From: an uncultured Clostridia bacterium
Lineage (GTDB): Bacteria; Bacillota; Clostridia; Lachnospirales; Lachnospiraceae
Length of the DNA: 51,063 bases
Assembly: GCA_947385955.1 (NCBI GenBank)
Contig: CANDNA010000024.1
Coordinates: 1 to 51,063 of the forward strand
Reading direction: 5' to 3'
The translations under genes were made by a program, and so were the position numbers. Below, one piece after another: positions 1 to 51,063 of this stretch; the stretch's first letter is position 1; each line of letters starts with the position of its first letter. The notes beneath the pieces were generated by a model, which was not told the DNA's origin, searched no databases, and saw only the letters and a program-made list of their open reading frames with translations.

Positions 1-51
1 AGCAGAGGACTGAAAATCCTCGTGTCACTGGTTCGATTCCGGTTCTGGGCA
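1..51 (+). tRNA. tRNA-Phe (GAA), 3' part only
   Basis: The window opens inside a tRNA. The anticodon stem GAGGA/TCCTC encloses the loop CTGAAAA, giving anticodon GAA (Phe). The T arm is ACTGG/CCGGT around TTCGATT, followed by the 3' acceptor strand TCTGGGC and discriminator A at 51. CCA is not encoded. The 5' acceptor strand and D arm lie outside the window. Confidence 0.93.
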
Positions 52-88
52 TTTTATTTTGGTTATTCATTTTGTTCCTATATGATAT

Positions 89-161
89 GGGACACTAGCT
101 CAGGTGGTAGAGCACTTGACTTTTAATCAAGTTGTCGGGGGTTCGAGCCCCCCGTGTCTCA
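89..161 (+). tRNA. tRNA-Lys (TTT)
   Basis: A complete cloverleaf can be drawn. The acceptor strands GGGACAC (89-95) and GTGTCTC (154-160) pair with one G-T wobble. The anticodon stem CTTGA/TCAAG holds the loop CTTTTAA, giving anticodon TTT (Lys). The T arm contains GTTCGAG. The discriminator is A161 and CCA is not encoded. It lies 37 nt after the tRNA-Phe end, so the two are probably one transcript ending at the hairpin at 170-213. Confidence 0.95.
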
Positions 162-169
162 GGAATTGC

Positions 170-213
170 AAATACAGGGAAATCATAAAAAGATTATGAT
201 TTCCCTGTATTTT
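170..213. terminator. Bidirectional intrinsic terminator
   Basis: A 19-bp perfect inverted repeat (170-188 with 194-212) has a 5-nt loop, an A-rich 5' side and a T-run on the 3' side, so it can work in both directions. It ends the tRNA transcript on the + strand and the DUF4231 gene on the - strand. The stop codon of that gene (TAA, 196-194) lies inside the 3' arm. Confidence 0.88.
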
Positions 214-565
214 TGTTGTCCTCTTTTTTTGTGCTGTTCATTGTCTGCCATTGATTGGTTTCTGCAGAAATAATCATTTCGATGTTTTTTACAAACAGGT
301 TTTCTATTGTTTCATTACTTTCATTGTAAGGATAGGATTTGGTCAGATATAAATATTTCTGGTGCTTCAGCAATTCACAGGTGGTGCGATAATGGATCCA
401 GTTTTCATGATATTTGAACAGCTTGGTAACGGATTCAATAATCGTAATAATTGCACCGAAAAGTCCGATGATAAATGCAATCGAAACTGATTGTCCCGCA
501 TAAGAGGACAATAAAGGAATCAGGGCAGCCAGTATGATTTCTGCAAGTTGATAAATTTTAAACAT
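194..565 (-). CDS. DUF4231-family two-helix membrane protein
   Basis: Small membrane protein with two hydrophobic segments (about residues 5-23 and 28-45) followed by a soluble tail containing HYRTTCELLKHQKYLYL, which is characteristic of DUF4231. As I recall this family, it belongs to the wider SLATT group of two-helix proteins, some of which are predicted effectors in nucleotide-signalling conflict systems; the role here is unknown. The first ATG is at 565, but the same frame stays open upstream to a stop at 670-668 and reads ..DIQEYIQNRLEDEIKW.., which looks like the usual N-terminal part of the family. No ATG, GTG or TTG occurs in that extension. A GGAGG at 659-655 sits 8 nt before an ATC codon, so a non-standard start (ATC at 646 or ATT at 640) or a damaged 5' end is possible. 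No conflict-system partner was recognised nearby. Confidence 0.75.
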   Translation of the reverse strand: MFKIYQLAEIILAALIPLLSSYAGQSVSIAFIIGLFGAIITIIESVTKLFKYHENWIHYRTTCELLKHQKYLYLTKSYPYNESNETIENLFVKNIEMIISAETNQWQTMNSTKKEDNKNTGKS

Positions 566-918
566 AATCTGACAATGTTTGGATTTTTTGCTGTACCATT
601 TTATTTCATCCTCTAACCGGTTTTGTATGTATTCCTGAATGTCGATAGGATCACCCTCCGTTTCTTTTTACCTGTTGTTTGCTCAGAGCAAAACAGTTTT
701 TGATAGTCTGGCTGGTATTATTTTACTATATTTTGTCTGTTTATGCGAGGGGTTTTAAGTAAAGTATTCTGATTATGTATGTAATAGAACAGTAAAATTC
801 AGAAGAACCAAAGCATATTTTGGGGAGATACGATTTATATTGACAATAAAGTGTATAATTTTCTCATAAAATCTTGCTGCTATCAGAATACTCAAATGGC
901 GGAAAGGAGCATGGAAAT
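566..918. other. Intergenic region between divergent genes
   Basis: This 353-nt AT-rich stretch lies between the DUF4231 gene (-) and the giant YD-like gene (+). Positions 566-667 probably encode the true N-terminus of the DUF4231 protein. The rest holds the candidate promoter of the + strand gene. No RNA gene or further ORF is supported. Confidence 0.6.
840..870 (+). promoter_or_regulatory. Candidate sigma-A promoter of the YD-like gene
   Basis: A perfect -35 TTGACA lies at 840-845. A perfect TATAAT at 854-859 is only 8 nt away and cannot pair with it. A weaker CATAAA at 865-870 has a 19-nt spacer. The exact pairing is therefore unclear, but transcription starting shortly before the start codon at 919 is plausible. 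Confidence 0.4.
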
Positions 919-3900
919 ATGGGAAATAAAATCCGTTCGATGCAAAATAAAATAGAGAGAATTTCAACGCGAATGATTGATTCCGTGGAAAAATCTGTTC
1001 AAAAAGGTAAGAGTGTGGTAAAGGTACGGATGGACACTCTTGGGAGCCATTTCAAAGATGCCATTGATAACAATCATAAAAGAAGCAGTTGGATCAATGT
1101 TACGGTATTATTGACAAATTTTATGGCTCTTCTGGCATATCATTCTATGGATGCTGTGCTGGCAGAGTATCAGGGAACAAAGAGACTTTACTATGCTTCT
1201 ATTATCATTTCTCTGTTTTTAATGCTTGTTTTGATATGGGAATTGGTTTGCTGTCTGGGATATGAGTATATGGTAAAGATACTTTTTTTCATCAAAAATA
1301 AGATGAAAGAAGCCGGTTATTTTTTATACATGCATTTTAGAAAAGTGTGCGTATTTCTGGTGTTATTAAGTGCGATTGGCTTATATATCTGCTTTTGCCC
1401 TGTTACAAGATGTTATGATTCTGTCATTGAAGTCTATGGAATACCAACAGGAGTGGGACAGCCACTGACAGATGAAGAACTGGCCTGCAGATCGGGTTAT
1501 TGGAAAATTGAGAAGTATCCGCTCAGAAAACATATGACACTGACTTATGTGGAACCTTATGGACAGACAGAACTGATGGGCCAGTATTCCACAATGTATG
1601 CCATGCAGCTGTTTCAGCCGCCTGTCCGTGTGGAAATAGACTATAAAAAGACCAAAGAAAATGATAGAAATAAATATCGTTCTTATGGTCAGGAGTCTTA
1701 TCGCGCCGCCAGGGAAAACGGTTTTCTGGAACCTGTACAGATGCTTTATTATAGCAATGGCGGTAAATTATTACTGGAACTTGAGAAAAAGGAGTCAGGT
1801 CAATTTGAAATAATCTCGTATTCTTCTGAGGATAAACCGCAGCTTTTCAATTCCACTCTGTTCCGGATACCGGAAGAACAGACAACAAAAAGTGATATGA
1901 CTTCACAACAGGTTGAAATAGCATATAATGCAAAAGGACTGCCTGAGACGAAACGCCTGCGTGCTCAGACATACAATCTCTATGGAGTGAATGGGGAGCG
2001 TTATGCATACGATGACAGTGGCCGGTTGATTGCACTGTATTATCTTGACAGTAACGGCACTCCGGTTTGTAATAAATCCGGCATTATGATGATTTCCTTC
2101 CAATATGGAGAAGCAGGAAATCTGGAAAAAATCCGGTATTACAGTGATGAAAATGGGACGGAAAAAACAGAAGGGTTTCAGGGTGTTTTTTGTGAAAAGT
2201 TTGTATATGAAGATGGGAATCTGACAGAACGGGAACATTTGGATCGCAGTGAAAACTGGTGTTATGACAACAATGGTGTATACAAATACCTGTATTCCTA
2301 TGGGGATGACGGAGCGCTTGTCAAAGAGGAATTTCTGGGACGAAATGATGGGCCTGTTTATGACAATCGGTATCATAGCCGTTCCATTGGATTTGAAAAA
2401 ACAGGAGAGGGGGATGGGGAAATCATTGCTGTTTCTTTTGATTTTGCCGGCGCCGTATCAGAGGGTGGTAATACTGCAACCTCGGAGACAGCGCAGGAAA
2501 TGACAAGCATGAAAACAGATGAGTATAATGTGGTAAATATCCAATTGTCCAGTTCTGAGAAAGAAAATCAAAAATCGTGGAAAGGTGAATTGCTGTCGAA
2601 TGGCAGAAAAAACAGAAAAAAAGGAATAGCAGGAATGGAAGAAGCGGATTCTAAAAAGAATTATAGTTCCATCTGCTATACAATCAGAGGCGGTTGTATT
2701 TCAAGAATCAGTTATCACAATGCAGAAGGGGCATTGACGCCGAATGAAGAAGGATGTGCCATTAAGAATATCAGCTATGATCATATGCGGAAAACAGAGG
2801 AAAGCTATTGGAGCAGCGATCAGCAAAAGTGTATGATCAGCGGTGGATATGCGGCGATGAAAATTACATATGTGGATGATCAAAGCAATGAAATACAATG
2901 CCTGGAGTATCTGGATGAACAGGGAAAGCTGATTAACAATCAGGAGCTGGGATATGCCAGAGTGGTCTATGAGTACGGTGACAGAGACCGTGGCCAGAGT
3001 GTGCGGCAGTCATATTATGATCAGTTTGGAAAAGCTGTTTTATTGCCGGAACAGGGGTATGCCGGTGTGGAAAATCTATATGATGAAAATGGATTTCTGG
3101 TACAGGAAACCTATTATGATCAGGAAAGAATGTCTGCTTATCGGACCGACTATGGGGTGGCTGAGATACGATACCAATATTCGGACAGCGGGAATCTGAT
3201 CCGTGAATGGTACAATGATGTGAATGGAAATATGATTAACCGGCAGGATACAGGATATGCAGTAAGATATCGGGAATATGAGGCAGGTCAGATCACAGGA
3301 GAACATTATGAAGGACTTCAGGGGCAGACACAGGCTTTGTGTATGGTTTCGGATAAAGTAACAGGAGCCACTGAGATTGTGTATCATTATAAAAATGGCC
3401 TGAAGACAGAGGAGGCTTATTTTGACGGCAATGGGAAGCCGGTGCTGCACAATGAAACCGGATGTGCCAGACGGCAGTATGAGTATAAAGAAGGAATGCT
3501 TTACAAACAGTATTTTTATGGACTGGATGATCAATTGATCCTGCGAAGGGATCTGGGCGCGGCGATCATTAAGACAGAGTATAATGATTCCGGACAGCGT
3601 ATTTCTACTTTTTACTATGGTACAGATGAGCGGCCTGTGATCAGCAGCAAATATAACTGCGCGGGTTTTAAGTATGACTACGATGAAACCAGTGGGAATC
3701 AGACAGACATCTGGTACACAGGATTGGATGGGGCATATATGATTCGTAAGGATCTGGGGTATGCCCAGGTGCATTCAGAATATGATGCCGCAGGAAATGA
3801 GGTAAAAACAGAGTTTTTTGATACGCAGGGAAAGCCTGTGGCCAAAAAAGAAGGGGGATTCGCTTCCTATCAGTCTGTCTATGAAAATGGAGAGTGTGTG

Positions 3901-6900
3901 GAGCGGCATTATTATGATGAAGAGGGAAAGCCTGTACTGCGCAGGGACCGGGGGTATGCTTATTATATAGATACATTTCAGAATGGGAACTGTGTGGAAT
4001 CACGGTATTATGATACGCAGGGGCAACTGATACTCCGCAAAGACCGGGGGTATGCAATCATTAAGAGGGAATATGATACATTGGGCAGGTGTATTTCTGA
4101 GCAGTATTATGGGACAAAGGAGCAGCCTGTGATCAGTACCGAATACCAGTGTGCAGGTTTCCGATATGCTTATGATGAGCGGGGAAATGAAACGGAAATC
4201 AAGTTTACCGGAAGAGACAATAAGCCCATGCTGCGTGGGGATCGGGGATATGCTATTGTAAAGTATGAGTATGATGATCTGGGGCGTCGTGTAAAAGAGC
4301 GCTATTTTGACACAGTGGGAATGCCTGTGATCAGCAGCAAATATCAGTGCGCAGGTTTTGCATATGAATATGATGAAAGAGGAAATGAAACAAAAATAGA
4401 ATACCTGGGAAGCGATGGAAATGGTATGATACGCAGAAACTATGGATATGCTCAGGTATACAAAGAATATGACAGTGCGGGAAATCTGGTCAGTGAAAAA
4501 TATTATGATACCGGAAAGCATGCTGCAATCTGGAAAGAAAGAGGGTATGCAGAGTTCCTGGATATCTATGAAAATGGGAACTGTGTGGAAAGCCGGTATT
4601 ATGATGTGAAAGGCAATCTGGTACTGCGGAAAGATAATGGATGCGCAATAATCAAACGGGAGTATGATACAGTGGGGCGGATGGTTTCCATCCTTTACTA
4701 CGGGACAGAAAATGAGCCGGTTATCAATACAGAGTATCATTGTGCAGGCTTCCGGTATATTTATGACGAAAATGGTAATGAAACGGATGTACAATATATA
4801 GGGCCGGATGGCGGGCTGATGATCCGCACGGATATTGGAAGCGCCGGGATACAATATGAATATGATACCCTGGGACAGGAAGTGAAAGTGAGTTTTCTGG
4901 ATACCAAGGGGAATCTTACGGCCAATAAAGAAGGCGGTTACGCTTACCGGGAACTTACCTATGAGGGGGAAAACAATACAGAGTGTTGTTATTATGATGT
5001 GAATGAGCAGCCGGTATTAAGAAAAGACAGAGGGTACGCGGTTGTTAAATATGAATATGATACACTTGGAAGATGTAGCTCGGAACAGTATTATGACACC
5101 ACAGGAAAGAAGCAGATTGTCAGTACCGAATATCAGTGTGCAGGATTTTTATATACTTATGATGAAAGAGGAAACCAAAATACACTTCATTATTGGGGGC
5201 CGGATGGCAGTATGATATCCCGAATAGGCGGTTATGGGTATGCTCAGGAAACGACAGCATATGACAGCTTCGGGAATCCGGTCAGGGGTTCGTTTCTGGA
5301 CAGGGAAGGGAATCCGACGGTATGGCAGGAACGGGGGTATGCTTCTTATGTGGAGCGCTATGAAAATGGCAGAAGGACAGAAGTACAGTATTGTGATCTG
5401 GAAGGCAATCCGGTACTGCGGAAAGAGTATGGATATGCGACTGTTAAGACGGAATATGATGAGTTTGGTCAGCAAATCTCGGTTTCCTATCTGGGAAAGT
5501 GGGGACAGCCGGTCTTTAACAGGGAAGAGAACTGCGCCGGTTTCCGGTATGCCTATGATGAAAAAGGAAATCAGACCGATATCTGGTATGTGGGCCTGGA
5601 CGGAAAAGCGATGATACGGACAGACCGGGGGTATGCCCATATACATTCAGAGTATGATGATATGGGATATGCGGTAAAAACCTCTTATTTTGATCAGGAG
5701 GAAAATCCTGTGGCAATCAAAGAGGGCGGTTATGCTTCCGTTACCTCTGTATATCAGGATGACCAGTGTGTGGAGGAGCATTATTATGATGTGGAAGGGA
5801 AGCCGATGCTGCGGACAGACCGGGGATACGCGTATTTTAAAGATACATTTGAGAATGGAAGGTGTGTGGAGAACCGGTATTATGATACGCAGGGCGCTTT
5901 GATTCTGCGAAAGGATCTGGGGTGCGCGGTGATCAAACAGGAGTATGATCTGTATGGACAGCGTCTTTCTGTGGCTTATTATGATACAGAGGAACAACCG
6001 GTGATCAGCAGTAAGTATCAATGTGCCGGTTTCCGATATACTTATGATGAAAAAGGAAACCGGACCGATACCTGCTATATCGGACCTGACGGGAATCTGC
6101 TGACGGATGAGGAATTAGGCTATGCACAAATCCATTGGGAATATGATGCTCTGGGACGGGAAATCAGAGAAGAATACCTTGATCCGGATAGAAATCCTGC
6201 GACCGCAATAGATGTTGGCTACGCCGCAGTGGAAACAGCTTACAGGGATGGAAGAATTTCGGAATATCGTTATTATGACAAAGACGGTAAGCTGATATTG
6301 TTGGCGGATGAGGGCTATGCCATCGTTAAATATAAGTACAACAGTATGGGACAGTCAGAGTTTTTTTTCTATTATGACACAGAGGAAAAACCGATTATTG
6401 GAGGTAAATACTGTGCAGGAATGGAATATCGGTATGATGAAAAAGGGAACAGAACTTATATCCGGTATCTTGATCTGGATGGAAAAACGCTTCTGGAACG
6501 GGAGGATTTTGGCGCTTCTCTTTGCTACGCCTGGTTTGATGAGTACGGGAATCTGGCGTGGGAAGGATATTATAAGCAGGTGGACGGAGAGTGGCAGTTG
6601 GTAATCAGAAAGGATGTAGGGTATGCGGGAGTGAGAAATACTTATGAAGGAGGCAATCTGACCAAAGTCGAATATGTGGATGAGCAGAAACAGCCTGTGA
6701 CTTATCAAAGCGGAGGCTATGCCACTGTAATCAATATATACACAGAAGCAGACCAGATCCAGTCAAAGAGCTATTATGATACACAGGGCAATCTGGTCAA
6801 TGGAAGTAATGGATATGCACAGATCCTGTATGAGTATGATGGATCAGGAAATCTTGCAAAACGCATTTGCTACGATCAAAACGGTATGGAAGTAACAGGA

Positions 6901-6903
6901 TAA
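919..6903 (+). CDS. Giant membrane-anchored YD-like repeat protein
   Basis: Protein of 1,994 residues. The start is the ATG at 919, which has AGGAG at 905-909; an in-frame TTG at 874 lacks a ribosome site. A short basic N-terminus is followed by three hydrophobic helices (about residues 60-80, 90-120 and 140-160). The rest is probably outside the membrane. A poorly conserved region with a low-complexity Ser/Glu/Lys linker (about 510-600) leads to about 39 tandem modules of roughly 33 residues from residue ~675 to the end. The module reads approximately GYAxxxxEYDxxGxxxxxxYYDxxGxPVxxxxx, related to the YD repeats of RHS and wall-associated proteins. Unlike RHS toxins, there is no RHS core signature, PAAR domain or variable C-terminal toxin; the protein simply ends in a repeat. 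Adhesion, glycan binding or a surface scaffold are possible roles, but the function is unknown. It has its own candidate promoter and is separated from the next operon. Confidence 0.8.
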   Translation: MGNKIRSMQNKIERISTRMIDSVEKSVQKGKSVVKVRMDTLGSHFKDAIDNNHKRSSWINVTVLLTNFMALLAYHSMDAVLAEYQGTKRLYYASIIISLFLMLVLIWELVCCLGYEYMVKILFFIKNKMKEAGYFLYMHFRKVCVFLVLLSAIGLYICFCPVTRCYDSVIEVYGIPTGVGQPLTDEELACRSGYWKIEKYPLRKHMTLTYVEPYGQTELMGQYSTMYAMQLFQPPVRVEIDYKKTKENDRNKYRSYGQESYRAARENGFLEPVQMLYYSNGGKLLLELEKKESGQFEIISYSSEDKPQLFNSTLFRIPEEQTTKSDMTSQQVEIAYNAKGLPETKRLRAQTYNLYGVNGERYAYDDSGRLIALYYLDSNGTPVCNKSGIMMISFQYGEAGNLEKIRYYSDENGTEKTEGFQGVFCEKFVYEDGNLTEREHLDRSENWCYDNNGVYKYLYSYGDDGALVKEEFLGRNDGPVYDNRYHSRSIGFEKTGEGDGEIIAVSFDFAGAVSEGGNTATSETAQEMTSMKTDEYNVVNIQLSSSEKENQKSWKGELLSNGRKNRKKGIAGMEEADSKKNYSSICYTIRGGCISRISYHNAEGALTPNEEGCAIKNISYDHMRKTEESYWSSDQQKCMISGGYAAMKITYVDDQSNEIQCLEYLDEQGKLINNQELGYARVVYEYGDRDRGQSVRQSYYDQFGKAVLLPEQGYAGVENLYDENGFLVQETYYDQERMSAYRTDYGVAEIRYQYSDSGNLIREWYNDVNGNMINRQDTGYAVRYREYEAGQITGEHYEGLQGQTQALCMVSDKVTGATEIVYHYKNGLKTEEAYFDGNGKPVLHNETGCARRQYEYKEGMLYKQYFYGLDDQLILRRDLGAAIIKTEYNDSGQRISTFYYGTDERPVISSKYNCAGFKYDYDETSGNQTDIWYTGLDGAYMIRKDLGYAQVHSEYDAAGNEVKTEFFDTQGKPVAKKEGGFASYQSVYENGECVERHYYDEEGKPVLRRDRGYAYYIDTFQNGNCVESRYYDTQGQLILRKDRGYAIIKREYDTLGRCISEQYYGTKEQPVISTEYQCAGFRYAYDERGNETEIKFTGRDNKPMLRGDRGYAIVKYEYDDLGRRVKERYFDTVGMPVISSKYQCAGFAYEYDERGNETKIEYLGSDGNGMIRRNYGYAQVYKEYDSAGNLVSEKYYDTGKHAAIWKERGYAEFLDIYENGNCVESRYYDVKGNLVLRKDNGCAIIKREYDTVGRMVSILYYGTENEPVINTEYHCAGFRYIYDENGNETDVQYIGPDGGLMIRTDIGSAGIQYEYDTLGQEVKVSFLDTKGNLTANKEGGYAYRELTYEGENNTECCYYDVNEQPVLRKDRGYAVVKYEYDTLGRCSSEQYYDTTGKKQIVSTEYQCAGFLYTYDERGNQNTLHYWGPDGSMISRIGGYGYAQETTAYDSFGNPVRGSFLDREGNPTVWQERGYASYVERYENGRRTEVQYCDLEGNPVLRKEYGYATVKTEYDEFGQQISVSYLGKWGQPVFNREENCAGFRYAYDEKGNQTDIWYVGLDGKAMIRTDRGYAHIHSEYDDMGYAVKTSYFDQEENPVAIKEGGYASVTSVYQDDQCVEEHYYDVEGKPMLRTDRGYAYFKDTFENGRCVENRYYDTQGALILRKDLGCAVIKQEYDLYGQRLSVAYYDTEEQPVISSKYQCAGFRYTYDEKGNRTDTCYIGPDGNLLTDEELGYAQIHWEYDALGREIREEYLDPDRNPATAIDVGYAAVETAYRDGRISEYRYYDKDGKLILLADEGYAIVKYKYNSMGQSEFFFYYDTEEKPIIGGKYCAGMEYRYDEKGNRTYIRYLDLDGKTLLEREDFGASLCYAWFDEYGNLAWEGYYKQVDGEWQLVIRKDVGYAGVRNTYEGGNLTKVEYVDEQKQPVTYQSGGYATVINIYTEADQIQSKSYYDTQGNLVNGSNGYAQILYEYDGSGNLAKRICYDQNGMEVTG
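2947..6900 (+). repeat. About 39 YD-like modules with a 4-5 module super-repeat
   Basis: Each module begins with G[YC]A or CAGF and is about 100 bp long. The module type carrying CAGF[RKAL]Y.YDE recurs eight times, with its Cys codon at 3658, 4150, 4348, 4741, 5137, 5533, 6022 and 6412. The intervals are 492, 198, 393, 396, 396, 489 and 390 bp, that is 164, 66, 131, 132, 132, 163 and 130 residues, or 5, 2, 4, 4, 4, 5 and 4 modules. The preceding module of most units ends in PVIS.. before the Cys. The pattern indicates growth by duplication of multi-module blocks rather than of single modules. Confidence 0.85.
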
Positions 6904-6932
6904 GCAGTCAGTGAAGAGGCCGTTTTCAAGGA

Positions 6933-6961
6933 TTGACAGATCGGTATGGCTGTGATAAAAT
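6933..6961 (+). promoter_or_regulatory. Sigma-A type promoter of the HD/tcdA genes
   Basis: TTGACA at 6933-6938, a 17-nt spacer and TAAAAT at 6956-6961. It lies 30 nt after the stop of the giant repeat gene and 31 nt before the start codon of the HD-domain gene, so the latter starts a new transcription unit. Confidence 0.75.
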
Positions 6962-6992
6962 CCCGGAAAATGGCAGGGGAGGAAAGGAAAAG

Positions 6993-7580
6993 ATGAAAGA
7001 ATACATAAGTCGGGAAGATGCGTGGAATTTACTGAGAACCTACAATCGGGAAGCGTTTCATTTGCAGCATGCGTTGACCGTGGAGGGTGTGATGCAGTGG
7101 TATGCACGGGAACTGGGATACGGAGAGGATGCAGAGTATTGGGGGATTGTGGGGCTTTTGCATGATATCGACTTTGAGCAGTATCCGGATCAGCACTGTG
7201 TGAAGGCTCGGGAGCTGCTTTCGAAAGCCGGTGTGGGGGAGGATATCATCCATGCGGTATGCAGTCATGGGTATGGACTGACGGTGGATGTGAAACCGGA
7301 GCATGAAATGGAAAAAGTACTGTATGCCGTGGACGAGCTGACCGGGCTGATCTGGGCGGCAGCATTGATTCGCCCTTCCAAAAGTGTGCAGGATATGGAA
7401 GTAAAATCGTTAAAGAAAAAATATAAGACGAGCAGTTTCGCAGCAGGCTGTTCCAGAGATGTGATTGAAAAGGGAGCAGATATGCTGGGATGGGAGCTGC
7501 CGGTTCTGCTGGAAAAAACGCTGCATGCAATGCAGTCCTGTGAACAGTCAGTACAGGATGGAATGAAAACGGTGCAGTAA
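6993..7580 (+). CDS. HD-domain protein, probable metal-dependent phosphohydrolase
   Basis: The protein has 195 residues. The start is the ATG at 6993 behind GGGGAGGAAAGG; an in-frame TTG at 6933 falls within the -35 box and is rejected. The HD superfamily metal site is visible as His in FHLQHALTVEG (about residues 26-30), the doublet in LLHDIDFEQYP (about 55-58) and a later His in CSHGYG. Members of this compact HD group hydrolyse phosphate esters of nucleotides or related compounds, but the substrate cannot be told from sequence. It precedes tcdA by 17 nt and is probably co-transcribed with it. A different HD protein lies 3 kb downstream (10386-10868). Confidence 0.85.
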   Translation: MKEYISREDAWNLLRTYNREAFHLQHALTVEGVMQWYARELGYGEDAEYWGIVGLLHDIDFEQYPDQHCVKARELLSKAGVGEDIIHAVCSHGYGLTVDVKPEHEMEKVLYAVDELTGLIWAAALIRPSKSVQDMEVKSLKKKYKTSSFAAGCSRDVIEKGADMLGWELPVLLEKTLHAMQSCEQSVQDGMKTVQ

Positions 7581-7597
7581 GCGCAGGGAGAGGACAT

Positions 7598-8401
7598 ATG
7601 CCGGAGCGGTTTTCGAGAACAGAGCAGTTGTTTGGCAGAGAAAATATGGAGCATCTTAAAAAAGCAAGGGTGGCGGTATTTGGCATCGGAGGCGTAGGCG
7701 GCTATGTGGTGGAAGCATTGGCCAGGAGCGGTGTGGGAACACTGGCTTTGATCGACAATGATGTGGTCTGTGAAAGCAATATCAACAGGCAGATTATTGC
7801 CACCACCAAAACGGTGGGCAGGTATAAGGTGGATGTGGCAAAGGAACGGATTCTGGAGATCAATCCGGATGCGGCGGTGCATACGTATCAGCTTTTTTAC
7901 CTGCCGGAAACCGCAGAGCAGTTTGCCTTTTCCGAATATGATTATGTGGTGGATGCCATTGATACCGTGGCGGGGAAGCTGGCATTGGCGCAGCAGGCGG
8001 CATTGTATAAAGTACCGCTGATCAGTTGCATGGGGACAGGCAATAAGATGGACCCGTCTGCATTCCAGGTGGCAGACATTTTCGAAACTTCAGTCTGTCC
8101 ACTGGCCAGGGTGATGCGAAGGGAACTGAAAAAGAGAGGTATCTGCCATCTGAAGGTGGTGTATTCTACAGAAAATCCGATGGCAGGATTTGCGGATGTG
8201 GACAGGGAGGAGAAAGCAGAACAGAATGCGGAAAACGGGTCAGAGGCAGGACAGCATCGGGAAAAACGTCCGCCGGGCAGCAATGCTTTTGTACCCGCTG
8301 CCGCGGGACTGGTACTGGCCGGTGAGGTAATCCGGGATTTGCTGCTGCCAAAAGAACCGAACAGGAGGCTTTCAGCGGGAGCAGAAAGCCGGAAGTGTTA
8401 A
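7598..8401 (+). CDS. tcdA: tRNA threonylcarbamoyladenosine dehydratase TcdA
   Basis: E1/ThiF-like enzyme that, in characterised members, cyclises t6A37 of ANN-decoding tRNAs to ct6A in an ATP-dependent reaction. The N-terminal signature RFSRTEQLFG is typical of TcdA, followed by the nucleotide-binding loop GIGGVGGYV (about residues 28-36), the LIDNDVVCESNINRQ segment that holds the adenylate-binding residues, and DAIDTVAGK (about 127-135). The CMGTGNKMDPS and CPLARVMR segments also match the family. The length (267 residues) is normal. The C-terminal part contains a Glu/Gln-rich insertion (about 208-226) before the final helix. Start ATG at 7598 follows AGGGAGAGG. Confidence 0.93.
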   Translation: MPERFSRTEQLFGRENMEHLKKARVAVFGIGGVGGYVVEALARSGVGTLALIDNDVVCESNINRQIIATTKTVGRYKVDVAKERILEINPDAAVHTYQLFYLPETAEQFAFSEYDYVVDAIDTVAGKLALAQQAALYKVPLISCMGTGNKMDPSAFQVADIFETSVCPLARVMRRELKKRGICHLKVVYSTENPMAGFADVDREEKAEQNAENGSEAGQHREKRPPGSNAFVPAAAGLVLAGEVIRDLLLPKEPNRRLSAGAESRKC

Positions 8402-8440
8402 ATTACGGAAAAAATTCCAGTATTATTTTATTTCTTTTTA

Positions 8441-8468
8441 TTGTCTTTATATGCAAAAGCATATAAAA
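8441..8468 (+). promoter_or_regulatory. Promoter with overlapping inverted repeat, upstream of the L,D-transpeptidase
   Basis: TTGTCT (8441-8446), a 16-nt spacer and TATAAA (8463-8468) form a reasonable sigma-A promoter. The spacer and the -10 element are covered by a perfect 9-bp inverted repeat, TTTATATGC-AAAA-GCATATAAA (8446-8467). This could be an operator for a dimeric regulator; the regulator is unknown. Confidence 0.55.
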
Positions 8469-8504
8469 TAGAAAACAGAAATACATTTAAACTGGGTGAT
8501 TCAT

Positions 8505-10343
8505 TTGGAAAAAGAAAAAGCAAAGGCGAAGAGCAAAAAAAGATATTATATTGGCGGAATTGCTGTGATAAGTGTATTGGTACTGATTTATCTGGCCGTT
8601 TCGCTGTTTTTTATGAACCGCTATTATCCGGGGACGAGGATAGGGGATTTTTCCTGCGGGGGCAGGACACAGGCGGAAGTGGAAGGGATGATCCGGGACA
8701 GGGCCAGCGGATATACGCTGACGATTGAAGGAAGAGAGGAAACGGAAGCGGCACTGTCGGCTTCTGAGATACAGCTTCAGTTTGTACTGGATCATACTCT
8801 GCAGGAAATTATTGACAGGCAGAATGGATTTGCATGGCTGCCCGGTCTCTGGAGCAATATACAATATGAGCTTCCTGTGACGGTCAGCTATGATGAAGCA
8901 TTGCTGCAGGAAAAGATGTCAGGGATGCTGCTGTTTCAAAAAGAAAATATGCGCAGACCTTCCAATGCATACATTGGAGAATACGATCAGGAAACCGGCA
9001 TGTATCCTATTATAGAAGAGGATAAGGGGACTGTGATCAGCAGGCAGAAGGCAGAAGCGGCTATTGTGGATGCCATAGAACATATGGAAGAGGTGCTTGT
9101 GCTGGATGAGGCAGGCTGTTATATGGATCCGGAGATCGGGAAAGACGATGCAGAGCTGGTGCGTTTTTGCAGCCGGTTGAACCGTTTTGTGTCCAGCAGG
9201 ATTGTGTATGACTGGCACGGCATGGAAGAAGTGGTAGACGGCAGCCTGATTCATGAATGGCTGGATATAGACAGAGAGCAGTTGACTGTGGCCATCAATG
9301 CGACGGCAGTGCGGGAGTATATTAACAGCCTGTCCAAGAAGCATGATACGTTTGGGAAAGAGCGGGAATTTCGGACCAGCGAAGGAAAAAAGATCACCTT
9401 AAAACCCGGCAGCTATGGATGGCGGGTGGACCGGGCACGGGAAACGGAAAAGCTGATTAAGCTCATTCGCGCAGGCAGTCAGGTAAGCCGGGAGCCGGAG
9501 TATCTCTATACAGCGGCGGCAAAGGGTGAGGACGATATCGGGGACTCTTATGTGGAAATCAATCTGAGCGCCCAGCACCTGTATCTGTATGTGGAAGGAA
9601 AGCTGATTACGGAAAGTGATTTTGTATCCGGAAATGTGGCAAGGGGATTTGGAACGCCGGACGGTGTCTATGGACTGACTTACAAGACATTGAATGCCAC
9701 ACTGAAAGGACAGGGATACGCGTCGCCGGTGGATTTCTGGATGCCTTTTAACGGCAATATCGGGATGCATGATGCCAGTTGGAGAAAGCAGTTCGGCGGC
9801 AATATTTATCTGCGGAATGGTTCGCATGGATGTATTAACCTTCCCAGAGAAGAGGCCGAAAAAATATATGAACAGGTATACAAGGGATTTCCGGTGGTCT
9901 GCTATAAGGATGAGACTTCCGTAAAGCCTTCACAAAAAGGCGGCAGCCAGACCGGCCAAAACCAGGCGCCGGGAACCAATGAACTGCCGACGGACCCGAA
10001 TGCAGGCCAGCCGGGCGTAGTGATTGATCCTGCCACGGGACTTCCGGGTATCGTGATTGACCCGAATACGGGCCAGCCGGGTGCAGTGGTGGATCCGAAT
10101 ACAGGGCAGCCGGGTGCGGTGACAGACCCGAATACGGGCCAGCCGGGTGCGGTGACAGACCCGAATGCAGGCCAGCCGGGTGCGGTGACAGACCCGAATA
10201 CGGGTCAGCCGGGTGCGGTGACAGACCCGAATACAGGGCAGCCGGGCGCGGTGACAGATCCGAATGCAGGCCAGCCGGCAGGCGGTGCGCCGGCGCCTGT
10301 GGCAAATCCGGCAGCAGTGGTTCCGGTTCCGCAGGGACCGTAA
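8505..10343 (+). CDS. Membrane-anchored L,D-transpeptidase (YkuD domain) with Pro-rich repeat tail
   Basis: Cell-wall enzyme expected to make or edit 3-3 peptidoglycan cross-links outside the membrane. A basic N-terminus and one membrane helix (about residues 14-37) are followed by two putative peptidoglycan-binding domains of the kind that precede YkuD in clostridial proteins (about 45-330). The YkuD catalytic domain (about 345-470) contains GMHDASW and SHGCINLP, with catalytic Cys at residue 443. The tail (from ~497) is a run of nine 11-residue DPNTGQPGAVT-type repeats and a Pro/Ala-rich end, probably a flexible wall-spanning or wall-interacting segment. Start choice: TTG at 8505 has GGTGAT (8495-8500) correctly placed; a GTG at 8496 overlaps that site. 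Its promoter at 8441 carries an inverted repeat. Confidence 0.9.
   Translation: MEKEKAKAKSKKRYYIGGIAVISVLVLIYLAVSLFFMNRYYPGTRIGDFSCGGRTQAEVEGMIRDRASGYTLTIEGREETEAALSASEIQLQFVLDHTLQEIIDRQNGFAWLPGLWSNIQYELPVTVSYDEALLQEKMSGMLLFQKENMRRPSNAYIGEYDQETGMYPIIEEDKGTVISRQKAEAAIVDAIEHMEEVLVLDEAGCYMDPEIGKDDAELVRFCSRLNRFVSSRIVYDWHGMEEVVDGSLIHEWLDIDREQLTVAINATAVREYINSLSKKHDTFGKEREFRTSEGKKITLKPGSYGWRVDRARETEKLIKLIRAGSQVSREPEYLYTAAAKGEDDIGDSYVEINLSAQHLYLYVEGKLITESDFVSGNVARGFGTPDGVYGLTYKTLNATLKGQGYASPVDFWMPFNGNIGMHDASWRKQFGGNIYLRNGSHGCINLPREEAEKIYEQVYKGFPVVCYKDETSVKPSQKGGSQTGQNQAPGTNELPTDPNAGQPGVVIDPATGLPGIVIDPNTGQPGAVVDPNTGQPGAVTDPNTGQPGAVTDPNAGQPGAVTDPNTGQPGAVTDPNTGQPGAVTDPNAGQPAGGAPAPVANPAAVVPVPQGP
9993..10289 (+). 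repeat. 33-bp coding minisatellite, nine copies
   Basis: Nine consecutive 33-bp units each encode an 11-residue DPN[TA]GQPGAV[TV]-type repeat; the last is degenerate. The central copies are nearly identical at DNA level, for example gacccgaatacgggccagcc, so recent expansion and slippage are likely. The unit length is a multiple of three, so copy-number change would keep the frame. Confidence 0.92.
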
Positions 10344-10385
10344 CAGGAGCGGAATCATTTCAGCAAGAGGGGAGAAGGGTGAGAA

Positions 10386-10868
10386 ATGAGCAAAGTGGAT
10401 GACGTCATCAAAAAGGATGGCATGGATATCCTGCTTTCAAAGCATCATAAAAATACAAAAAATGATATTCAGCATGGCAATATGTCAGTCAGGCAGCACA
10501 CCATCAGTGTAGCCAGACACAGTGTGATGCTCAGTGAAATGCTGGGGATCCATTGTGACCGACGGGCACTGGTACGGGGAGCGCTTTTGCATGATTTTTT
10601 CCTGTATGACTGGCATGACAGGGAACATGGCAATCTGTTCAGACTGCATGGGATTCATCATCCGGGTATTGCACTGAGAAATGCAGAGCATGAATTTGCG
10701 CTGTCGGAAAAAGAAAAGGATATTATTAAAAAGCACATGTGGCCGCTTACGGTGGTTCCGCCTACATGCAGAGAAGCCTGGATTGTCTCTATGGCAGATA
10801 AATACTGTTCCCTTATGGAAACAATACGGCTCCACAGAAAGAACTGCAGGAGGCATCAAAACAGATAA
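10386..10868 (+). CDS. HD-domain protein
   Basis: The protein has 160 residues and the HD superfamily pattern: His in RQHTISVARHSVML (about residues 38-46), the doublet in GALLHDFFLYDWH (about 72-73), a further His in HGIHHPGIAL, and Asp in VSMADKYCSL near the C-terminus. Small clostridial HD proteins of this type are predicted phosphohydrolases; the substrate is not known. It starts behind GGGGAGAAGGGTGAG and overlaps the ribosome-site region of the following decarboxylase gene, which suggests translational coupling. It is only distantly related to the HD protein at 6993-7580. Confidence 0.82.
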   Translation: MSKVDDVIKKDGMDILLSKHHKNTKNDIQHGNMSVRQHTISVARHSVMLSEMLGIHCDRRALVRGALLHDFFLYDWHDREHGNLFRLHGIHHPGIALRNAEHEFALSEKEKDIIKKHMWPLTVVPPTCREAWIVSMADKYCSLMETIRLHRKNCRRHQNR

Positions 10869-10869
10869 A

Positions 10870-12324
10870 TTGGAACATTTATATGAAAAATTAAAACAGA
10901 ATCAGGTATCCGGCCCATACCCCTGCCATATGCCGGGACATAAGAGGAATATGAACGGGTTTTTGATGGAACCATATTATGGAATTGACATCACAGAAAT
11001 AGACGGGTTTGATAACCTGCATTGTCCGGAAGGGATTTTAAAAGAGATTATGGACAGGGCAGGCAGGCTGTTTGGTGCGGAAACTTATCTGCTGGTGAAT
11101 GGAAGCACCGGGGGCATCTTAAGTGCCGTTTCCGCTGCAGTCAGGCGGGGAGAGACCATATTGATGGCACGGAACTGCCATCAATCAGTATTTCATGCAG
11201 TATACTTAAATGAATGTAAAACAGAGTATATTTATCCCCCAATATTGGAAAAATATGGATTGTGCGGAGGAATTTCGCCGGAATCGGTCAGAGCAAAGCT
11301 GGCAGACCATCCGGAAATCAGAGCGGTATGTGTAACCTCGCCTACGTATGACGGTGTGGTATCAGATGTGAAAGCCATTGCAGAGGAGGCTCACAGGCAT
11401 GGGATTCCACTAATCGTGGATGAGGCGCATGGAGCGCATTTCGGGCTGGATAAGAGGTTTCCGAAGAGTGCGGTGGAGATGGGAGCGGATCTGGTAATTC
11501 ACAGCATCCACAAAACATTGCCGGCACTGACCCAGACAGCATTGCTTCATGTACAGGGAGAGCGGATCAGCCGGGAACGGCTTCGACGTTTTTTGTCCGT
11601 CTATCAGACAAGCAGTCCTTCTTATATATTATTGGCCGGGATTGAACAATGTGTTTCCATATTGGAGCAGCAGGGCAGGGCTTTGTGTCATCAGTTTTTT
11701 GAATGGAACCGGGTTTTTGAAGAAAGAATAGAGCATTTGAGGTATCTGCATGTTTTTTCCGGCAGGGAAGCAGATGCAACCGGGATATTTGCCTTTGACC
11801 CATGCAAAAAGATAATCTGTACAGTGGGCAGCGGGCTTACAGGCAGGACATTGTATGACAGACTGCTGCATGACTATGGCCTGCAGATGGAAATGGCCGG
11901 TCAGACTTATGCAACAGCCATTATGACGGTGATGGACAGGGAAGAGGGGTTTGTGCGTCTGGCAGATGCGCTGGATCGGATGGATACAAATCTGACGGCA
12001 GATGCAGCCGGGGAAACAGCCTGTGATGTGTGGGCGTCCGCCGATTCCGTGTCAGCAGGTCTGCCTGTATTTGTAGCAGATACGATTGCTTCTGCAATGG
12101 AAAGAGAGCAGGAAACGGTTTTGCTGGAAGCATGCAGCGGAAGGATTGCAGCGAAATTTATTCATATTTATCCTCCGGGTATTCCCCTGATTGTACCGGG
12201 AGAATATTTTACGGATGGGTTGATCAGGCTTTTGCGCTCTTACAGAGCGCAGGGCTTTACAATAGAAGGAATGAGAGAGCATAACCAAAAGGTATGTGTA
12301 ATCGGAAGGGAGCAATATGCGTAA
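10870..12324 (+). CDS. PLP-dependent Orn/Lys/Arg decarboxylase family protein (YaaO-like)
   Basis: Fold-type I PLP enzyme of the short Orn/Lys/Arg decarboxylase group (484 residues). The N-terminus EHLYEKLKQN..PCHMPGHKRN is diagnostic. Other hallmarks are VNGSTGGIL (cofactor phosphate region), VDEAHGAHFG (Asp contacting the pyridine nitrogen) and SIHKTLPALTQ with the Schiff-base Lys at about residue 215. The B. subtilis relative YaaO heads the same gene block (yaaO-tmk-yaaQ-yaaR-holB-yaaT), so position supports the call; the real substrate is unproven. Start choice: there is no ATG; TTG at 10870 matches the family start, although the strong AGGAGG (10848-10853) is 16 nt away, longer than usual. 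It overlaps pyk by 8 nt. Confidence 0.87.
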   Translation: MEHLYEKLKQNQVSGPYPCHMPGHKRNMNGFLMEPYYGIDITEIDGFDNLHCPEGILKEIMDRAGRLFGAETYLLVNGSTGGILSAVSAAVRRGETILMARNCHQSVFHAVYLNECKTEYIYPPILEKYGLCGGISPESVRAKLADHPEIRAVCVTSPTYDGVVSDVKAIAEEAHRHGIPLIVDEAHGAHFGLDKRFPKSAVEMGADLVIHSIHKTLPALTQTALLHVQGERISRERLRRFLSVYQTSSPSYILLAGIEQCVSILEQQGRALCHQFFEWNRVFEERIEHLRYLHVFSGREADATGIFAFDPCKKIICTVGSGLTGRTLYDRLLHDYGLQMEMAGQTYATAIMTVMDREEGFVRLADALDRMDTNLTADAAGETACDVWASADSVSAGLPVFVADTIASAMEREQETVLLEACSGRIAAKFIHIYPPGIPLIVPGEYFTDGLIRLLRSYRAQGFTIEGMREHNQKVCVIGREQYA

Positions 12325-13729
12325 AACAAAAATTGTCTGCACCATAGGGCCTGCCAGTGAGAGCGAGGAGAAGCTGCGGGATTTGATGAAAGCCGGTATG
12401 AATGTGGCGAGATTTAATTTTTCTCATGGAACTCATGAGGAGCATAAAATAAAACTTGGCAGAGTCGTAAAGGTGAGCGGAGAACTGGGAATTTCCGTGG
12501 CGACTATGCTGGATACCAAGGGGCCGGAGATTCGTCTGCGGGATTTTGAAGGGGGACGGACAGAGCTGGTAAGCGGCCAGGAGTTTATACTGACCACAGA
12601 GGAAATCCTGGGTAATCAGAACCGGGCTTCCATTACTTACCGGAATCTGAAACAGGATGTAAAACCGGGCACACGGGTTTTGATAGACGATGGAAAAATT
12701 GAAATGGAAGTGCGGGAAATCAAAGGGGAGGAAATCTTCTGTACCGTAAAAAACGGGGGTGTGGTTTCCAATCATAAGGGAATCAATGTACCGGATGCAG
12801 AACTGTCCATGCCTTATATCAGTGAGGCGGACCGGGAAGATATCCTGTTTGGCATACAGATGGGATTTGACTTTATCGCAGCGTCATTTGTCAGATCGAA
12901 AGAAGATATTATCAGCCTGAAGGAAATCCTGGATGCCAATAAAAGTCCCATGAAGATCATTGCTAAAATAGAAAGTATGCAGGGGATCCGGAATCTGGAA
13001 GAGATCCTGTCAGTGTCCGACGGCATCATGGTAGCAAGAGGGGATATGGGAGTGGAGCTTCCGATGGAGGAAGTACCGGTGATTCAGAAGAAGATGATTA
13101 AAATGGCTGTGGCAGCGGGCAAGCATGTGATCACTGCCACACAGATGCTGGAATCCATGATTCACAATCCCCGTCCCACCAGAGCGGAAACCAATGATGT
13201 GGCCAATGCAATCTATGACGGTACGACCGCGATTATGCTGTCCGGTGAGAGTGCGGCCGGAAAATATCCGGTGGAGGCTGTGGAAACGATGGCAAGAATC
13301 GCGGAGCGGACCGAACAGGACATTGATTATAACGGCAGGATGCTGCGGGATACGGCCAGGGATCTGCAGGATGTGACCACAGCCATTTCCTATGCTACCT
13401 GTACGACTGCTATGCATCTGCATGCAGAGGCCATTATTACGGTTACCATGTCAGGCTTTACAGCGGGTATGATTTCCCGTTATAAGCCGGGCAGCCAGAT
13501 CATCGGATGCAGCGTGAATCCCAGGGTATGCAGACAGATGGCACTTTTATGGGGCGTAACGCCGGTGCTGATGAGCAAAGAAGACAATACAAAAGATTTG
13601 TTTGATGAAGCAATTCATGTTGCGAAAACAAAAGATCTCATTCATAATAAAGGAAAGGTAGTGCTGACGGCGGGTGTTCCCCTGGGAGTATCCGGCAGCA
13701 CCAATATGATACAGGTGCTGGAAGTTTAG
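12317..13729 (+). CDS. pyk: Pyruvate kinase
   Basis: Converts phosphoenolpyruvate and ADP to pyruvate and ATP in glycolysis. The start RKTKIVCTIGPAS, the NFSHGTHEEH segment, LDTKGPEIR, KIIAKIESMQG (catalytic Lys region), VARGDMGVELP and TATQMLESM are canonical. At 470 residues it is the short form, lacking the extra C-terminal phosphohistidine-like domain carried by Bacillus enzymes. The start codon lies within the end of the decarboxylase gene (8-nt overlap) and follows GGAAGGGAG. Its location inside a yaaO-to-rsmI block is unusual; pyk is more often linked to pfkA in Firmicutes. Confidence 0.97.
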   Translation: MRKTKIVCTIGPASESEEKLRDLMKAGMNVARFNFSHGTHEEHKIKLGRVVKVSGELGISVATMLDTKGPEIRLRDFEGGRTELVSGQEFILTTEEILGNQNRASITYRNLKQDVKPGTRVLIDDGKIEMEVREIKGEEIFCTVKNGGVVSNHKGINVPDAELSMPYISEADREDILFGIQMGFDFIAASFVRSKEDIISLKEILDANKSPMKIIAKIESMQGIRNLEEILSVSDGIMVARGDMGVELPMEEVPVIQKKMIKMAVAAGKHVITATQMLESMIHNPRPTRAETNDVANAIYDGTTAIMLSGESAAGKYPVEAVETMARIAERTEQDIDYNGRMLRDTARDLQDVTTAISYATCTTAMHLHAEAIITVTMSGFTAGMISRYKPGSQIIGCSVNPRVCRQMALLWGVTPVLMSKEDNTKDLFDEAIHVAKTKDLIHNKGKVVLTAGVPLGVSGSTNMIQVLEV

Positions 13730-13738
13730 AGAAACGGG

Positions 13739-14326
13739 ATGGGCAGGATTTTTTATATTATGGGAAAAAGCTCCACAGGAAAAGATACCATCTATAAAAG
13801 GCTTCTGGCATGTGAGAATAACACACTGCGGACACTTGTTATGTATACCACCCGTCCTGCCAGAGAAGGAGAGCAGGACGGAAGGGAATACTTTTTTGTG
13901 GATGATGCCCGGATGAGGGAACTGGAGTCGGAAGGCCGTATCATAGAACGGCGCTCTTATCATACGGTGCATGGCATATGGCATTATTTTACAGTGAAAG
14001 ATGACCAGATTGATCTGGAACACTATGATTATCTGGTGATCGGTACACTGGAATCTTATGTGGAGATGCGCAGATATTTTGGCAGGGACAGACTGATCCC
14101 GCTGTTGATTGAGCTGGATGACGGAGTGAGATTGCAGCGGGCGCTGGATCGGGAAAAGCTGCAGACGCCTCCGTGTTTTCAGGAGCTTTGCCGGCGTTAT
14201 CTGGCGGATGAGGTGGACTTTGCAGAGGAAAAGCTGTCGGAGGCAGGTGTGGAAAAGCGTTTTTACAATGACAATCTGGAACAGTGTCTTTTGGAAATCC
14301 AGCGTTACATAGAGGACTGGAGGTAG
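13739..14326 (+). CDS. Guanylate-kinase-like protein
   Basis: P-loop kinase of the guanylate kinase family, 195 residues. It has the phosphate loop GKSSTGKDT near the N-terminus and the GMP-site segment [18 protein letters not shown] (about residues 37-54). In true Gmk the loop ends GKST; here the residue after GK is Asp, as in a recurring clostridial subgroup, so substrate specificity may differ. It occupies the position held by thymidylate kinase (tmk) in the B. subtilis yaaO-tmk-yaaQ-yaaR-holB block. A separate housekeeping gmk probably exists elsewhere. It lies 9 nt after pyk and 4 nt before yaaR, consistent with one operon. Confidence 0.8.
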
Positions 14327-14330
14327 CTGT

Positions 14331-14771
14331 ATGGATATGAAAATCAATCCGCTCTCTGCACCTATGCCGGTGGAGCAGGAGCAGCAAGCACAGGAAAGCG
14401 ATGGCAGTTTTAAATTTACGCTGGCCAGCCATATTGAAGAAGCCGGTCTGCAGGAACGGCTTAATACGATGATGCAGGAGATCACCATGCAGGGCAATAA
14501 AATCGCCAAGCGTATGGATGTAAGGGATATGAAGCGTTATCGAAGTATGATCAAGGAGTTTATGAATGAGATTGTAAGCCGTTCTCATTCTTTTTCCAGA
14601 GAAAATTTCCTGGACAGACGGGGCAGGCACCGGGTGTATGGTATCATACGGCTGGTGGATGAAACTCTGGATGAACTGGCACAGGAACTTGTAAAGGACG
14701 AGAAGGATCATATATCGATCCTGGGAAAAATAGGGGAAATCAGGGGTCTGCTATTGGACATTTTTACATAA
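14331..14771 (+). CDS. YaaR family protein (DUF327)
   Basis: Small, soluble, mostly helical protein of 146 residues. The pattern [43 protein letters not shown] and [17 protein letters not shown] is that of YaaR/DUF327. The family has no established biochemical role. Its constant linkage to holB, seen again here 22 nt upstream of it, suggests a housekeeping function. No catalytic motif or membrane segment is visible. Confidence 0.9.
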
Positions 14772-14793
14772 GAGCAGCGGAAAGGAAAAATTC

Positions 14794-15783
14794 GTGGCAA
14801 AATTTACAGATATCATCGGACAGGAGCAGTTGAAAGAGCACCTGCAGAATGCAATCAGGACAGATAAGGTAAGTCACGCCTATATCATTGATGGGGAGAA
14901 GCATGCCGGGAAGGAATTTATTGCCGGGGTGTTCGCAATGGCGCTGCAATGCGAAGCAGGCCAGACGGAACCGTGCCAGGTGTGTCATTCCTGCAGACAG
15001 GCATTGTCCAGAAACCATCCGGATATCATTCGGGTCACTCACGAAAAACCCAATACCATTGGAGTGGAAGACATCAGAAGGCAGATCAACAGTGATATGG
15101 GGATCAAACCTTACAGCAGCCCCTATAAAATATACATCATCGGAGAAGGGGAAAAGATGACCACAGCGGCGCAGAACGCTCTGCTGAAAACACTGGAAGA
15201 GCCGCCGGAATATGGTGTGATTATGATTCTGACAGACCAGCCCAGCGCATTGCTTCCCACAATCCAGAGCCGCTGTGTGCTGTTGCATATGAAACCGGTG
15301 GATGACGGCAGTATCAGGAAGTATCTGATGGAGAGTATGCAGGTACCCGATTACAAAGCCGATCTTTGTGTGGCGTTTGCCAGAGGTAACATCGGGCGGG
15401 CAAGGCTGCTGGCAGGCAGTGAAGAATTCGAAAATATCAGAGAAGATGCCGTGATGCTGATGAAATATATTGGTGAGATGGAACTGCATGAAATTGTGGC
15501 AGCCATTAAAAAGATCACGGAATATAAACTGGAAATTGGCGATTATCTGGATATTATCGCCATCTGGTATCGGGATGTGTTGTTGTTCAAAGCCACAAAG
15601 GATGTGAACCACCTGATTTTTAAAGAGGAAATCCAGTATATTAAAAAAGCGGCAGGGAAAAGTGATTATGAAGGAATTGAAACGATTTTGAAGGCATTGG
15701 AAAAGGCAAAGAGTCGTCTGCGTGCAAATGTAAATTTTGACCTGACAATGGAGCTTTTGCTGATGACAATCCGGGAAAATTAA
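14794..15783 (+). CDS. holB: DNA polymerase III subunit delta' (HolB)
   Basis: Clamp-loader subunit that, with delta and the tau/gamma subunits, opens the beta clamp and loads it at primed sites. The N-terminal FTDIIGQEQLKEHLQNAI, the zinc-module cysteines (CEAGQTEPCQVCHSC, about residues 50-68), LLKTLEEPPEYGVIML-like Sensor region and the IQSRC motif (about 158-162) fit delta'. As expected for delta', the Walker A region (GEKHAGKE) is degenerate, so it should not hydrolyse ATP itself. The length of 329 residues is normal. The start is GTG at 14794 after AAAGGA. The genomic position between yaaR and ricT is conserved across Firmicutes. Confidence 0.93.
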   Translation: MAKFTDIIGQEQLKEHLQNAIRTDKVSHAYIIDGEKHAGKEFIAGVFAMALQCEAGQTEPCQVCHSCRQALSRNHPDIIRVTHEKPNTIGVEDIRRQINSDMGIKPYSSPYKIYIIGEGEKMTTAAQNALLKTLEEPPEYGVIMILTDQPSALLPTIQSRCVLLHMKPVDDGSIRKYLMESMQVPDYKADLCVAFARGNIGRARLLAGSEEFENIREDAVMLMKYIGEMELHEIVAAIKKITEYKLEIGDYLDIIAIWYRDVLLFKATKDVNHLIFKEEIQYIKKAAGKSDYEGIETILKALEKAKSRLRANVNFDLTMELLLMTIREN

Positions 15784-15823
15784 AGGCAGGGTAAGTTTGC
15801 TGCCGGTATGAGGTAGATAGAGT

Positions 15824-16732
15824 ATGACAAAAGTAATAGGTGTAAGATTCCGCACAGCGGGAAAGATATATTATTTTGATCCGGTAAAATTCCGGGTGGG
15901 AAAGGGCGATCATGTGATCGTGGAAACCGCAAGAGGTGTGGAATTCGGAACCGTAGTCAGTGAAATCAAAGAGGTGGAGGATGATAAAGTAGTCCAGCCG
16001 CTGAAGCCTGTACTCAGAGTGGCGTCACCGCGGGACGAGGAGCAGGAGGCGGCAAATAAAAGAAAAGAGAAGGAAGCCTTCCGGATTTGCCTGGAAAAAA
16101 TCAAAAAACATAAGCTGGAAATGAAGCTGATTGATGCAGAATATACGTTTGACAATAACAAGGTACTGTTTTACTTTACAGCAGACGGAAGGATTGATTT
16201 CCGTGAGCTGGTAAAGGATCTGGCTTCGGTGTTCAAGACCAGGATTGAACTGCGTCAGATCGGTGTGAGGGATGAAACAAAAATTATCGGCGGTATGGGG
16301 ATCTGTGGCAGAGTACTCTGCTGTCATGCACATTTGTCTGAATTTGTGCCGGTTTCCATCAAAATGGCCAAAGAGCAGAACCTGTCTTTGAATCCCACTA
16401 AGATATCCGGGGTCTGCGGCAGGCTGATGTGCTGCCTGAAGCATGAGGAAGAAACTTATGAGGAATTGAACCGGAAGCTGCCTAACATCGGAGATTATGT
16501 AACGACGGATGACGGCCTGAAAGGGGAAGTATCCAGTGTGAATGTACTGCGCCAGCTTGTGAAGGTGGTGGTGACAGTAGAAGATGAAAAGGAAATCCAT
16601 GAATACAGAGTGGATCAGTTACGGTTTAAAAGACGGCATGGCAAACGGGACCGGGTAGAGGTGGATGAAGAACTGAAGGCTCTGGAAAAGCTGGAGAAAA
16701 AGGAAGGAAAGTCCAAATTAAATGACAATTGA
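15824..16732 (+). CDS. ricT: PSP1-domain protein RicT (YaaT)
   Basis: Homologue of B. subtilis YaaT/RicT, part of the RicA-RicF-RicT complex that carries iron-sulfur clusters and promotes RNase Y-dependent maturation of several mRNAs. The PSP1 region is visible as VGVRFRTAGKIYYFDP and GVEFGTVV near the N-terminus. Conserved cysteines cluster in GICGRVLCCHAHL and GVCGRLMCCLKHE (about residues 160-212), the likely cluster ligands. The 302-residue length is typical. The Glu/Lys-rich C-terminal tail overlaps the next gene by 11 nt. Partner genes ricA and ricF are not in the window. Confidence 0.93.
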   Translation: MTKVIGVRFRTAGKIYYFDPVKFRVGKGDHVIVETARGVEFGTVVSEIKEVEDDKVVQPLKPVLRVASPRDEEQEAANKRKEKEAFRICLEKIKKHKLEMKLIDAEYTFDNNKVLFYFTADGRIDFRELVKDLASVFKTRIELRQIGVRDETKIIGGMGICGRVLCCHAHLSEFVPVSIKMAKEQNLSLNPTKISGVCGRLMCCLKHEEETYEELNRKLPNIGDYVTTDDGLKGEVSSVNVLRQLVKVVVTVEDEKEIHEYRVDQLRFKRRHGKRDRVEVDEELKALEKLEKKEGKSKLNDN

Positions 16733-17459
16733 CCTAAAGCCCGGAGAACGTCTGGATGATCTGCAAAGGAATCATTTTCAGATCATCCAGGATCCCGGCC
16801 GCTTCTGTTTCGGTATGGATGCGGTACTTCTGTCGGGTTTTGCAAAGATAAAGCCGGGAGAGCGAGTGCTGGATCTGGGAAGCGGCAACGGGATCATACC
16901 GATTTTGCTGGCGGCAAAAACAGAGGCGGCGTATCTGGCCGGGCTGGAGATTCAGCCGGAAAATGTGGATATGGCCAAAAGAAGCATTGTTTTCAATGGC
17001 CTGCAGGAGCGGGTTTTTATGACAGAGGGAGATATCAAAGAGGCATCCGCCCTGCTCGGCGCATCTTCCTTTGATGCGGTCACCTGTAACCCTCCCTATA
17101 TGCCCGGCAGACATGGCCTGACCAGTCAGGATATGCCCAGGGCCATTGCAAGGCATGAAATTTTATGCACGTTTGAGGATGTGGCAAGGGAAACGGCGAA
17201 ACTGCTGCGGCCGGGCGGTAAATTTTATCTGGTGCACAGGCCGTTCCGGCTGGCAGAAATCATGAATACACTGCTGTCATATAAGCTGGAGCCGAAACGG
17301 ATGCGGCTGGTGTATCCCTTTGTGGATCAGGAACCCAATATGGTGCTGCTGGAAGCCAGCAGGGGCGGCAACCCCCATCTGAGAGTGGAAGCACCGCTGA
17401 TCGTTTACCGGGAACCCGGAGTGTACATGCCGGAAATCTATGAGGTGTACGGATATTAA
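16722..17459 (+). CDS. TrmN6-like adenine-N6 methyltransferase (YabB-type)
   Basis: SAM-dependent methyltransferase of 245 residues. The SAM-binding loop VLDLGSGNGIIPILLA (about residues 47-62) and the NPPY motif (VTCNPPYMPG, about 124-128), typical of enzymes acting on exocyclic amino groups of adenine, are clear. The opening segment DDLQRNHFQIIQ..FCFGMDAVLLSGF matches the TrmN6/YabB family, which methylates A37 of tRNA1(Val) in E. coli; tRNA modification is the expected role here. It overlaps ricT by 11 nt and abuts rsmI with one nucleotide between, the same order as yabB near yabC (rsmI) in B. subtilis. Confidence 0.88.
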   Translation: MTIDLKPGERLDDLQRNHFQIIQDPGRFCFGMDAVLLSGFAKIKPGERVLDLGSGNGIIPILLAAKTEAAYLAGLEIQPENVDMAKRSIVFNGLQERVFMTEGDIKEASALLGASSFDAVTCNPPYMPGRHGLTSQDMPRAIARHEILCTFEDVARETAKLLRPGGKFYLVHRPFRLAEIMNTLLSYKLEPKRMRLVYPFVDQEPNMVLLEASRGGNPHLRVEAPLIVYREPGVYMPEIYEVYGY

Positions 17460-17460
17460 G

Positions 17461-18309
17461 ATGAGTGGGAAATTAATGCTGTGTGCGACGCCTATCGGGA
17501 ATCTGCAGGATATGACGCCCAGAGTAATCGAGGCACTGCAGGAAGCGGATCTGATTGCGGCAGAGGATACGAGAAACAGTATCCGGCTGTTGAATCATTT
17601 TGGAATCCATACACCGATGACGAGCTACCATGAGTATAATAAAACAGAAAAAGCGGAATATTTAGTTACGTATATGCAGGAAGGAAGAACGGTGGCGCTG
17701 ATTACGGATGCGGGCACACCGGGGATTTCTGATCCGGGTGAAGTGCTGGTACAGAAGTGTATGGAGCAGGGAATCTGTGTTACCTCCCTGCCGGGAGCAT
17801 CGGCCTGTATCACTGCACTGACCCTTTCCGGCCTGCCGGCCCGCCGGTTTTGCTTTGAAGGATTTCTTCCTTCCGACAAAAAGGAAAAGCGGGAGATTTT
17901 GCAGGAGCTTTCGGAAGAATCCCGCACGATGATTCTGTATGAGGCGCCCCACCGGTTGGTCCGTACTCTGGGGGAACTGGCAGAAGCCCTGGGAAACAGA
18001 CGGGTTACACTGTGCAGGGAGCTGACAAAGAAGTTTGAAACGGTGCTTCCCACCACACTGGAGGATGCACGGGCCCGCTACGAAAAGGAAACGCCTCGGG
18101 GAGAATATGTACTGGTCATAGAGGGTAAGAGCCTGGCCGACAAAAAGGAGGAATCCATCCGGGACTGGCAGCAGATTACCATTGGAGAGCATATGAAGCT
18201 CTGCGAGGAAAAGGGGGTTACCGGCAAAGAAGCCATGAAGCTGGTGGCTCTGCAGCGGGGGATATCCAAACGGGATGTCTACCGGTATTTGCTGGATGAA
18301 AAACAGTAA
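17461..18309 (+). CDS. rsmI: 16S rRNA (cytidine1402-2'-O)-methyltransferase RsmI
   Basis: Tetrapyrrole-methylase-fold enzyme that 2'-O-methylates C1402 in the decoding centre of 16S rRNA. The start MSGKLMLCATPIGNLQD, the LIAAEDTRNSIRLLNHFGI segment, ALITDAGTPGISDPGEVLV (SAM pocket) and FEGFLP are textbook for the family. The length is 282 residues. The ATG at 17461 was chosen over an in-frame ATG at 17440, because it follows GAGGTG and begins at the conserved N-terminus. It is the last gene of the housekeeping run; a strong promoter for acpP begins 8 nt after its stop. Confidence 0.95.
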   Translation: MSGKLMLCATPIGNLQDMTPRVIEALQEADLIAAEDTRNSIRLLNHFGIHTPMTSYHEYNKTEKAEYLVTYMQEGRTVALITDAGTPGISDPGEVLVQKCMEQGICVTSLPGASACITALTLSGLPARRFCFEGFLPSDKKEKREILQELSEESRTMILYEAPHRLVRTLGELAEALGNRRVTLCRELTKKFETVLPTTLEDARARYEKETPRGEYVLVIEGKSLADKKEESIRDWQQITIGEHMKLCEEKGVTGKEAMKLVALQRGISKRDVYRYLLDEKQ

Positions 18310-18317
18310 AAAAATAG

Positions 18318-18346
18318 TTGACAAATACGGGTATGCAACATATACT
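18318..18346 (+). promoter_or_regulatory. Strong sigma-A promoter of the fatty-acid operon
   Basis: TTGACA at 18318-18323, a 17-nt spacer and TATACT at 18341-18346. The start of transcription would fall in or just after the FabT-like operator at 18346-18358. The acpP start codon is 50 nt beyond the -10 box and preceded by AAAAGGAG. Confidence 0.85.
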
Positions 18347-18358
18347 TTGAATGTCAAA
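18346..18358 (+). promoter_or_regulatory. FabT-like operator 1 (acpP promoter)
   Basis: TTTGA-ATG-TCAAA, a perfect 5-bp inverted repeat directly overlapping the 3' end of the -10 box. The match to the known FabT box (approximately TTTGA-N3-TCAAA) and to the other two sites in the window (19619-19631 and 41159-41171) is close. All three share the left flank ATAC. Confidence 0.8.
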
Positions 18359-18396
18359 CTATTTAAAATAAAAAAGAAATAAAAGGAGATAAAACT

Positions 18397-18630
18397 ATGC
18401 TGGAAAGAGTAAAAGAAATCATTCAGGAACAGTTAAATTTGGACGGTGTGGAGATTACGGAAGATTCCTCCTTCAAGGATGATCTGGGTGCGGATTCTCT
18501 GGATCTGTTTGAGTTGGTTATGGCATTTGAAGAGGAATATGGCATCGAAATCCCTTCCGAGGATCTGGAGCAGATCACAACAGTGGGTGCTGTCATTGAG
18601 TATATGAAGAATAAGGGCGTTGAAGCATAA
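18397..18630 (+). CDS. acpP: Acyl carrier protein
   Basis: Small acidic carrier of 77 residues that holds growing acyl chains on a phosphopantetheine arm. The attachment site is Ser34 in [12 protein letters not shown]. The usual motif is DSLDTVEL, so the DSLDLFEL form is a mild variant common in clostridia. It is the first gene of the operon and ends one base before fabK begins. Expression should depend on the promoter and FabT-like operator just upstream. Confidence 0.96.
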
Positions 18631-19554
18631 ATGAAAACAAGAATAACGGAGTTACTGGGAATCGAATATCCCATTATTCAGGGCGGTATGGCCTGGGTGG
18701 CAGAACACAATCTGGCAGCAGCCGTATCCGAAGCAGGCGGCCTGGGCCTGATCGGTGCAGGCGGAGCGCCGGCTGAATTTATCAGGGAACAGATTCAGAA
18801 AGTAAAAGAAGTGACCGATAAACCTTTCGGCGTGAACCTGATGCTGATGAATCCGGAGGCGGATGCCATTGCACAGATTATCGTGGAAGAAGGCGTTAAG
18901 GTCGTTACCACAGGGGCAGGTAATCCGGGCAAGTATATGGCTATGTGGAAAGAGGCCGGTGTAAAGGTGATCCCTGTGGTTGCCAGTGTGGCGATGGCAA
19001 AGATGATGGAGCGGGCCGGTGCGGATGCGGTAGTGGCTGAAGGCATGGAATCCGGAGGGCATATCGGTTCGGCTACTACGATGACACTGGTACCTCAGGT
19101 AGTAGATGCGGTAAAGATTCCCGTGATTGCGGCAGGCGGAATCGGCGATGGAAGAGGATTTGCAGCATCCATGATGCTGGGTGCGGAAGCGGTACAGATG
19201 GGAACCCGGTTTGTGGTGGCAAAAGAATCCATTGTGCATGATAACTATAAGAAAAAGGTGATTGCTGCCAAAGACATTGATTCGGAAGTGACGGGGACAA
19301 GCCACGGGCATCCGGTACGCCAGATCCGCAACAATATGACAAGAGAATATGTGAAGCTGGAAAAAGAGGGCGCCCCTTTTGAAGAGCTGGAAAAACTTAC
19401 GCTGGGCGCACTGCGGAAAGCAGTGGTGGAAGGCGATACGGTGAACGGCACGCTGATGGCCGGACAGATTGCAGGACTTGTAAAAAAGGAACAGACCTGT
19501 GCAGAGATGATCCAGGAAATCATGACAGAGGCAAACGCGCTGTTAAAGCAGTAA
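18631..19554 (+). CDS. fabK: Enoyl-ACP reductase II (FabK)
   Basis: FMN-dependent TIM-barrel reductase that carries out the last step of each elongation cycle, in place of FabI. The start TRITELLGIEYPIIQGGMAW, GLGLIGAGGAP, ESGGHIGSATTM (with the conserved His near residue 144) and AAGGIGDGRGFAASMMLGA are FabK hallmarks. The 307-residue length is typical. The ATG immediately follows the acpP stop codon, so translation is probably coupled. A second member of the same superfamily lies at 23166-24227. Confidence 0.95.
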   Translation: MKTRITELLGIEYPIIQGGMAWVAEHNLAAAVSEAGGLGLIGAGGAPAEFIREQIQKVKEVTDKPFGVNLMLMNPEADAIAQIIVEEGVKVVTTGAGNPGKYMAMWKEAGVKVIPVVASVAMAKMMERAGADAVVAEGMESGGHIGSATTMTLVPQVVDAVKIPVIAAGGIGDGRGFAASMMLGAEAVQMGTRFVVAKESIVHDNYKKKVIAAKDIDSEVTGTSHGHPVRQIRNNMTREYVKLEKEGAPFEELEKLTLGALRKAVVEGDTVNGTLMAGQIAGLVKKEQTCAEMIQEIMTEANALLKQ

Positions 19555-19566
19555 GATTCGGCAAAC

Positions 19567-19610
19567 ATGTGAAATACATAGGAGGTCATAACAGACCTCC
19601 CATTTCACAT
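19567..19610 (+). other. Two-part hairpin between fabK and fabD
   Basis: An outer 9-bp stem ATGTGAAAT/ATTTCACAT (19567-19575 with 19602-19610) encloses an inner 7-bp stem GGAGGTC/GACCTCC (19581-19587 with 19594-19600). It lies 12 nt after fabK and is not followed by a T-run, so it is more likely an mRNA processing or stability element, or part of a control region with the adjacent operator, than a simple terminator. Confidence 0.6.
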
Positions 19611-19618
19611 TTCAATAC

Positions 19619-19631
19619 TTTGAATATCAAA
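19619..19631 (+). promoter_or_regulatory. FabT-like operator 2 (upstream of fabD)
   Basis: TTTGA-ATA-TCAAA, flanked on the left by ATAC exactly like the sites at acpP and the regulator gene. An AATACT at 19614-19619 could be a -10 box, but no good -35 is seen. It suggests that fabD and the downstream genes have a separately controlled internal start, or an internal roadblock site. Confidence 0.7.
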
Positions 19632-19674
19632 CTAAACATGCAGGCGCTGCATGGCTAAATTAAAGGAGTAGGGT

Positions 19675-20589
19675 ATGGGTAAAACAGCATTTATGTTCCC
19701 CGGACAGGGAGCGCAGTATGTAGGAATGGGGAAGGATTTTTATGATGCACTTCCCATCTGCAGAGAGATGTTTACACTGGCAGGTGAGGCAAGCGGTCTG
19801 GATGTGGCAGGTCTGTGCTTTGAAGAAAATGAGAAGATCAATATTACAGAATATACACAGATTGCCATGCTGGCAGTGGAAGTGGCCATACTGAAGGCTG
19901 TGGAGGAAAAAGGCATCAAAGCGGATGTAACGGCAGGACTCAGCCTGGGTGAGTACGGTGCGCTGGCAGCCAGCGGAGTCATGAGCCCGGCGGATGTATT
20001 CAAAGTAGTGAGACAGAGAGGGATTTATATGCAGGAAGCCGTACCGACAGGCGGCGCCATGACGGCAGTGCTGGGGCTGGATGCGGAGAAGATAGAGAAG
20101 ATTTGCGAAGAAACAGAAGGAATCGTATCCATAGCCAATTATAACTGTCCCGGACAGATCGTAATCACAGGCGAGGAGGCGGCTGTTCATGCAGCGGCAG
20201 AGAAGCTGGCGGCAGCAGGAGCCAAGCGGTGTGTACCGCTGAAGGTAAGCGGCCCGTTCCATTCCCGGATGCTGACCGGCGCAGGAGAAAAGCTGGGCAG
20301 TGTGCTGGAAGAGGTTACCATCGGTGACATTCAGATTCCGTATATTGCCAATGTGACAGCAGATTATGTGACGGAGAAAGCACAGGTCAAAGAGCTGCTT
20401 CAGAAGCAGGTTTCTTCTTCTGTAAGATGGCAGCAGACGATTGAACGGATGATTGCAGACGGTGTGGATACATTTATCGAGATCGGGCCGGGCAAAACGC
20501 TGTCCGGATTTATGAGGAAAATAAGCAGGGATGTAAAGACCATAAATATAGAGAAGCTGGAAGATCTGGAAAAGCTGTCTGAGATATAA
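19675..20589 (+). CDS. fabD: Malonyl-CoA:ACP transacylase (FabD)
   Basis: Loads malonate from CoA onto ACP for chain elongation. The start [16 protein letters not shown] is the family signature; the nucleophile Ser90 lies in [10 protein letters not shown] and the catalytic His196 in GPFHSRML. Gln in FPGQG provides the oxyanion hole. The length of 304 residues is normal. The start ATG follows AAAGGAG. It is separated from fabK by a 120-nt gap containing a hairpin and a FabT-like operator, the only sizeable gap within the operon. Confidence 0.96.
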
Positions 20590-20666
20590 CAGCAGTATTG
20601 GAGCTTTGGCGGAAAATACAGACTGTTGTCATGGCGGATGGCCATACAGGAGAGAAAGGGAATCAG

Positions 20667-21410
20667 ATGATGTTGGACGGAAAGGTAGCGCTGGTAACAG
20701 GAGCCAGCAGGGGAATCGGAAGGCAGATTGCACTGACACTGGCGGATTACGGCGCTGCAGTAATTGTAAATTACAATGGATCAAAGGAAAAGGCGGAAGC
20801 AGTTGTGTCCGAGATTGCAGCAAAGGGTGGCAAGGCAGAAGCAGTGCAGTGCTCGGTGGCGGATTTTGAGGCATGCGGCAATATGATCACACAAATGCTG
20901 GCTAAGTATGGGCATATTGATATTCTGGTAAACAATGCAGGCATTACAAAAGACAATCTTGTGATGAAGATGACAGAAGCGGATTTTGACGCAGTGGTTG
21001 CCACCAATTTAAAAGGAACATTTAATACCATTAAGCATATGTATCGTGCTTTTTTAAAGCAGCGCGGCGGCAGGATTATAAATATGACAAGTGTGTCAGG
21101 CGTGCTGGGAAATGCAGGACAGGCCAATTATGCGGCTTCCAAAGCAGGGGTAATCGGTCTGACCAAGACAATGGCCAGAGAGCTGGCCAGCCGGAATATT
21201 ACAGTGAATGCAGTTGCCCCCGGATTTATTGATACGGATATGACACAGGCGATGACAGAGAGCGCAAAGGAAGCCACGCTGGCTCAGATTCCGCTGAAAC
21301 GGATGGGACAGCCGGAGGATATCGCGGAGACAGTGGCGTTTCTGGCGAGTGATAAGGCATCTTATATTACAGGACAGGTGATCAGTGTAGACGGCGGTAT
21401 GGCCATATAA
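20667..21410 (+). CDS. fabG: 3-oxoacyl-ACP reductase (FabG)
   Basis: NADPH-dependent short-chain dehydrogenase that reduces beta-ketoacyl-ACP. The Rossmann motif TGASRGIGR (about residues 12-20), the NNAG motif ([10 protein letters not shown]), the active-site Tyr155/Lys159 in YAASKAG and the C-terminal [12 protein letters not shown] are all present. Two consecutive ATGs at 20667 and 20670 follow GAGAAAGGG; upstream in-frame codons lack conservation and are rejected. The length is 247 residues. Confidence 0.95.
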
Positions 21411-21449
21411 CATGCGGGACGGGGTATGCCCGGAAAGTGAGGAAAAAAT

Positions 21450-22688
21450 ATGAGCAGACGAGTAGTTGTAACGGGTATGGGCGCGATTACGCCGATCGGA
21501 CTCAGTGTGGATGAGTTTTGGCAGAGTATCAAAGAACAGAAAATCGGGTTTGCTCCGATTACCAAATTTGATACCACAGATTATAAATGTAAGCTGGCTG
21601 CTGAAGTAAAGGGATTTGAGGCCAAAAACTTTATGGATTTCAAGTCGGCCAAGAGAATGGAGGCATTCTGTCAGTTTGCAGTAGCGGCTGCAAAGGAAGC
21701 GTTGGAGGACTCCGGTCTGGATATGGCCCAGGAAGACCCTTATAAAGTGGGTGTGGCGGTAGGTTCCGGTATCGGCGCACTGCAGGCGATGGAGCGGGAG
21801 CATAAAAAACTTCTGGAAAAAGGACCTTCCAGAGTGAATCCTCTGCTGGTTCCCCTGATGATTTCCAATATGGCAGCAGGCAATGTATCTATTTATTTCG
21901 GACTGAAGGGCAAGAGTATCAATGTGGTAACGGCATGTGCAACAGGGACCCATTCTATCGGGGAGGCGTTCCGTTCCATCCAGTATGGCGAGGCGGATGT
22001 GATGGTGGCAGGCGGCACGGAGAGCAGCGTGACACCTATCGGCATTGCCGGATTTTCGGCATTGACAGCATTGTCTACCAGTGAGGATCCTACGCGCTGT
22101 TCCATTCCTTTTGATAAGGAGAGAAGCGGCTTTGTAATGGGAGAAGGGGCTGCCATTGTGGTTCTGGAAGAGCTGGAGCATGCAAAGAAACGGGGCGCAA
22201 AAATTTATGCTGAGGTTGTGGGATATGGTTCTACCAGTGATGCATATCATATTACATCTCCTGCCGAGGACGGGTCAGGAGCTGCCAAAGCAATGGAATT
22301 TGCCATCCAGGATGCGGGAATCGCCAAAGAGGATGTGACATATATCAATGCACATGGTACTGCCACACATCATAATGATTTGTTTGAAACACGTGCTATC
22401 AAGTATTTATTCGGTGAACACGCCAAGAAGATTAAAATCAATTCCACAAAGTCCATGATCGGGCATTTACTGGGTGCTGCCGGTGCAGCAGAGTTCATTA
22501 CCTGTGTGAAGGAGTTGGAGGAAGGCTATCTTCATGCCACAGTGGGTTACCAGGTAAAGGATGAGGAATGTGATCTGGATTACTGTATCGAACCGTCGGA
22601 AGAAGCTGTTATGTATGCCCTTTCCAATTCTCTTGGGTTTGGCGGGCACAATGCAAGCCTTCTTGTAAAACGGTATGAAGAGGACTGA
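21450..22688 (+). CDS. fabF: Beta-ketoacyl-ACP synthase II (FabF)
   Basis: Condensing enzyme that elongates acyl-ACP with malonyl-ACP. The catalytic triad is complete: Cys163 in VVTACATGTHS, His302 in NAHGTATHHND and His339 in SMIGHLLGAAGA. The N-terminus RRVVVTGMGAITPIG and the C-terminal NSLGFGGHNAS are standard. The length of 412 residues is normal. The gene starts 39 nt after fabG behind GAGGAAAAA. In many clostridial operons accB follows fabF; here fabZ follows directly. Confidence 0.96.
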   Translation: MSRRVVVTGMGAITPIGLSVDEFWQSIKEQKIGFAPITKFDTTDYKCKLAAEVKGFEAKNFMDFKSAKRMEAFCQFAVAAAKEALEDSGLDMAQEDPYKVGVAVGSGIGALQAMEREHKKLLEKGPSRVNPLLVPLMISNMAAGNVSIYFGLKGKSINVVTACATGTHSIGEAFRSIQYGEADVMVAGGTESSVTPIGIAGFSALTALSTSEDPTRCSIPFDKERSGFVMGEGAAIVVLEELEHAKKRGAKIYAEVVGYGSTSDAYHITSPAEDGSGAAKAMEFAIQDAGIAKEDVTYINAHGTATHHNDLFETRAIKYLFGEHAKKIKINSTKSMIGHLLGAAGAAEFITCVKELEEGYLHATVGYQVKDEECDLDYCIEPSEEAVMYALSNSLGFGGHNASLLVKRYEED

Positions 22689-22723
22689 AGAAGCCCATGT
22701 TGGCGTTAGGAAGGGGACAAGGT

Positions 22724-23161
22724 ATGTCGGTATTAACTGCAAAGGAAATTATGGAAATCATACCGCACAGACAACCGTTTATGCTGGTGGATACGATCGA
22801 AGAGCTGGAAGCGGGGAAACGGGCGCTGGGAAAAAAGTGTGTATCATATAATGAACCGTTTTTTGCAGGCCATTTTCCGAGCGAACCTGTTATGCCGGGT
22901 GTGCTGATCGTGGAGGCGCTGGCACAGGTGGGGGCGGTAGCTATCTTAAGTCTGCCGGAAAACAAGGGCAAGACCGCTTATTTTGGCGCGATCAATTCAG
23001 CAAAATTCAAAGGCAAAGTGGTACCGGGGGATGTGCTTTTGCTGGAGACAGAAATTATCAAATCAAAGGGGCCTATCGGAGTCGGCAGTGCAAAAGCCAG
23101 TGTGGACGGAAAAATAGTGGCACAGGCAGAGCTTACTTTCGCCCTGGGAAAAGCGGAGTAG
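22724..23161 (+). CDS. fabZ: 3-hydroxyacyl-ACP dehydratase (FabZ)
   Basis: Hot-dog fold dehydratase acting on beta-hydroxyacyl-ACP. IMEIIPHRQPFMLVD, the catalytic His50 in AGHFPSEPVMPG and Glu64 in LIVEALAQVG are diagnostic. The length is 145 residues. The ATG at 22724 follows AAGGGGACAAGG; an in-frame ATG at 22697 would add nine non-conserved residues. No fabA or fabM/fabN was recognised in the window, so the route to unsaturated fatty acids is not evident here. Confidence 0.95.
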   Translation: MSVLTAKEIMEIIPHRQPFMLVDTIEELEAGKRALGKKCVSYNEPFFAGHFPSEPVMPGVLIVEALAQVGAVAILSLPENKGKTAYFGAINSAKFKGKVVPGDVLLLETEIIKSKGPIGVGSAKASVDGKIVAQAELTFALGKAE

Positions 23162-23165
23162 GAAG

Positions 23166-24227
23166 ATGGAGGATAAGAAAAGCAGAGCGCTTGTGATCGG
23201 AGAATTAAGAGCAGAGGTTCCTGTGATACAGGGTGGTATGGGCGTGGGAATCAGCCTGTCCGGGCTGGCAGGCGCCGTAGCTGCCCAGGGGGGTATCGGC
23301 ATTATTTCCACAGCGCAGATCGGCTATCGGGAAGCGGATTTTGATGAGCATCCGATCGAGACAAATCTGCGTGCAATGAAGCAGGAGATTAAAAAAGCAC
23401 GGGAAATTGCTGACGGCGGTATTATCGGTGTTAACATTATGGTAGCGACAAGGGAGTATGAACGTTATGTAAGAGCTGCCATAGAAGGGGGAGCGGATCT
23501 GATTATTTCAGGCGCCGGTCTGCCGATGAAGCTGCCGGAGATAGCGGGGGAGGCCAAAACGAAGCTGGCTCCCATCGTATCCAGCCTGAAATCTGCAGAG
23601 GTGATTTTTAAATACTGGTTGAAAAAATATAACAGGCTGCCGGATCTGGTGGTGATTGAGGGGCCCCGTGCAGGGGGACATCTGGGTTTTCGTATGGAAG
23701 AGCTGGAAGAGATTGATGATGCGGCTTATGATGAGGAGATCAAACGTATCCTTACCCGCGTCCGGGAATATGGTCAGCAGCACGGGAAAGAGATTCCCGT
23801 GGTGGTGGCGGGTGGTATCTATGAGAGAAAAGATATGGAGCATTATCTGGAAATGGGGGCTGCCGGAGTACAGGTGGCAACCCGTTTTGTAACCACTTAT
23901 GAGTGTGATGCTTCTCCCGCTTATAAACAGGCTTATATCGATGCGAAAAAAGAGGATATTATCATCGTGAAAAGCCCGGTGGGAATGCCGGGCCGGGCGA
24001 TTCGGAACGCTTTTATGGAAAGGGCAAAAGAAGGACAGATTCCACATGGAAAATGTCATCTCTGCATCAGTACATGCAAACCGGCAGAAACACCGTACTG
24101 TATTACGGAAGCGCTGGTCAATGCGGCGACAGGGAATGTGGAGCAGGCGCTTTTGTTCTGCGGCAGCAATGCCTGGCGGGCGGAAAAACTGGAGCATGTT
24201 AAAGATATTATGGATGAATTCAGATAA
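23166..24227 (+). CDS. Nitronate monooxygenase-like flavoprotein with C-terminal Cys cluster
   Basis: FMN-binding TIM-barrel protein of the nitronate monooxygenase/FabK superfamily (353 residues). VPVIQGGMGVGISLSGLAGAV, GPRAGGHLGF (with the His seen in FabK and NMO enzymes) and VVVAGGIYERKDMEHYLEMGA mark the barrel. It is longer than FabK and carries four cysteines near the C-terminus in the pattern Cx2Cx3Cx7C (Cys297, 300, 304 and 312), which could bind an iron-sulfur cluster or zinc. It starts 4 nt after fabZ within the fatty-acid operon, so a role in lipid metabolism, for example as a second reductase or a nitroalkane-detoxifying enzyme, is possible but unproven. It is not a duplicate of fabK; similarity is limited to the fold motifs. 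Confidence 0.82.
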   Translation: MEDKKSRALVIGELRAEVPVIQGGMGVGISLSGLAGAVAAQGGIGIISTAQIGYREADFDEHPIETNLRAMKQEIKKAREIADGGIIGVNIMVATREYERYVRAAIEGGADLIISGAGLPMKLPEIAGEAKTKLAPIVSSLKSAEVIFKYWLKKYNRLPDLVVIEGPRAGGHLGFRMEELEEIDDAAYDEEIKRILTRVREYGQQHGKEIPVVVAGGIYERKDMEHYLEMGAAGVQVATRFVTTYECDASPAYKQAYIDAKKEDIIIVKSPVGMPGRAIRNAFMERAKEGQIPHGKCHLCISTCKPAETPYCITEALVNAATGNVEQALLFCGSNAWRAEKLEHVKDIMDEFR

Positions 24228-24260
24228 TCGGAAGGTTATCCGGATGGATGGAGACAGATC

Positions 24261-25223
24261 ATGACAAGTAAAATTATAGGAACAGGAAGCTGCTTGCCGA
24301 AAACTACGGTGACCAATGATTTTTTATCCACAATTATGGATACTTCTGATGAGTGGATTTCTTCCAGGACAGGAATCCGGGAACGGCATCTGGTGAAAGA
24401 TGAAACAACGGCAGGGCTCTCCCTGGAGGCGGCCCGGCAGGCACTGGCTGCCGCGGGTGTGGAGCCGGAAGAACTGGATATGATTGTGGTGGGGACACTG
24501 ACAGGAGATTATGTGACGCCGTCCACTGCCTGTGAAGTACAGGCGGGGCTGGGGGCGGTCAATGCGGTGGCATTTGACATCAACGCAGCCTGTGCCGGAT
24601 TTATATTCGGTCTGCATACGGTCAATGCCTATATCCGCAGCGGTATGTGCCGTCTGGCTCTTGTGATCGGTGCGGAGAGTCTTTCCAGGATTATGGACTG
24701 GACAGACAGAAGTACCTGCGTCCTCTTTGGGGACGGCGCCGGTGCAGCAGTGGTACGCGCCAATGATACGGGACTGGTGGCATACGATCAGGGCAGTGAC
24801 GGAAAAAAAGGAAAATATCTTGCCTGTCCCGGAAGGACCAATAACAATCCTCTGATTCAGACAGACAAGATTCTGGCTTATACCCGGATGGACGGACAGG
24901 AAGTATATAAATTTGCGGTTTCTTATGTACCCGCTTCGATTCAAAAAGTGTTGGATGAAGCAGGGCTTGTGCCGGAGGATGTGAAATATTATCTGCTGCA
25001 TCAGGCTAACCTGCGGATCATTCAGTCTGTGGCCAAACGCCTGAAACTGAGCCAGGATAAGTTTCCCATCAGCCTGGATCACTGCGGCAATGTGTCGGCA
25101 GCCAGCGTGCCGATCCTGTTGGATGAGGTAAACCGGAAAGGATTGCTGCAGAAGGGCGATAAGATCATTATGTCCGGATTTGGCGGGGGGCTGACCTGGG
25201 GTAGCTGCCTGATGGAATGGTAA
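24261..25223 (+). CDS. fabH: Beta-ketoacyl-ACP synthase III (FabH)
   Basis: Starts fatty-acid synthesis by condensing an acyl-CoA primer with malonyl-ACP. The catalytic Cys111 lies in INAACAGFIFG; the His in LLHQANLRI and the Asn in CGNVSAASVP complete the triad. The N-terminus IIGTGSCLPKTTVTND and the C-terminal GFGGGLTWGS fit the family (320 residues). It is the last gene of this operon, followed by a terminator; in most clostridial and streptococcal fab clusters fabH stands at or near the front. Confidence 0.96.
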   Translation: MTSKIIGTGSCLPKTTVTNDFLSTIMDTSDEWISSRTGIRERHLVKDETTAGLSLEAARQALAAAGVEPEELDMIVVGTLTGDYVTPSTACEVQAGLGAVNAVAFDINAACAGFIFGLHTVNAYIRSGMCRLALVIGAESLSRIMDWTDRSTCVLFGDGAGAAVVRANDTGLVAYDQGSDGKKGKYLACPGRTNNNPLIQTDKILAYTRMDGQEVYKFAVSYVPASIQKVLDEAGLVPEDVKYYLLHQANLRIIQSVAKRLKLSQDKFPISLDHCGNVSAASVPILLDEVNRKGLLQKGDKIIMSGFGGGLTWGSCLMEW

Positions 25224-25244
25224 TCAAATAAGGGAAAATGTATG

Positions 25245-25278
25245 GCGGCTTGGAAACGTGGATTTCGAAGCCGCTTTT
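25245..25278 (+). terminator. Intrinsic terminator of the fatty-acid operon
   Basis: GCGGCTT (25245-25251) pairs with AAGCCGC (25268-25274), followed by TTTT. It lies 22 nt after the fabH stop. The 16-nt loop is long and the T-run short, so partial read-through into the next gene is possible. Confidence 0.7.
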
Positions 25279-25324
25279 CAGATTTCCGGTATGAGAAAGA
25301 CATACGAAAGAGGGGAAGGAGAAC

Positions 25325-26449
25325 GTGTTAAGAGATTTGTGGCTGAAATCACTGAAAAGGGCACTCAGGCCGGTATTGGTGTTGATTGGGGCAGCAGCAT
25401 TTTTACTGGTATGTGGACGTGATATTTTTCAGTATGCCCGGGGACCGCAGCCATTTGAAAGTCTGACTATGGAAGAGCTGAACGGTAAATATGTACAGAT
25501 TCATATGGATTTTACTTTTGGCTGTTTTGCGGAAGAGATTACCAGCTATGGGATAAATGAAAGGATACCAGAGTATTATAAGCATACAAGCTCTACAGAA
25601 TATCATGTGGTACCGGTGGGCGGCCTGGCCTCTTATATGTCCGAAGCGGACCGGCCGTTTCAGTTTGCAGCGATTGAGATTGGCGCGAAAACGGCAGCAC
25701 CTGTGACAGAAAACAGCGAGAAGTTTTTTAAAGAGCATGATCCGGCTGTATTGGATGAATCAGCGGATCTGATCGGGTTTATCCGGCCGCTGAAGGGGGA
25801 ACTGCTGGAATACTACAAAGAATTTTTTCTGGAAGCAGGATATTCAGAAGAAGAGTATGAAACATATTGTGCTCCCTATTATCTGAAAATCAGTTCCAGG
25901 ACAGAAGATGAACTTCGGGCGCATTTGCTGGGGAGTATCAGTTTCCTGCTGCTGTCCTGTGCCGCATTGATTCTGCTTGCGGCTTTGTCCGGTGTTTTCC
26001 AGTGGAAAGCACGCAGGATACTCCGGGCGGAAGGCCCTGTGGGACGGCAGGTCGCGGAGAGCGATTACAATATGGCCGGAGAACTATGTAAAGGGGTCAG
26101 GGGCGGCCGGCATTATCTGTTTTGTTACAGACGTATGCAGCCTCAGATTTTGAAACTGAACCGGATTGTATGGGCCTATCCCTGGAGCGTTACTTACAGA
26201 AATGAAAGTGCGGATGTGACATACAAAACCATTTATAAAGTGATGCTTTATACGGATTATCGGAAAATAGAAATGATCCGGTGCAAAGACGGAAAAATGT
26301 GCGATGCCATCATGGAATATCTGGCGGATGCGGTGCCTTTGGCCATGCTGGGATACAGAAGTGAATGGAAGTATTTATATCAGAATGCCTATGAAGAATT
26401 TATGCAGATGTATCAGGAGAAAAAAATGACGGCCGGAATGAGGTCGTAG
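25325..26449 (+). CDS. Unknown membrane protein with two transmembrane helices
   Basis: Protein of 374 residues, not firmly recognised; it may belong to a DUF family found in Lachnospiraceae (possibly DUF6709, from memory). A helix at about residues 15-32 and a second at about 199-222 flank an extracytoplasmic domain with few hydrophobic stretches; the C-terminal 150 residues, predicted cytoplasmic, include RILRAEGPVGRQVAE and the Tyr-rich YKTIYKVMLYTDYRK. The start is GTG at 25325 behind GGGGAAGGAG. It is followed within 14 nt by another anchored protein and then a third, so the three (25325-31062) are probably one operon. No enzymatic motif was seen. Confidence 0.7.
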   Translation: MLRDLWLKSLKRALRPVLVLIGAAAFLLVCGRDIFQYARGPQPFESLTMEELNGKYVQIHMDFTFGCFAEEITSYGINERIPEYYKHTSSTEYHVVPVGGLASYMSEADRPFQFAAIEIGAKTAAPVTENSEKFFKEHDPAVLDESADLIGFIRPLKGELLEYYKEFFLEAGYSEEEYETYCAPYYLKISSRTEDELRAHLLGSISFLLLSCAALILLAALSGVFQWKARRILRAEGPVGRQVAESDYNMAGELCKGVRGGRHYLFCYRRMQPQILKLNRIVWAYPWSVTYRNESADVTYKTIYKVMLYTDYRKIEMIRCKDGKMCDAIMEYLADAVPLAMLGYRSEWKYLYQNAYEEFMQMYQEKKMTAGMRS

Positions 26450-26463
26450 GGGAGGGGCAGCGG

Positions 26464-27603
26464 ATGGATGAAAAAAAGAAAAAATGGCTGGCAGCTGCAA
26501 TAGGGACAGGGGCAATCCTGATTTTGCTGTTAACAGGAACTGTCATGGTGAGCTGGCACATGATTTCAGAAAAAATAACAGAGACAGAGCAGGCTCAGAC
26601 AGCCGGTATGCCGGCAGAAGGGGAAGAAGAGGCAGGCGGAGAGGATGCGGAGCAGGCAGAAGCCGGGAATCATGAGCCGGTGCGCTGTGAGACCAAAGGG
26701 CTTTCTTTTGAAGTATATGGGGACTGGGAAAGTGCGGAAAACGGTGAATATGCGTATATGATACAGGGGGAGTCAGGCGTGTATTATATATGGCTGAACG
26801 GAGTATCCATGCTTGGCGGCGGTGCGGTACAGGAGATGTATGAGGATTTGGCTCTGTATTATCAGGATGAAGTGGAGGAGTATCAGGTTTCTCATTATGA
26901 TAAAGAGATGACGGAAGTGATGCTGGCAGAAGGTGTGGCATGTCAGTGGGGTGTTGTCCACGGCAGCAATGGAATGGGAATCTATGATACGATGGTGGTA
27001 ACGGTACCCGACAGAAATTATATGATTACCTTTGGTGGATACACAGAAGATGGAAAAGAGGAAGAACTGCTGGATATTCTGGTGTCTCTGTGTAAAAGCC
27101 TGCAGTTTGAAATCGGCAGCCGGGATGAGATCAGCGGCAATACATTTCTGACGGAAACAGGAGGGAAACTCTGTCTGCACCAGGATGGGACATTTGCGCT
27201 TTATGATGCAGGGGGCAGTGCCGGAAGCGGGGATTACGGCGGTACTTATGAGGTATATTACGGGGAAGCAGCGGTGGATGAGGCAGTGCGCTCCCTGTAT
27301 CTGCCGTTGGAGATTGTGGAGAAGATCATATCCTATAATATGAACGGGTATGCGCCCGGGGGAATCTTTCCGGATTCTGTACCGGAGGGACGGATGCGCT
27401 ATCGGATCTGCAGGGACACTTTTTATGTCGTATCACTGCATATTGACAGGCGGTTTTCAGAAACAGGAGAGGAAGAGACAATAGAAGAGCGGGATGCCAA
27501 TTATTTCGGATTTTATATTCCGGAACTGGAAAGTGCCGATTTTGTGGATGAAACCACCTACGAGTATGCAGTATGGGAGTTTCAGTGCGTTACAGAAGGG
27601 TAG
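26464..27603 (+). CDS. Unknown membrane-anchored extracellular protein
   Basis: Protein of 379 residues. A charged N-terminus (DEKKKKW) and one helix (about residues 10-30) are followed by a Glu/Ala/Gly-rich spacer (about 40-68) and an extracytoplasmic domain rich in acidic and aromatic residues. A middle section, VTVPDRNYMITFGGYTEDG.. then LLDILVSLCKSLQFE, resembles the way small lipoprotein-like domains end, but no family could be assigned. A C-terminal section contains GKLCLHQDGTFALYD and GSGDYGGTYEV, which looks like a beta-rich fold. It starts 14 nt after the preceding gene and is 24 nt before the next. Function unknown. Confidence 0.68.
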   Translation: MDEKKKKWLAAAIGTGAILILLLTGTVMVSWHMISEKITETEQAQTAGMPAEGEEEAGGEDAEQAEAGNHEPVRCETKGLSFEVYGDWESAENGEYAYMIQGESGVYYIWLNGVSMLGGGAVQEMYEDLALYYQDEVEEYQVSHYDKEMTEVMLAEGVACQWGVVHGSNGMGIYDTMVVTVPDRNYMITFGGYTEDGKEEELLDILVSLCKSLQFEIGSRDEISGNTFLTETGGKLCLHQDGTFALYDAGGSAGSGDYGGTYEVYYGEAAVDEAVRSLYLPLEIVEKIISYNMNGYAPGGIFPDSVPEGRMRYRICRDTFYVVSLHIDRRFSETGEEETIEERDANYFGFYIPELESADFVDETTYEYAVWEFQCVTEG

Positions 27604-27627
27604 CATATCCGGGGAGAAGGAATCGGG

Positions 27628-30600
27628 ATGATCAGGGAGAAAAAGTATCCGTATAAAGCAGGGATTGGAGCAGTGATTTTGCTGTTGTTTCTGTGGGGAA
27701 TGCGGGTAAATGAGGGAGAAAAAATAAACCGGGAGCCGGGAAGGGAACCGCAGCAGAGCCGGGAAGCGGCAAAAGAGGACCCGGAGGAAGAGACGCAGCC
27801 GGAGCTGGATTTTGATGCCAGTCTGGCGGTGCAGGAAGAGCTGCATGAGATCCCGGCGCTGGGATATGGAAGTATGTCCATGCATGGGGGCGGTGATTAT
27901 GCATGCTGGGAAGATATGCTGATATTGAAAGACCGGGTTTACAGACGGGGAAAGGACGGATTCCGGAGACAGGAGGAAACGATATACGATCTCTTTGGCC
28001 TGTATGAACCGGAGAATCCGCAGGTATATGGGAAAGTCCGCCAGTATCAGAACCTGCTTGTGATCAAAAAGGTCAATACGTTTCTGCTGTATGATATGGA
28101 GAGCGGCAATGTGGAAACGTATTCATGCAGGCAAAAAGAAGGGACTGAAAAAATCAGTGTAGAGTCGGATTGGTATATTTATGAGGGCGGCCTGTATTTT
28201 ATGGTAACGGAGCAGGCAGAATCACCGGTCAGGAGCATCCGGCGGCTGGATTTGTCAGACAGGAGTGAACAGATATTTTATGCGTCGGCCGGGAATAAAT
28301 GGGAAATGCTGGACCGGTTTATGATGGGCGGGGACGGTTCTGTGATCACGCAGTTTTGTGATACGGAAGAGGGGAGAGCGGCAGAGTTTCGGTATCTGGA
28401 CAGCAGCGGACAGGTAACAGAGCGGATACACCTGGAGTATCCATATGATATCCGAAGCAGACAGGGGGAAAACTGGCTTGCATATAACGGATGCGGATTG
28501 TTTCTGAAAGAAAAAGACGGACGGATTTGGGGAAGCAGCGGGGTATTCTGTCAGGAAACGGAAGGGATGCGCCGGGCAGTGGGACTGAATCCCGAAGAGG
28601 ATGTCATCTTTACCGAACATGGATATGTTTCCTGTGACAAAGGCTCTTTTTATGATTTTCAGGGAAATCTGCTGGCAGAATGTTTTTCAAATAAAGAGGC
28701 CGGTGAAGCCGGATACGTGTTGCAGACTGTGGTGTATGAGGCGGGGACACTTACAGCTTTTTATGAAAAAAAAGAGGCGGGGACATTATATGTTTCCAGA
28801 GCCCGCATCGGGAATGCGGAGGCTGTGGCTGACCGGGCAGATCTGCAGTATTGGATCGAAGAGAAGAAAGCGCCCCGCATCCTGGTAACGCCGGATGGGG
28901 AAGTGGGAAACATCACGGGGTATGTACTGGAACGGACGAAATATGAAATGGCATATGTGAAGAAGGCGGATGTGCTGACGGAGCCGGAGCTGGTTGGAAA
29001 TGGGATTTTTGTTTCGGAACACATGGAAGATACAGAGCGTTTTCTGGCAGATGTGCTGCAGGAGCTGTTAGAGAGCCAGGGGGAGGCCGGGGAGGAAAAC
29101 CGTGAGCTTGTTTCGGACTGGGCCATACAGCAGATGCAGGAGACAGACTGGACAGAACTGGCAGACTGGCGGATGAATGCAGACCGGTATGACTGTTCCT
29201 GGGAGGCGAACAGGATGTATGCCGGAAATGGGTACGATTTTTTTTATGTATTTCATCAGGACAGGGAAGCATTGGGTGGAAACTGTCAGGAGGAGACTTA
29301 TGAAATCGAGGTTCGTGTCCTGGTCAGCGTGGATGGCTGCGGCGTGCTCCGGGGAATCCGGATATGGCCGGATGCGAGGTATTACGGCCATACTATGGAG
29401 GACTGTACTTATGGAAACGAAGGAAACCGGTTGGAAGTATATGGCCACAGCGTGCAGGTGATCCGGGCAGGAAGGGGCAGCAGCAACGCGGTACTGCCGG
29501 GTTTTGACGCCTATTGGGATAAGGAGGCGGAAAAAGCCACCATACAGCCCTGCGGTCTGTTTGCGGAGGGAAAGGAAGATGCGGCAGGCTGTGCGGGAAA
29601 AATAGAGACAATACTGCGGGATGTGCTGGAAAGCCGGGGTGAATATGCGCCGGTATATCAGGAACTGTTCAGTACAGGTCAATGGGCTGCACGGTTTGCG
29701 CAGCAGGGCTGGGAACAGCTTGAAACGGACTGGAAAGCAGGGCCTGATTATGACTGCTATTTTCTGGATCTGGCCAGAGAGCGGGACTATGTGCGGTTTT
29801 GCTATTATTTTTATCCTGATTTTGGCCGGATGGGCGTGGATGAGGCAAAGGCGGCTGTGGTTTCCTGTTGTGTGGATCAGGAAGGGAAACTGTGCGATAC
29901 AAAGCTGCAGATCGTATCCATGACAAAGGCAGAGTATATGGCAGTCAGAGCCAAAGGGGCATATGAGACAACAAAAGGTCAGATCTGGCTGATTGGAAAC
30001 GGAGAACCCCAAAAGGGAATCTGTGAGCTTACATTTCCTCTGTGGGGAATGGAGGATGCCGGGGAAGCGGCCGGCTATATCGGAGACCGGATACTGGAAG
30101 ATCTGAACGGACATCGGGTGGAAGAAGGCAGGATAAGAGACCTTTTGTCAGACAAAGAGGATGCCGGGAAAAATCTGGAGACTTTGGCGAAATGTCTTTC
30201 GGATGCCGGCCAAAAGTGGAAAGGCCGGGAAACATATGCCTGCTGGGAGATCACGGAGCAGGCAAGAAGCGGCTGCGTCTGCTTCCGATATGTATTTGAG
30301 CGATACCGTCCATTTCAGGGAAAACGGCGCAATCTGTGGATGGATGTGTATGTGTCAGAAGAGGGGATAGAGGAAATCCGGCCTTATATCATGATCAGCG
30401 GAGAAAACGTGACATGGACAGATGTACCGGAAGGAGCATTGAAATGGGACGGCGCCCCGGAGTATGGTGTATCTGAAGCAGAAAAGGCACTGCTGGGATT
30501 CTTAAAGGATAAAGAGGAAGCTCTTGTAAAAGAAGAGGCACTGGATGAACGGGTACTGTATTATTATGAGGCGTTTGCCTCGGATATGAGGAAACGAAGC

Positions 30601-31062
30601 AGAGCCGGTTTTGCGGATTTACAGAAGTCTGTTATGGAACACTGTGGTTTTGAAGAGCAGATGCCTGTCAGGACAGAATATGCTTTTCTGGACTGTGGCG
30701 GTGACGGCTGTCTGGATTTGATTTTCAGATTTGTTCTGCGGGAAACAGAATATGAACGTGAGAATATGAATTTTGTGGTGACGGCAGGAGAGAACGGTTT
30801 GAGCCTGAGCCGGGTGTTTACGACATGGAACCGATATCAGGAAACTTTGTACTATTACGGGTATGGGCAGACGTATGGAAGCGGCGGGACCGTAAATTGC
30901 TGGAGTGAGTATTACATCGGCAGTGACGGTTCTGTAGAAGAACTGTTTCGGGGAGAAAGTAAACCGGCAGAAGAGCTGATCCGGCAGCGGAAAAAAGAAC
31001 TGGGGCTTCCGGAATCCTGTCTGGAGAAAAAAGAGCTGAAATGGATGGTATATGAATCCTGA
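27628..31062 (+). CDS. Large unknown membrane-anchored protein with three internal repeats
   Basis: Protein of 1,144 residues. One N-terminal helix (about residues 11-27) and a Glu/Arg/Pro-rich spacer are followed by a beta-rich region (about 60-430) with propeller-like phrases such as LLYDMESGNVETYS and RRLDLSDRSEQIFYAS. From ~470 to ~985 a domain of about 165-185 residues occurs three times. Each copy begins with a helix like ADVLQELLES or ILRDVLESRG, and contains Y[DA]C.. followed by an aromatic strand (YDCSWEAN..YDFFYVF at ~520, YDCYFLDL..VRFCYYF at ~706, YACWEITE..VCFRYVF at ~869). The C-terminal domain has DCGGDGCLDLIF, reminiscent of FG-GAP/calcium-loop sequences. It is the last gene of the three-gene unit; promoter elements for an ABC transporter follow. 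Function unknown; a surface sensor or binding protein is a guess. Confidence 0.7.
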   Translation: MIREKKYPYKAGIGAVILLLFLWGMRVNEGEKINREPGREPQQSREAAKEDPEEETQPELDFDASLAVQEELHEIPALGYGSMSMHGGGDYACWEDMLILKDRVYRRGKDGFRRQEETIYDLFGLYEPENPQVYGKVRQYQNLLVIKKVNTFLLYDMESGNVETYSCRQKEGTEKISVESDWYIYEGGLYFMVTEQAESPVRSIRRLDLSDRSEQIFYASAGNKWEMLDRFMMGGDGSVITQFCDTEEGRAAEFRYLDSSGQVTERIHLEYPYDIRSRQGENWLAYNGCGLFLKEKDGRIWGSSGVFCQETEGMRRAVGLNPEEDVIFTEHGYVSCDKGSFYDFQGNLLAECFSNKEAGEAGYVLQTVVYEAGTLTAFYEKKEAGTLYVSRARIGNAEAVADRADLQYWIEEKKAPRILVTPDGEVGNITGYVLERTKYEMAYVKKADVLTEPELVGNGIFVSEHMEDTERFLADVLQELLESQGEAGEENRELVSDWAIQQMQETDWTELADWRMNADRYDCSWEANRMYAGNGYDFFYVFHQDREALGGNCQEETYEIEVRVLVSVDGCGVLRGIRIWPDARYYGHTMEDCTYGNEGNRLEVYGHSVQVIRAGRGSSNAVLPGFDAYWDKEAEKATIQPCGLFAEGKEDAAGCAGKIETILRDVLESRGEYAPVYQELFSTGQWAARFAQQGWEQLETDWKAGPDYDCYFLDLARERDYVRFCYYFYPDFGRMGVDEAKAAVVSCCVDQEGKLCDTKLQIVSMTKAEYMAVRAKGAYETTKGQIWLIGNGEPQKGICELTFPLWGMEDAGEAAGYIGDRILEDLNGHRVEEGRIRDLLSDKEDAGKNLETLAKCLSDAGQKWKGRETYACWEITEQARSGCVCFRYVFERYRPFQGKRRNLWMDVYVSEEGIEEIRPYIMISGENVTWTDVPEGALKWDGAPEYGVSEAEKALLGFLKDKEEALVKEEALDERVLYYYEAFASDMRKRSRAGFADLQKSVMEHCGFEEQMPVRTEYAFLDCGGDGCLDLIFRFVLRETEYERENMNFVVTAGENGLSLSRVFTTWNRYQETLYYYGYGQTYGSGGTVNCWSEYYIGSDGSVEELFRGESKPAEELIRQRKKELGLPESCLEKKELKWMVYES

Positions 31063-31086
31063 CAGGGAAAAAAATAAAAAACAGGC

Positions 31087-31117
31087 TTGTATTTTGTTCA
31101 AAACGTGTTAATATAAT
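31087..31117 (+). promoter_or_regulatory. Candidate promoter of the amino-acid ABC operon
   Basis: TATAAT at 31112-31117 is a perfect -10 box. The best -35 is TTGTAT at 31087-31092, with a long 19-nt spacer. The start codon of the binding protein lies 46 nt downstream of the -10 box. Confidence 0.5.
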
Positions 31118-31163
31118 TACTTGATGAATAAATATGCATGTTTTATGAATGGAGGAGAAAGTT

Positions 31164-32048
31164 ATGAAAAAATTTGCAGCGTTATGTATGGCGCTTTGCC
31201 TGTCGGCAATGCTGACGGCATGCGGTGATGCGGCGCAGGGGGATGCACCGGCAGCAGACAACGGGGCAGCCGAGAGCGGCGCAGCAGAGGGCACAGAGGC
31301 AGAAGGGGGAGCAGAGGAGGCATCCGATGCGATTCCCAATACGGTAAATTCTCTGGATGATCTGCCGGGCAAGACCATCGGTGTACAGCTTGGTACGACA
31401 GGGGATATTTTTGCCAGCGATTATGAGACAGAAGGGTCTACCATTGAGCGTTATAACAAGGGTGCAGATGCGGTACAGGCTCTGAAACAGGGCAAGATTG
31501 ACTGTGTAATCATTGATGCGCAGCCGGCACAGGCATTTGTGGAAAAAAATGATGATCTGACAATTCTGGAAGAGGATTTCGCAGTGGAAGACTATGCCAT
31601 TTGTGTATCTAAAGATAAAAAAGATCTGACAGAGGCAATGAACGGCGCTCTGAAGGAATTGAAAGAAGAAGGGGTTCTGGATCAGATTGTGTCAAATTAC
31701 ATCGGAGATGAGACAAAGGGAACCTGCCCTTACGAATCTCCTGCAGATGCTGAGTATCCCAACGGCAAGCTGATTATGGCAACCAACGCTGCATTTGAGC
31801 CTTATGAATACTATGAAGGACAGGACATTGTGGGAATCGATGCGGAAATCGCAAGAGCGGTATGTGATAAGCTGGGATATGAACTGCAGATTGATGATAT
31901 GGAATTTGATGCTATCATCAATGCAGTACAGTCCGGTAAGGCAGATTTTGGCGCTGCCGGTATGACAGTGACAGAAGACCGTCTGACAAGCATTGATTTT
32001 ACAGATTCTTATGCTACTTCCACACAGGTTGTTATTGTCAGAAAATAA
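31164..32048 (+). CDS. Amino-acid ABC transporter binding lipoprotein, circularly permuted SBP_bac_3
   Basis: Surface lipoprotein of 294 residues (signal peptide and lipobox LTAC, Cys20) expected to deliver a polar amino acid to the permease at 32189. An Ala/Glu/Gly-rich linker (21-57) leads to the ligand-binding part. In standard SBP_bac_3 proteins the segment LIMATNAAFEPYEY..GIDAEIA..ADFGAAGMTVTEDR..IDFTDSY comes first and the segment SLDDLPGKTIGVQ..DYAICV..DQIVSNY comes second. Here the order is reversed: the usual C-terminal half occupies residues 57-182 and the usual N-terminal half 201-294, joined by a linker with CPYESPADAEYPNGK. All parts needed for a two-lobed fold are present once, so this looks like a true circular permutation rather than a truncation. 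Start: ATG at 31164 behind GGAGGAG. A hairpin terminator follows. Confidence 0.88.
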   Translation: MKKFAALCMALCLSAMLTACGDAAQGDAPAADNGAAESGAAEGTEAEGGAEEASDAIPNTVNSLDDLPGKTIGVQLGTTGDIFASDYETEGSTIERYNKGADAVQALKQGKIDCVIIDAQPAQAFVEKNDDLTILEEDFAVEDYAICVSKDKKDLTEAMNGALKELKEEGVLDQIVSNYIGDETKGTCPYESPADAEYPNGKLIMATNAAFEPYEYYEGQDIVGIDAEIARAVCDKLGYELQIDDMEFDAIINAVQSGKADFGAAGMTVTEDRLTSIDFTDSYATSTQVVIVRK

Positions 32049-32063
32049 TTTGTGGATTATAAT

Positions 32064-32104
32064 AGAGCCAGAGCAGAGGCAGGTATGTCTTGCCTGGCTC
32101 TTTG
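32064..32104 (+). terminator. Attenuator hairpin after the binding-protein gene
   Basis: AGAGCC (32064-32069) pairs with GGCTCT (32096-32101), with additional inner pairing AGGCA/TGCCT, followed by TTTG. It lies 15 nt after the stop codon of the binding-protein gene and before the permease gene, and likely causes partial termination. Confidence 0.65.
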
Positions 32105-32130
32105 TTCGCAGATATAAATGTTGCAGACAG

Positions 32131-32161
32131 GCGGACTGTTACGAGGTAACGGCCCGCTTTT
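32131..32161 (+). terminator. Second hairpin before the permease gene
   Basis: GCGG-CTGTTAC-GAG-GTAACGG-CCGC pairing (32131-32157) with small interior mismatches, followed by TTTT (32158-32161). Together with the hairpin at 32064-32104 it forms a double block between the binding-protein and permease genes. Confidence 0.6.
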
Positions 32162-32188
32162 ACACTACATAGAGAAGGATGTGGAAAC

Positions 32189-32878
32189 GTGGAGGATTTT
32201 AAGTTACGCTTTTATACCAATTTTATCAAAGATGACAGGTATATGTATCTGGTAACCGGTCTGGGCAATACCCTGGCCATTACGTTTCTGGCAGTGCTGC
32301 TGGGGATTGTACTGGGTTTTCTGGTGGCAATCATACGGTCAACTTATGATAAGACGGGGAAGGGCAGGATACTCAATGCTTTGTGCAGAGTTTATCTTAC
32401 GGTGATCCGGGGCACACCGATGATGGTGCAGCTTATGATTATGTGTTATGTGGTATTCGGAAACTATAATATGAGCAAGCTGATTGTGGCAACACTGGCT
32501 TTCGGCATCAATTCCGGGGCTTATGTGGCGGAAATTGTCCGTTCCGGTATTATGTCCATTGATCCGGGGCAGTTGGAGGCAGGCAGGAGCCTGGGATTTG
32601 GTTATACGCAGACCATGTGGTATATCATTATGCCTCAGGCTTTTAAAAATGTGCTCCCGGCCCTTGCCAATGAATTTATTGTATTGCTGAAGGAGACATC
32701 GGTTTGCGGATATATCGGTATGATGGACCTGACCAGAGGAGGGGATATCATCAGAAGCCGTACCTATGAGGCATTTATGCCGTTGATTGCGGTGGCGATT
32801 ATTTATCTGGTCATGGTGATTGTGCTTTCGTGGCTGGTTGGAAAACTGGAAAGGAGGCTGCGTACAAGTGAGCGGTAA
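32189..32878 (+). CDS. Amino-acid ABC transporter permease
   Basis: Integral membrane subunit of 229 residues of the polar-amino-acid (HisMQ/GlnP) type. Several hydrophobic helices are visible, beginning at [20 protein letters not shown]. The coupling EAA-type loop is present as [20 protein letters not shown] followed by [24 protein letters not shown] is also a family signature. The start is GTG at 32189 after GAAGGATG. The end overlaps the ATPase gene by 11 nt. As a single permease gene it should act as a homodimer. Confidence 0.94.
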
Positions 32879-33611
32879 GGGAGAAGTATTGTTTGAAATA
32901 CAGGATTTGTGCAAGGCTTTCGGAAGCAATCTGGTATTGGATCATATCAGCACACAGATAAAGAGCGGGGAGGTCGTGGTGATCGTAGGTCCTTCGGGTT
33001 CGGGCAAGTCTACTTTTCTGCGTTCGCTGAACCTGCTGGAAATCCCGACTTCGGGGACAATTTCATTTGAAGGACAACATATTACAGATAAGAAAACAGA
33101 TCTGAACCGATATCGACAGAAGATTGGTATGGTATTTCAGCATTTTAATCTGTTCCCTCATAAGACCATACTGGAAAACCTGACGCTGGCGCCGATAAAG
33201 CTGTTAAAAAAGTCCAGAGAAGAGGCGGAAAAAGAGGCCAGAGGGCTGCTGGCACGTGTAGGGCTGGAGGAAAAGGCGGGGGCATATCCGGCCCAGCTTT
33301 CAGGCGGCCAGAAGCAGAGAATTGCCATTGTCCGTTCTCTTGCCATGCATCCGGAAGTGATGCTGTTTGATGAACCCACATCTGCACTGGACCCGGAGAT
33401 GGTGGGAGAAGTGTTGAATGTTATGACAGACCTGGCCCGGGACGGTATGACGATGGTGATTGTGACACACGAGATGGGATTTGCCAGAGAAGTGGGGACC
33501 AGAGTGATCTTTATTGATGAGGGGGTCATCAAGGAGGAGAACAACCCAAAAGACTTTTTTGAGCATCCGCAGAATCCCAGGCTGCAGGAGTTTTTGTCCA
33601 AGATTATATAA
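32868..33611 (+). CDS. Amino-acid ABC transporter ATP-binding protein
   Basis: ATPase subunit of 247 residues. Walker [11 protein letters not shown]-loop in [14 protein letters not shown], signature [11 protein letters not shown], Walker [14 protein letters not shown] and the switch His in VTHEMGFA are all intact, in the GlnQ/HisP pattern. The start is taken as the GTG at 32868, with AAAGGAGG nine nucleotides upstream inside the permease gene; an in-frame start at 32820 lacks support. Tight overlap with the permease indicates translational coupling. Confidence 0.95.
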
Positions 33612-33628
33612 AGGCCGGCATATGGGTA

Positions 33629-33698
33629 TGCTACCTATTGCCCGGTCAGGGGAGGTTGGCTTTACAGATCTGGCAGGTAGCTTCTGATACCTGTAAAG
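33629..33698 (+). other. Leader region of nagA with competing stem-loops
   Basis: Between the ABC ATPase and nagA, several complementary segments compete: CTTTACAG (33660-33667) with CTGTAAAG (33691-33698); CAGGTA (33674-33679) with TACCTG (33688-33693), sharing three bases with the first; and CTACCT (33631-33636) with AGGTAG (33675-33680). An A-rich run follows. It may be a terminator of the ABC operon or a regulatory leader. No known riboswitch was recognised. Confidence 0.4.
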
Positions 33699-33737
33699 AT
33701 AAAAAAAGAGAGTAAGAGAAGGTAAAGGAGGATGTGT

Positions 33738-34856
33738 ATGGTAATCAAAAACGGGCTGGTGTTTCAGCCGGACGGCAGTTTTGCCCAGCAGGATGTGTGT
33801 ATTACAGGGGAAAGGATTTCGGAAGGATGCAGTGATTCTGAAGTAATCGATGCAAAAGGGTGTTATGTGATTCCCGGTCTGATTGATGTCCATTTTCATG
33901 GCTGTGTAGGACATGATTTTTGTGATGGTTCTCAGGAGTCTGTCGGGGCAATGGCCCGGTATGAGCTGGAAAACGGAATTACAAGTATCTGTCCTGCCAC
34001 AATGACGCTGGGAGAGGATGTACTGACAAAAATTATGACTGCTGCTGCCGAGTATAAAGCGGCAGGACATACGGAAGGTGCAGAGCTGGTAGGTATCAAT
34101 ATGGAAGGGCCGTTTATTTCCCTGGGTAAGAAAGGGGCGCAGAATCCGGACTATATTGCCAGGGCAGATGCGGAAATGCTGCGAAGGCTCCAGAATGCAT
34201 CAGGTGGTCTGATCCGGCTGTGTGCTCTGGCACCGGAAGAGAACGGTGCAATGGAGTTTATTGATGCCTGCAAAGATGAAGTGGTGATTTCGGTTGCCCA
34301 CACGATGGCAGATTATGATACGGCAAAAGAAGCCTTCGACCGGGGAGCCAGACAGGTGACCCATTTGTACAATGCCATGCCTCCGTTTTCCCACAGGGCG
34401 CCGGGGGTGATCGGAGCTGCCTGCGACAGTGACTGTAATGTGGAGATGATCTGTGACGGTATTCATGTACATCCGTCTGTAATCCGGACCACATTTAAAA
34501 TGTTCGGGAAAGAACGGATCATTATGATCAGTGACAGTATGGAAGCCACCGGGATGGCAGACGGGGAATATTCCCTGGGGGGCCAGGCGGTGACGGTACG
34601 GGGAAATCTGGCGACTCTGACAGAGGGCGGCGCCATTGCAGGTTCGGCAACGAATCTGATGAACTGCCTGCGGTATGCAGTCAGGACAGCAGGGATACCT
34701 CTTGCGGATGCAGTATGGTGTACCACTCACAATCCGGCAAAGGCCATTGGCCTGTTGGAAGAATACGGAAGTATTGAAACCGGCAAATATGCGGATCTTG
34801 TGATTTTGGATCAGGATCTGGAGATCAGACAGGTATTGAAAAAGGGCCGGTCATAA
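33738..34856 (+). CDS. nagA: N-acetylglucosamine-6-phosphate deacetylase (NagA)
   Basis: Amidohydrolase-fold enzyme that removes acetate from GlcNAc-6-phosphate, feeding amino sugars from peptidoglycan recycling or mucin breakdown to NagB. The first metal motif is in LIDVHFHGCVGHDF; NMEGPFISLGKKGAQN, the His of SVAHTMADY, THLYNAMPPFSHRAPG and the catalytic Asp region ISDSMEATGM follow in order. The length is 372 residues. The ATG at 33738 is preferred over the one at 33732 because AGGAGG ends at 33731, 6 nt before it. No nagB or GlcNAc transporter gene is adjacent in the window. Confidence 0.95.
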   Translation: MVIKNGLVFQPDGSFAQQDVCITGERISEGCSDSEVIDAKGCYVIPGLIDVHFHGCVGHDFCDGSQESVGAMARYELENGITSICPATMTLGEDVLTKIMTAAAEYKAAGHTEGAELVGINMEGPFISLGKKGAQNPDYIARADAEMLRRLQNASGGLIRLCALAPEENGAMEFIDACKDEVVISVAHTMADYDTAKEAFDRGARQVTHLYNAMPPFSHRAPGVIGAACDSDCNVEMICDGIHVHPSVIRTTFKMFGKERIIMISDSMEATGMADGEYSLGGQAVTVRGNLATLTEGGAIAGSATNLMNCLRYAVRTAGIPLADAVWCTTHNPAKAIGLLEEYGSIETGKYADLVILDQDLEIRQVLKKGRS

Positions 34857-35008
34857 ATGATTAAGATTATATGAAAACTCTTAAGATTTAAAAAAATTTT
34901 GATTCAGACTCCGCAGACGGAACAATTTGTGCTATACTTTATCTGATATCTGCATATGGATAGAGGTACAGAAGTTTTGGATATTTACAGGAAAGGCGTC
35001 TGATAGCA

Positions 35009-36541
35009 TTGTTGCTCAACGGATCAAAATTTAAAGAAAAACTGAATGAAACAATTAAGGCAGTGTTCCCGATTATTGCCATCGTATTACTTTTATGCTT
35101 TACGATTGCACCGATTTCACCCAGTATCCTGATGGCATTTCTGATAGGTGCGGTGTTATTAACTGTGGGAATGCTGCTTTTTTCTATCGGGGCGGAGCTG
35201 TCCATGACACCTATTGGCGGGCGGGTCGGTACTACGATGACAAAGAGCCGGAAACTGTCTGTTATGATATTGGTCAGTTTTACGCTTGGATTCATTATTA
35301 CGATTTCGGAGCCGGATCTGCAGGTGCTGGCAGGGCAGGTGCCTTCCATACCCAATATAGTGCTGATTCTGGCAGTGGCAGTGGGCGTGGGCTGCTTTCT
35401 GGTGATTGCTCTTTTGCGTATGCTGTTCGGGATCGGGCTTTCCTATATGCTGCTGGCTTTTTACGGGCTGGTGTTTCTACTGGCGTATTTTGTACCCAGA
35501 GACTTTCTTTCTGTGGCATTTGACTCTGGCGGTGTTACCACCGGGCCGATGACAGTACCCTTTATTATGGCGCTGGGTGTGGGGATTTCTGCCATCCGAA
35601 GTGATGAACATGCGTCGGATGACAGTTTCGGTCTGGTTTCCCTCTGCTCTGTGGGGCCTGTGATCGCAGTGCTGATTCTGGGAATGATCTATCATCCCGG
35701 AAGCGCGGATTATGTGCCGGCATCCATCCCGGATATAGACAATTCTGTGGAGCTGTGGCGGCTGTTTACGGTGGGATTTCCGCTTTACATAAAGGAGATG
35801 GCACTTTCCCTTCTGCCGATTATCCTGTTTTTTGGCCTGTTTCAGGTGATTTCCAGAGACATTGAAAAAAAGGGGCTGATTAAAATTATCATTGGCCTGG
35901 TTTATACCTATGTGGGGCTTGTCCTGTTCCTGACAGGGGTGAATGTGGGCTTTATGCCTGCCGGTAATTATCTGGGACAGGTGATTGCGGGACTGCCGTA
36001 TGCCTGGATCATTATCCCCATTGGTATGGTGATCGGTTATTTTATCGTGTTGGCGGAGCCGGCAGTATTTGTGCTTACCAGGCAGGTGGAGGATATCACT
36101 TCCGGAGCGATTTCGGCCAAATCTATGGAGCTGAGCCTGTCAATCGGGGTGGCGGTTTCCATTGGGATTGCCATGCTGCGGGTTCTGACAGGAATTTCGA
36201 TTATGTGGTTTATCATTCCGGGATATGCGGCTGCTCTGGTTCTGACGTTTCTGGTGCCCCGTATTTTTACGGCCATTGCCTTTGATTCCGGAGGAGTGGC
36301 ATCAGGGCCTATGACGGCTACGTTTCTGCTTCCGCTGGCTATGGGGGCCTGCAGTGTACTGGGCGGCAATATTGTGACGGATGCTTTTGGGGTGGTATCA
36401 ATGGTAGCGATGACTCCATTGATTACCATACAGGGACTGGGGCTGCTTTACCGCCTGAAAGCAGGACACCTGGAAAAAGAGGCGGCTGGAAGTCCTGCAT
36501 CTCTGGATACCTATGGGGATATGGAAATTATTGAATTGTAA
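35009..36541 (+). CDS. DUF1538 multi-pass membrane protein, probable transporter
   Basis: Integral membrane protein of 510 residues with about 12 hydrophobic helices. It consists of two similar halves, each bearing the DUF1538 signature: VAFDSGGVTTGPMTVPF (about residue 170) and IAFDSGGVASGPMTATF (about 430), each followed by a FG[LV]VS segment. Two-fold internal repeats of this kind are usual in secondary transporters, and the family is generally assumed to move small ions or solutes, but the substrate is unknown. The following gene encodes a tandem PII protein, implying PII control of transport. The start is taken as TTG at 35009 after a weak GGAAAGG; a TATACT at 34933-34938 may be its -10 box. 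Confidence 0.85.
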   Translation: MLLNGSKFKEKLNETIKAVFPIIAIVLLLCFTIAPISPSILMAFLIGAVLLTVGMLLFSIGAELSMTPIGGRVGTTMTKSRKLSVMILVSFTLGFIITISEPDLQVLAGQVPSIPNIVLILAVAVGVGCFLVIALLRMLFGIGLSYMLLAFYGLVFLLAYFVPRDFLSVAFDSGGVTTGPMTVPFIMALGVGISAIRSDEHASDDSFGLVSLCSVGPVIAVLILGMIYHPGSADYVPASIPDIDNSVELWRLFTVGFPLYIKEMALSLLPIILFFGLFQVISRDIEKKGLIKIIIGLVYTYVGLVLFLTGVNVGFMPAGNYLGQVIAGLPYAWIIIPIGMVIGYFIVLAEPAVFVLTRQVEDITSGAISAKSMELSLSIGVAVSIGIAMLRVLTGISIMWFIIPGYAAALVLTFLVPRIFTAIAFDSGGVASGPMTATFLLPLAMGACSVLGGNIVTDAFGVVSMVAMTPLITIQGLGLLYRLKAGHLEKEAAGSPASLDTYGDMEIIEL

Positions 36542-36577
36542 TGCCCGGTAACAGACGGGAAAACAGCGGGGGTTTGC

Positions 36578-37258
36578 ATGGGCAAATTGTACTTGATGAC
36601 TACGATTATCAACAGGAAGCAGATCAAAAAATATATGGGATTGTACCAGGAGGAAGGGCTTCTGGTTACCTTTATTACGCTGGGGTCCGGTACGGCTTCC
36701 GGGGCCATGCTGGATTATCTCGGGCTGGAAGCAACCGAAAAAGCGGTTATTTTTACGGTTCTGGAGGAAAGCAGATGGAAAAAGACCCAGAAAGATCTGC
36801 GGCAGAGATTCCACATTGATGCGCCCGGTGAAGGGGTGGCTTTTATCGTTCCCCTGAGCAGCATCGGCGGAAAGAAAGCCCTGCAGTTTCTGACAGCAGA
36901 TCAGGAATATCAGAAAGAGGAGGAGTCGGCTTTGAAGGATACGGTATATGAGCTTATTATGATCATTGCCAATCAGGGAAATATAGAGCTTGTGATGGAT
37001 GCGGCCAGAAGCGCAGGCGCTTACGGCGGCACTGTACTCCACGCCAAGGGGACAGGAACGGAGCAGGCGGAGCGGTTTATGGGGGTTTCTCTTGCCGCAG
37101 AAAAGGAAATGATCTTTATCGTGGCTAAAAAAGAACAGAAAAATGAAATTATGAAAGCCGTGATGGAAAAGGCCGGACTGAAATCCAAAGCCAAAGCAGT
37201 TGTCTTTTCTCTGCCGGTGACAGATACTGCCGGACTGAGGCTTTTGGAAGAGGATTAG
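36578..37258 (+). CDS. Tandem PII-like signalling protein
   Basis: Protein of 226 residues with two PII-fold units. The first (about 1-110) begins GKLYLMTTIINRKQ; the second (about 118-220) includes YELIMIIANQGNIELVMDAARSAGAYGGTVLHAKG and ends AKAVVFSLPVTDTAGL, matching the order of strands and the T-loop position of GlnB-type proteins. The classical uridylylation Tyr of the T-loop is not evident. PII proteins sense nucleotides such as ATP, ADP or cyclic dinucleotides and block or open membrane transporters; the gene lies 36 nt after a DUF1538 transporter, which is its most likely target. Being a fusion of two PII domains it would trimerise differently from GlnB. The start ATG follows GCGGGGG. 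Confidence 0.82.
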   Translation: MGKLYLMTTIINRKQIKKYMGLYQEEGLLVTFITLGSGTASGAMLDYLGLEATEKAVIFTVLEESRWKKTQKDLRQRFHIDAPGEGVAFIVPLSSIGGKKALQFLTADQEYQKEEESALKDTVYELIMIIANQGNIELVMDAARSAGAYGGTVLHAKGTGTEQAERFMGVSLAAEKEMIFIVAKKEQKNEIMKAVMEKAGLKSKAKAVVFSLPVTDTAGLRLLEED

Positions 37259-37364
37259 AGGGAGCTGATCTGACCGGCGTCCATATCCAGATGCAGAAGG
37301 CTGTCGTAGTTCTGTAAGACGAAATCCGGGCATATACTGTTGAAAAACGGGGAATATCAGGTAT

Positions 37365-37985
37365 ATGTTAAATGTAATCTGGGGGAGTATGATTATCATA
37401 GGAATCGTCTATGGTGCATTGACCGGGCATATGGCGGAAGTGACCAATGCGGCGCTGGATTCGTCCAGGGAGGCGGTCAATCTCTGCATTACCATGATCG
37501 GCGTGATGGCACTCTGGATGGGGCTGATGGAAATAGCAGAAAAAGCGGGACTGATTGACAAGTGGACAAAGGCAATCAGTCCTTTTGTTTCGTTTATGTT
37601 TCCGGATATTCCGAAAGACCATATGGCCCGAAAATACATTTCCACCAACATCATTGCCAATGTGCTGGGACTGGGCTGGGCCTGTACCCCTGCCGGATTA
37701 AAGGCGATGGAGGAGCTGGCCAGACTGGAGGCGGAGCGGGGAAATCCGGAATACCGGATGCCGGACAGCGGCAGAAAGCGGGCGGCCAGCAATGAGATGT
37801 GTGTATTTTTGATTTTGAATATCTCGTCCCTGCAGCTTATTCCGGTCAATATGATCGCTTACAGAAGCCAGTATGGCAGTGTAAACCCGGCAGTGATTAT
37901 CGCGCCGGCAATATTGGCGACGGCGGTGAGCACGGTGGCGGCGGTGATATTTTGTAAGGCGAAAGACAGGAGGCGGAGAGCGTAG
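37365..37985 (+). CDS. spmA: Spore maturation protein A (SpmA)
   Basis: Membrane protein of 206 residues with the nucleoside-recognition (Gate) domain. The segments IWGSMIIIGIVYGALTG, EAVNLCITMIGVMALWMGLM, AGLIDKWTKAISPFVSFMFP and LGLGWACTPAGLKAMEEL are characteristic of SpmA. In B. subtilis SpmA and SpmB together promote dehydration of the spore core. Here spmA follows the PII gene by 106 nt, and spmB is 1.5 kb further on, separated by a DUF3048 lipoprotein gene with its own promoter. The ATG at 37365 has only a weak ribosome site. Confidence 0.93.
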   Translation: MLNVIWGSMIIIGIVYGALTGHMAEVTNAALDSSREAVNLCITMIGVMALWMGLMEIAEKAGLIDKWTKAISPFVSFMFPDIPKDHMARKYISTNIIANVLGLGWACTPAGLKAMEELARLEAERGNPEYRMPDSGRKRAASNEMCVFLILNISSLQLIPVNMIAYRSQYGSVNPAVIIAPAILATAVSTVAAVIFCKAKDRRRRA

Positions 37986-38202
37986 GGCTTTTCGTCTTTA
38001 TAAATGTGGCGTTTTCAAATATTAACGAAGAAATTTTTTACTTGTCGGTATCAATTTATGAAAAGAAAAGCAAAAAACATGAGTGGAAAAATAGAAAAAT
38101 TTGAAATGTAATTTGGGAACCTGGCAGTATTCCCTGTTTAAACCTGTAAAAATACGGTAAAATTGCTGTGAAAATCTTCATTTTTTTGTAACAAAAACCA
38201 GA

Positions 38203-38230
38203 TTGACAGAAAGCAATTATGTAGTATGAT
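38203..38230 (+). promoter_or_regulatory. Sigma-A promoter of the DUF3048 gene
   Basis: TTGACA at 38203-38208, a 16-nt spacer and TATGAT at 38225-38230, located 52 nt before the start codon of the DUF3048 lipoprotein. The remaining sequence between spmA and this promoter (37986-38202) is AT-rich and shows no other feature. Confidence 0.75.
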
Positions 38231-38282
38231 AAGGAAAGGGAAAAAATGCCCGAATAAGTGACGAAAGGAATTTGGTGAACCA

Positions 38283-39416
38283 ATGAAAAGGAAATCAGTA
38301 TTACTTTTAACTTCAGTGGTGCTGTCTGCGATGCTTCTTGGCGGCTGCGGCGGTAAGGAAGAAAGCACTTCCGTACTGGATGATATTCAGGAAGAAACTG
38401 TGGAAGCAGAGGAACCGGAGGTTGTAGAGGAAGAAACGGAGGCAGAGACAGAAGAGGAAGAGGAAAGCCGTGAGGGTATGTACCGGAGCGAGCTGACCAA
38501 TGAATGGATCGATGAAAGCCTGAAAAACCAGAGGCCCATTGCCGCGATGGTGGACAATGAAAAAACAGCGCTGCCTCATTTCGGCCTGTCTGATGCAGAT
38601 GTGGTTTATGAAATGATGAACAGCACGAAAAACGGAAGAATCACCCGGTTGATGGCAGTGGTAAAGGACTGGGAGAAGATTGAGCAGTTGGGCAGTGTGC
38701 GTAGTACCCGTCCCACCAATATCCTGCTTGCGGCAGAGTGGAATGCAGTTCTTTGCCATGACGGCGGGCCGTTCTACATTGATCCGTATCTTGCAAATGA
38801 CTATGCGGCACATTTCAGTGGCGGATTTGACAGAGTGAATAACGGCAAGGCAAGAGAATTTACGGAATATATCTGCACCGGAAACCTGGACAGCAAGTTC
38901 GGCGCTTCCAACTATTCCAAAGAGTATGATGAGTTTTATGCAGGCAAGGATGTGGAAAATTATCAGCATTTTAATTTTTCCAATGAAGAACTGACATTGG
39001 ATGGCAGTGACGCAATGGATGCAACTGAGATTTCCCTTCCGTTCAGCCATAATCAGTCTACTCTGAAATACAATGCGGATACACAGACATATGATTATTA
39101 TGAGTATGGCAATGCTCACGTGGATGCAGGCAATGACAATAAAGTACTGACATTCAAAAATGTGATTATTCAGAACTGCACCTTCCATCAGTATGATGAG
39201 AATGGTTATATGATCTATAACTGTATTGATGCCAGCAATCGGGATGGTTATTATGTAACCAACGGCAAGGCTGTGCCGATTACCTGGGCAAAGACCGGGG
39301 ATACAGAGCCGACACGTTACTTTGACATGGATGGCAATGAAATCAGCATCAACACAGGCAAGACCTATATTACACTGGTTCCGGATGACGGCTGGAAAGA
39401 TCTGTCTATCAAATAA
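38283..39416 (+). CDS. DUF3048 lipoprotein (YerB-like)
   Basis: Lipoprotein of 377 residues. The signal sequence ends at LLGGCGG (Cys22) and is followed by a very acidic linker (about 28-62). The body contains RPIAAMVDNEKTALPHFGLSDADVVYE, MAVVKDWEKIEQLGSVRSTRP and WAKTGDTEPTRYFD, the DUF3048 pattern found in YerB of B. subtilis. The biochemical role of the family is not established; a link to the cell wall or sporulation is suggested by context only. It has its own good promoter (38203) and sits between spmA and spmB. A long hairpin terminator follows 51 nt after the stop. Confidence 0.9.
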   Translation: MKRKSVLLLTSVVLSAMLLGGCGGKEESTSVLDDIQEETVEAEEPEVVEEETEAETEEEEESREGMYRSELTNEWIDESLKNQRPIAAMVDNEKTALPHFGLSDADVVYEMMNSTKNGRITRLMAVVKDWEKIEQLGSVRSTRPTNILLAAEWNAVLCHDGGPFYIDPYLANDYAAHFSGGFDRVNNGKAREFTEYICTGNLDSKFGASNYSKEYDEFYAGKDVENYQHFNFSNEELTLDGSDAMDATEISLPFSHNQSTLKYNADTQTYDYYEYGNAHVDAGNDNKVLTFKNVIIQNCTFHQYDENGYMIYNCIDASNRDGYYVTNGKAVPITWAKTGDTEPTRYFDMDGNEISINTGKTYITLVPDDGWKDLSIK

Positions 39417-39467
39417 GAATTTCCGGAACGGGCGGAGGTATCTGCCATAAAATAAAACAGGTTTTCT

Positions 39468-39517
39468 ATTTCCGGGCAGGATTGCATATATATGTAATAA
39501 AACTGCCCGGAAATTTT
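39468..39517 (+). terminator. Long hairpin abutting the spmB start codon
   Basis: A perfect 12-bp stem (39468-39479 with 39503-39514) is extended by further pairing inside the loop (ATTGCATA with TATGTAAT, 39481-39498). It is followed by TTT and then directly by the ATG of spmB at 39518. It is well formed as an intrinsic terminator for the DUF3048 gene. It also buries the only purine-rich sequence (GGAAAT) in front of spmB. Confidence 0.8.
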
Positions 39518-40048
39518 ATGCTTTCAGTCTTATCAAATCTATCCAACATCATCATCCCTCTTGTGATCTTTTATATTGTGGCAGAGGGACTTCTCATGAA
39601 AACCAATATTTATGAAAACTTTATCAAAGGAGCAAAAGACGGCTTTCTGGTGGTCATCCGGATTATGCCCACGCTGATTGGCCTGATGATGGCAGTGGGT
39701 GTCCTGCGGGCTTCCGGCTTTCTGGATTTTATAGGAAAGCTCACCGGGGGACTGACAGATTCCATTGGGTTTCCGTCAGAGCTGATTCCGTTGACTATGA
39801 TTAAAATGTTTTCCTCCTCTGCGGCAACCGGACTGGTCCTGGATATTTTTAAAGAGTTCGGACCGGATTCCTACACAGGGCTTGTTACGTCTATCATGAT
39901 GAGCTGCACGGAAACGGTGTTTTATACGATGTCAGTCTATTTTATGGCTGCCAGGGTGACCAAGACAAGATTTACGCTGCCGGGGGCAATCCTCTGTACG
40001 TTGGCAGGGATCATCGCCAGTGTAATCATAGCGGCAGGCATGGGATAA
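39518..40048 (+). CDS. spmB: Spore maturation protein B (SpmB)
   Basis: Membrane protein of 176 residues with the same nucleoside-recognition domain family as SpmA. Segments LSNIIIPLVIFYIVAEGLLM, IYENFIKGAKDGFLVVIRIM, GVLRASGFLDFI and SSAATGLVLDIF are typical. It is expected to work with SpmA in the mother cell or prespore membrane to help dehydrate the core. The start at 39518 fits the usual family N-terminus; the earlier in-frame TTG at 39482 lies within the hairpin loop. No free ribosome site precedes it, see the stem-loop at 39468-39517. Confidence 0.92.
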   Translation: MLSVLSNLSNIIIPLVIFYIVAEGLLMKTNIYENFIKGAKDGFLVVIRIMPTLIGLMMAVGVLRASGFLDFIGKLTGGLTDSIGFPSELIPLTMIKMFSSSAATGLVLDIFKEFGPDSYTGLVTSIMMSCTETVFYTMSVYFMAARVTKTRFTLPGAILCTLAGIIASVIIAAGMG

Positions 40049-40199
40049 CAGGGGGCTGCAGGACAGAAGGAAGAAGGGAAAAAATCCTTGCGAACTTGCT
40101 CCGCCTGCGGTAAACTGAAAATATTGAAAAGACGAAAAGACAAATGTCTTTTATCTGCGGACAGAAGCCACAGAGACAAAAGAAGAGAGGATACTGTAC

Positions 40200-40655
40200 T
40201 TGACGATGAAACTGGGAATCATACTTTTTTGTGTATTGCTGGCAGCGGCGCTTCTGGTGATCTGGCTGATCCGCAGGAAGGGCCGGGGCCTTCTGCCGGA
40301 TGATATGGAAGGACATGAGTTTGAGCGGTTCTGCGGGGAGCTGTTGGAAGGAAACGGCTTTCAGGAGGTGGAAGTAACCAGAGGCAGCGGAGATTATGGC
40401 GTGGATATACTGGCGGAGAAAGACGGTGTTACTTATGCTATACAGTGCAAGCGTTACACGGGCCCGGTGGGTGTGGCTGCCATACAGCAGGCCTATGCCG
40501 GCCGGGATTATTATGAGAGAATGGTGGGCGTGGTGCTGACCAACCAGTATTTTACGGCGCCGGCTGTGGAGATGGCGCGTAAGTTAAAGATTCTCCTCTG
40601 GGACAGAGGGTATCTGGAAGGAATGATGGAGGAAGGGCATGATCTGCTATCATGA
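40200..40655 (+). CDS. Membrane-anchored Mrr-like restriction endonuclease domain protein
   Basis: Protein of 151 residues with an N-terminal membrane helix (about 6-21) followed by a complete Mrr_cat-type nuclease fold. HEFERFCGELLEGNGFQEVEVT is the start of the domain; the PD-(D/E)xK-like active site is seen as GDYGVDILAEKDG..YAIQCKRY (Asp, then Q-x-K). Membrane-anchored forms of this domain are known in Firmicutes and their targets are undetermined. The start is taken as TTG at 40200, 8 nt after AGAGAGGA; an ATG at 40206 is an alternative. It overlaps the ogt gene by 17 nt, implying co-expression. Confidence 0.83.
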   Translation: MTMKLGIILFCVLLAAALLVIWLIRRKGRGLLPDDMEGHEFERFCGELLEGNGFQEVEVTRGSGDYGVDILAEKDGVTYAIQCKRYTGPVGVAAIQQAYAGRDYYERMVGVVLTNQYFTAPAVEMARKLKILLWDRGYLEGMMEEGHDLLS

Positions 40656-41109
40656 ATGGGAATCTGCATTTGGGATACTTACACTGGCGCAGCAGGAGGA
40701 TGCTGTCTGTGAATTGCGGTTCGGTGCGGATCACGAAACGGACTGGATACCGGAGAAAACAGAGCTGCTGACCTGGGCAGAGCAGGAACTTGCCGTCTAT
40801 TTTGCAGGAAAAAGAAAGAACTTTACGTTTCCTTATGAGGCAAGGGGGACACCTTTTCAGAAGCGGGTGTGGGAAGCATTGACAAAGATACCCTATGGGG
40901 AAGTGCGGAGCTATCAGGAGATTGCCAGGGCAGTGGGGAATCCCAAAGCCTGCCGGGCAGTGGGGATGGCCAATCACGCCAATCCCCTTCCCATTCTGGT
41001 ACCCTGTCACAGAGTCATCGGCAAAAACGGAACGCTGACCGGCTACGGCGGCGGGCTGGACATGAAGAAGCGCCTGCTGGCACTGGAAGGATGGAAAGGA
41101 TTTCTTTAA
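40639..41109 (+). CDS. ogt: Methylated-DNA--protein-cysteine methyltransferase (Ogt type)
   Basis: Suicide DNA repair protein of 156 residues that takes alkyl groups from O6-alkylguanine onto its own cysteine. The acceptor motif ILVPCHRVIG is intact. TPFQKRVWEALTKIPYGEVRSYQEIA (helix-turn-helix region), the arginine finger region ACRAVGMANHANP and the Asn hinge are as expected. It overlaps the end of the membrane-anchored nuclease gene by 17 nt, and the promoter of the FabT-like gene begins 18 nt after its stop. Confidence 0.94.
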   Translation: MICYHEWESAFGILTLAQQEDAVCELRFGADHETDWIPEKTELLTWAEQELAVYFAGKRKNFTFPYEARGTPFQKRVWEALTKIPYGEVRSYQEIARAVGNPKACRAVGMANHANPLPILVPCHRVIGKNGTLTGYGGGLDMKKRLLALEGWKGFL

Positions 41110-41127
41110 AAGCGCAGGTTCTATTGT

Positions 41128-41156
41128 TTGCGCTGGGAGAAAATATGTGATATAAT
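41128..41156 (+). promoter_or_regulatory. Promoter of the FabT-like regulator
   Basis: TTGCGC (41128-41133), a 17-nt spacer and a perfect TATAAT (41151-41156). The FabT-like operator starts 3 nt after the -10 box, covering the expected transcription start. Confidence 0.75.
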
Positions 41157-41158
41157 AC

Positions 41159-41171
41159 TTTGACTCTCAAA
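41159..41171 (+). promoter_or_regulatory. FabT-like operator 3 (autoregulatory site)
   Basis: TTTGA-CTC-TCAAA preceded by ATAC, the same arrangement as at acpP (18346) and fabD (19619). Its place on the start of the regulator's own transcript indicates autoregulation. Confidence 0.8.
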
Positions 41172-41195
41172 GGAAAAGAAAGGATACGGACGCAG

Positions 41196-41636
41196 GTGGA
41201 TATCAATGCTGCTTTGAATGAAGTATTCGTCAAAGTATTTAAGAACATTACCGGAATTGAAGAACGGGTCATCCGGACAGAAGAATATCAGAATGCCACC
41301 ACAAATGACATGCATGTCATAGAAGCCATTGGGATGGGACAGCCTAAGAATATGACTTCTGTGGCCAGGGCGTTGTCCGTAACCACAGGGACCCTGACGA
41401 TTTCTGTTAACAGCCTTGTGAAAAAAGGATTTGTGGAGCGGGTGCGCAGTGAAGAGGACCGGCGGGTGGTACTGGTTTCCCTGACGGAAAAGGGGAAACT
41501 GGTGTATACAAGGCACAGGGAGTTTCATGAAGAACTGGTACAGAATATTGTGAACAGGCTGGACGATCAGGAAAAGATACTGTTGGAAAAAGTGTTATCC
41601 AATCTGAACCAGTACTTCAGAGAGATGCAAAAATAA
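41196..41636 (+). CDS. fabT: MarR-family regulator, FabT-like fatty-acid repressor
   Basis: Winged-helix MarR-family regulator of 146 residues. The pattern DINAALNEVFVKVFKNI, NDMHVIEAIGMGQPKNMT, GTLTISVNSLVKKGFVERV and RSEEDRRVVLVSLTEKGK is that of FabT, which in streptococci represses fatty-acid genes when bound to acyl-ACP. The start is chosen as GTG at 41196 (AAAGGA upstream); a TTG at 41160 lies inside the operator and at the transcription start, so it cannot be used. The same palindrome lies in front of acpP and fabD 21-23 kb away, supporting the call. A terminator follows immediately. Acyl-ACP as co-repressor is inferred from the family. Confidence 0.87.
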   Translation: MDINAALNEVFVKVFKNITGIEERVIRTEEYQNATTNDMHVIEAIGMGQPKNMTSVARALSVTTGTLTISVNSLVKKGFVERVRSEEDRRVVLVSLTEKGKLVYTRHREFHEELVQNIVNRLDDQEKILLEKVLSNLNQYFREMQK

Positions 41637-41637
41637 G

Positions 41638-41668
41638 CACGGATTTGCGGAAGGCAAATCCGTGTTTT
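41638..41668. terminator. Bidirectional terminator between fabT and the DUF885 gene
   Basis: A perfect 11-bp stem CACGGATTTGC/GCAAATCCGTG (41638-41648 with 41654-41664) with loop GGAAG and TTTT after it. On the - strand it is preceded by the end of the DUF885 gene and followed by a T-rich run, so it serves both convergent genes. Confidence 0.9.
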
Positions 41669-41691
41669 AAGTTTTCCGGATTTTATGATAG

Positions 41692-43494
41692 TTATTCCAG
41701 CCGTTTCCATAAGACGGCGAAAGGACAGGGGCCGGTTTCCAATACCATCTGATGAAATCTCAGATCGCTGTATGCCTCTCCCCATTTGGCTTTTGCGGCT
41801 TCTTTTAACAGCTCAAATTCCAGATAGCCCACATAGTATTTGGGATAGTTGGCCGGCTCTTCTACAATGTATTCATAAATATTGCGGGTAATCTCCGGCT
41901 GTGAAATACCGAATTTGCTCAACAGGGTGTGTACTTTGTCATAGTCGGCGCCTTTATAGTGTATTTCCAGATCCAGCAGAGAATACAGGCAGAGCTGAAT
42001 GCTACGGTTGATGCGCATGGCATCTGCCAGAAGCAGAACATCTTCGGAGCAGTCCGGATTCTGTTCCCGGATCCATTCTTTTCCGTATTCATAGGAGAGC
42101 ATTTCCACATAGAGCGCCCAGCCTTCGGTGTAGCCTCCATAGTGCAGCAGATTCCGGGCCGGATTTACATGGGCTTTCTGCTGATAGAGATGATAGTAAA
42201 TGGTCTGATAGAGATGGCCGGGATAGCCTTCGTGGGCCAGTGTGGTGTACAATTCCAGACCTGCCGGATGGTCTTTTTCGTTTATGTAAATGGAGTTTTC
42301 CGAACAGTCATCAATGGGCGGTGTCAGATAAAAGGCCGGACTGGAATAGTCCTCCAGACTGGCGGAAACCGGTTTGACAGTGCAGGAGAGGGTAGTATCC
42401 TGGGGAATGGCAGGAAAAGAGCCGTCCATCCGGTTTTGCAGATCGTTTAAATACACAGTCGGATCGGCCTGAGGAAATTCTTCTTCGGGGGAGATGGCCA
42501 GCAGGGCAGGGGATTTCTGGACGAGCTGGGCCAGTGCACGGGTATCGTCCTGCAACCGGGCAGCCAGCAGCTGTTCCACCTCTTCCAGAGGCCGGCTGCA
42601 TCCGGTAGTCTGTGAAAAAAGAAAGGCATAGTATGCTTTTCCGTCCGGCAGACCGGCCAGGCCGCCCTCGTTGGTTCCGCTGCCTTTCAGCAGAAGTATG
42701 GCATCGCCCAGGGTTTCATAGGCAGGCATGACACTGTTTAACAGAAGCGCCTGATTCTGCTGCAGATAGTTTTTCTGTTCGGCCGGGGTAAGAAGCTGCC
42801 GGTCAAGCAGGCTTTGCAGACGTTCTGCAAAAGTAGTATGAAGGAAGTGGGTGCCATTGACAAGCTGCCTGGCATCCATAATCTGATAACACTGTTCAAT
42901 GATTTTATCTGCGGCGGAATCGGACATAAACAGCCCGGCCTCCGCTTTTTCTTTTTCATAGGCAGCGATACCTTCCAGATAGGCAGGTATCTGCGCCAGC
43001 AGAGCCAGGTAATTTTCCACATCCTGTTTGCTGCGGAATGTGTATTCTGCCAGCAGAATCGGAAGGCTGGACTGGATGCCGGAGGCCGGAGAAAGAGGCT
43101 CGGCATAATAGGGCCAGTTTTGTTCCTGACTCTGATTTTTCAGATGCTGTGCCAGCAGGAGATAGAGAAGGCGGGATTCCGTTCTGAAAAACAGAGGTTT
43201 TATGCTGTCTGCTGTCTGTTCGTAGCGGGCCAGTTGCAGATAAGCCTGTTCCTGTGCTTCTTTGCTGTAGACAGAGAGCTGGGCCGTATCTTCCGATATC
43301 CCGTATTGCTCCGGCCATGCCAGAATGTAGTGCATGCTCAGTGTATCGCTTTCCAGCTCCCGGCGAAAGAGCGTATCCGTAAAACGATAAAAGCGGAATG
43401 TCTGAATGCCTGCGAATAAGGGGACGGTTAAGAGAGCGGCCAGAAGCAGGGCAGCCGCTTTAAGAATGGGTCGTTTTTTCATGAATTGTTTCAT
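41692..43494 (-). CDS. DUF885 zinc-peptidase-like exported protein
   Basis: Protein of 600 residues with an N-terminal signal or membrane anchor (about residues 8-30). The DUF885 family resembles gluzincin metallopeptidases: LAHEGYPGHLYQ (His421 and the next His five residues on form a HExxxxH-like zinc site) and YTEGWALYVEML (Glu ligand) are both present, together with the IYINEKDHP segment upstream. It should act outside the membrane, on peptides or peptidoglycan stems, but no substrate is known. It is transcribed divergently from the histidine kinase and convergently to fabT. Confidence 0.88.
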   Translation of the reverse strand: MKQFMKKRPILKAAALLLAALLTVPLFAGIQTFRFYRFTDTLFRRELESDTLSMHYILAWPEQYGISEDTAQLSVYSKEAQEQAYLQLARYEQTADSIKPLFFRTESRLLYLLLAQHLKNQSQEQNWPYYAEPLSPASGIQSSLPILLAEYTFRSKQDVENYLALLAQIPAYLEGIAAYEKEKAEAGLFMSDSAADKIIEQCYQIMDARQLVNGTHFLHTTFAERLQSLLDRQLLTPAEQKNYLQQNQALLLNSVMPAYETLGDAILLLKGSGTNEGGLAGLPDGKAYYAFLFSQTTGCSRPLEEVEQLLAARLQDDTRALAQLVQKSPALLAISPEEEFPQADPTVYLNDLQNRMDGSFPAIPQDTTLSCTVKPVSASLEDYSSPAFYLTPPIDDCSENSIYINEKDHPAGLELYTTLAHEGYPGHLYQTIYYHLYQQKAHVNPARNLLHYGGYTEGWALYVEMLSYEYGKEWIREQNPDCSEDVLLLADAMRINRSIQLCLYSLLDLEIHYKGADYDKVHTLLSKFGISQPEITRNIYEYIVEEPANYPKYYVGYLEFELLKEAAKAKWGEAYSDLRFHQMVLETGPCPFAVLWKRLE

Positions 43495-43511
43495 AGATCA
43501 TATGCCTTGTG

Positions 43512-43527
43512 ATTCTTTAGAAAGAAT
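43512..43527. promoter_or_regulatory. Inverted repeat between DUF885 and the kinase gene
   Basis: ATTCTTT-AG-AAAGAAT, two perfect 7-bp arms, centred in the 120-nt divergent region. It could be an operator for either gene. Promoter matches nearby are weak: TTGACG at 43556 with GAAAAT 17 nt later for the kinase. Confidence 0.35.
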
Positions 43528-43614
43528 ATATGAAAAAAGAACAGACAATAGCACGTTGACGGAATGGTATTTTTGTTGGAAAATAAGAGAGATCAAAGAA
43601 AAAAGAGGGGTATT

Positions 43615-45102
43615 ATGACTGACAGGCAGAACAATGAAAAAGTAAAATTTCCGTTAAGGCTGAAAATAGTACTGCTTGTGCTGGTTGCAATCATTCCGCT
43701 TCTGGGTATTGCGGTATATCTGATTACGGCACTGGACAATTATCGGAGCGCTTATGAAGACATTGTCAGCAATATGACGGTTGCCAACAATTATAATCTG
43801 GATTTTAAGGAAGAGCTGGATGAAAGCATCTACAAGCTGGCAGTGGGCTATACTTCCTTTGACAGCATTCAGGATGACGGATCTCTGGAGGATCCTTATG
43901 TGCTGATAGAAGAACTGCGGACTGATTTTACGGATCTGATGGAGATTACCACAGACCGGCAGAGCCGGGTATGGCTGGAAAGTCTGATGCGGAATCTGGA
44001 TACACTGGAAGAGCGGATTAATGATGTGAGAGCCAATGTGGAGCAGGGCGGCAGATATGATGAAAATATGGAAATGCTGGATAACAATGTGTATATTCTG
44101 ACAGAGCTGATTCAGGATGATATTCAGTATTACATCTATTACCAGACCAGAAGTATCGGCAGCCTGACAACACAACTGAATGAACAGGCCAGCAGGTTTA
44201 TACAGCTCTGTATCGGGTTGATAGCCGGCGTGGTGGTATTGGCGATCGTAATCAGTTCCCTGATCCTGAAAAGCATTACCAATCCACTGGAACGGCTGTG
44301 CAGAGTGACAGAACGGATTGCCCGGGGAGAATTTACAGTCAGGGCGCGGATTGATACCAGGGATGAGATCCGGGTGTTGTCTGACAGTGTGGACAATATG
44401 GCGGAAAAGCTGAAAATTATGATCAGCCAGATCAAAGAGGATGAAAGAAAGATGCGGCATGCGGAACTGCGGCTTCTGCAGGAGCAGATCAATCCTCATT
44501 TTCTGTATAATACATTGGATACAGTGGTGTGGCTGATCGAAGGGAATGAGCTGGAAAAAGCGGTTAACATTGTGGTTTCCCTGTCTGAATTTTTCCGCCT
44601 GGTACTGAGCCGGGGCCAGGAGTTTATTACGATACAGGAAGAGGAAATGCATATTCGGAGTTACCTGGAGATACAGCAGGTGCGCTACAGTGATATCCTG
44701 AAATTTGACATTTCCATTGAGCCGGAGCTGTACCGCTACCGGATTCTGAAACTGACACTGCAGCCTCTGGTGGAAAATTCCCTTTATCATGGCATCAAAT
44801 ACAAACGGGCTGAAGGAAGGATCGAAGTGATCGGGAAAAAAGACGGAAACCTGATTCGCTTTCAGGTCAGAGACAACGGCGTGGGGATGGAAGAAGCGGA
44901 GCTTTTAAAGCTGCGGGAGGAGATCAGAAAGCCGTGTAAGGAAACGGAAAAAGGGTTCGGGCTGGCCAATGTCAATGAACGGATTCGTATGAATTTCGGT
45001 TCTCAGTACGGGATGGAGATTGATTCGGTGAGACATCAGGGGACCTGTGTCAGGATTACGATTCCGATGGAATGCATGGAGCATTCCGGAGAGGCAGGGT
45101 AA
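43615..45102 (+). CDS. Sensor histidine kinase (YesM/LytS-like)
   Basis: Membrane kinase of 495 residues. Helix 1 (about 15-40), an extracytoplasmic helical sensor (about 41-195), helix 2 (about 197-217), a HAMP segment and a His_kinase domain follow. The phosphorylated His295 is in QINPHFLYNTLD. The ATPase boxes are QPLVENSLYHGIK (N box), VRDNGVGM and GFGLANVNERIRM. The ATG at 43615 follows AGAGGGG; the earlier in-frame start at 43564 lacks a site. It overlaps nothing but is followed after 2 nt by a YtfQ-like binding protein and then its response regulator (46160), so the three are one operon and probably one sensory system. Confidence 0.92.
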   Translation: MTDRQNNEKVKFPLRLKIVLLVLVAIIPLLGIAVYLITALDNYRSAYEDIVSNMTVANNYNLDFKEELDESIYKLAVGYTSFDSIQDDGSLEDPYVLIEELRTDFTDLMEITTDRQSRVWLESLMRNLDTLEERINDVRANVEQGGRYDENMEMLDNNVYILTELIQDDIQYYIYYQTRSIGSLTTQLNEQASRFIQLCIGLIAGVVVLAIVISSLILKSITNPLERLCRVTERIARGEFTVRARIDTRDEIRVLSDSVDNMAEKLKIMISQIKEDERKMRHAELRLLQEQINPHFLYNTLDTVVWLIEGNELEKAVNIVVSLSEFFRLVLSRGQEFITIQEEEMHIRSYLEIQQVRYSDILKFDISIEPELYRYRILKLTLQPLVENSLYHGIKYKRAEGRIEVIGKKDGNLIRFQVRDNGVGMEEAELLKLREEIRKPCKETEKGFGLANVNERIRMNFGSQYGMEIDSVRHQGTCVRITIPMECMEHSGEAG

Positions 45103-45104
45103 AT

Positions 45105-46145
45105 ATGGGCAGAAAAGGATGGAAACAGGCGGTGCTGGCAATGGGGGCGGCGCTGCTGCTGTCAGTGCAGTGCGGCTGCGGAGCATTTGGGGATACGGTA
45201 CCGGAAGAGACAGCAGAATCGGACGCACACACTTATATACAGGGCAGTGAAGAACTGATCATTGTGGGATTTTCTCAGATTGGCAGTGAGTCTATCTGGA
45301 GGACCGCCAATACCAATTCCATGCATCGGGCACTGAGTGAGGAGAAGGGATATTTCCTGATCAGCGACAATGCCAGGCAGAAACAGGAAAATCAGATCAA
45401 GGCCATTCGCAGTTATATTTCGCAGCGGGTGGATTATATTGTGTTCGCCCCGGTTACGGAGAGCGGATGGGATACGGTGCTGAGGGAGGCTCAGGATGCA
45501 GGGATACCTGTCATCCTGATGGACCGGAAAGCGGATGTGGACGAATCTCTGTATACCACCCGGATCGGAGCGGATCTGACAAGAGAGGGAGAAAAGGCAG
45601 CCCAGTGGCTGGAGGGAGACCTGAAGGAGAAGAACAGGCTGTACGACGATATTAATATTGTGATCCTGCAGGGTACGCTCGGTTCTTCACCAGAGCTGGA
45701 GCGGACAGCAGGGTTTGAATCCATTGCTTCCAGGTATGGGAACTGGCATATTCTGGACCGTCAGACAGGGGAGTTTACCACGGCTAAGGGAAAAGAGGTG
45801 ATGGCGCAGTTTCTGCAGATGTATCCGGATATCGATGTGGTGGTGTCGCAGAATGATGATATGACTTTTGGGGCTATCGAAGCCATTGAGGAGGCGGGTA
45901 TGACCACGGGAATAGGCGGGGATATTATCATCATTTCCTTTGACGCGGTCAGAGAGGCGCTGGAACTGGTACAGGCCGGAAAAATCAATGTGGACATTGA
46001 ATGCAACCCGGAGCAGGGAGAGTATGTGGATATGGTGATACAGATGCTGGAGAAGGGGGAACCGGTGGAAAAGCTCTATATAGTGGAAGAGCGGGTGTTT
46101 ACCCACAGAAACGTGGGAAAATATCTGGAAAGCCGGACCTACTGA
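45105..46145 (+). CDS. YtfQ-like sugar-binding protein of the sensory operon
   Basis: Exported type-I periplasmic-binding fold protein of 346 residues. After a signal sequence ending in a Cys-rich SVQCGCGAF (an imperfect lipobox), the mature part matches YtfQ closely: VGFSQIGSESIWRTANT, RQKQENQIKAIRSYI, FAPVTESGWDTVLREAQDAG, MDRKADVDESLY and GKEVMAQFLQMYPDIDVVVSQNDDMTFGA. E. coli YtfQ binds galactofuranose, so a furanose sugar is a fair guess. Because it is between kinase and response regulator genes with no transporter genes, it likely presents the sugar to the kinase. It is clearly paralogous to the transporter binding protein at 49373-50491, but the ligand segment RQKQENQ is closer to YtfQ than the corresponding DNDNAVQ of that protein. 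Confidence 0.88.
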   Translation: MGRKGWKQAVLAMGAALLLSVQCGCGAFGDTVPEETAESDAHTYIQGSEELIIVGFSQIGSESIWRTANTNSMHRALSEEKGYFLISDNARQKQENQIKAIRSYISQRVDYIVFAPVTESGWDTVLREAQDAGIPVILMDRKADVDESLYTTRIGADLTREGEKAAQWLEGDLKEKNRLYDDINIVILQGTLGSSPELERTAGFESIASRYGNWHILDRQTGEFTTAKGKEVMAQFLQMYPDIDVVVSQNDDMTFGAIEAIEEAGMTTGIGGDIIIISFDAVREALELVQAGKINVDIECNPEQGEYVDMVIQMLEKGEPVEKLYIVEERVFTHRNVGKYLESRTY

Positions 46146-46159
46146 CGAAAGGAGCAGGC

Positions 46160-47788
46160 ATGTTAAAAGTATTTCTGGTAGAGGATGAGAGCATTGTCAG
46201 AGAAGGGCTGCGGGATAACATTATGTGGCAGCAGTATGGGTATCAGTTTGCGGGAGAAGCAGGAGACGGGGAGATGGCGCTGCCTCTGATCCGGAAGGTG
46301 AAACCGGATTTGCTGATTACAGATATCAGGATGCCCTTTATGGACGGCCTGGCATTGTCCAGAATCGTCAGCGCAGAGTTCCCGCAGATGAAGATTCTGA
46401 TTATCAGCGGCTATGATGAATTTGAATATGCCAGACAGGCGATTTCGGTTGGCGTGGAGCAGTATCTGTTGAAACCGATTACCCGGCATGCATTGCAGAA
46501 AGTGCTGGCAGAGATCAGGGAAAAAATTGAAAATGAGCGGGCGCAGGAGGATTATCTGGACAAGTTCAAAGAAGAAATGCTGGAGTATGAGCAGTTTTCC
46601 AGAAGGAATTTTTTTGAAAAAGTGTTTGAAGGCCACCTTTCTGTACAGGAAATATATGAACAGGCCCAGCGGCTTTCCCTGGAGATGGACGCGGAAGGGT
46701 ACAATCTGGCAATGGTCAGTCTGTGGGAAAAACGCAATATCCAGGAGCGGAGCCAGGATTCCCGGCTGACAGCGGGGAAAAGAGAAGAACTGACCCGGTA
46801 TTTTCTCCGGTATCCGGAATACCTGATGTTCCGGTGGAATATCAATACGTATGGGATTTTGATGAAGGGCGAAGAGGAGCAGATGGAGGAGCTGAAGAAA
46901 AAATGTCAGGAAAATATAGTCCGTATCTGCTCCGGACATGACGGGGAAATGGAATGGTACCTGGCGATTGGGGAACCGGTGGCACGTCTGAGCCTTCTTC
47001 CCCAGGTATACAGCAAGGTAAATCATATGATGAGTTACCGCTTTTTAAAGCCGGGACAGCATATTCTGACAATGGAAGCGGATGAAATGCCTGTTTTCCG
47101 AAAAGAAACAGAAGGAAGTTCTCTGGGCGGGGTTGACATTGCCAAAGTGGATCCGGAAATCATCAAAAATTTTCTGATGCGGGGACAGCTTGAAGAAATT
47201 GAAGATTTTGTGGACGGTTACCTGGAAAGCCAGAAAACGGCGCTGCAATCCAGGATGTTCCGGGACTATCTGGTACTGAACATTCGTTTTACCACCATAG
47301 CATTTGTGGAAAAACTGGGGTATACACAGCAGGAGCTGCTGGAGCATACCTGCACGGATAATATGCAGAGCATCAGCCTGAGCATGGAGGAAATGAAGCC
47401 CTACATGGCAGAATTGATGCGCCGTGCCATTGAACTGAGCAACCGGGCGATGGACAGTCAGGGGAAAAAGCTGATTCAAAAGGCAATGGAGTATATTGAA
47501 GAGCATTATACAAAAGAATCCATATCCCTGAACGAGGTGGCAGGAGCGGTGGAAGTCAGCGCCAATTATTTCAGCACCATGTTCAGCCAGGAGATGGAAA
47601 TGACATTTACGGAATATGTGACACAGAAACGGATGGAGCAGGCCAAACTGCTGCTTCGTCAGACAGAAAAGCATACCGGCGACATCGCTCTGGAGGTGGG
47701 ATTCCGGGATCCCCATTATTTCAGTTTTGTCTTTAAAAAGACACAGGGCTGTACACCCCGTGAATACCGCAGCGGCGCAAAGGCATAA
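46160..47788 (+). CDS. Response regulator with AraC-type DNA-binding domain (YesN-like)
   Basis: Protein of 542 residues. The N-terminal receiver has VFLVEDESIVREGL with acidic residues, the phospho-acceptor Asp55 in LLITDIRMPFMDG, and the Lys of YLLKPITRHAL. A central helical region of about 300 residues is typical of the YesN group. The C-terminal AraC HTH pair contains SLNEVAGAVEVSANYFSTMF and TGDIALEVGFRDPHYFS. It is expected to be phosphorylated by the kinase at 43615 and to activate nearby sugar genes, probably the transporter at 49373. The ATG at 46160 has AAAGGAG; the frame upstream overlaps the previous gene and is not coding. Confidence 0.93.
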   Translation: MLKVFLVEDESIVREGLRDNIMWQQYGYQFAGEAGDGEMALPLIRKVKPDLLITDIRMPFMDGLALSRIVSAEFPQMKILIISGYDEFEYARQAISVGVEQYLLKPITRHALQKVLAEIREKIENERAQEDYLDKFKEEMLEYEQFSRRNFFEKVFEGHLSVQEIYEQAQRLSLEMDAEGYNLAMVSLWEKRNIQERSQDSRLTAGKREELTRYFLRYPEYLMFRWNINTYGILMKGEEEQMEELKKKCQENIVRICSGHDGEMEWYLAIGEPVARLSLLPQVYSKVNHMMSYRFLKPGQHILTMEADEMPVFRKETEGSSLGGVDIAKVDPEIIKNFLMRGQLEEIEDFVDGYLESQKTALQSRMFRDYLVLNIRFTTIAFVEKLGYTQQELLEHTCTDNMQSISLSMEEMKPYMAELMRRAIELSNRAMDSQGKKLIQKAMEYIEEHYTKESISLNEVAGAVEVSANYFSTMFSQEMEMTFTEYVTQKRMEQAKLLLRQTEKHTGDIALEVGFRDPHYFSFVFKKTQGCTPREYRSGAKA

Positions 47789-47813
47789 GCCGGGACCGCG
47801 TGCTTTTTATTGT

Positions 47814-48902
47814 TCAGGGGAGGAGTCTGCCGGCGCAGGGGGCGTCGCTTCCTTTGGAAACAAGGCGCCAGGACAGTTCTTCCGGCCAGACGGTTTCTCC
47901 ATGTATCATGCGCAGCAGGGCGGAAGCGGCGGCAGTCCCCATTTCATGTTCCCGATGTGTCAGAGAGGTGATTCTGACAGGGCCCAGTTCGCTCATATAG
48001 CTGTTGTCAAACGAAACTACAGAAATATCTTCCGGCACCCGGATTTGTGCATACCCCAGTTCCCGGATCAGCCAATAGGCAATTTCATCATTCTGGCAGA
48101 TCATGGCAGAACAGAGGCGGGCATTTCTGCGCAGGTAGGCTGTAAGGAAGCCGGTGTCAGATTTGTGCTCCAGCGCTTCCAGATCCCCGGCGTCATACCA
48201 GGCGATCAGATCATCGGAAACGGGAATGCTGAAATCCCGCAGCGCTGCGATAAAGCCGTGGTAGCGTTCCGGTCCCTGGAGCTCGTCTATCTGAAAGATT
48301 CCTCCGATCCGGCTGTGGCCTCTCTGGATCAGATGCTTTTCCAACAGATAACCGCCATAATAATTATCATCCCTGATATAGACAGAAGTGGGAAAGGATG
48401 GATAATATCCGCCTATAAACAGGATAGAGACTCCTTTTTTCCGCATTCGTTCATACAGATCCAGATTGGGATTGGGCAGTGTGGTTTTTGTCCCCTGTAC
48501 CAGCAGGCCGCGGACAGAGGAATCTGTCAGCTCTTCCAGTATCCTGCGTTCCCGGGAGATCTGGAAGCCGGTGGAATAAACATCGGTGCGATATCCTTTT
48601 TCACGCAGTACCGATTTGATATCTGCCAATAGGGCAGGAGTTGTATATTCTTCTGCATTGCCGACGATGATGGCAATGCGGTTTTTCATAGTTCCCAGGC
48701 CGGTGGAAAAAGAACCGCTGCCGCACCGCTTTTCAATCAGGCCTTCTTCGGCCAGAAGCCGGAGGGCAGAGCGGACTGTCTGACGACTGACCTGGTACTG
48801 CTCACAGAGGCTGTTTTCTGAAGGAAGTTTGTAAACATGTCCGGTATGTTCCAGAATCTGCTCCCGCAGCCGGTCGGCAAGACGAATGTATTTTGCAGGC
48901 AT
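47814..48902 (-). CDS. GntR-type HTH / LacI-type sensor repressor (AraR-like)
   Basis: Regulator of 362 residues combining an N-terminal GntR winged helix (about 1-70: YIRLADRLREQI, LPSENSLCEQYQVSRQTVR) with a LacI/periplasmic-binding-like sugar sensor (about 75-340: IAIIVGNAEEYTTPALLADI, VSVVSFDNS-like region, RITSLTHREHEMG). This layout is that of B. subtilis AraR, the L-arabinose repressor; the actual effector here is unknown. It has a strong ribosome site (AAAGGAGGA at 48919-48911) and a good promoter (48963-48935). A palindrome GTACGTAC, the core of known AraR boxes, lies 116 nt upstream of the start codon. It is convergent with the response regulator and divergent from the sugar transporter, so it probably controls the latter. 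Confidence 0.88.
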   Translation of the reverse strand: MPAKYIRLADRLREQILEHTGHVYKLPSENSLCEQYQVSRQTVRSALRLLAEEGLIEKRCGSGSFSTGLGTMKNRIAIIVGNAEEYTTPALLADIKSVLREKGYRTDVYSTGFQISRERRILEELTDSSVRGLLVQGTKTTLPNPNLDLYERMRKKGVSILFIGGYYPSFPTSVYIRDDNYYGGYLLEKHLIQRGHSRIGGIFQIDELQGPERYHGFIAALRDFSIPVSDDLIAWYDAGDLEALEHKSDTGFLTAYLRRNARLCSAMICQNDEIAYWLIRELGYAQIRVPEDISVVSFDNSYMSELGPVRITSLTHREHEMGTAAASALLRMIHGETVWPEELSWRLVSKGSDAPCAGRLLP

Positions 48903-48934
48903 ATCGGCAGTCCTCCTTTCGACGGGATGAAGGC

Positions 48935-48963
48935 ATCATACCATATCGCTATCAGAGGTTCAA
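48935..48963 (-). promoter_or_regulatory. Sigma-A promoter of the AraR-like repressor
   Basis: On the - strand, TTGAAC (48963-48958), a 17-nt spacer and TATGAT (48940-48935). The start codon is 32 nt downstream. Confidence 0.75.
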
Positions 48964-49017
48964 CCATTTTGCAGGGAGCATAAAAATTTCCTGTCACTTC
49001 CATACGGCTTACAGGGA

Positions 49018-49025
49018 GTACGTAC
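49018..49025. promoter_or_regulatory. Palindrome GTACGTAC, candidate AraR-like operator
   Basis: The 8-bp palindrome GTACGTAC is the core of characterised AraR boxes (TTGTACGTACAA). The flanks here (GA..CG) do not match the full box. It lies upstream of the repressor promoter, between the two divergent genes. Confidence 0.4.
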
Positions 49026-49372
49026 CGGTTTTGTTTTTCAGAGTAAAATAATGACCGGGAACAGGATGAAAAATGAACAAAATATGAACAAATAAGAAAA
49101 ATGACAGGGATGAAAAATGGAAAAACAGGTAAAATTTTAAGAGTATCTGGAAGAAAAGAGAGCAAAATTCATAAAAAATCCTACTTACTTAAAATAAAAA
49201 TGAACAAAAAAACAAACCTGTACTATTTTTAAAAGAAAAAACAAAAACCTGTATTGGATATAGTGACAAACATAAAAAAACAGAGGAATCTTTCATTGAC
49301 TCCGGAAAGAGTTTATGAAAAAATAGAATTACAAACGGCGGCTACGCCGGAAAAGAAAGGGAGGATATTTAC

Positions 49373-50491
49373 ATGTTAAGAAAGAAGTTGGCAGTATTAC
49401 TTGCTACAGCCATGGTTGCAGCATCTATCGTTGGATGCGGCGGCGCAGATCAGGCAGCAGCGCCTGCAGATGGAGCTCCTGCAGCAGCAGACGATGCGGC
49501 AGCAGAGGACGCAGCACCTGCAGAGGATGCAGCAGATGACGCAGCGGCAGATGACGCAGCAGAGGCTCCTGCAGCAAGCGGTGACGTAATTACAGTTGGT
49601 TATGCACAGGTTGGACATGAGTCTGACTGGCGTACAGCCAATACCCAGAACTATCAGGATGTATTCAGCGCAGAGAACGGTTATGAACTCAGCCTGATCG
49701 ACTGCGACAATGACAATGCTGTTCAGTTGGAAGCAGTTCGTAACTTTATTACACAGCAGCTTGACTATATCGTAATCGCTCCGATCGAGACAGCAGGCTG
49801 GGATACAGTTCTTCAGGAAGCACAGGATGCAGGCATCCCGGTTATCATCGCTGACCGTGAGATCGATGCAGACGCTTCTCTGTATGACGCATGGGTAGGA
49901 ACCAATACCAAGAACGAAGGCGTTACAGCAGGTAACTGGCTGGCAGAGTATCTGGATGGCAAGGAAGCTAACATCCTGATTATCGAAGGTTCTGTAGGTG
50001 CATCCGCAGCACTTGGCCGTTCCGAAGGTTTTGACGAAGTAGCAGCACAGCACAGCGAGTGGAAGATTCTGGATCATCAGTCCGGTGACTTTACACAGGA
50101 TGGCGGACAGGAAGTTATGGAATCCTTCATCAAGTCTTACGAAGGACAGTTCAACGTAGTTGTATGCCACAATGATAATGAAGCATATGGTGCAATGGAC
50201 GCAATGGATGCAGCAGGTATTACATATGGTGTTGACGGCGACGTAATCATCATCTCCTTTGATGCTACACATGACGGATTACAGTACACTCTGGATGGCA
50301 AGATCAACTGCAACGTAGAGTGCAACCCGATTCAGGCAGCAGTTGTTGCAGAAGTAATTCAGAAGATGCAGAACGGCGAGAGCTTCGAAGCTACCACACT
50401 GGTAAATGATGAAGCATTCGTTGCACCTGGAATTGAAAGCCAGTACGCTACAACAATGACAGAAGAGATATTAGCAGGCCGCGCTTACTAA
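49373..50491 (+). CDS. YtfQ-like sugar ABC transporter binding lipoprotein
   Basis: Surface lipoprotein of 372 residues; the lipobox is IVGC (Cys22), followed by an Ala/Asp-rich linker (about 25-68). The mature protein has TVGYAQVGHESDWRTANTQ, IAPIETAGWDTVLQEAQDAG, ADREIDADASLYDA, EGSVGASAALGRSEGF and GQEVMESFIK, the YtfQ pattern for furanose sugars. It is the ligand-binding subunit of the ABC system whose ATPase begins at 50606. Codon choice differs from that of neighbours (regular GTT, GCA, CTT, ATC use), in line with very high expression. An attenuator hairpin follows. It is paralogous to the sensory protein at 45105-46145. The gene is probably controlled by the response regulator and AraR-like repressor next to it. 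Confidence 0.9.
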   Translation: MLRKKLAVLLATAMVAASIVGCGGADQAAAPADGAPAAADDAAAEDAAPAEDAADDAAADDAAEAPAASGDVITVGYAQVGHESDWRTANTQNYQDVFSAENGYELSLIDCDNDNAVQLEAVRNFITQQLDYIVIAPIETAGWDTVLQEAQDAGIPVIIADREIDADASLYDAWVGTNTKNEGVTAGNWLAEYLDGKEANILIIEGSVGASAALGRSEGFDEVAAQHSEWKILDHQSGDFTQDGGQEVMESFIKSYEGQFNVVVCHNDNEAYGAMDAMDAAGITYGVDGDVIIISFDATHDGLQYTLDGKINCNVECNPIQAAVVAEVIQKMQNGESFEATTLVNDEAFVAPGIESQYATTMTEEILAGRAY

Positions 50492-50515
50492 GATTTAGCG
50501 TATTCTGACAGGTAG

Positions 50516-50549
50516 GGAGGGATTCCTGATGGGTTCCCTCCTTATTTTA
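50516..50549 (+). terminator. Attenuator hairpin between binding-protein and ATPase genes
   Basis: GGAGGGA (50516-50522) pairs with TCCCTCC (50535-50541), followed by the T-rich TTATTTTA. It sits 24 nt after the binding-protein stop and should reduce transcription of the ATPase and permease genes compared with the binding protein. Confidence 0.8.
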
Positions 50550-50605
50550 TAAGTACCATACAAAAGCTGCAGCGCAGGTATGATGGGGAAACAGGAGGTA
50601 GAAGG

Positions 50606-51063
50606 ATGGATAGTAATATCGCTTTGACGATGCGGGGGATCTGTATGACATTCCCGGGGGTAAAAGCCCTGGACAATGTGGATTTCACATTGCGCAAGGG
50701 TGAGATTCGGGCGCTGATGGGGGAAAACGGCGCGGGCAAATCGACCCTGATCAAATGTCTGACAGGGGTTAACAAGTTTGAAGCGGGGGAGATTCATGTA
50801 GACGGAATCGAAGGCGCCATTGTGAACAAAGATACGATGGATGCCCAGAATAAGGGGATTTCCACAGTGTATCAGGAGGTTAACTTATGTCCTAACTTAT
50901 CGGTGGCAGAAAACCTGTATATCGGACGGGAGCCTCTGACGAAGATCAAAACCGTAGACCGCCGCAAGATGAACCAGATGGCGGCGCAGTTGATGAAAGA
51001 TCTGGACCTGGACATTGAAGTGACACAGAATCTGGAAAATTATTCACTGGCATTGCAGCAGAT
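50606..51063 (+). CDS. Sugar ABC transporter ATP-binding protein, 5' part (YtfR/RbsA-like)
   Basis: The gene runs off the end of the window; 152 codons are visible. It starts at the ATG at 50606 behind AGGAGG. The first nucleotide-binding domain shows TFPGVKALDNVDFTLRKGE, Walker A GENGAGKST and the Q-loop VYQEVNLCPNLSVAENL, the pattern of the double-domain RbsA/MglA/YtfR ATPases (about 500 residues in full). The signature region begins at the edge as YSLALQQ. The preceding binding protein points to a YtfQRT-YjfF-type transporter; permease genes would lie outside. Confidence 0.92.
   Translation, partial: MDSNIALTMRGICMTFPGVKALDNVDFTLRKGEIRALMGENGAGKSTLIKCLTGVNKFEAGEIHVDGIEGAIVNKDTMDAQNKGISTVYQEVNLCPNLSVAENLYIGREPLTKIKTVDRRKMNQMAAQLMKDLDLDIEVTQNLENYSLALQQ

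Follow-up and report, generated by a model that had tools for sequence, protein, structure and literature searches.

Does the gene at 31164-32048 encode an amino-acid-binding protein whose two halves have exchanged places, and what does such a rearrangement do to fold, membrane anchor and transport? The gene lies in a 51,063-nucleotide stretch from an uncultured Clostridia bacterium of the Lachnospiraceae, referred to in full as the window. The initial annotation had proposed that the halves of an SBP_bac_3 substrate-binding protein (SBP) occur here in swapped order, each of them once (residues 57-182 and 201-294). We denote the canonical first half as 1 and the parts of the second half as 2a and 2b, and the order 2a-2b-1 as class I. 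The gene, its parts and its operon are as follows:

31164..32048, + strand: 294-aa amino-acid-binding lipoprotein of the SBP_bac_3 family, circularly permuted in the class I order 2a-2b-1 (profiles, locus order, model)
31164..31223, + strand: signal peptide of lipoprotein type with lipobox LTAC at its end; Cys20 is at 31221-31223 (sequence)
31224..31331, + strand: tether, low-complexity, Ala/Glu/Gly-rich, residues 21-56 (sequence; length differs among relatives)
31332..31709, + strand: canonical second half in leading position, residues 57-182, comprising lobe 2 and the C-terminal lobe-1 helices (TIGR01096, phmmer, piecewise lobe match)
31710..31763, + strand: new linker from the old C-terminus to the old N-terminus, residues 183-200, ETKGTCPYESPADAEYPN (sequence, relatives)
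31764..32045, + strand: canonical first half in trailing position, residues 201-294, comprising lobe 1 (PF00497, phmmer, model)
32189..32878, + strand: amino-acid ABC permease (PF00528; TIGR01726 HEQRo_perm_3TM, 66 bits against a cut-off of 42.2)
32868..33611, + strand: GlnQ-like ABC ATPase (PF00005; GlnQ-like profile, 321 bits, under the cut-off of 379)

The SBP gene starts at the ATG at 31164, with a ribosome-binding-like GGAGGAG immediately upstream. A Pfam search with PF00497 gave two stretches, 114.3 bits in total against a cut-off of 26.4, instead of a single collinear match. Residues 203-294 correspond to profile positions 1-92 (of 132) and the residues before 203 to the later part of the family, so lobe 1 does not lead a collinear match. 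TIGR01096 aligned residues 60-180 to its positions 122-250 with 133 bits, below its own cut-off of 256, and phmmer placed residues 200-294 on positions 9-104 of chain 6svf and residues 63-180 on positions 112-227 (E 1.4e-41). From these three sets of coordinates, the match is non-collinear and each half is present once, which bears out both proposals. The window protein is thus a permuted variant and a non-canonical member of PF00497. Two further SBP_bac_3 genes detected in the same genome with PF00497 are both collinear.

The swapped order recurs beyond the window. It is present in seven of ten genomes of the window's genus, its own included, at 75-100% identity; in the other six the match spans residues 1-294 in five and residues 56-294 in G007. 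A contig scan of titled genome records gave 116 confirmed loci, and among the best 80, which were examined for order, 79 carried the swapped order within one ORF. The remaining locus (L101, Roseburia porci) has the same swapped order, divided between two consecutive ORFs. Alignment A1 contains 68 rows besides the window protein, all of the same order and 50-92% identical to the window protein, and the majority consensus of its linker region is GDDTKGxxPYxSPxxVDRSNG. That many records are MAGs might suggest that an assembly or binning error fused two partial SBP genes. We give this idea practically no credence: the 68 other rows include records not titled as MAGs (Kineothrix sp. MSJ-39, Eisenbergiella porci, Lachnospiraceae bacterium G11), and the order is also found in G008, a genome in one contig. 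The recurrence in other Lachnospiraceae, which the initial annotation had suggested looking for, excludes chance and assembly error as the source of the order.

At least 81 of 397 sampled genomes of the family had a full-length profile match at E <= 2e-84, a lower bound drawn from 85 matches down to 4.3e-80 with at most seven candidates scored per genome. One extra genome with a full-length match, G203, encodes a collinear triple SBP-SBP-SBP-permease, so a full-length match alone does not prove order; order was established only for loci whose sequence was read. In a class-level sample, 32 of 391 genomes matched at E 1e-55, 23 of them over the full length and nine only from about model position 70-78 onward. 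At phylum level the matches numbered 3 of 398, namely the window's own genome and two others of its family. Class I therefore looks like a trait of Clostridia. Two class I SBP-permease fusions (L103 3848-5386, L113 3848-5392) were found in MAGs titled Alphaproteobacteria, by transfer from Clostridia or binning error. Two other fusion genes are split across two ORFs (L101 3917-5482, L129 2392-3985), by sequencing error or decay. In the window's own genus, G001 and G004 carry remote class I-like SBP-permease fusions (L118 2403-3950 and L123 2759-4378, 32-33% identity), each with a longer ATPase ORF (365 and 362 aa) behind it; they sit on long branches, which blur their origin. Both genomes also carry a collinear SBP operon (L119, L126).

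The initial annotation had argued that the fold could be preserved, with the cut at the strand that joins the lobes and the termini and lipid anchor at the hinge. The AlphaFold2 model supports the first of these predictions, being a single confident fold (pLDDT 94.9), probably of type II, whose lobes match piecewise. The position of the cut is different. Residue 293 (of 294) aligned to position 95 of the glutamine-binding protein (GlnBP) chain 1ggg. The GlnBP hinge segment is 85-89, which puts the C-terminal end about 6-10 residues beyond it. The model has a long strand at each of the two lobe crossings (86-94 and 230-239), and the strand QVVIVRK, at the end of residues 201-294, crosses back to lobe 2. 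The alignment and the model strands thus place the class I cut, the termini and the anchor in lobe 2, beyond the hinge. With such a cut both hinge strands would be kept and the lipid anchor would sit on lobe 2 rather than on lobe 1.

A second permutation, class II, with the order 2b-1-2a, is present in the same SBP family. A lipobox pattern turned up in 108 of the 117 distinct class I proteins, in 51 of the 52 of class II and in 53 of the 56 collinear ones; these counts, and those for permeases and fusions below, exclude ORFs of pattern 1-2b (12 found) and identical proteins. The pattern overlooked L040, L140, L210 and L256, each with a plausible Cys. Four class I proteins (L045, L067, L069, L081) have a plain signal peptide without the lipobox pattern, and are perhaps released or otherwise held. 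The median distance from the Cys to the first domain segment was 8 residues in class I, 6 in class II and 19 in collinear proteins. The short spacing in both classes suggests that both permutations put the anchor on lobe 2, which may have been selected or may be a by-product. The window tether exceeds the class I median, with 36 residues between Cys20 and residue 57.

In sequence (114 bits) and ligand-contact residues the window protein resembles type II SBPs of the GlnH, ArtJ and TmArgBP type (SBP_bac_3, PF00497), with which it also shares lipoprotein export and an operon with permease and ATPase. It differs from them in the swapped halves, the termini and anchor on lobe 2, and the extra linker between the old ends. 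The alpha-amino/alpha-carboxylate ligand residues (Arg, Thr, Gly, Asp) are retained in class I, class II and collinear forms; the GlnBP contacts are presumably R75, T70, G119 and D157, and also D10, at whose position 114 of the 126 class I units carry Asn. We predict that the ligand is an amino acid, and nothing narrower.

The permease and ATPase downstream had been described as ordinary. The likely start of the ATPase is the GTG at 32868, within the end of the permease gene; the ORF is listed from the TTG at 32820. A family permease and ATPase thus adjoin the SBP gene, as in a PAAT importer, and the expectation that the system is functional gains support from this setting, in which the operon is predicted to transport. 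Where a locus leaves room for it, a permease comes after the SBP, for class I in 92 of 97 loci, for class II in 48 of 50 and for the collinear form in 46 of 47. Of the 117 distinct class I proteins, 14 are SBP-permease fusions, and in seven fusions (L122, L133, L134, L140, L155-L157) the permease match begins 8-16 residues past the end of the SBP match. Elsewhere in the window, the upstream ORFs 27628-31062 (1144 aa) and 26464-27603 (379 aa) had no Pfam match at E 0.001. The region 35009-37985 holds a DUF1538 protein with two domain copies, a weak Gate domain match (26.2 bits, cut-off 29.6) and an adjoining P-II-like protein with an extra N-terminal part.

The initial annotation knew of no established description of such a class. 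This stands for type II, for which our literature search, in papers open without subscription, found no natural permuted SBP. It does not stand for type I, where PMC4990184 describes TpMglB-2 (Tp0684), a permuted glucose-binding lipoprotein of an ABC importer, as a proposed 'Type Ic / cluster Bc' that binds ligand with a shape change and has relatives in Gram-positive gut bacteria. Its authors suggested anchoring as a possible reason for the permutation (PMC4990184). Both proteins are natural permuted, anchored SBPs of ABC importers. TpMglB-2 has a type I fold and a sugar ligand, whereas the window protein is probably type II; the permutation of TpMglB-2 requires a fourth hinge crossing, whereas that of the window protein keeps two crossings; and its permuted part is 13% identical to the canonical form, whereas the family of the window protein has close collinear orthologues and more than one permutation. 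We rejected membership of the window protein in Type Ic / cluster Bc, as PF00497 matched above cut-off and no sugar-SBP family was among the 5 Pfam and 16 NCBIfam matches listed at E 0.1.

Three further comparisons are relevant. Clifton et al. reportedly turned ancestral SBPs into circular permutants for use in FRET sensors. These show that such an SBP can be made to work; they are man-made, whereas the window protein is natural and inherited. The tandem SBD1-SBD2-permease of GlnPQ type (6h30) contains lobe 2 followed by lobe 1 in its chain and is a plausible source arrangement, of which G203 represents a triple version. In contrast to it, the window protein is one trap without permease fusion. 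PF10613 (115 positions) reached position 112 at residue 293 (of 294) of the window protein with 26.2 bits, under its cut-off of 30. We take the end region of this profile to be about the channel insertion site in the ligand-binding domain of ionotropic glutamate receptors, which would put the C-terminus of the window protein roughly at the receptor's channel insertion point. The receptor itself is not permuted, and its homology to the window protein is remote.

We investigated the number of origins with trees of the family. From 241 ORFs, six with partial segment sets were removed (L101 twice, L129 twice, L203, L078); the 237 units in canonical order, with repeats of one gene under several locus ids, were reduced to 115 at ~80% identity. 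A quick tree dropped one row shorter than 190 aa (114 remain). A careful tree dropped 13 long-branch rows, including the class I fusions L012, L013, L103 and L113 and the diverged class I protein L124 (101 remain, among them the long L015, L226 and L227). On this 101-row tree the collinear form and the two permuted classes are intermixed. Class I requires 7 changes on it and class II 4; its well-supported branches force at least 3 and at least 4, respectively, and none of 200 bootstrap trees had a single change for either class. A single clade was rejected for class II (AU p 6e-51), also for the four class II rows outside the FGDG group (p 2.4e-5), and for class I (AU p 0.017). The case for a multiple origin of class I depends on this last p value.

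Class II forms four groups on the tree. Two of them, L125 and L168/L171, have similar linkers (YISGxxHxLxFQ), and their union as one clade was compatible with the full alignment (p 0.123) and with 2b (p 0.265) and was rejected on 1+2a (p 0.026); the segment trees comprised 39 rows, with a minority of the class I rows and neither the FGDG group nor the triple. With a similar linker and a clade that was not rejected, these two groups may derive from one event followed by recombination. Similarly, L139, a class I row nested among collinear rows, has a linker resembling that of the main class I group. Because separate groups have linkers in common, a safe reading is about three origins for class II (linkers FGDG, YISG and YIPSG) and at least one for class I. 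The G203 locus (L115 1413-4331) encodes a 973-aa protein in which three nearly identical collinear SBP domains (end branches 0.02-0.05), products of a recent in-frame triplication, precede the fused permease.

In genus g389, the two topologies occur at one locus. Among 85 genomes, 22 had a full-length class II match, 57 a partial match covering parts of the query only, as expected of a collinear protein, and six none at E 1e-15. Order was read in all 22 and in 14 others (L238, L241, L242, L277-L281, L283-L288), all of them collinear. The gene has the same position, among orthologous neighbours, in class II G460 and collinear G487 (611-aa protein 89%, 312-aa 82%, 422-aa 64%, permease 74%, ATPase 86% identical). 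The same neighbours are present in G599 (class II; 82, 75, 59, 73 and 88% to G487), and the three upstream ones in G535 (collinear); in G706 (class II) the match is confined to the operon itself. The SBPs of G460 and G487 are 83% identical over 1-2a and 74% over 2b, and their DNA has four blocks in common:

G460 71-247 on G487 123-299: promoter and signal peptide, 73%
G460 250-398 on G487 875-1023: 2b, 81%
G460 451-965 on G487 335-864: 1-2a, 83%
G460 1009-1072 on G487 1066-1130: downstream hairpin, 83%

Only the 149-bp 2b block differs in place; this piece has moved in place in g389. The last codon and stop of the G460 gene, GGC TGA, are those of the collinear genes; most other g389 class II genes end in AAA or AAG, then TAA. 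SBP and permease trees were built from 33 loci (32 distinct) among the 79 genomes with a match. All 22 class II SBPs fall into a single clade (99/98). In the permease tree the forms are mixed, with at least two changes forced and 0% one-change bootstraps (the bootstrap was not fully settled). We read this mixing as exchange of SBP alleles between operons, the alternative being reversion; with such exchange, both chain orders would serve nearly the same permease.

Taken together, we consider it highly probable that the window gene encodes a permuted, working amino-acid SBP with a lobe-2 tether, of recurrent origin in Clostridia. The product would be the lipoprotein that captures substrate for an ABC importer of polar amino acids (SBP, permease, ATPase), whose single permease gene presumably gives a homodimer. 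Its chain would start in lobe 2, pass through lobe 1 and return to end in lobe 2, with the lipid tether on lobe 2 in place of lobe 1. With pocket and both hinge strands kept, it should still be able to bind an amino acid, undergo closure and dock onto the permease, probably as a monomer. The rearrangement most likely arose more than once, by in-frame tandem duplication of the domain within the gene and subsequent loss of the outer pieces, and would have kept promoter, signal peptide and downstream operon where they were. Duplicated intermediates (e.g. 2b-1-2a-2b) were not seen in this analysis.

The main competitor to repeated gain, which we regard as unlikely but worth weighing, is one event per class followed by transfer and recombination or by reversion to the collinear form. 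Parsimony on an unrooted tree cannot separate gain from reversal, some separated groups have linkers in common, and the quick tree, in which long rows were retained, forces just 1 change for class I and again 4 for class II. Against this competitor, a single class II clade was rejected with and without the FGDG group, and the FGDG, YISG and YIPSG linkers are unlike one another. The two distinct cut sites require at least two events in any case. Two functional alternatives are considerably less plausible. The halves are separable and joined by a linker of ~18 residues, so the chain could act as a domain-swapped dimer rather than a closed monomer; the confident single-chain models make this improbable. 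Still less probable is that the permuted SBP has become a sensor or decoy and has stopped feeding the transporter, an idea to which the two tandem copies at L053 lend something and against which stand the adjoining permease and ATPase and the fusions to the permease. The L053 copies (2957-3754, 3902-4717), in one Lachnospiraceae record, are both class I; they have diverged from one another and are 60% and 77% identical to the window protein in A1.

Returning to repeated in-place permutation, we offer a broader reading only tentatively. Permutation would be live and recurrent in clostridial amino-acid SBPs, with several in-place events and two lobe-2 cut sites, driven by an advantage of shifting the anchor or fused permease from lobe 1 to lobe 2, and with permuted and collinear alleles interchangeable at one locus. 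The class I cut would equal the attachment point of the glutamate receptor channel, and evolution may have used this point of the fold twice for linking lobe 2 to a membrane component.

Most natural circular permutants are known just as old end states. Here, an SBP family has been permuted more than once, in two ways, and visibly in place in one genus, under annotation that conceals it, since the Pfam output is plainly SBP_bac_3. Repeated rearrangement in the same kind of gene gives a rare view of how circular permutants originate, and because permuted and collinear orthologues occupy one locus in g389, the DNA path, the functional cost and any advantage are directly testable. Fold and chain order are separable in Venus-flytrap binding proteins, and the question of which lobe needs the membrane tether bears on importer mechanism, sensor design and glutamate receptors.
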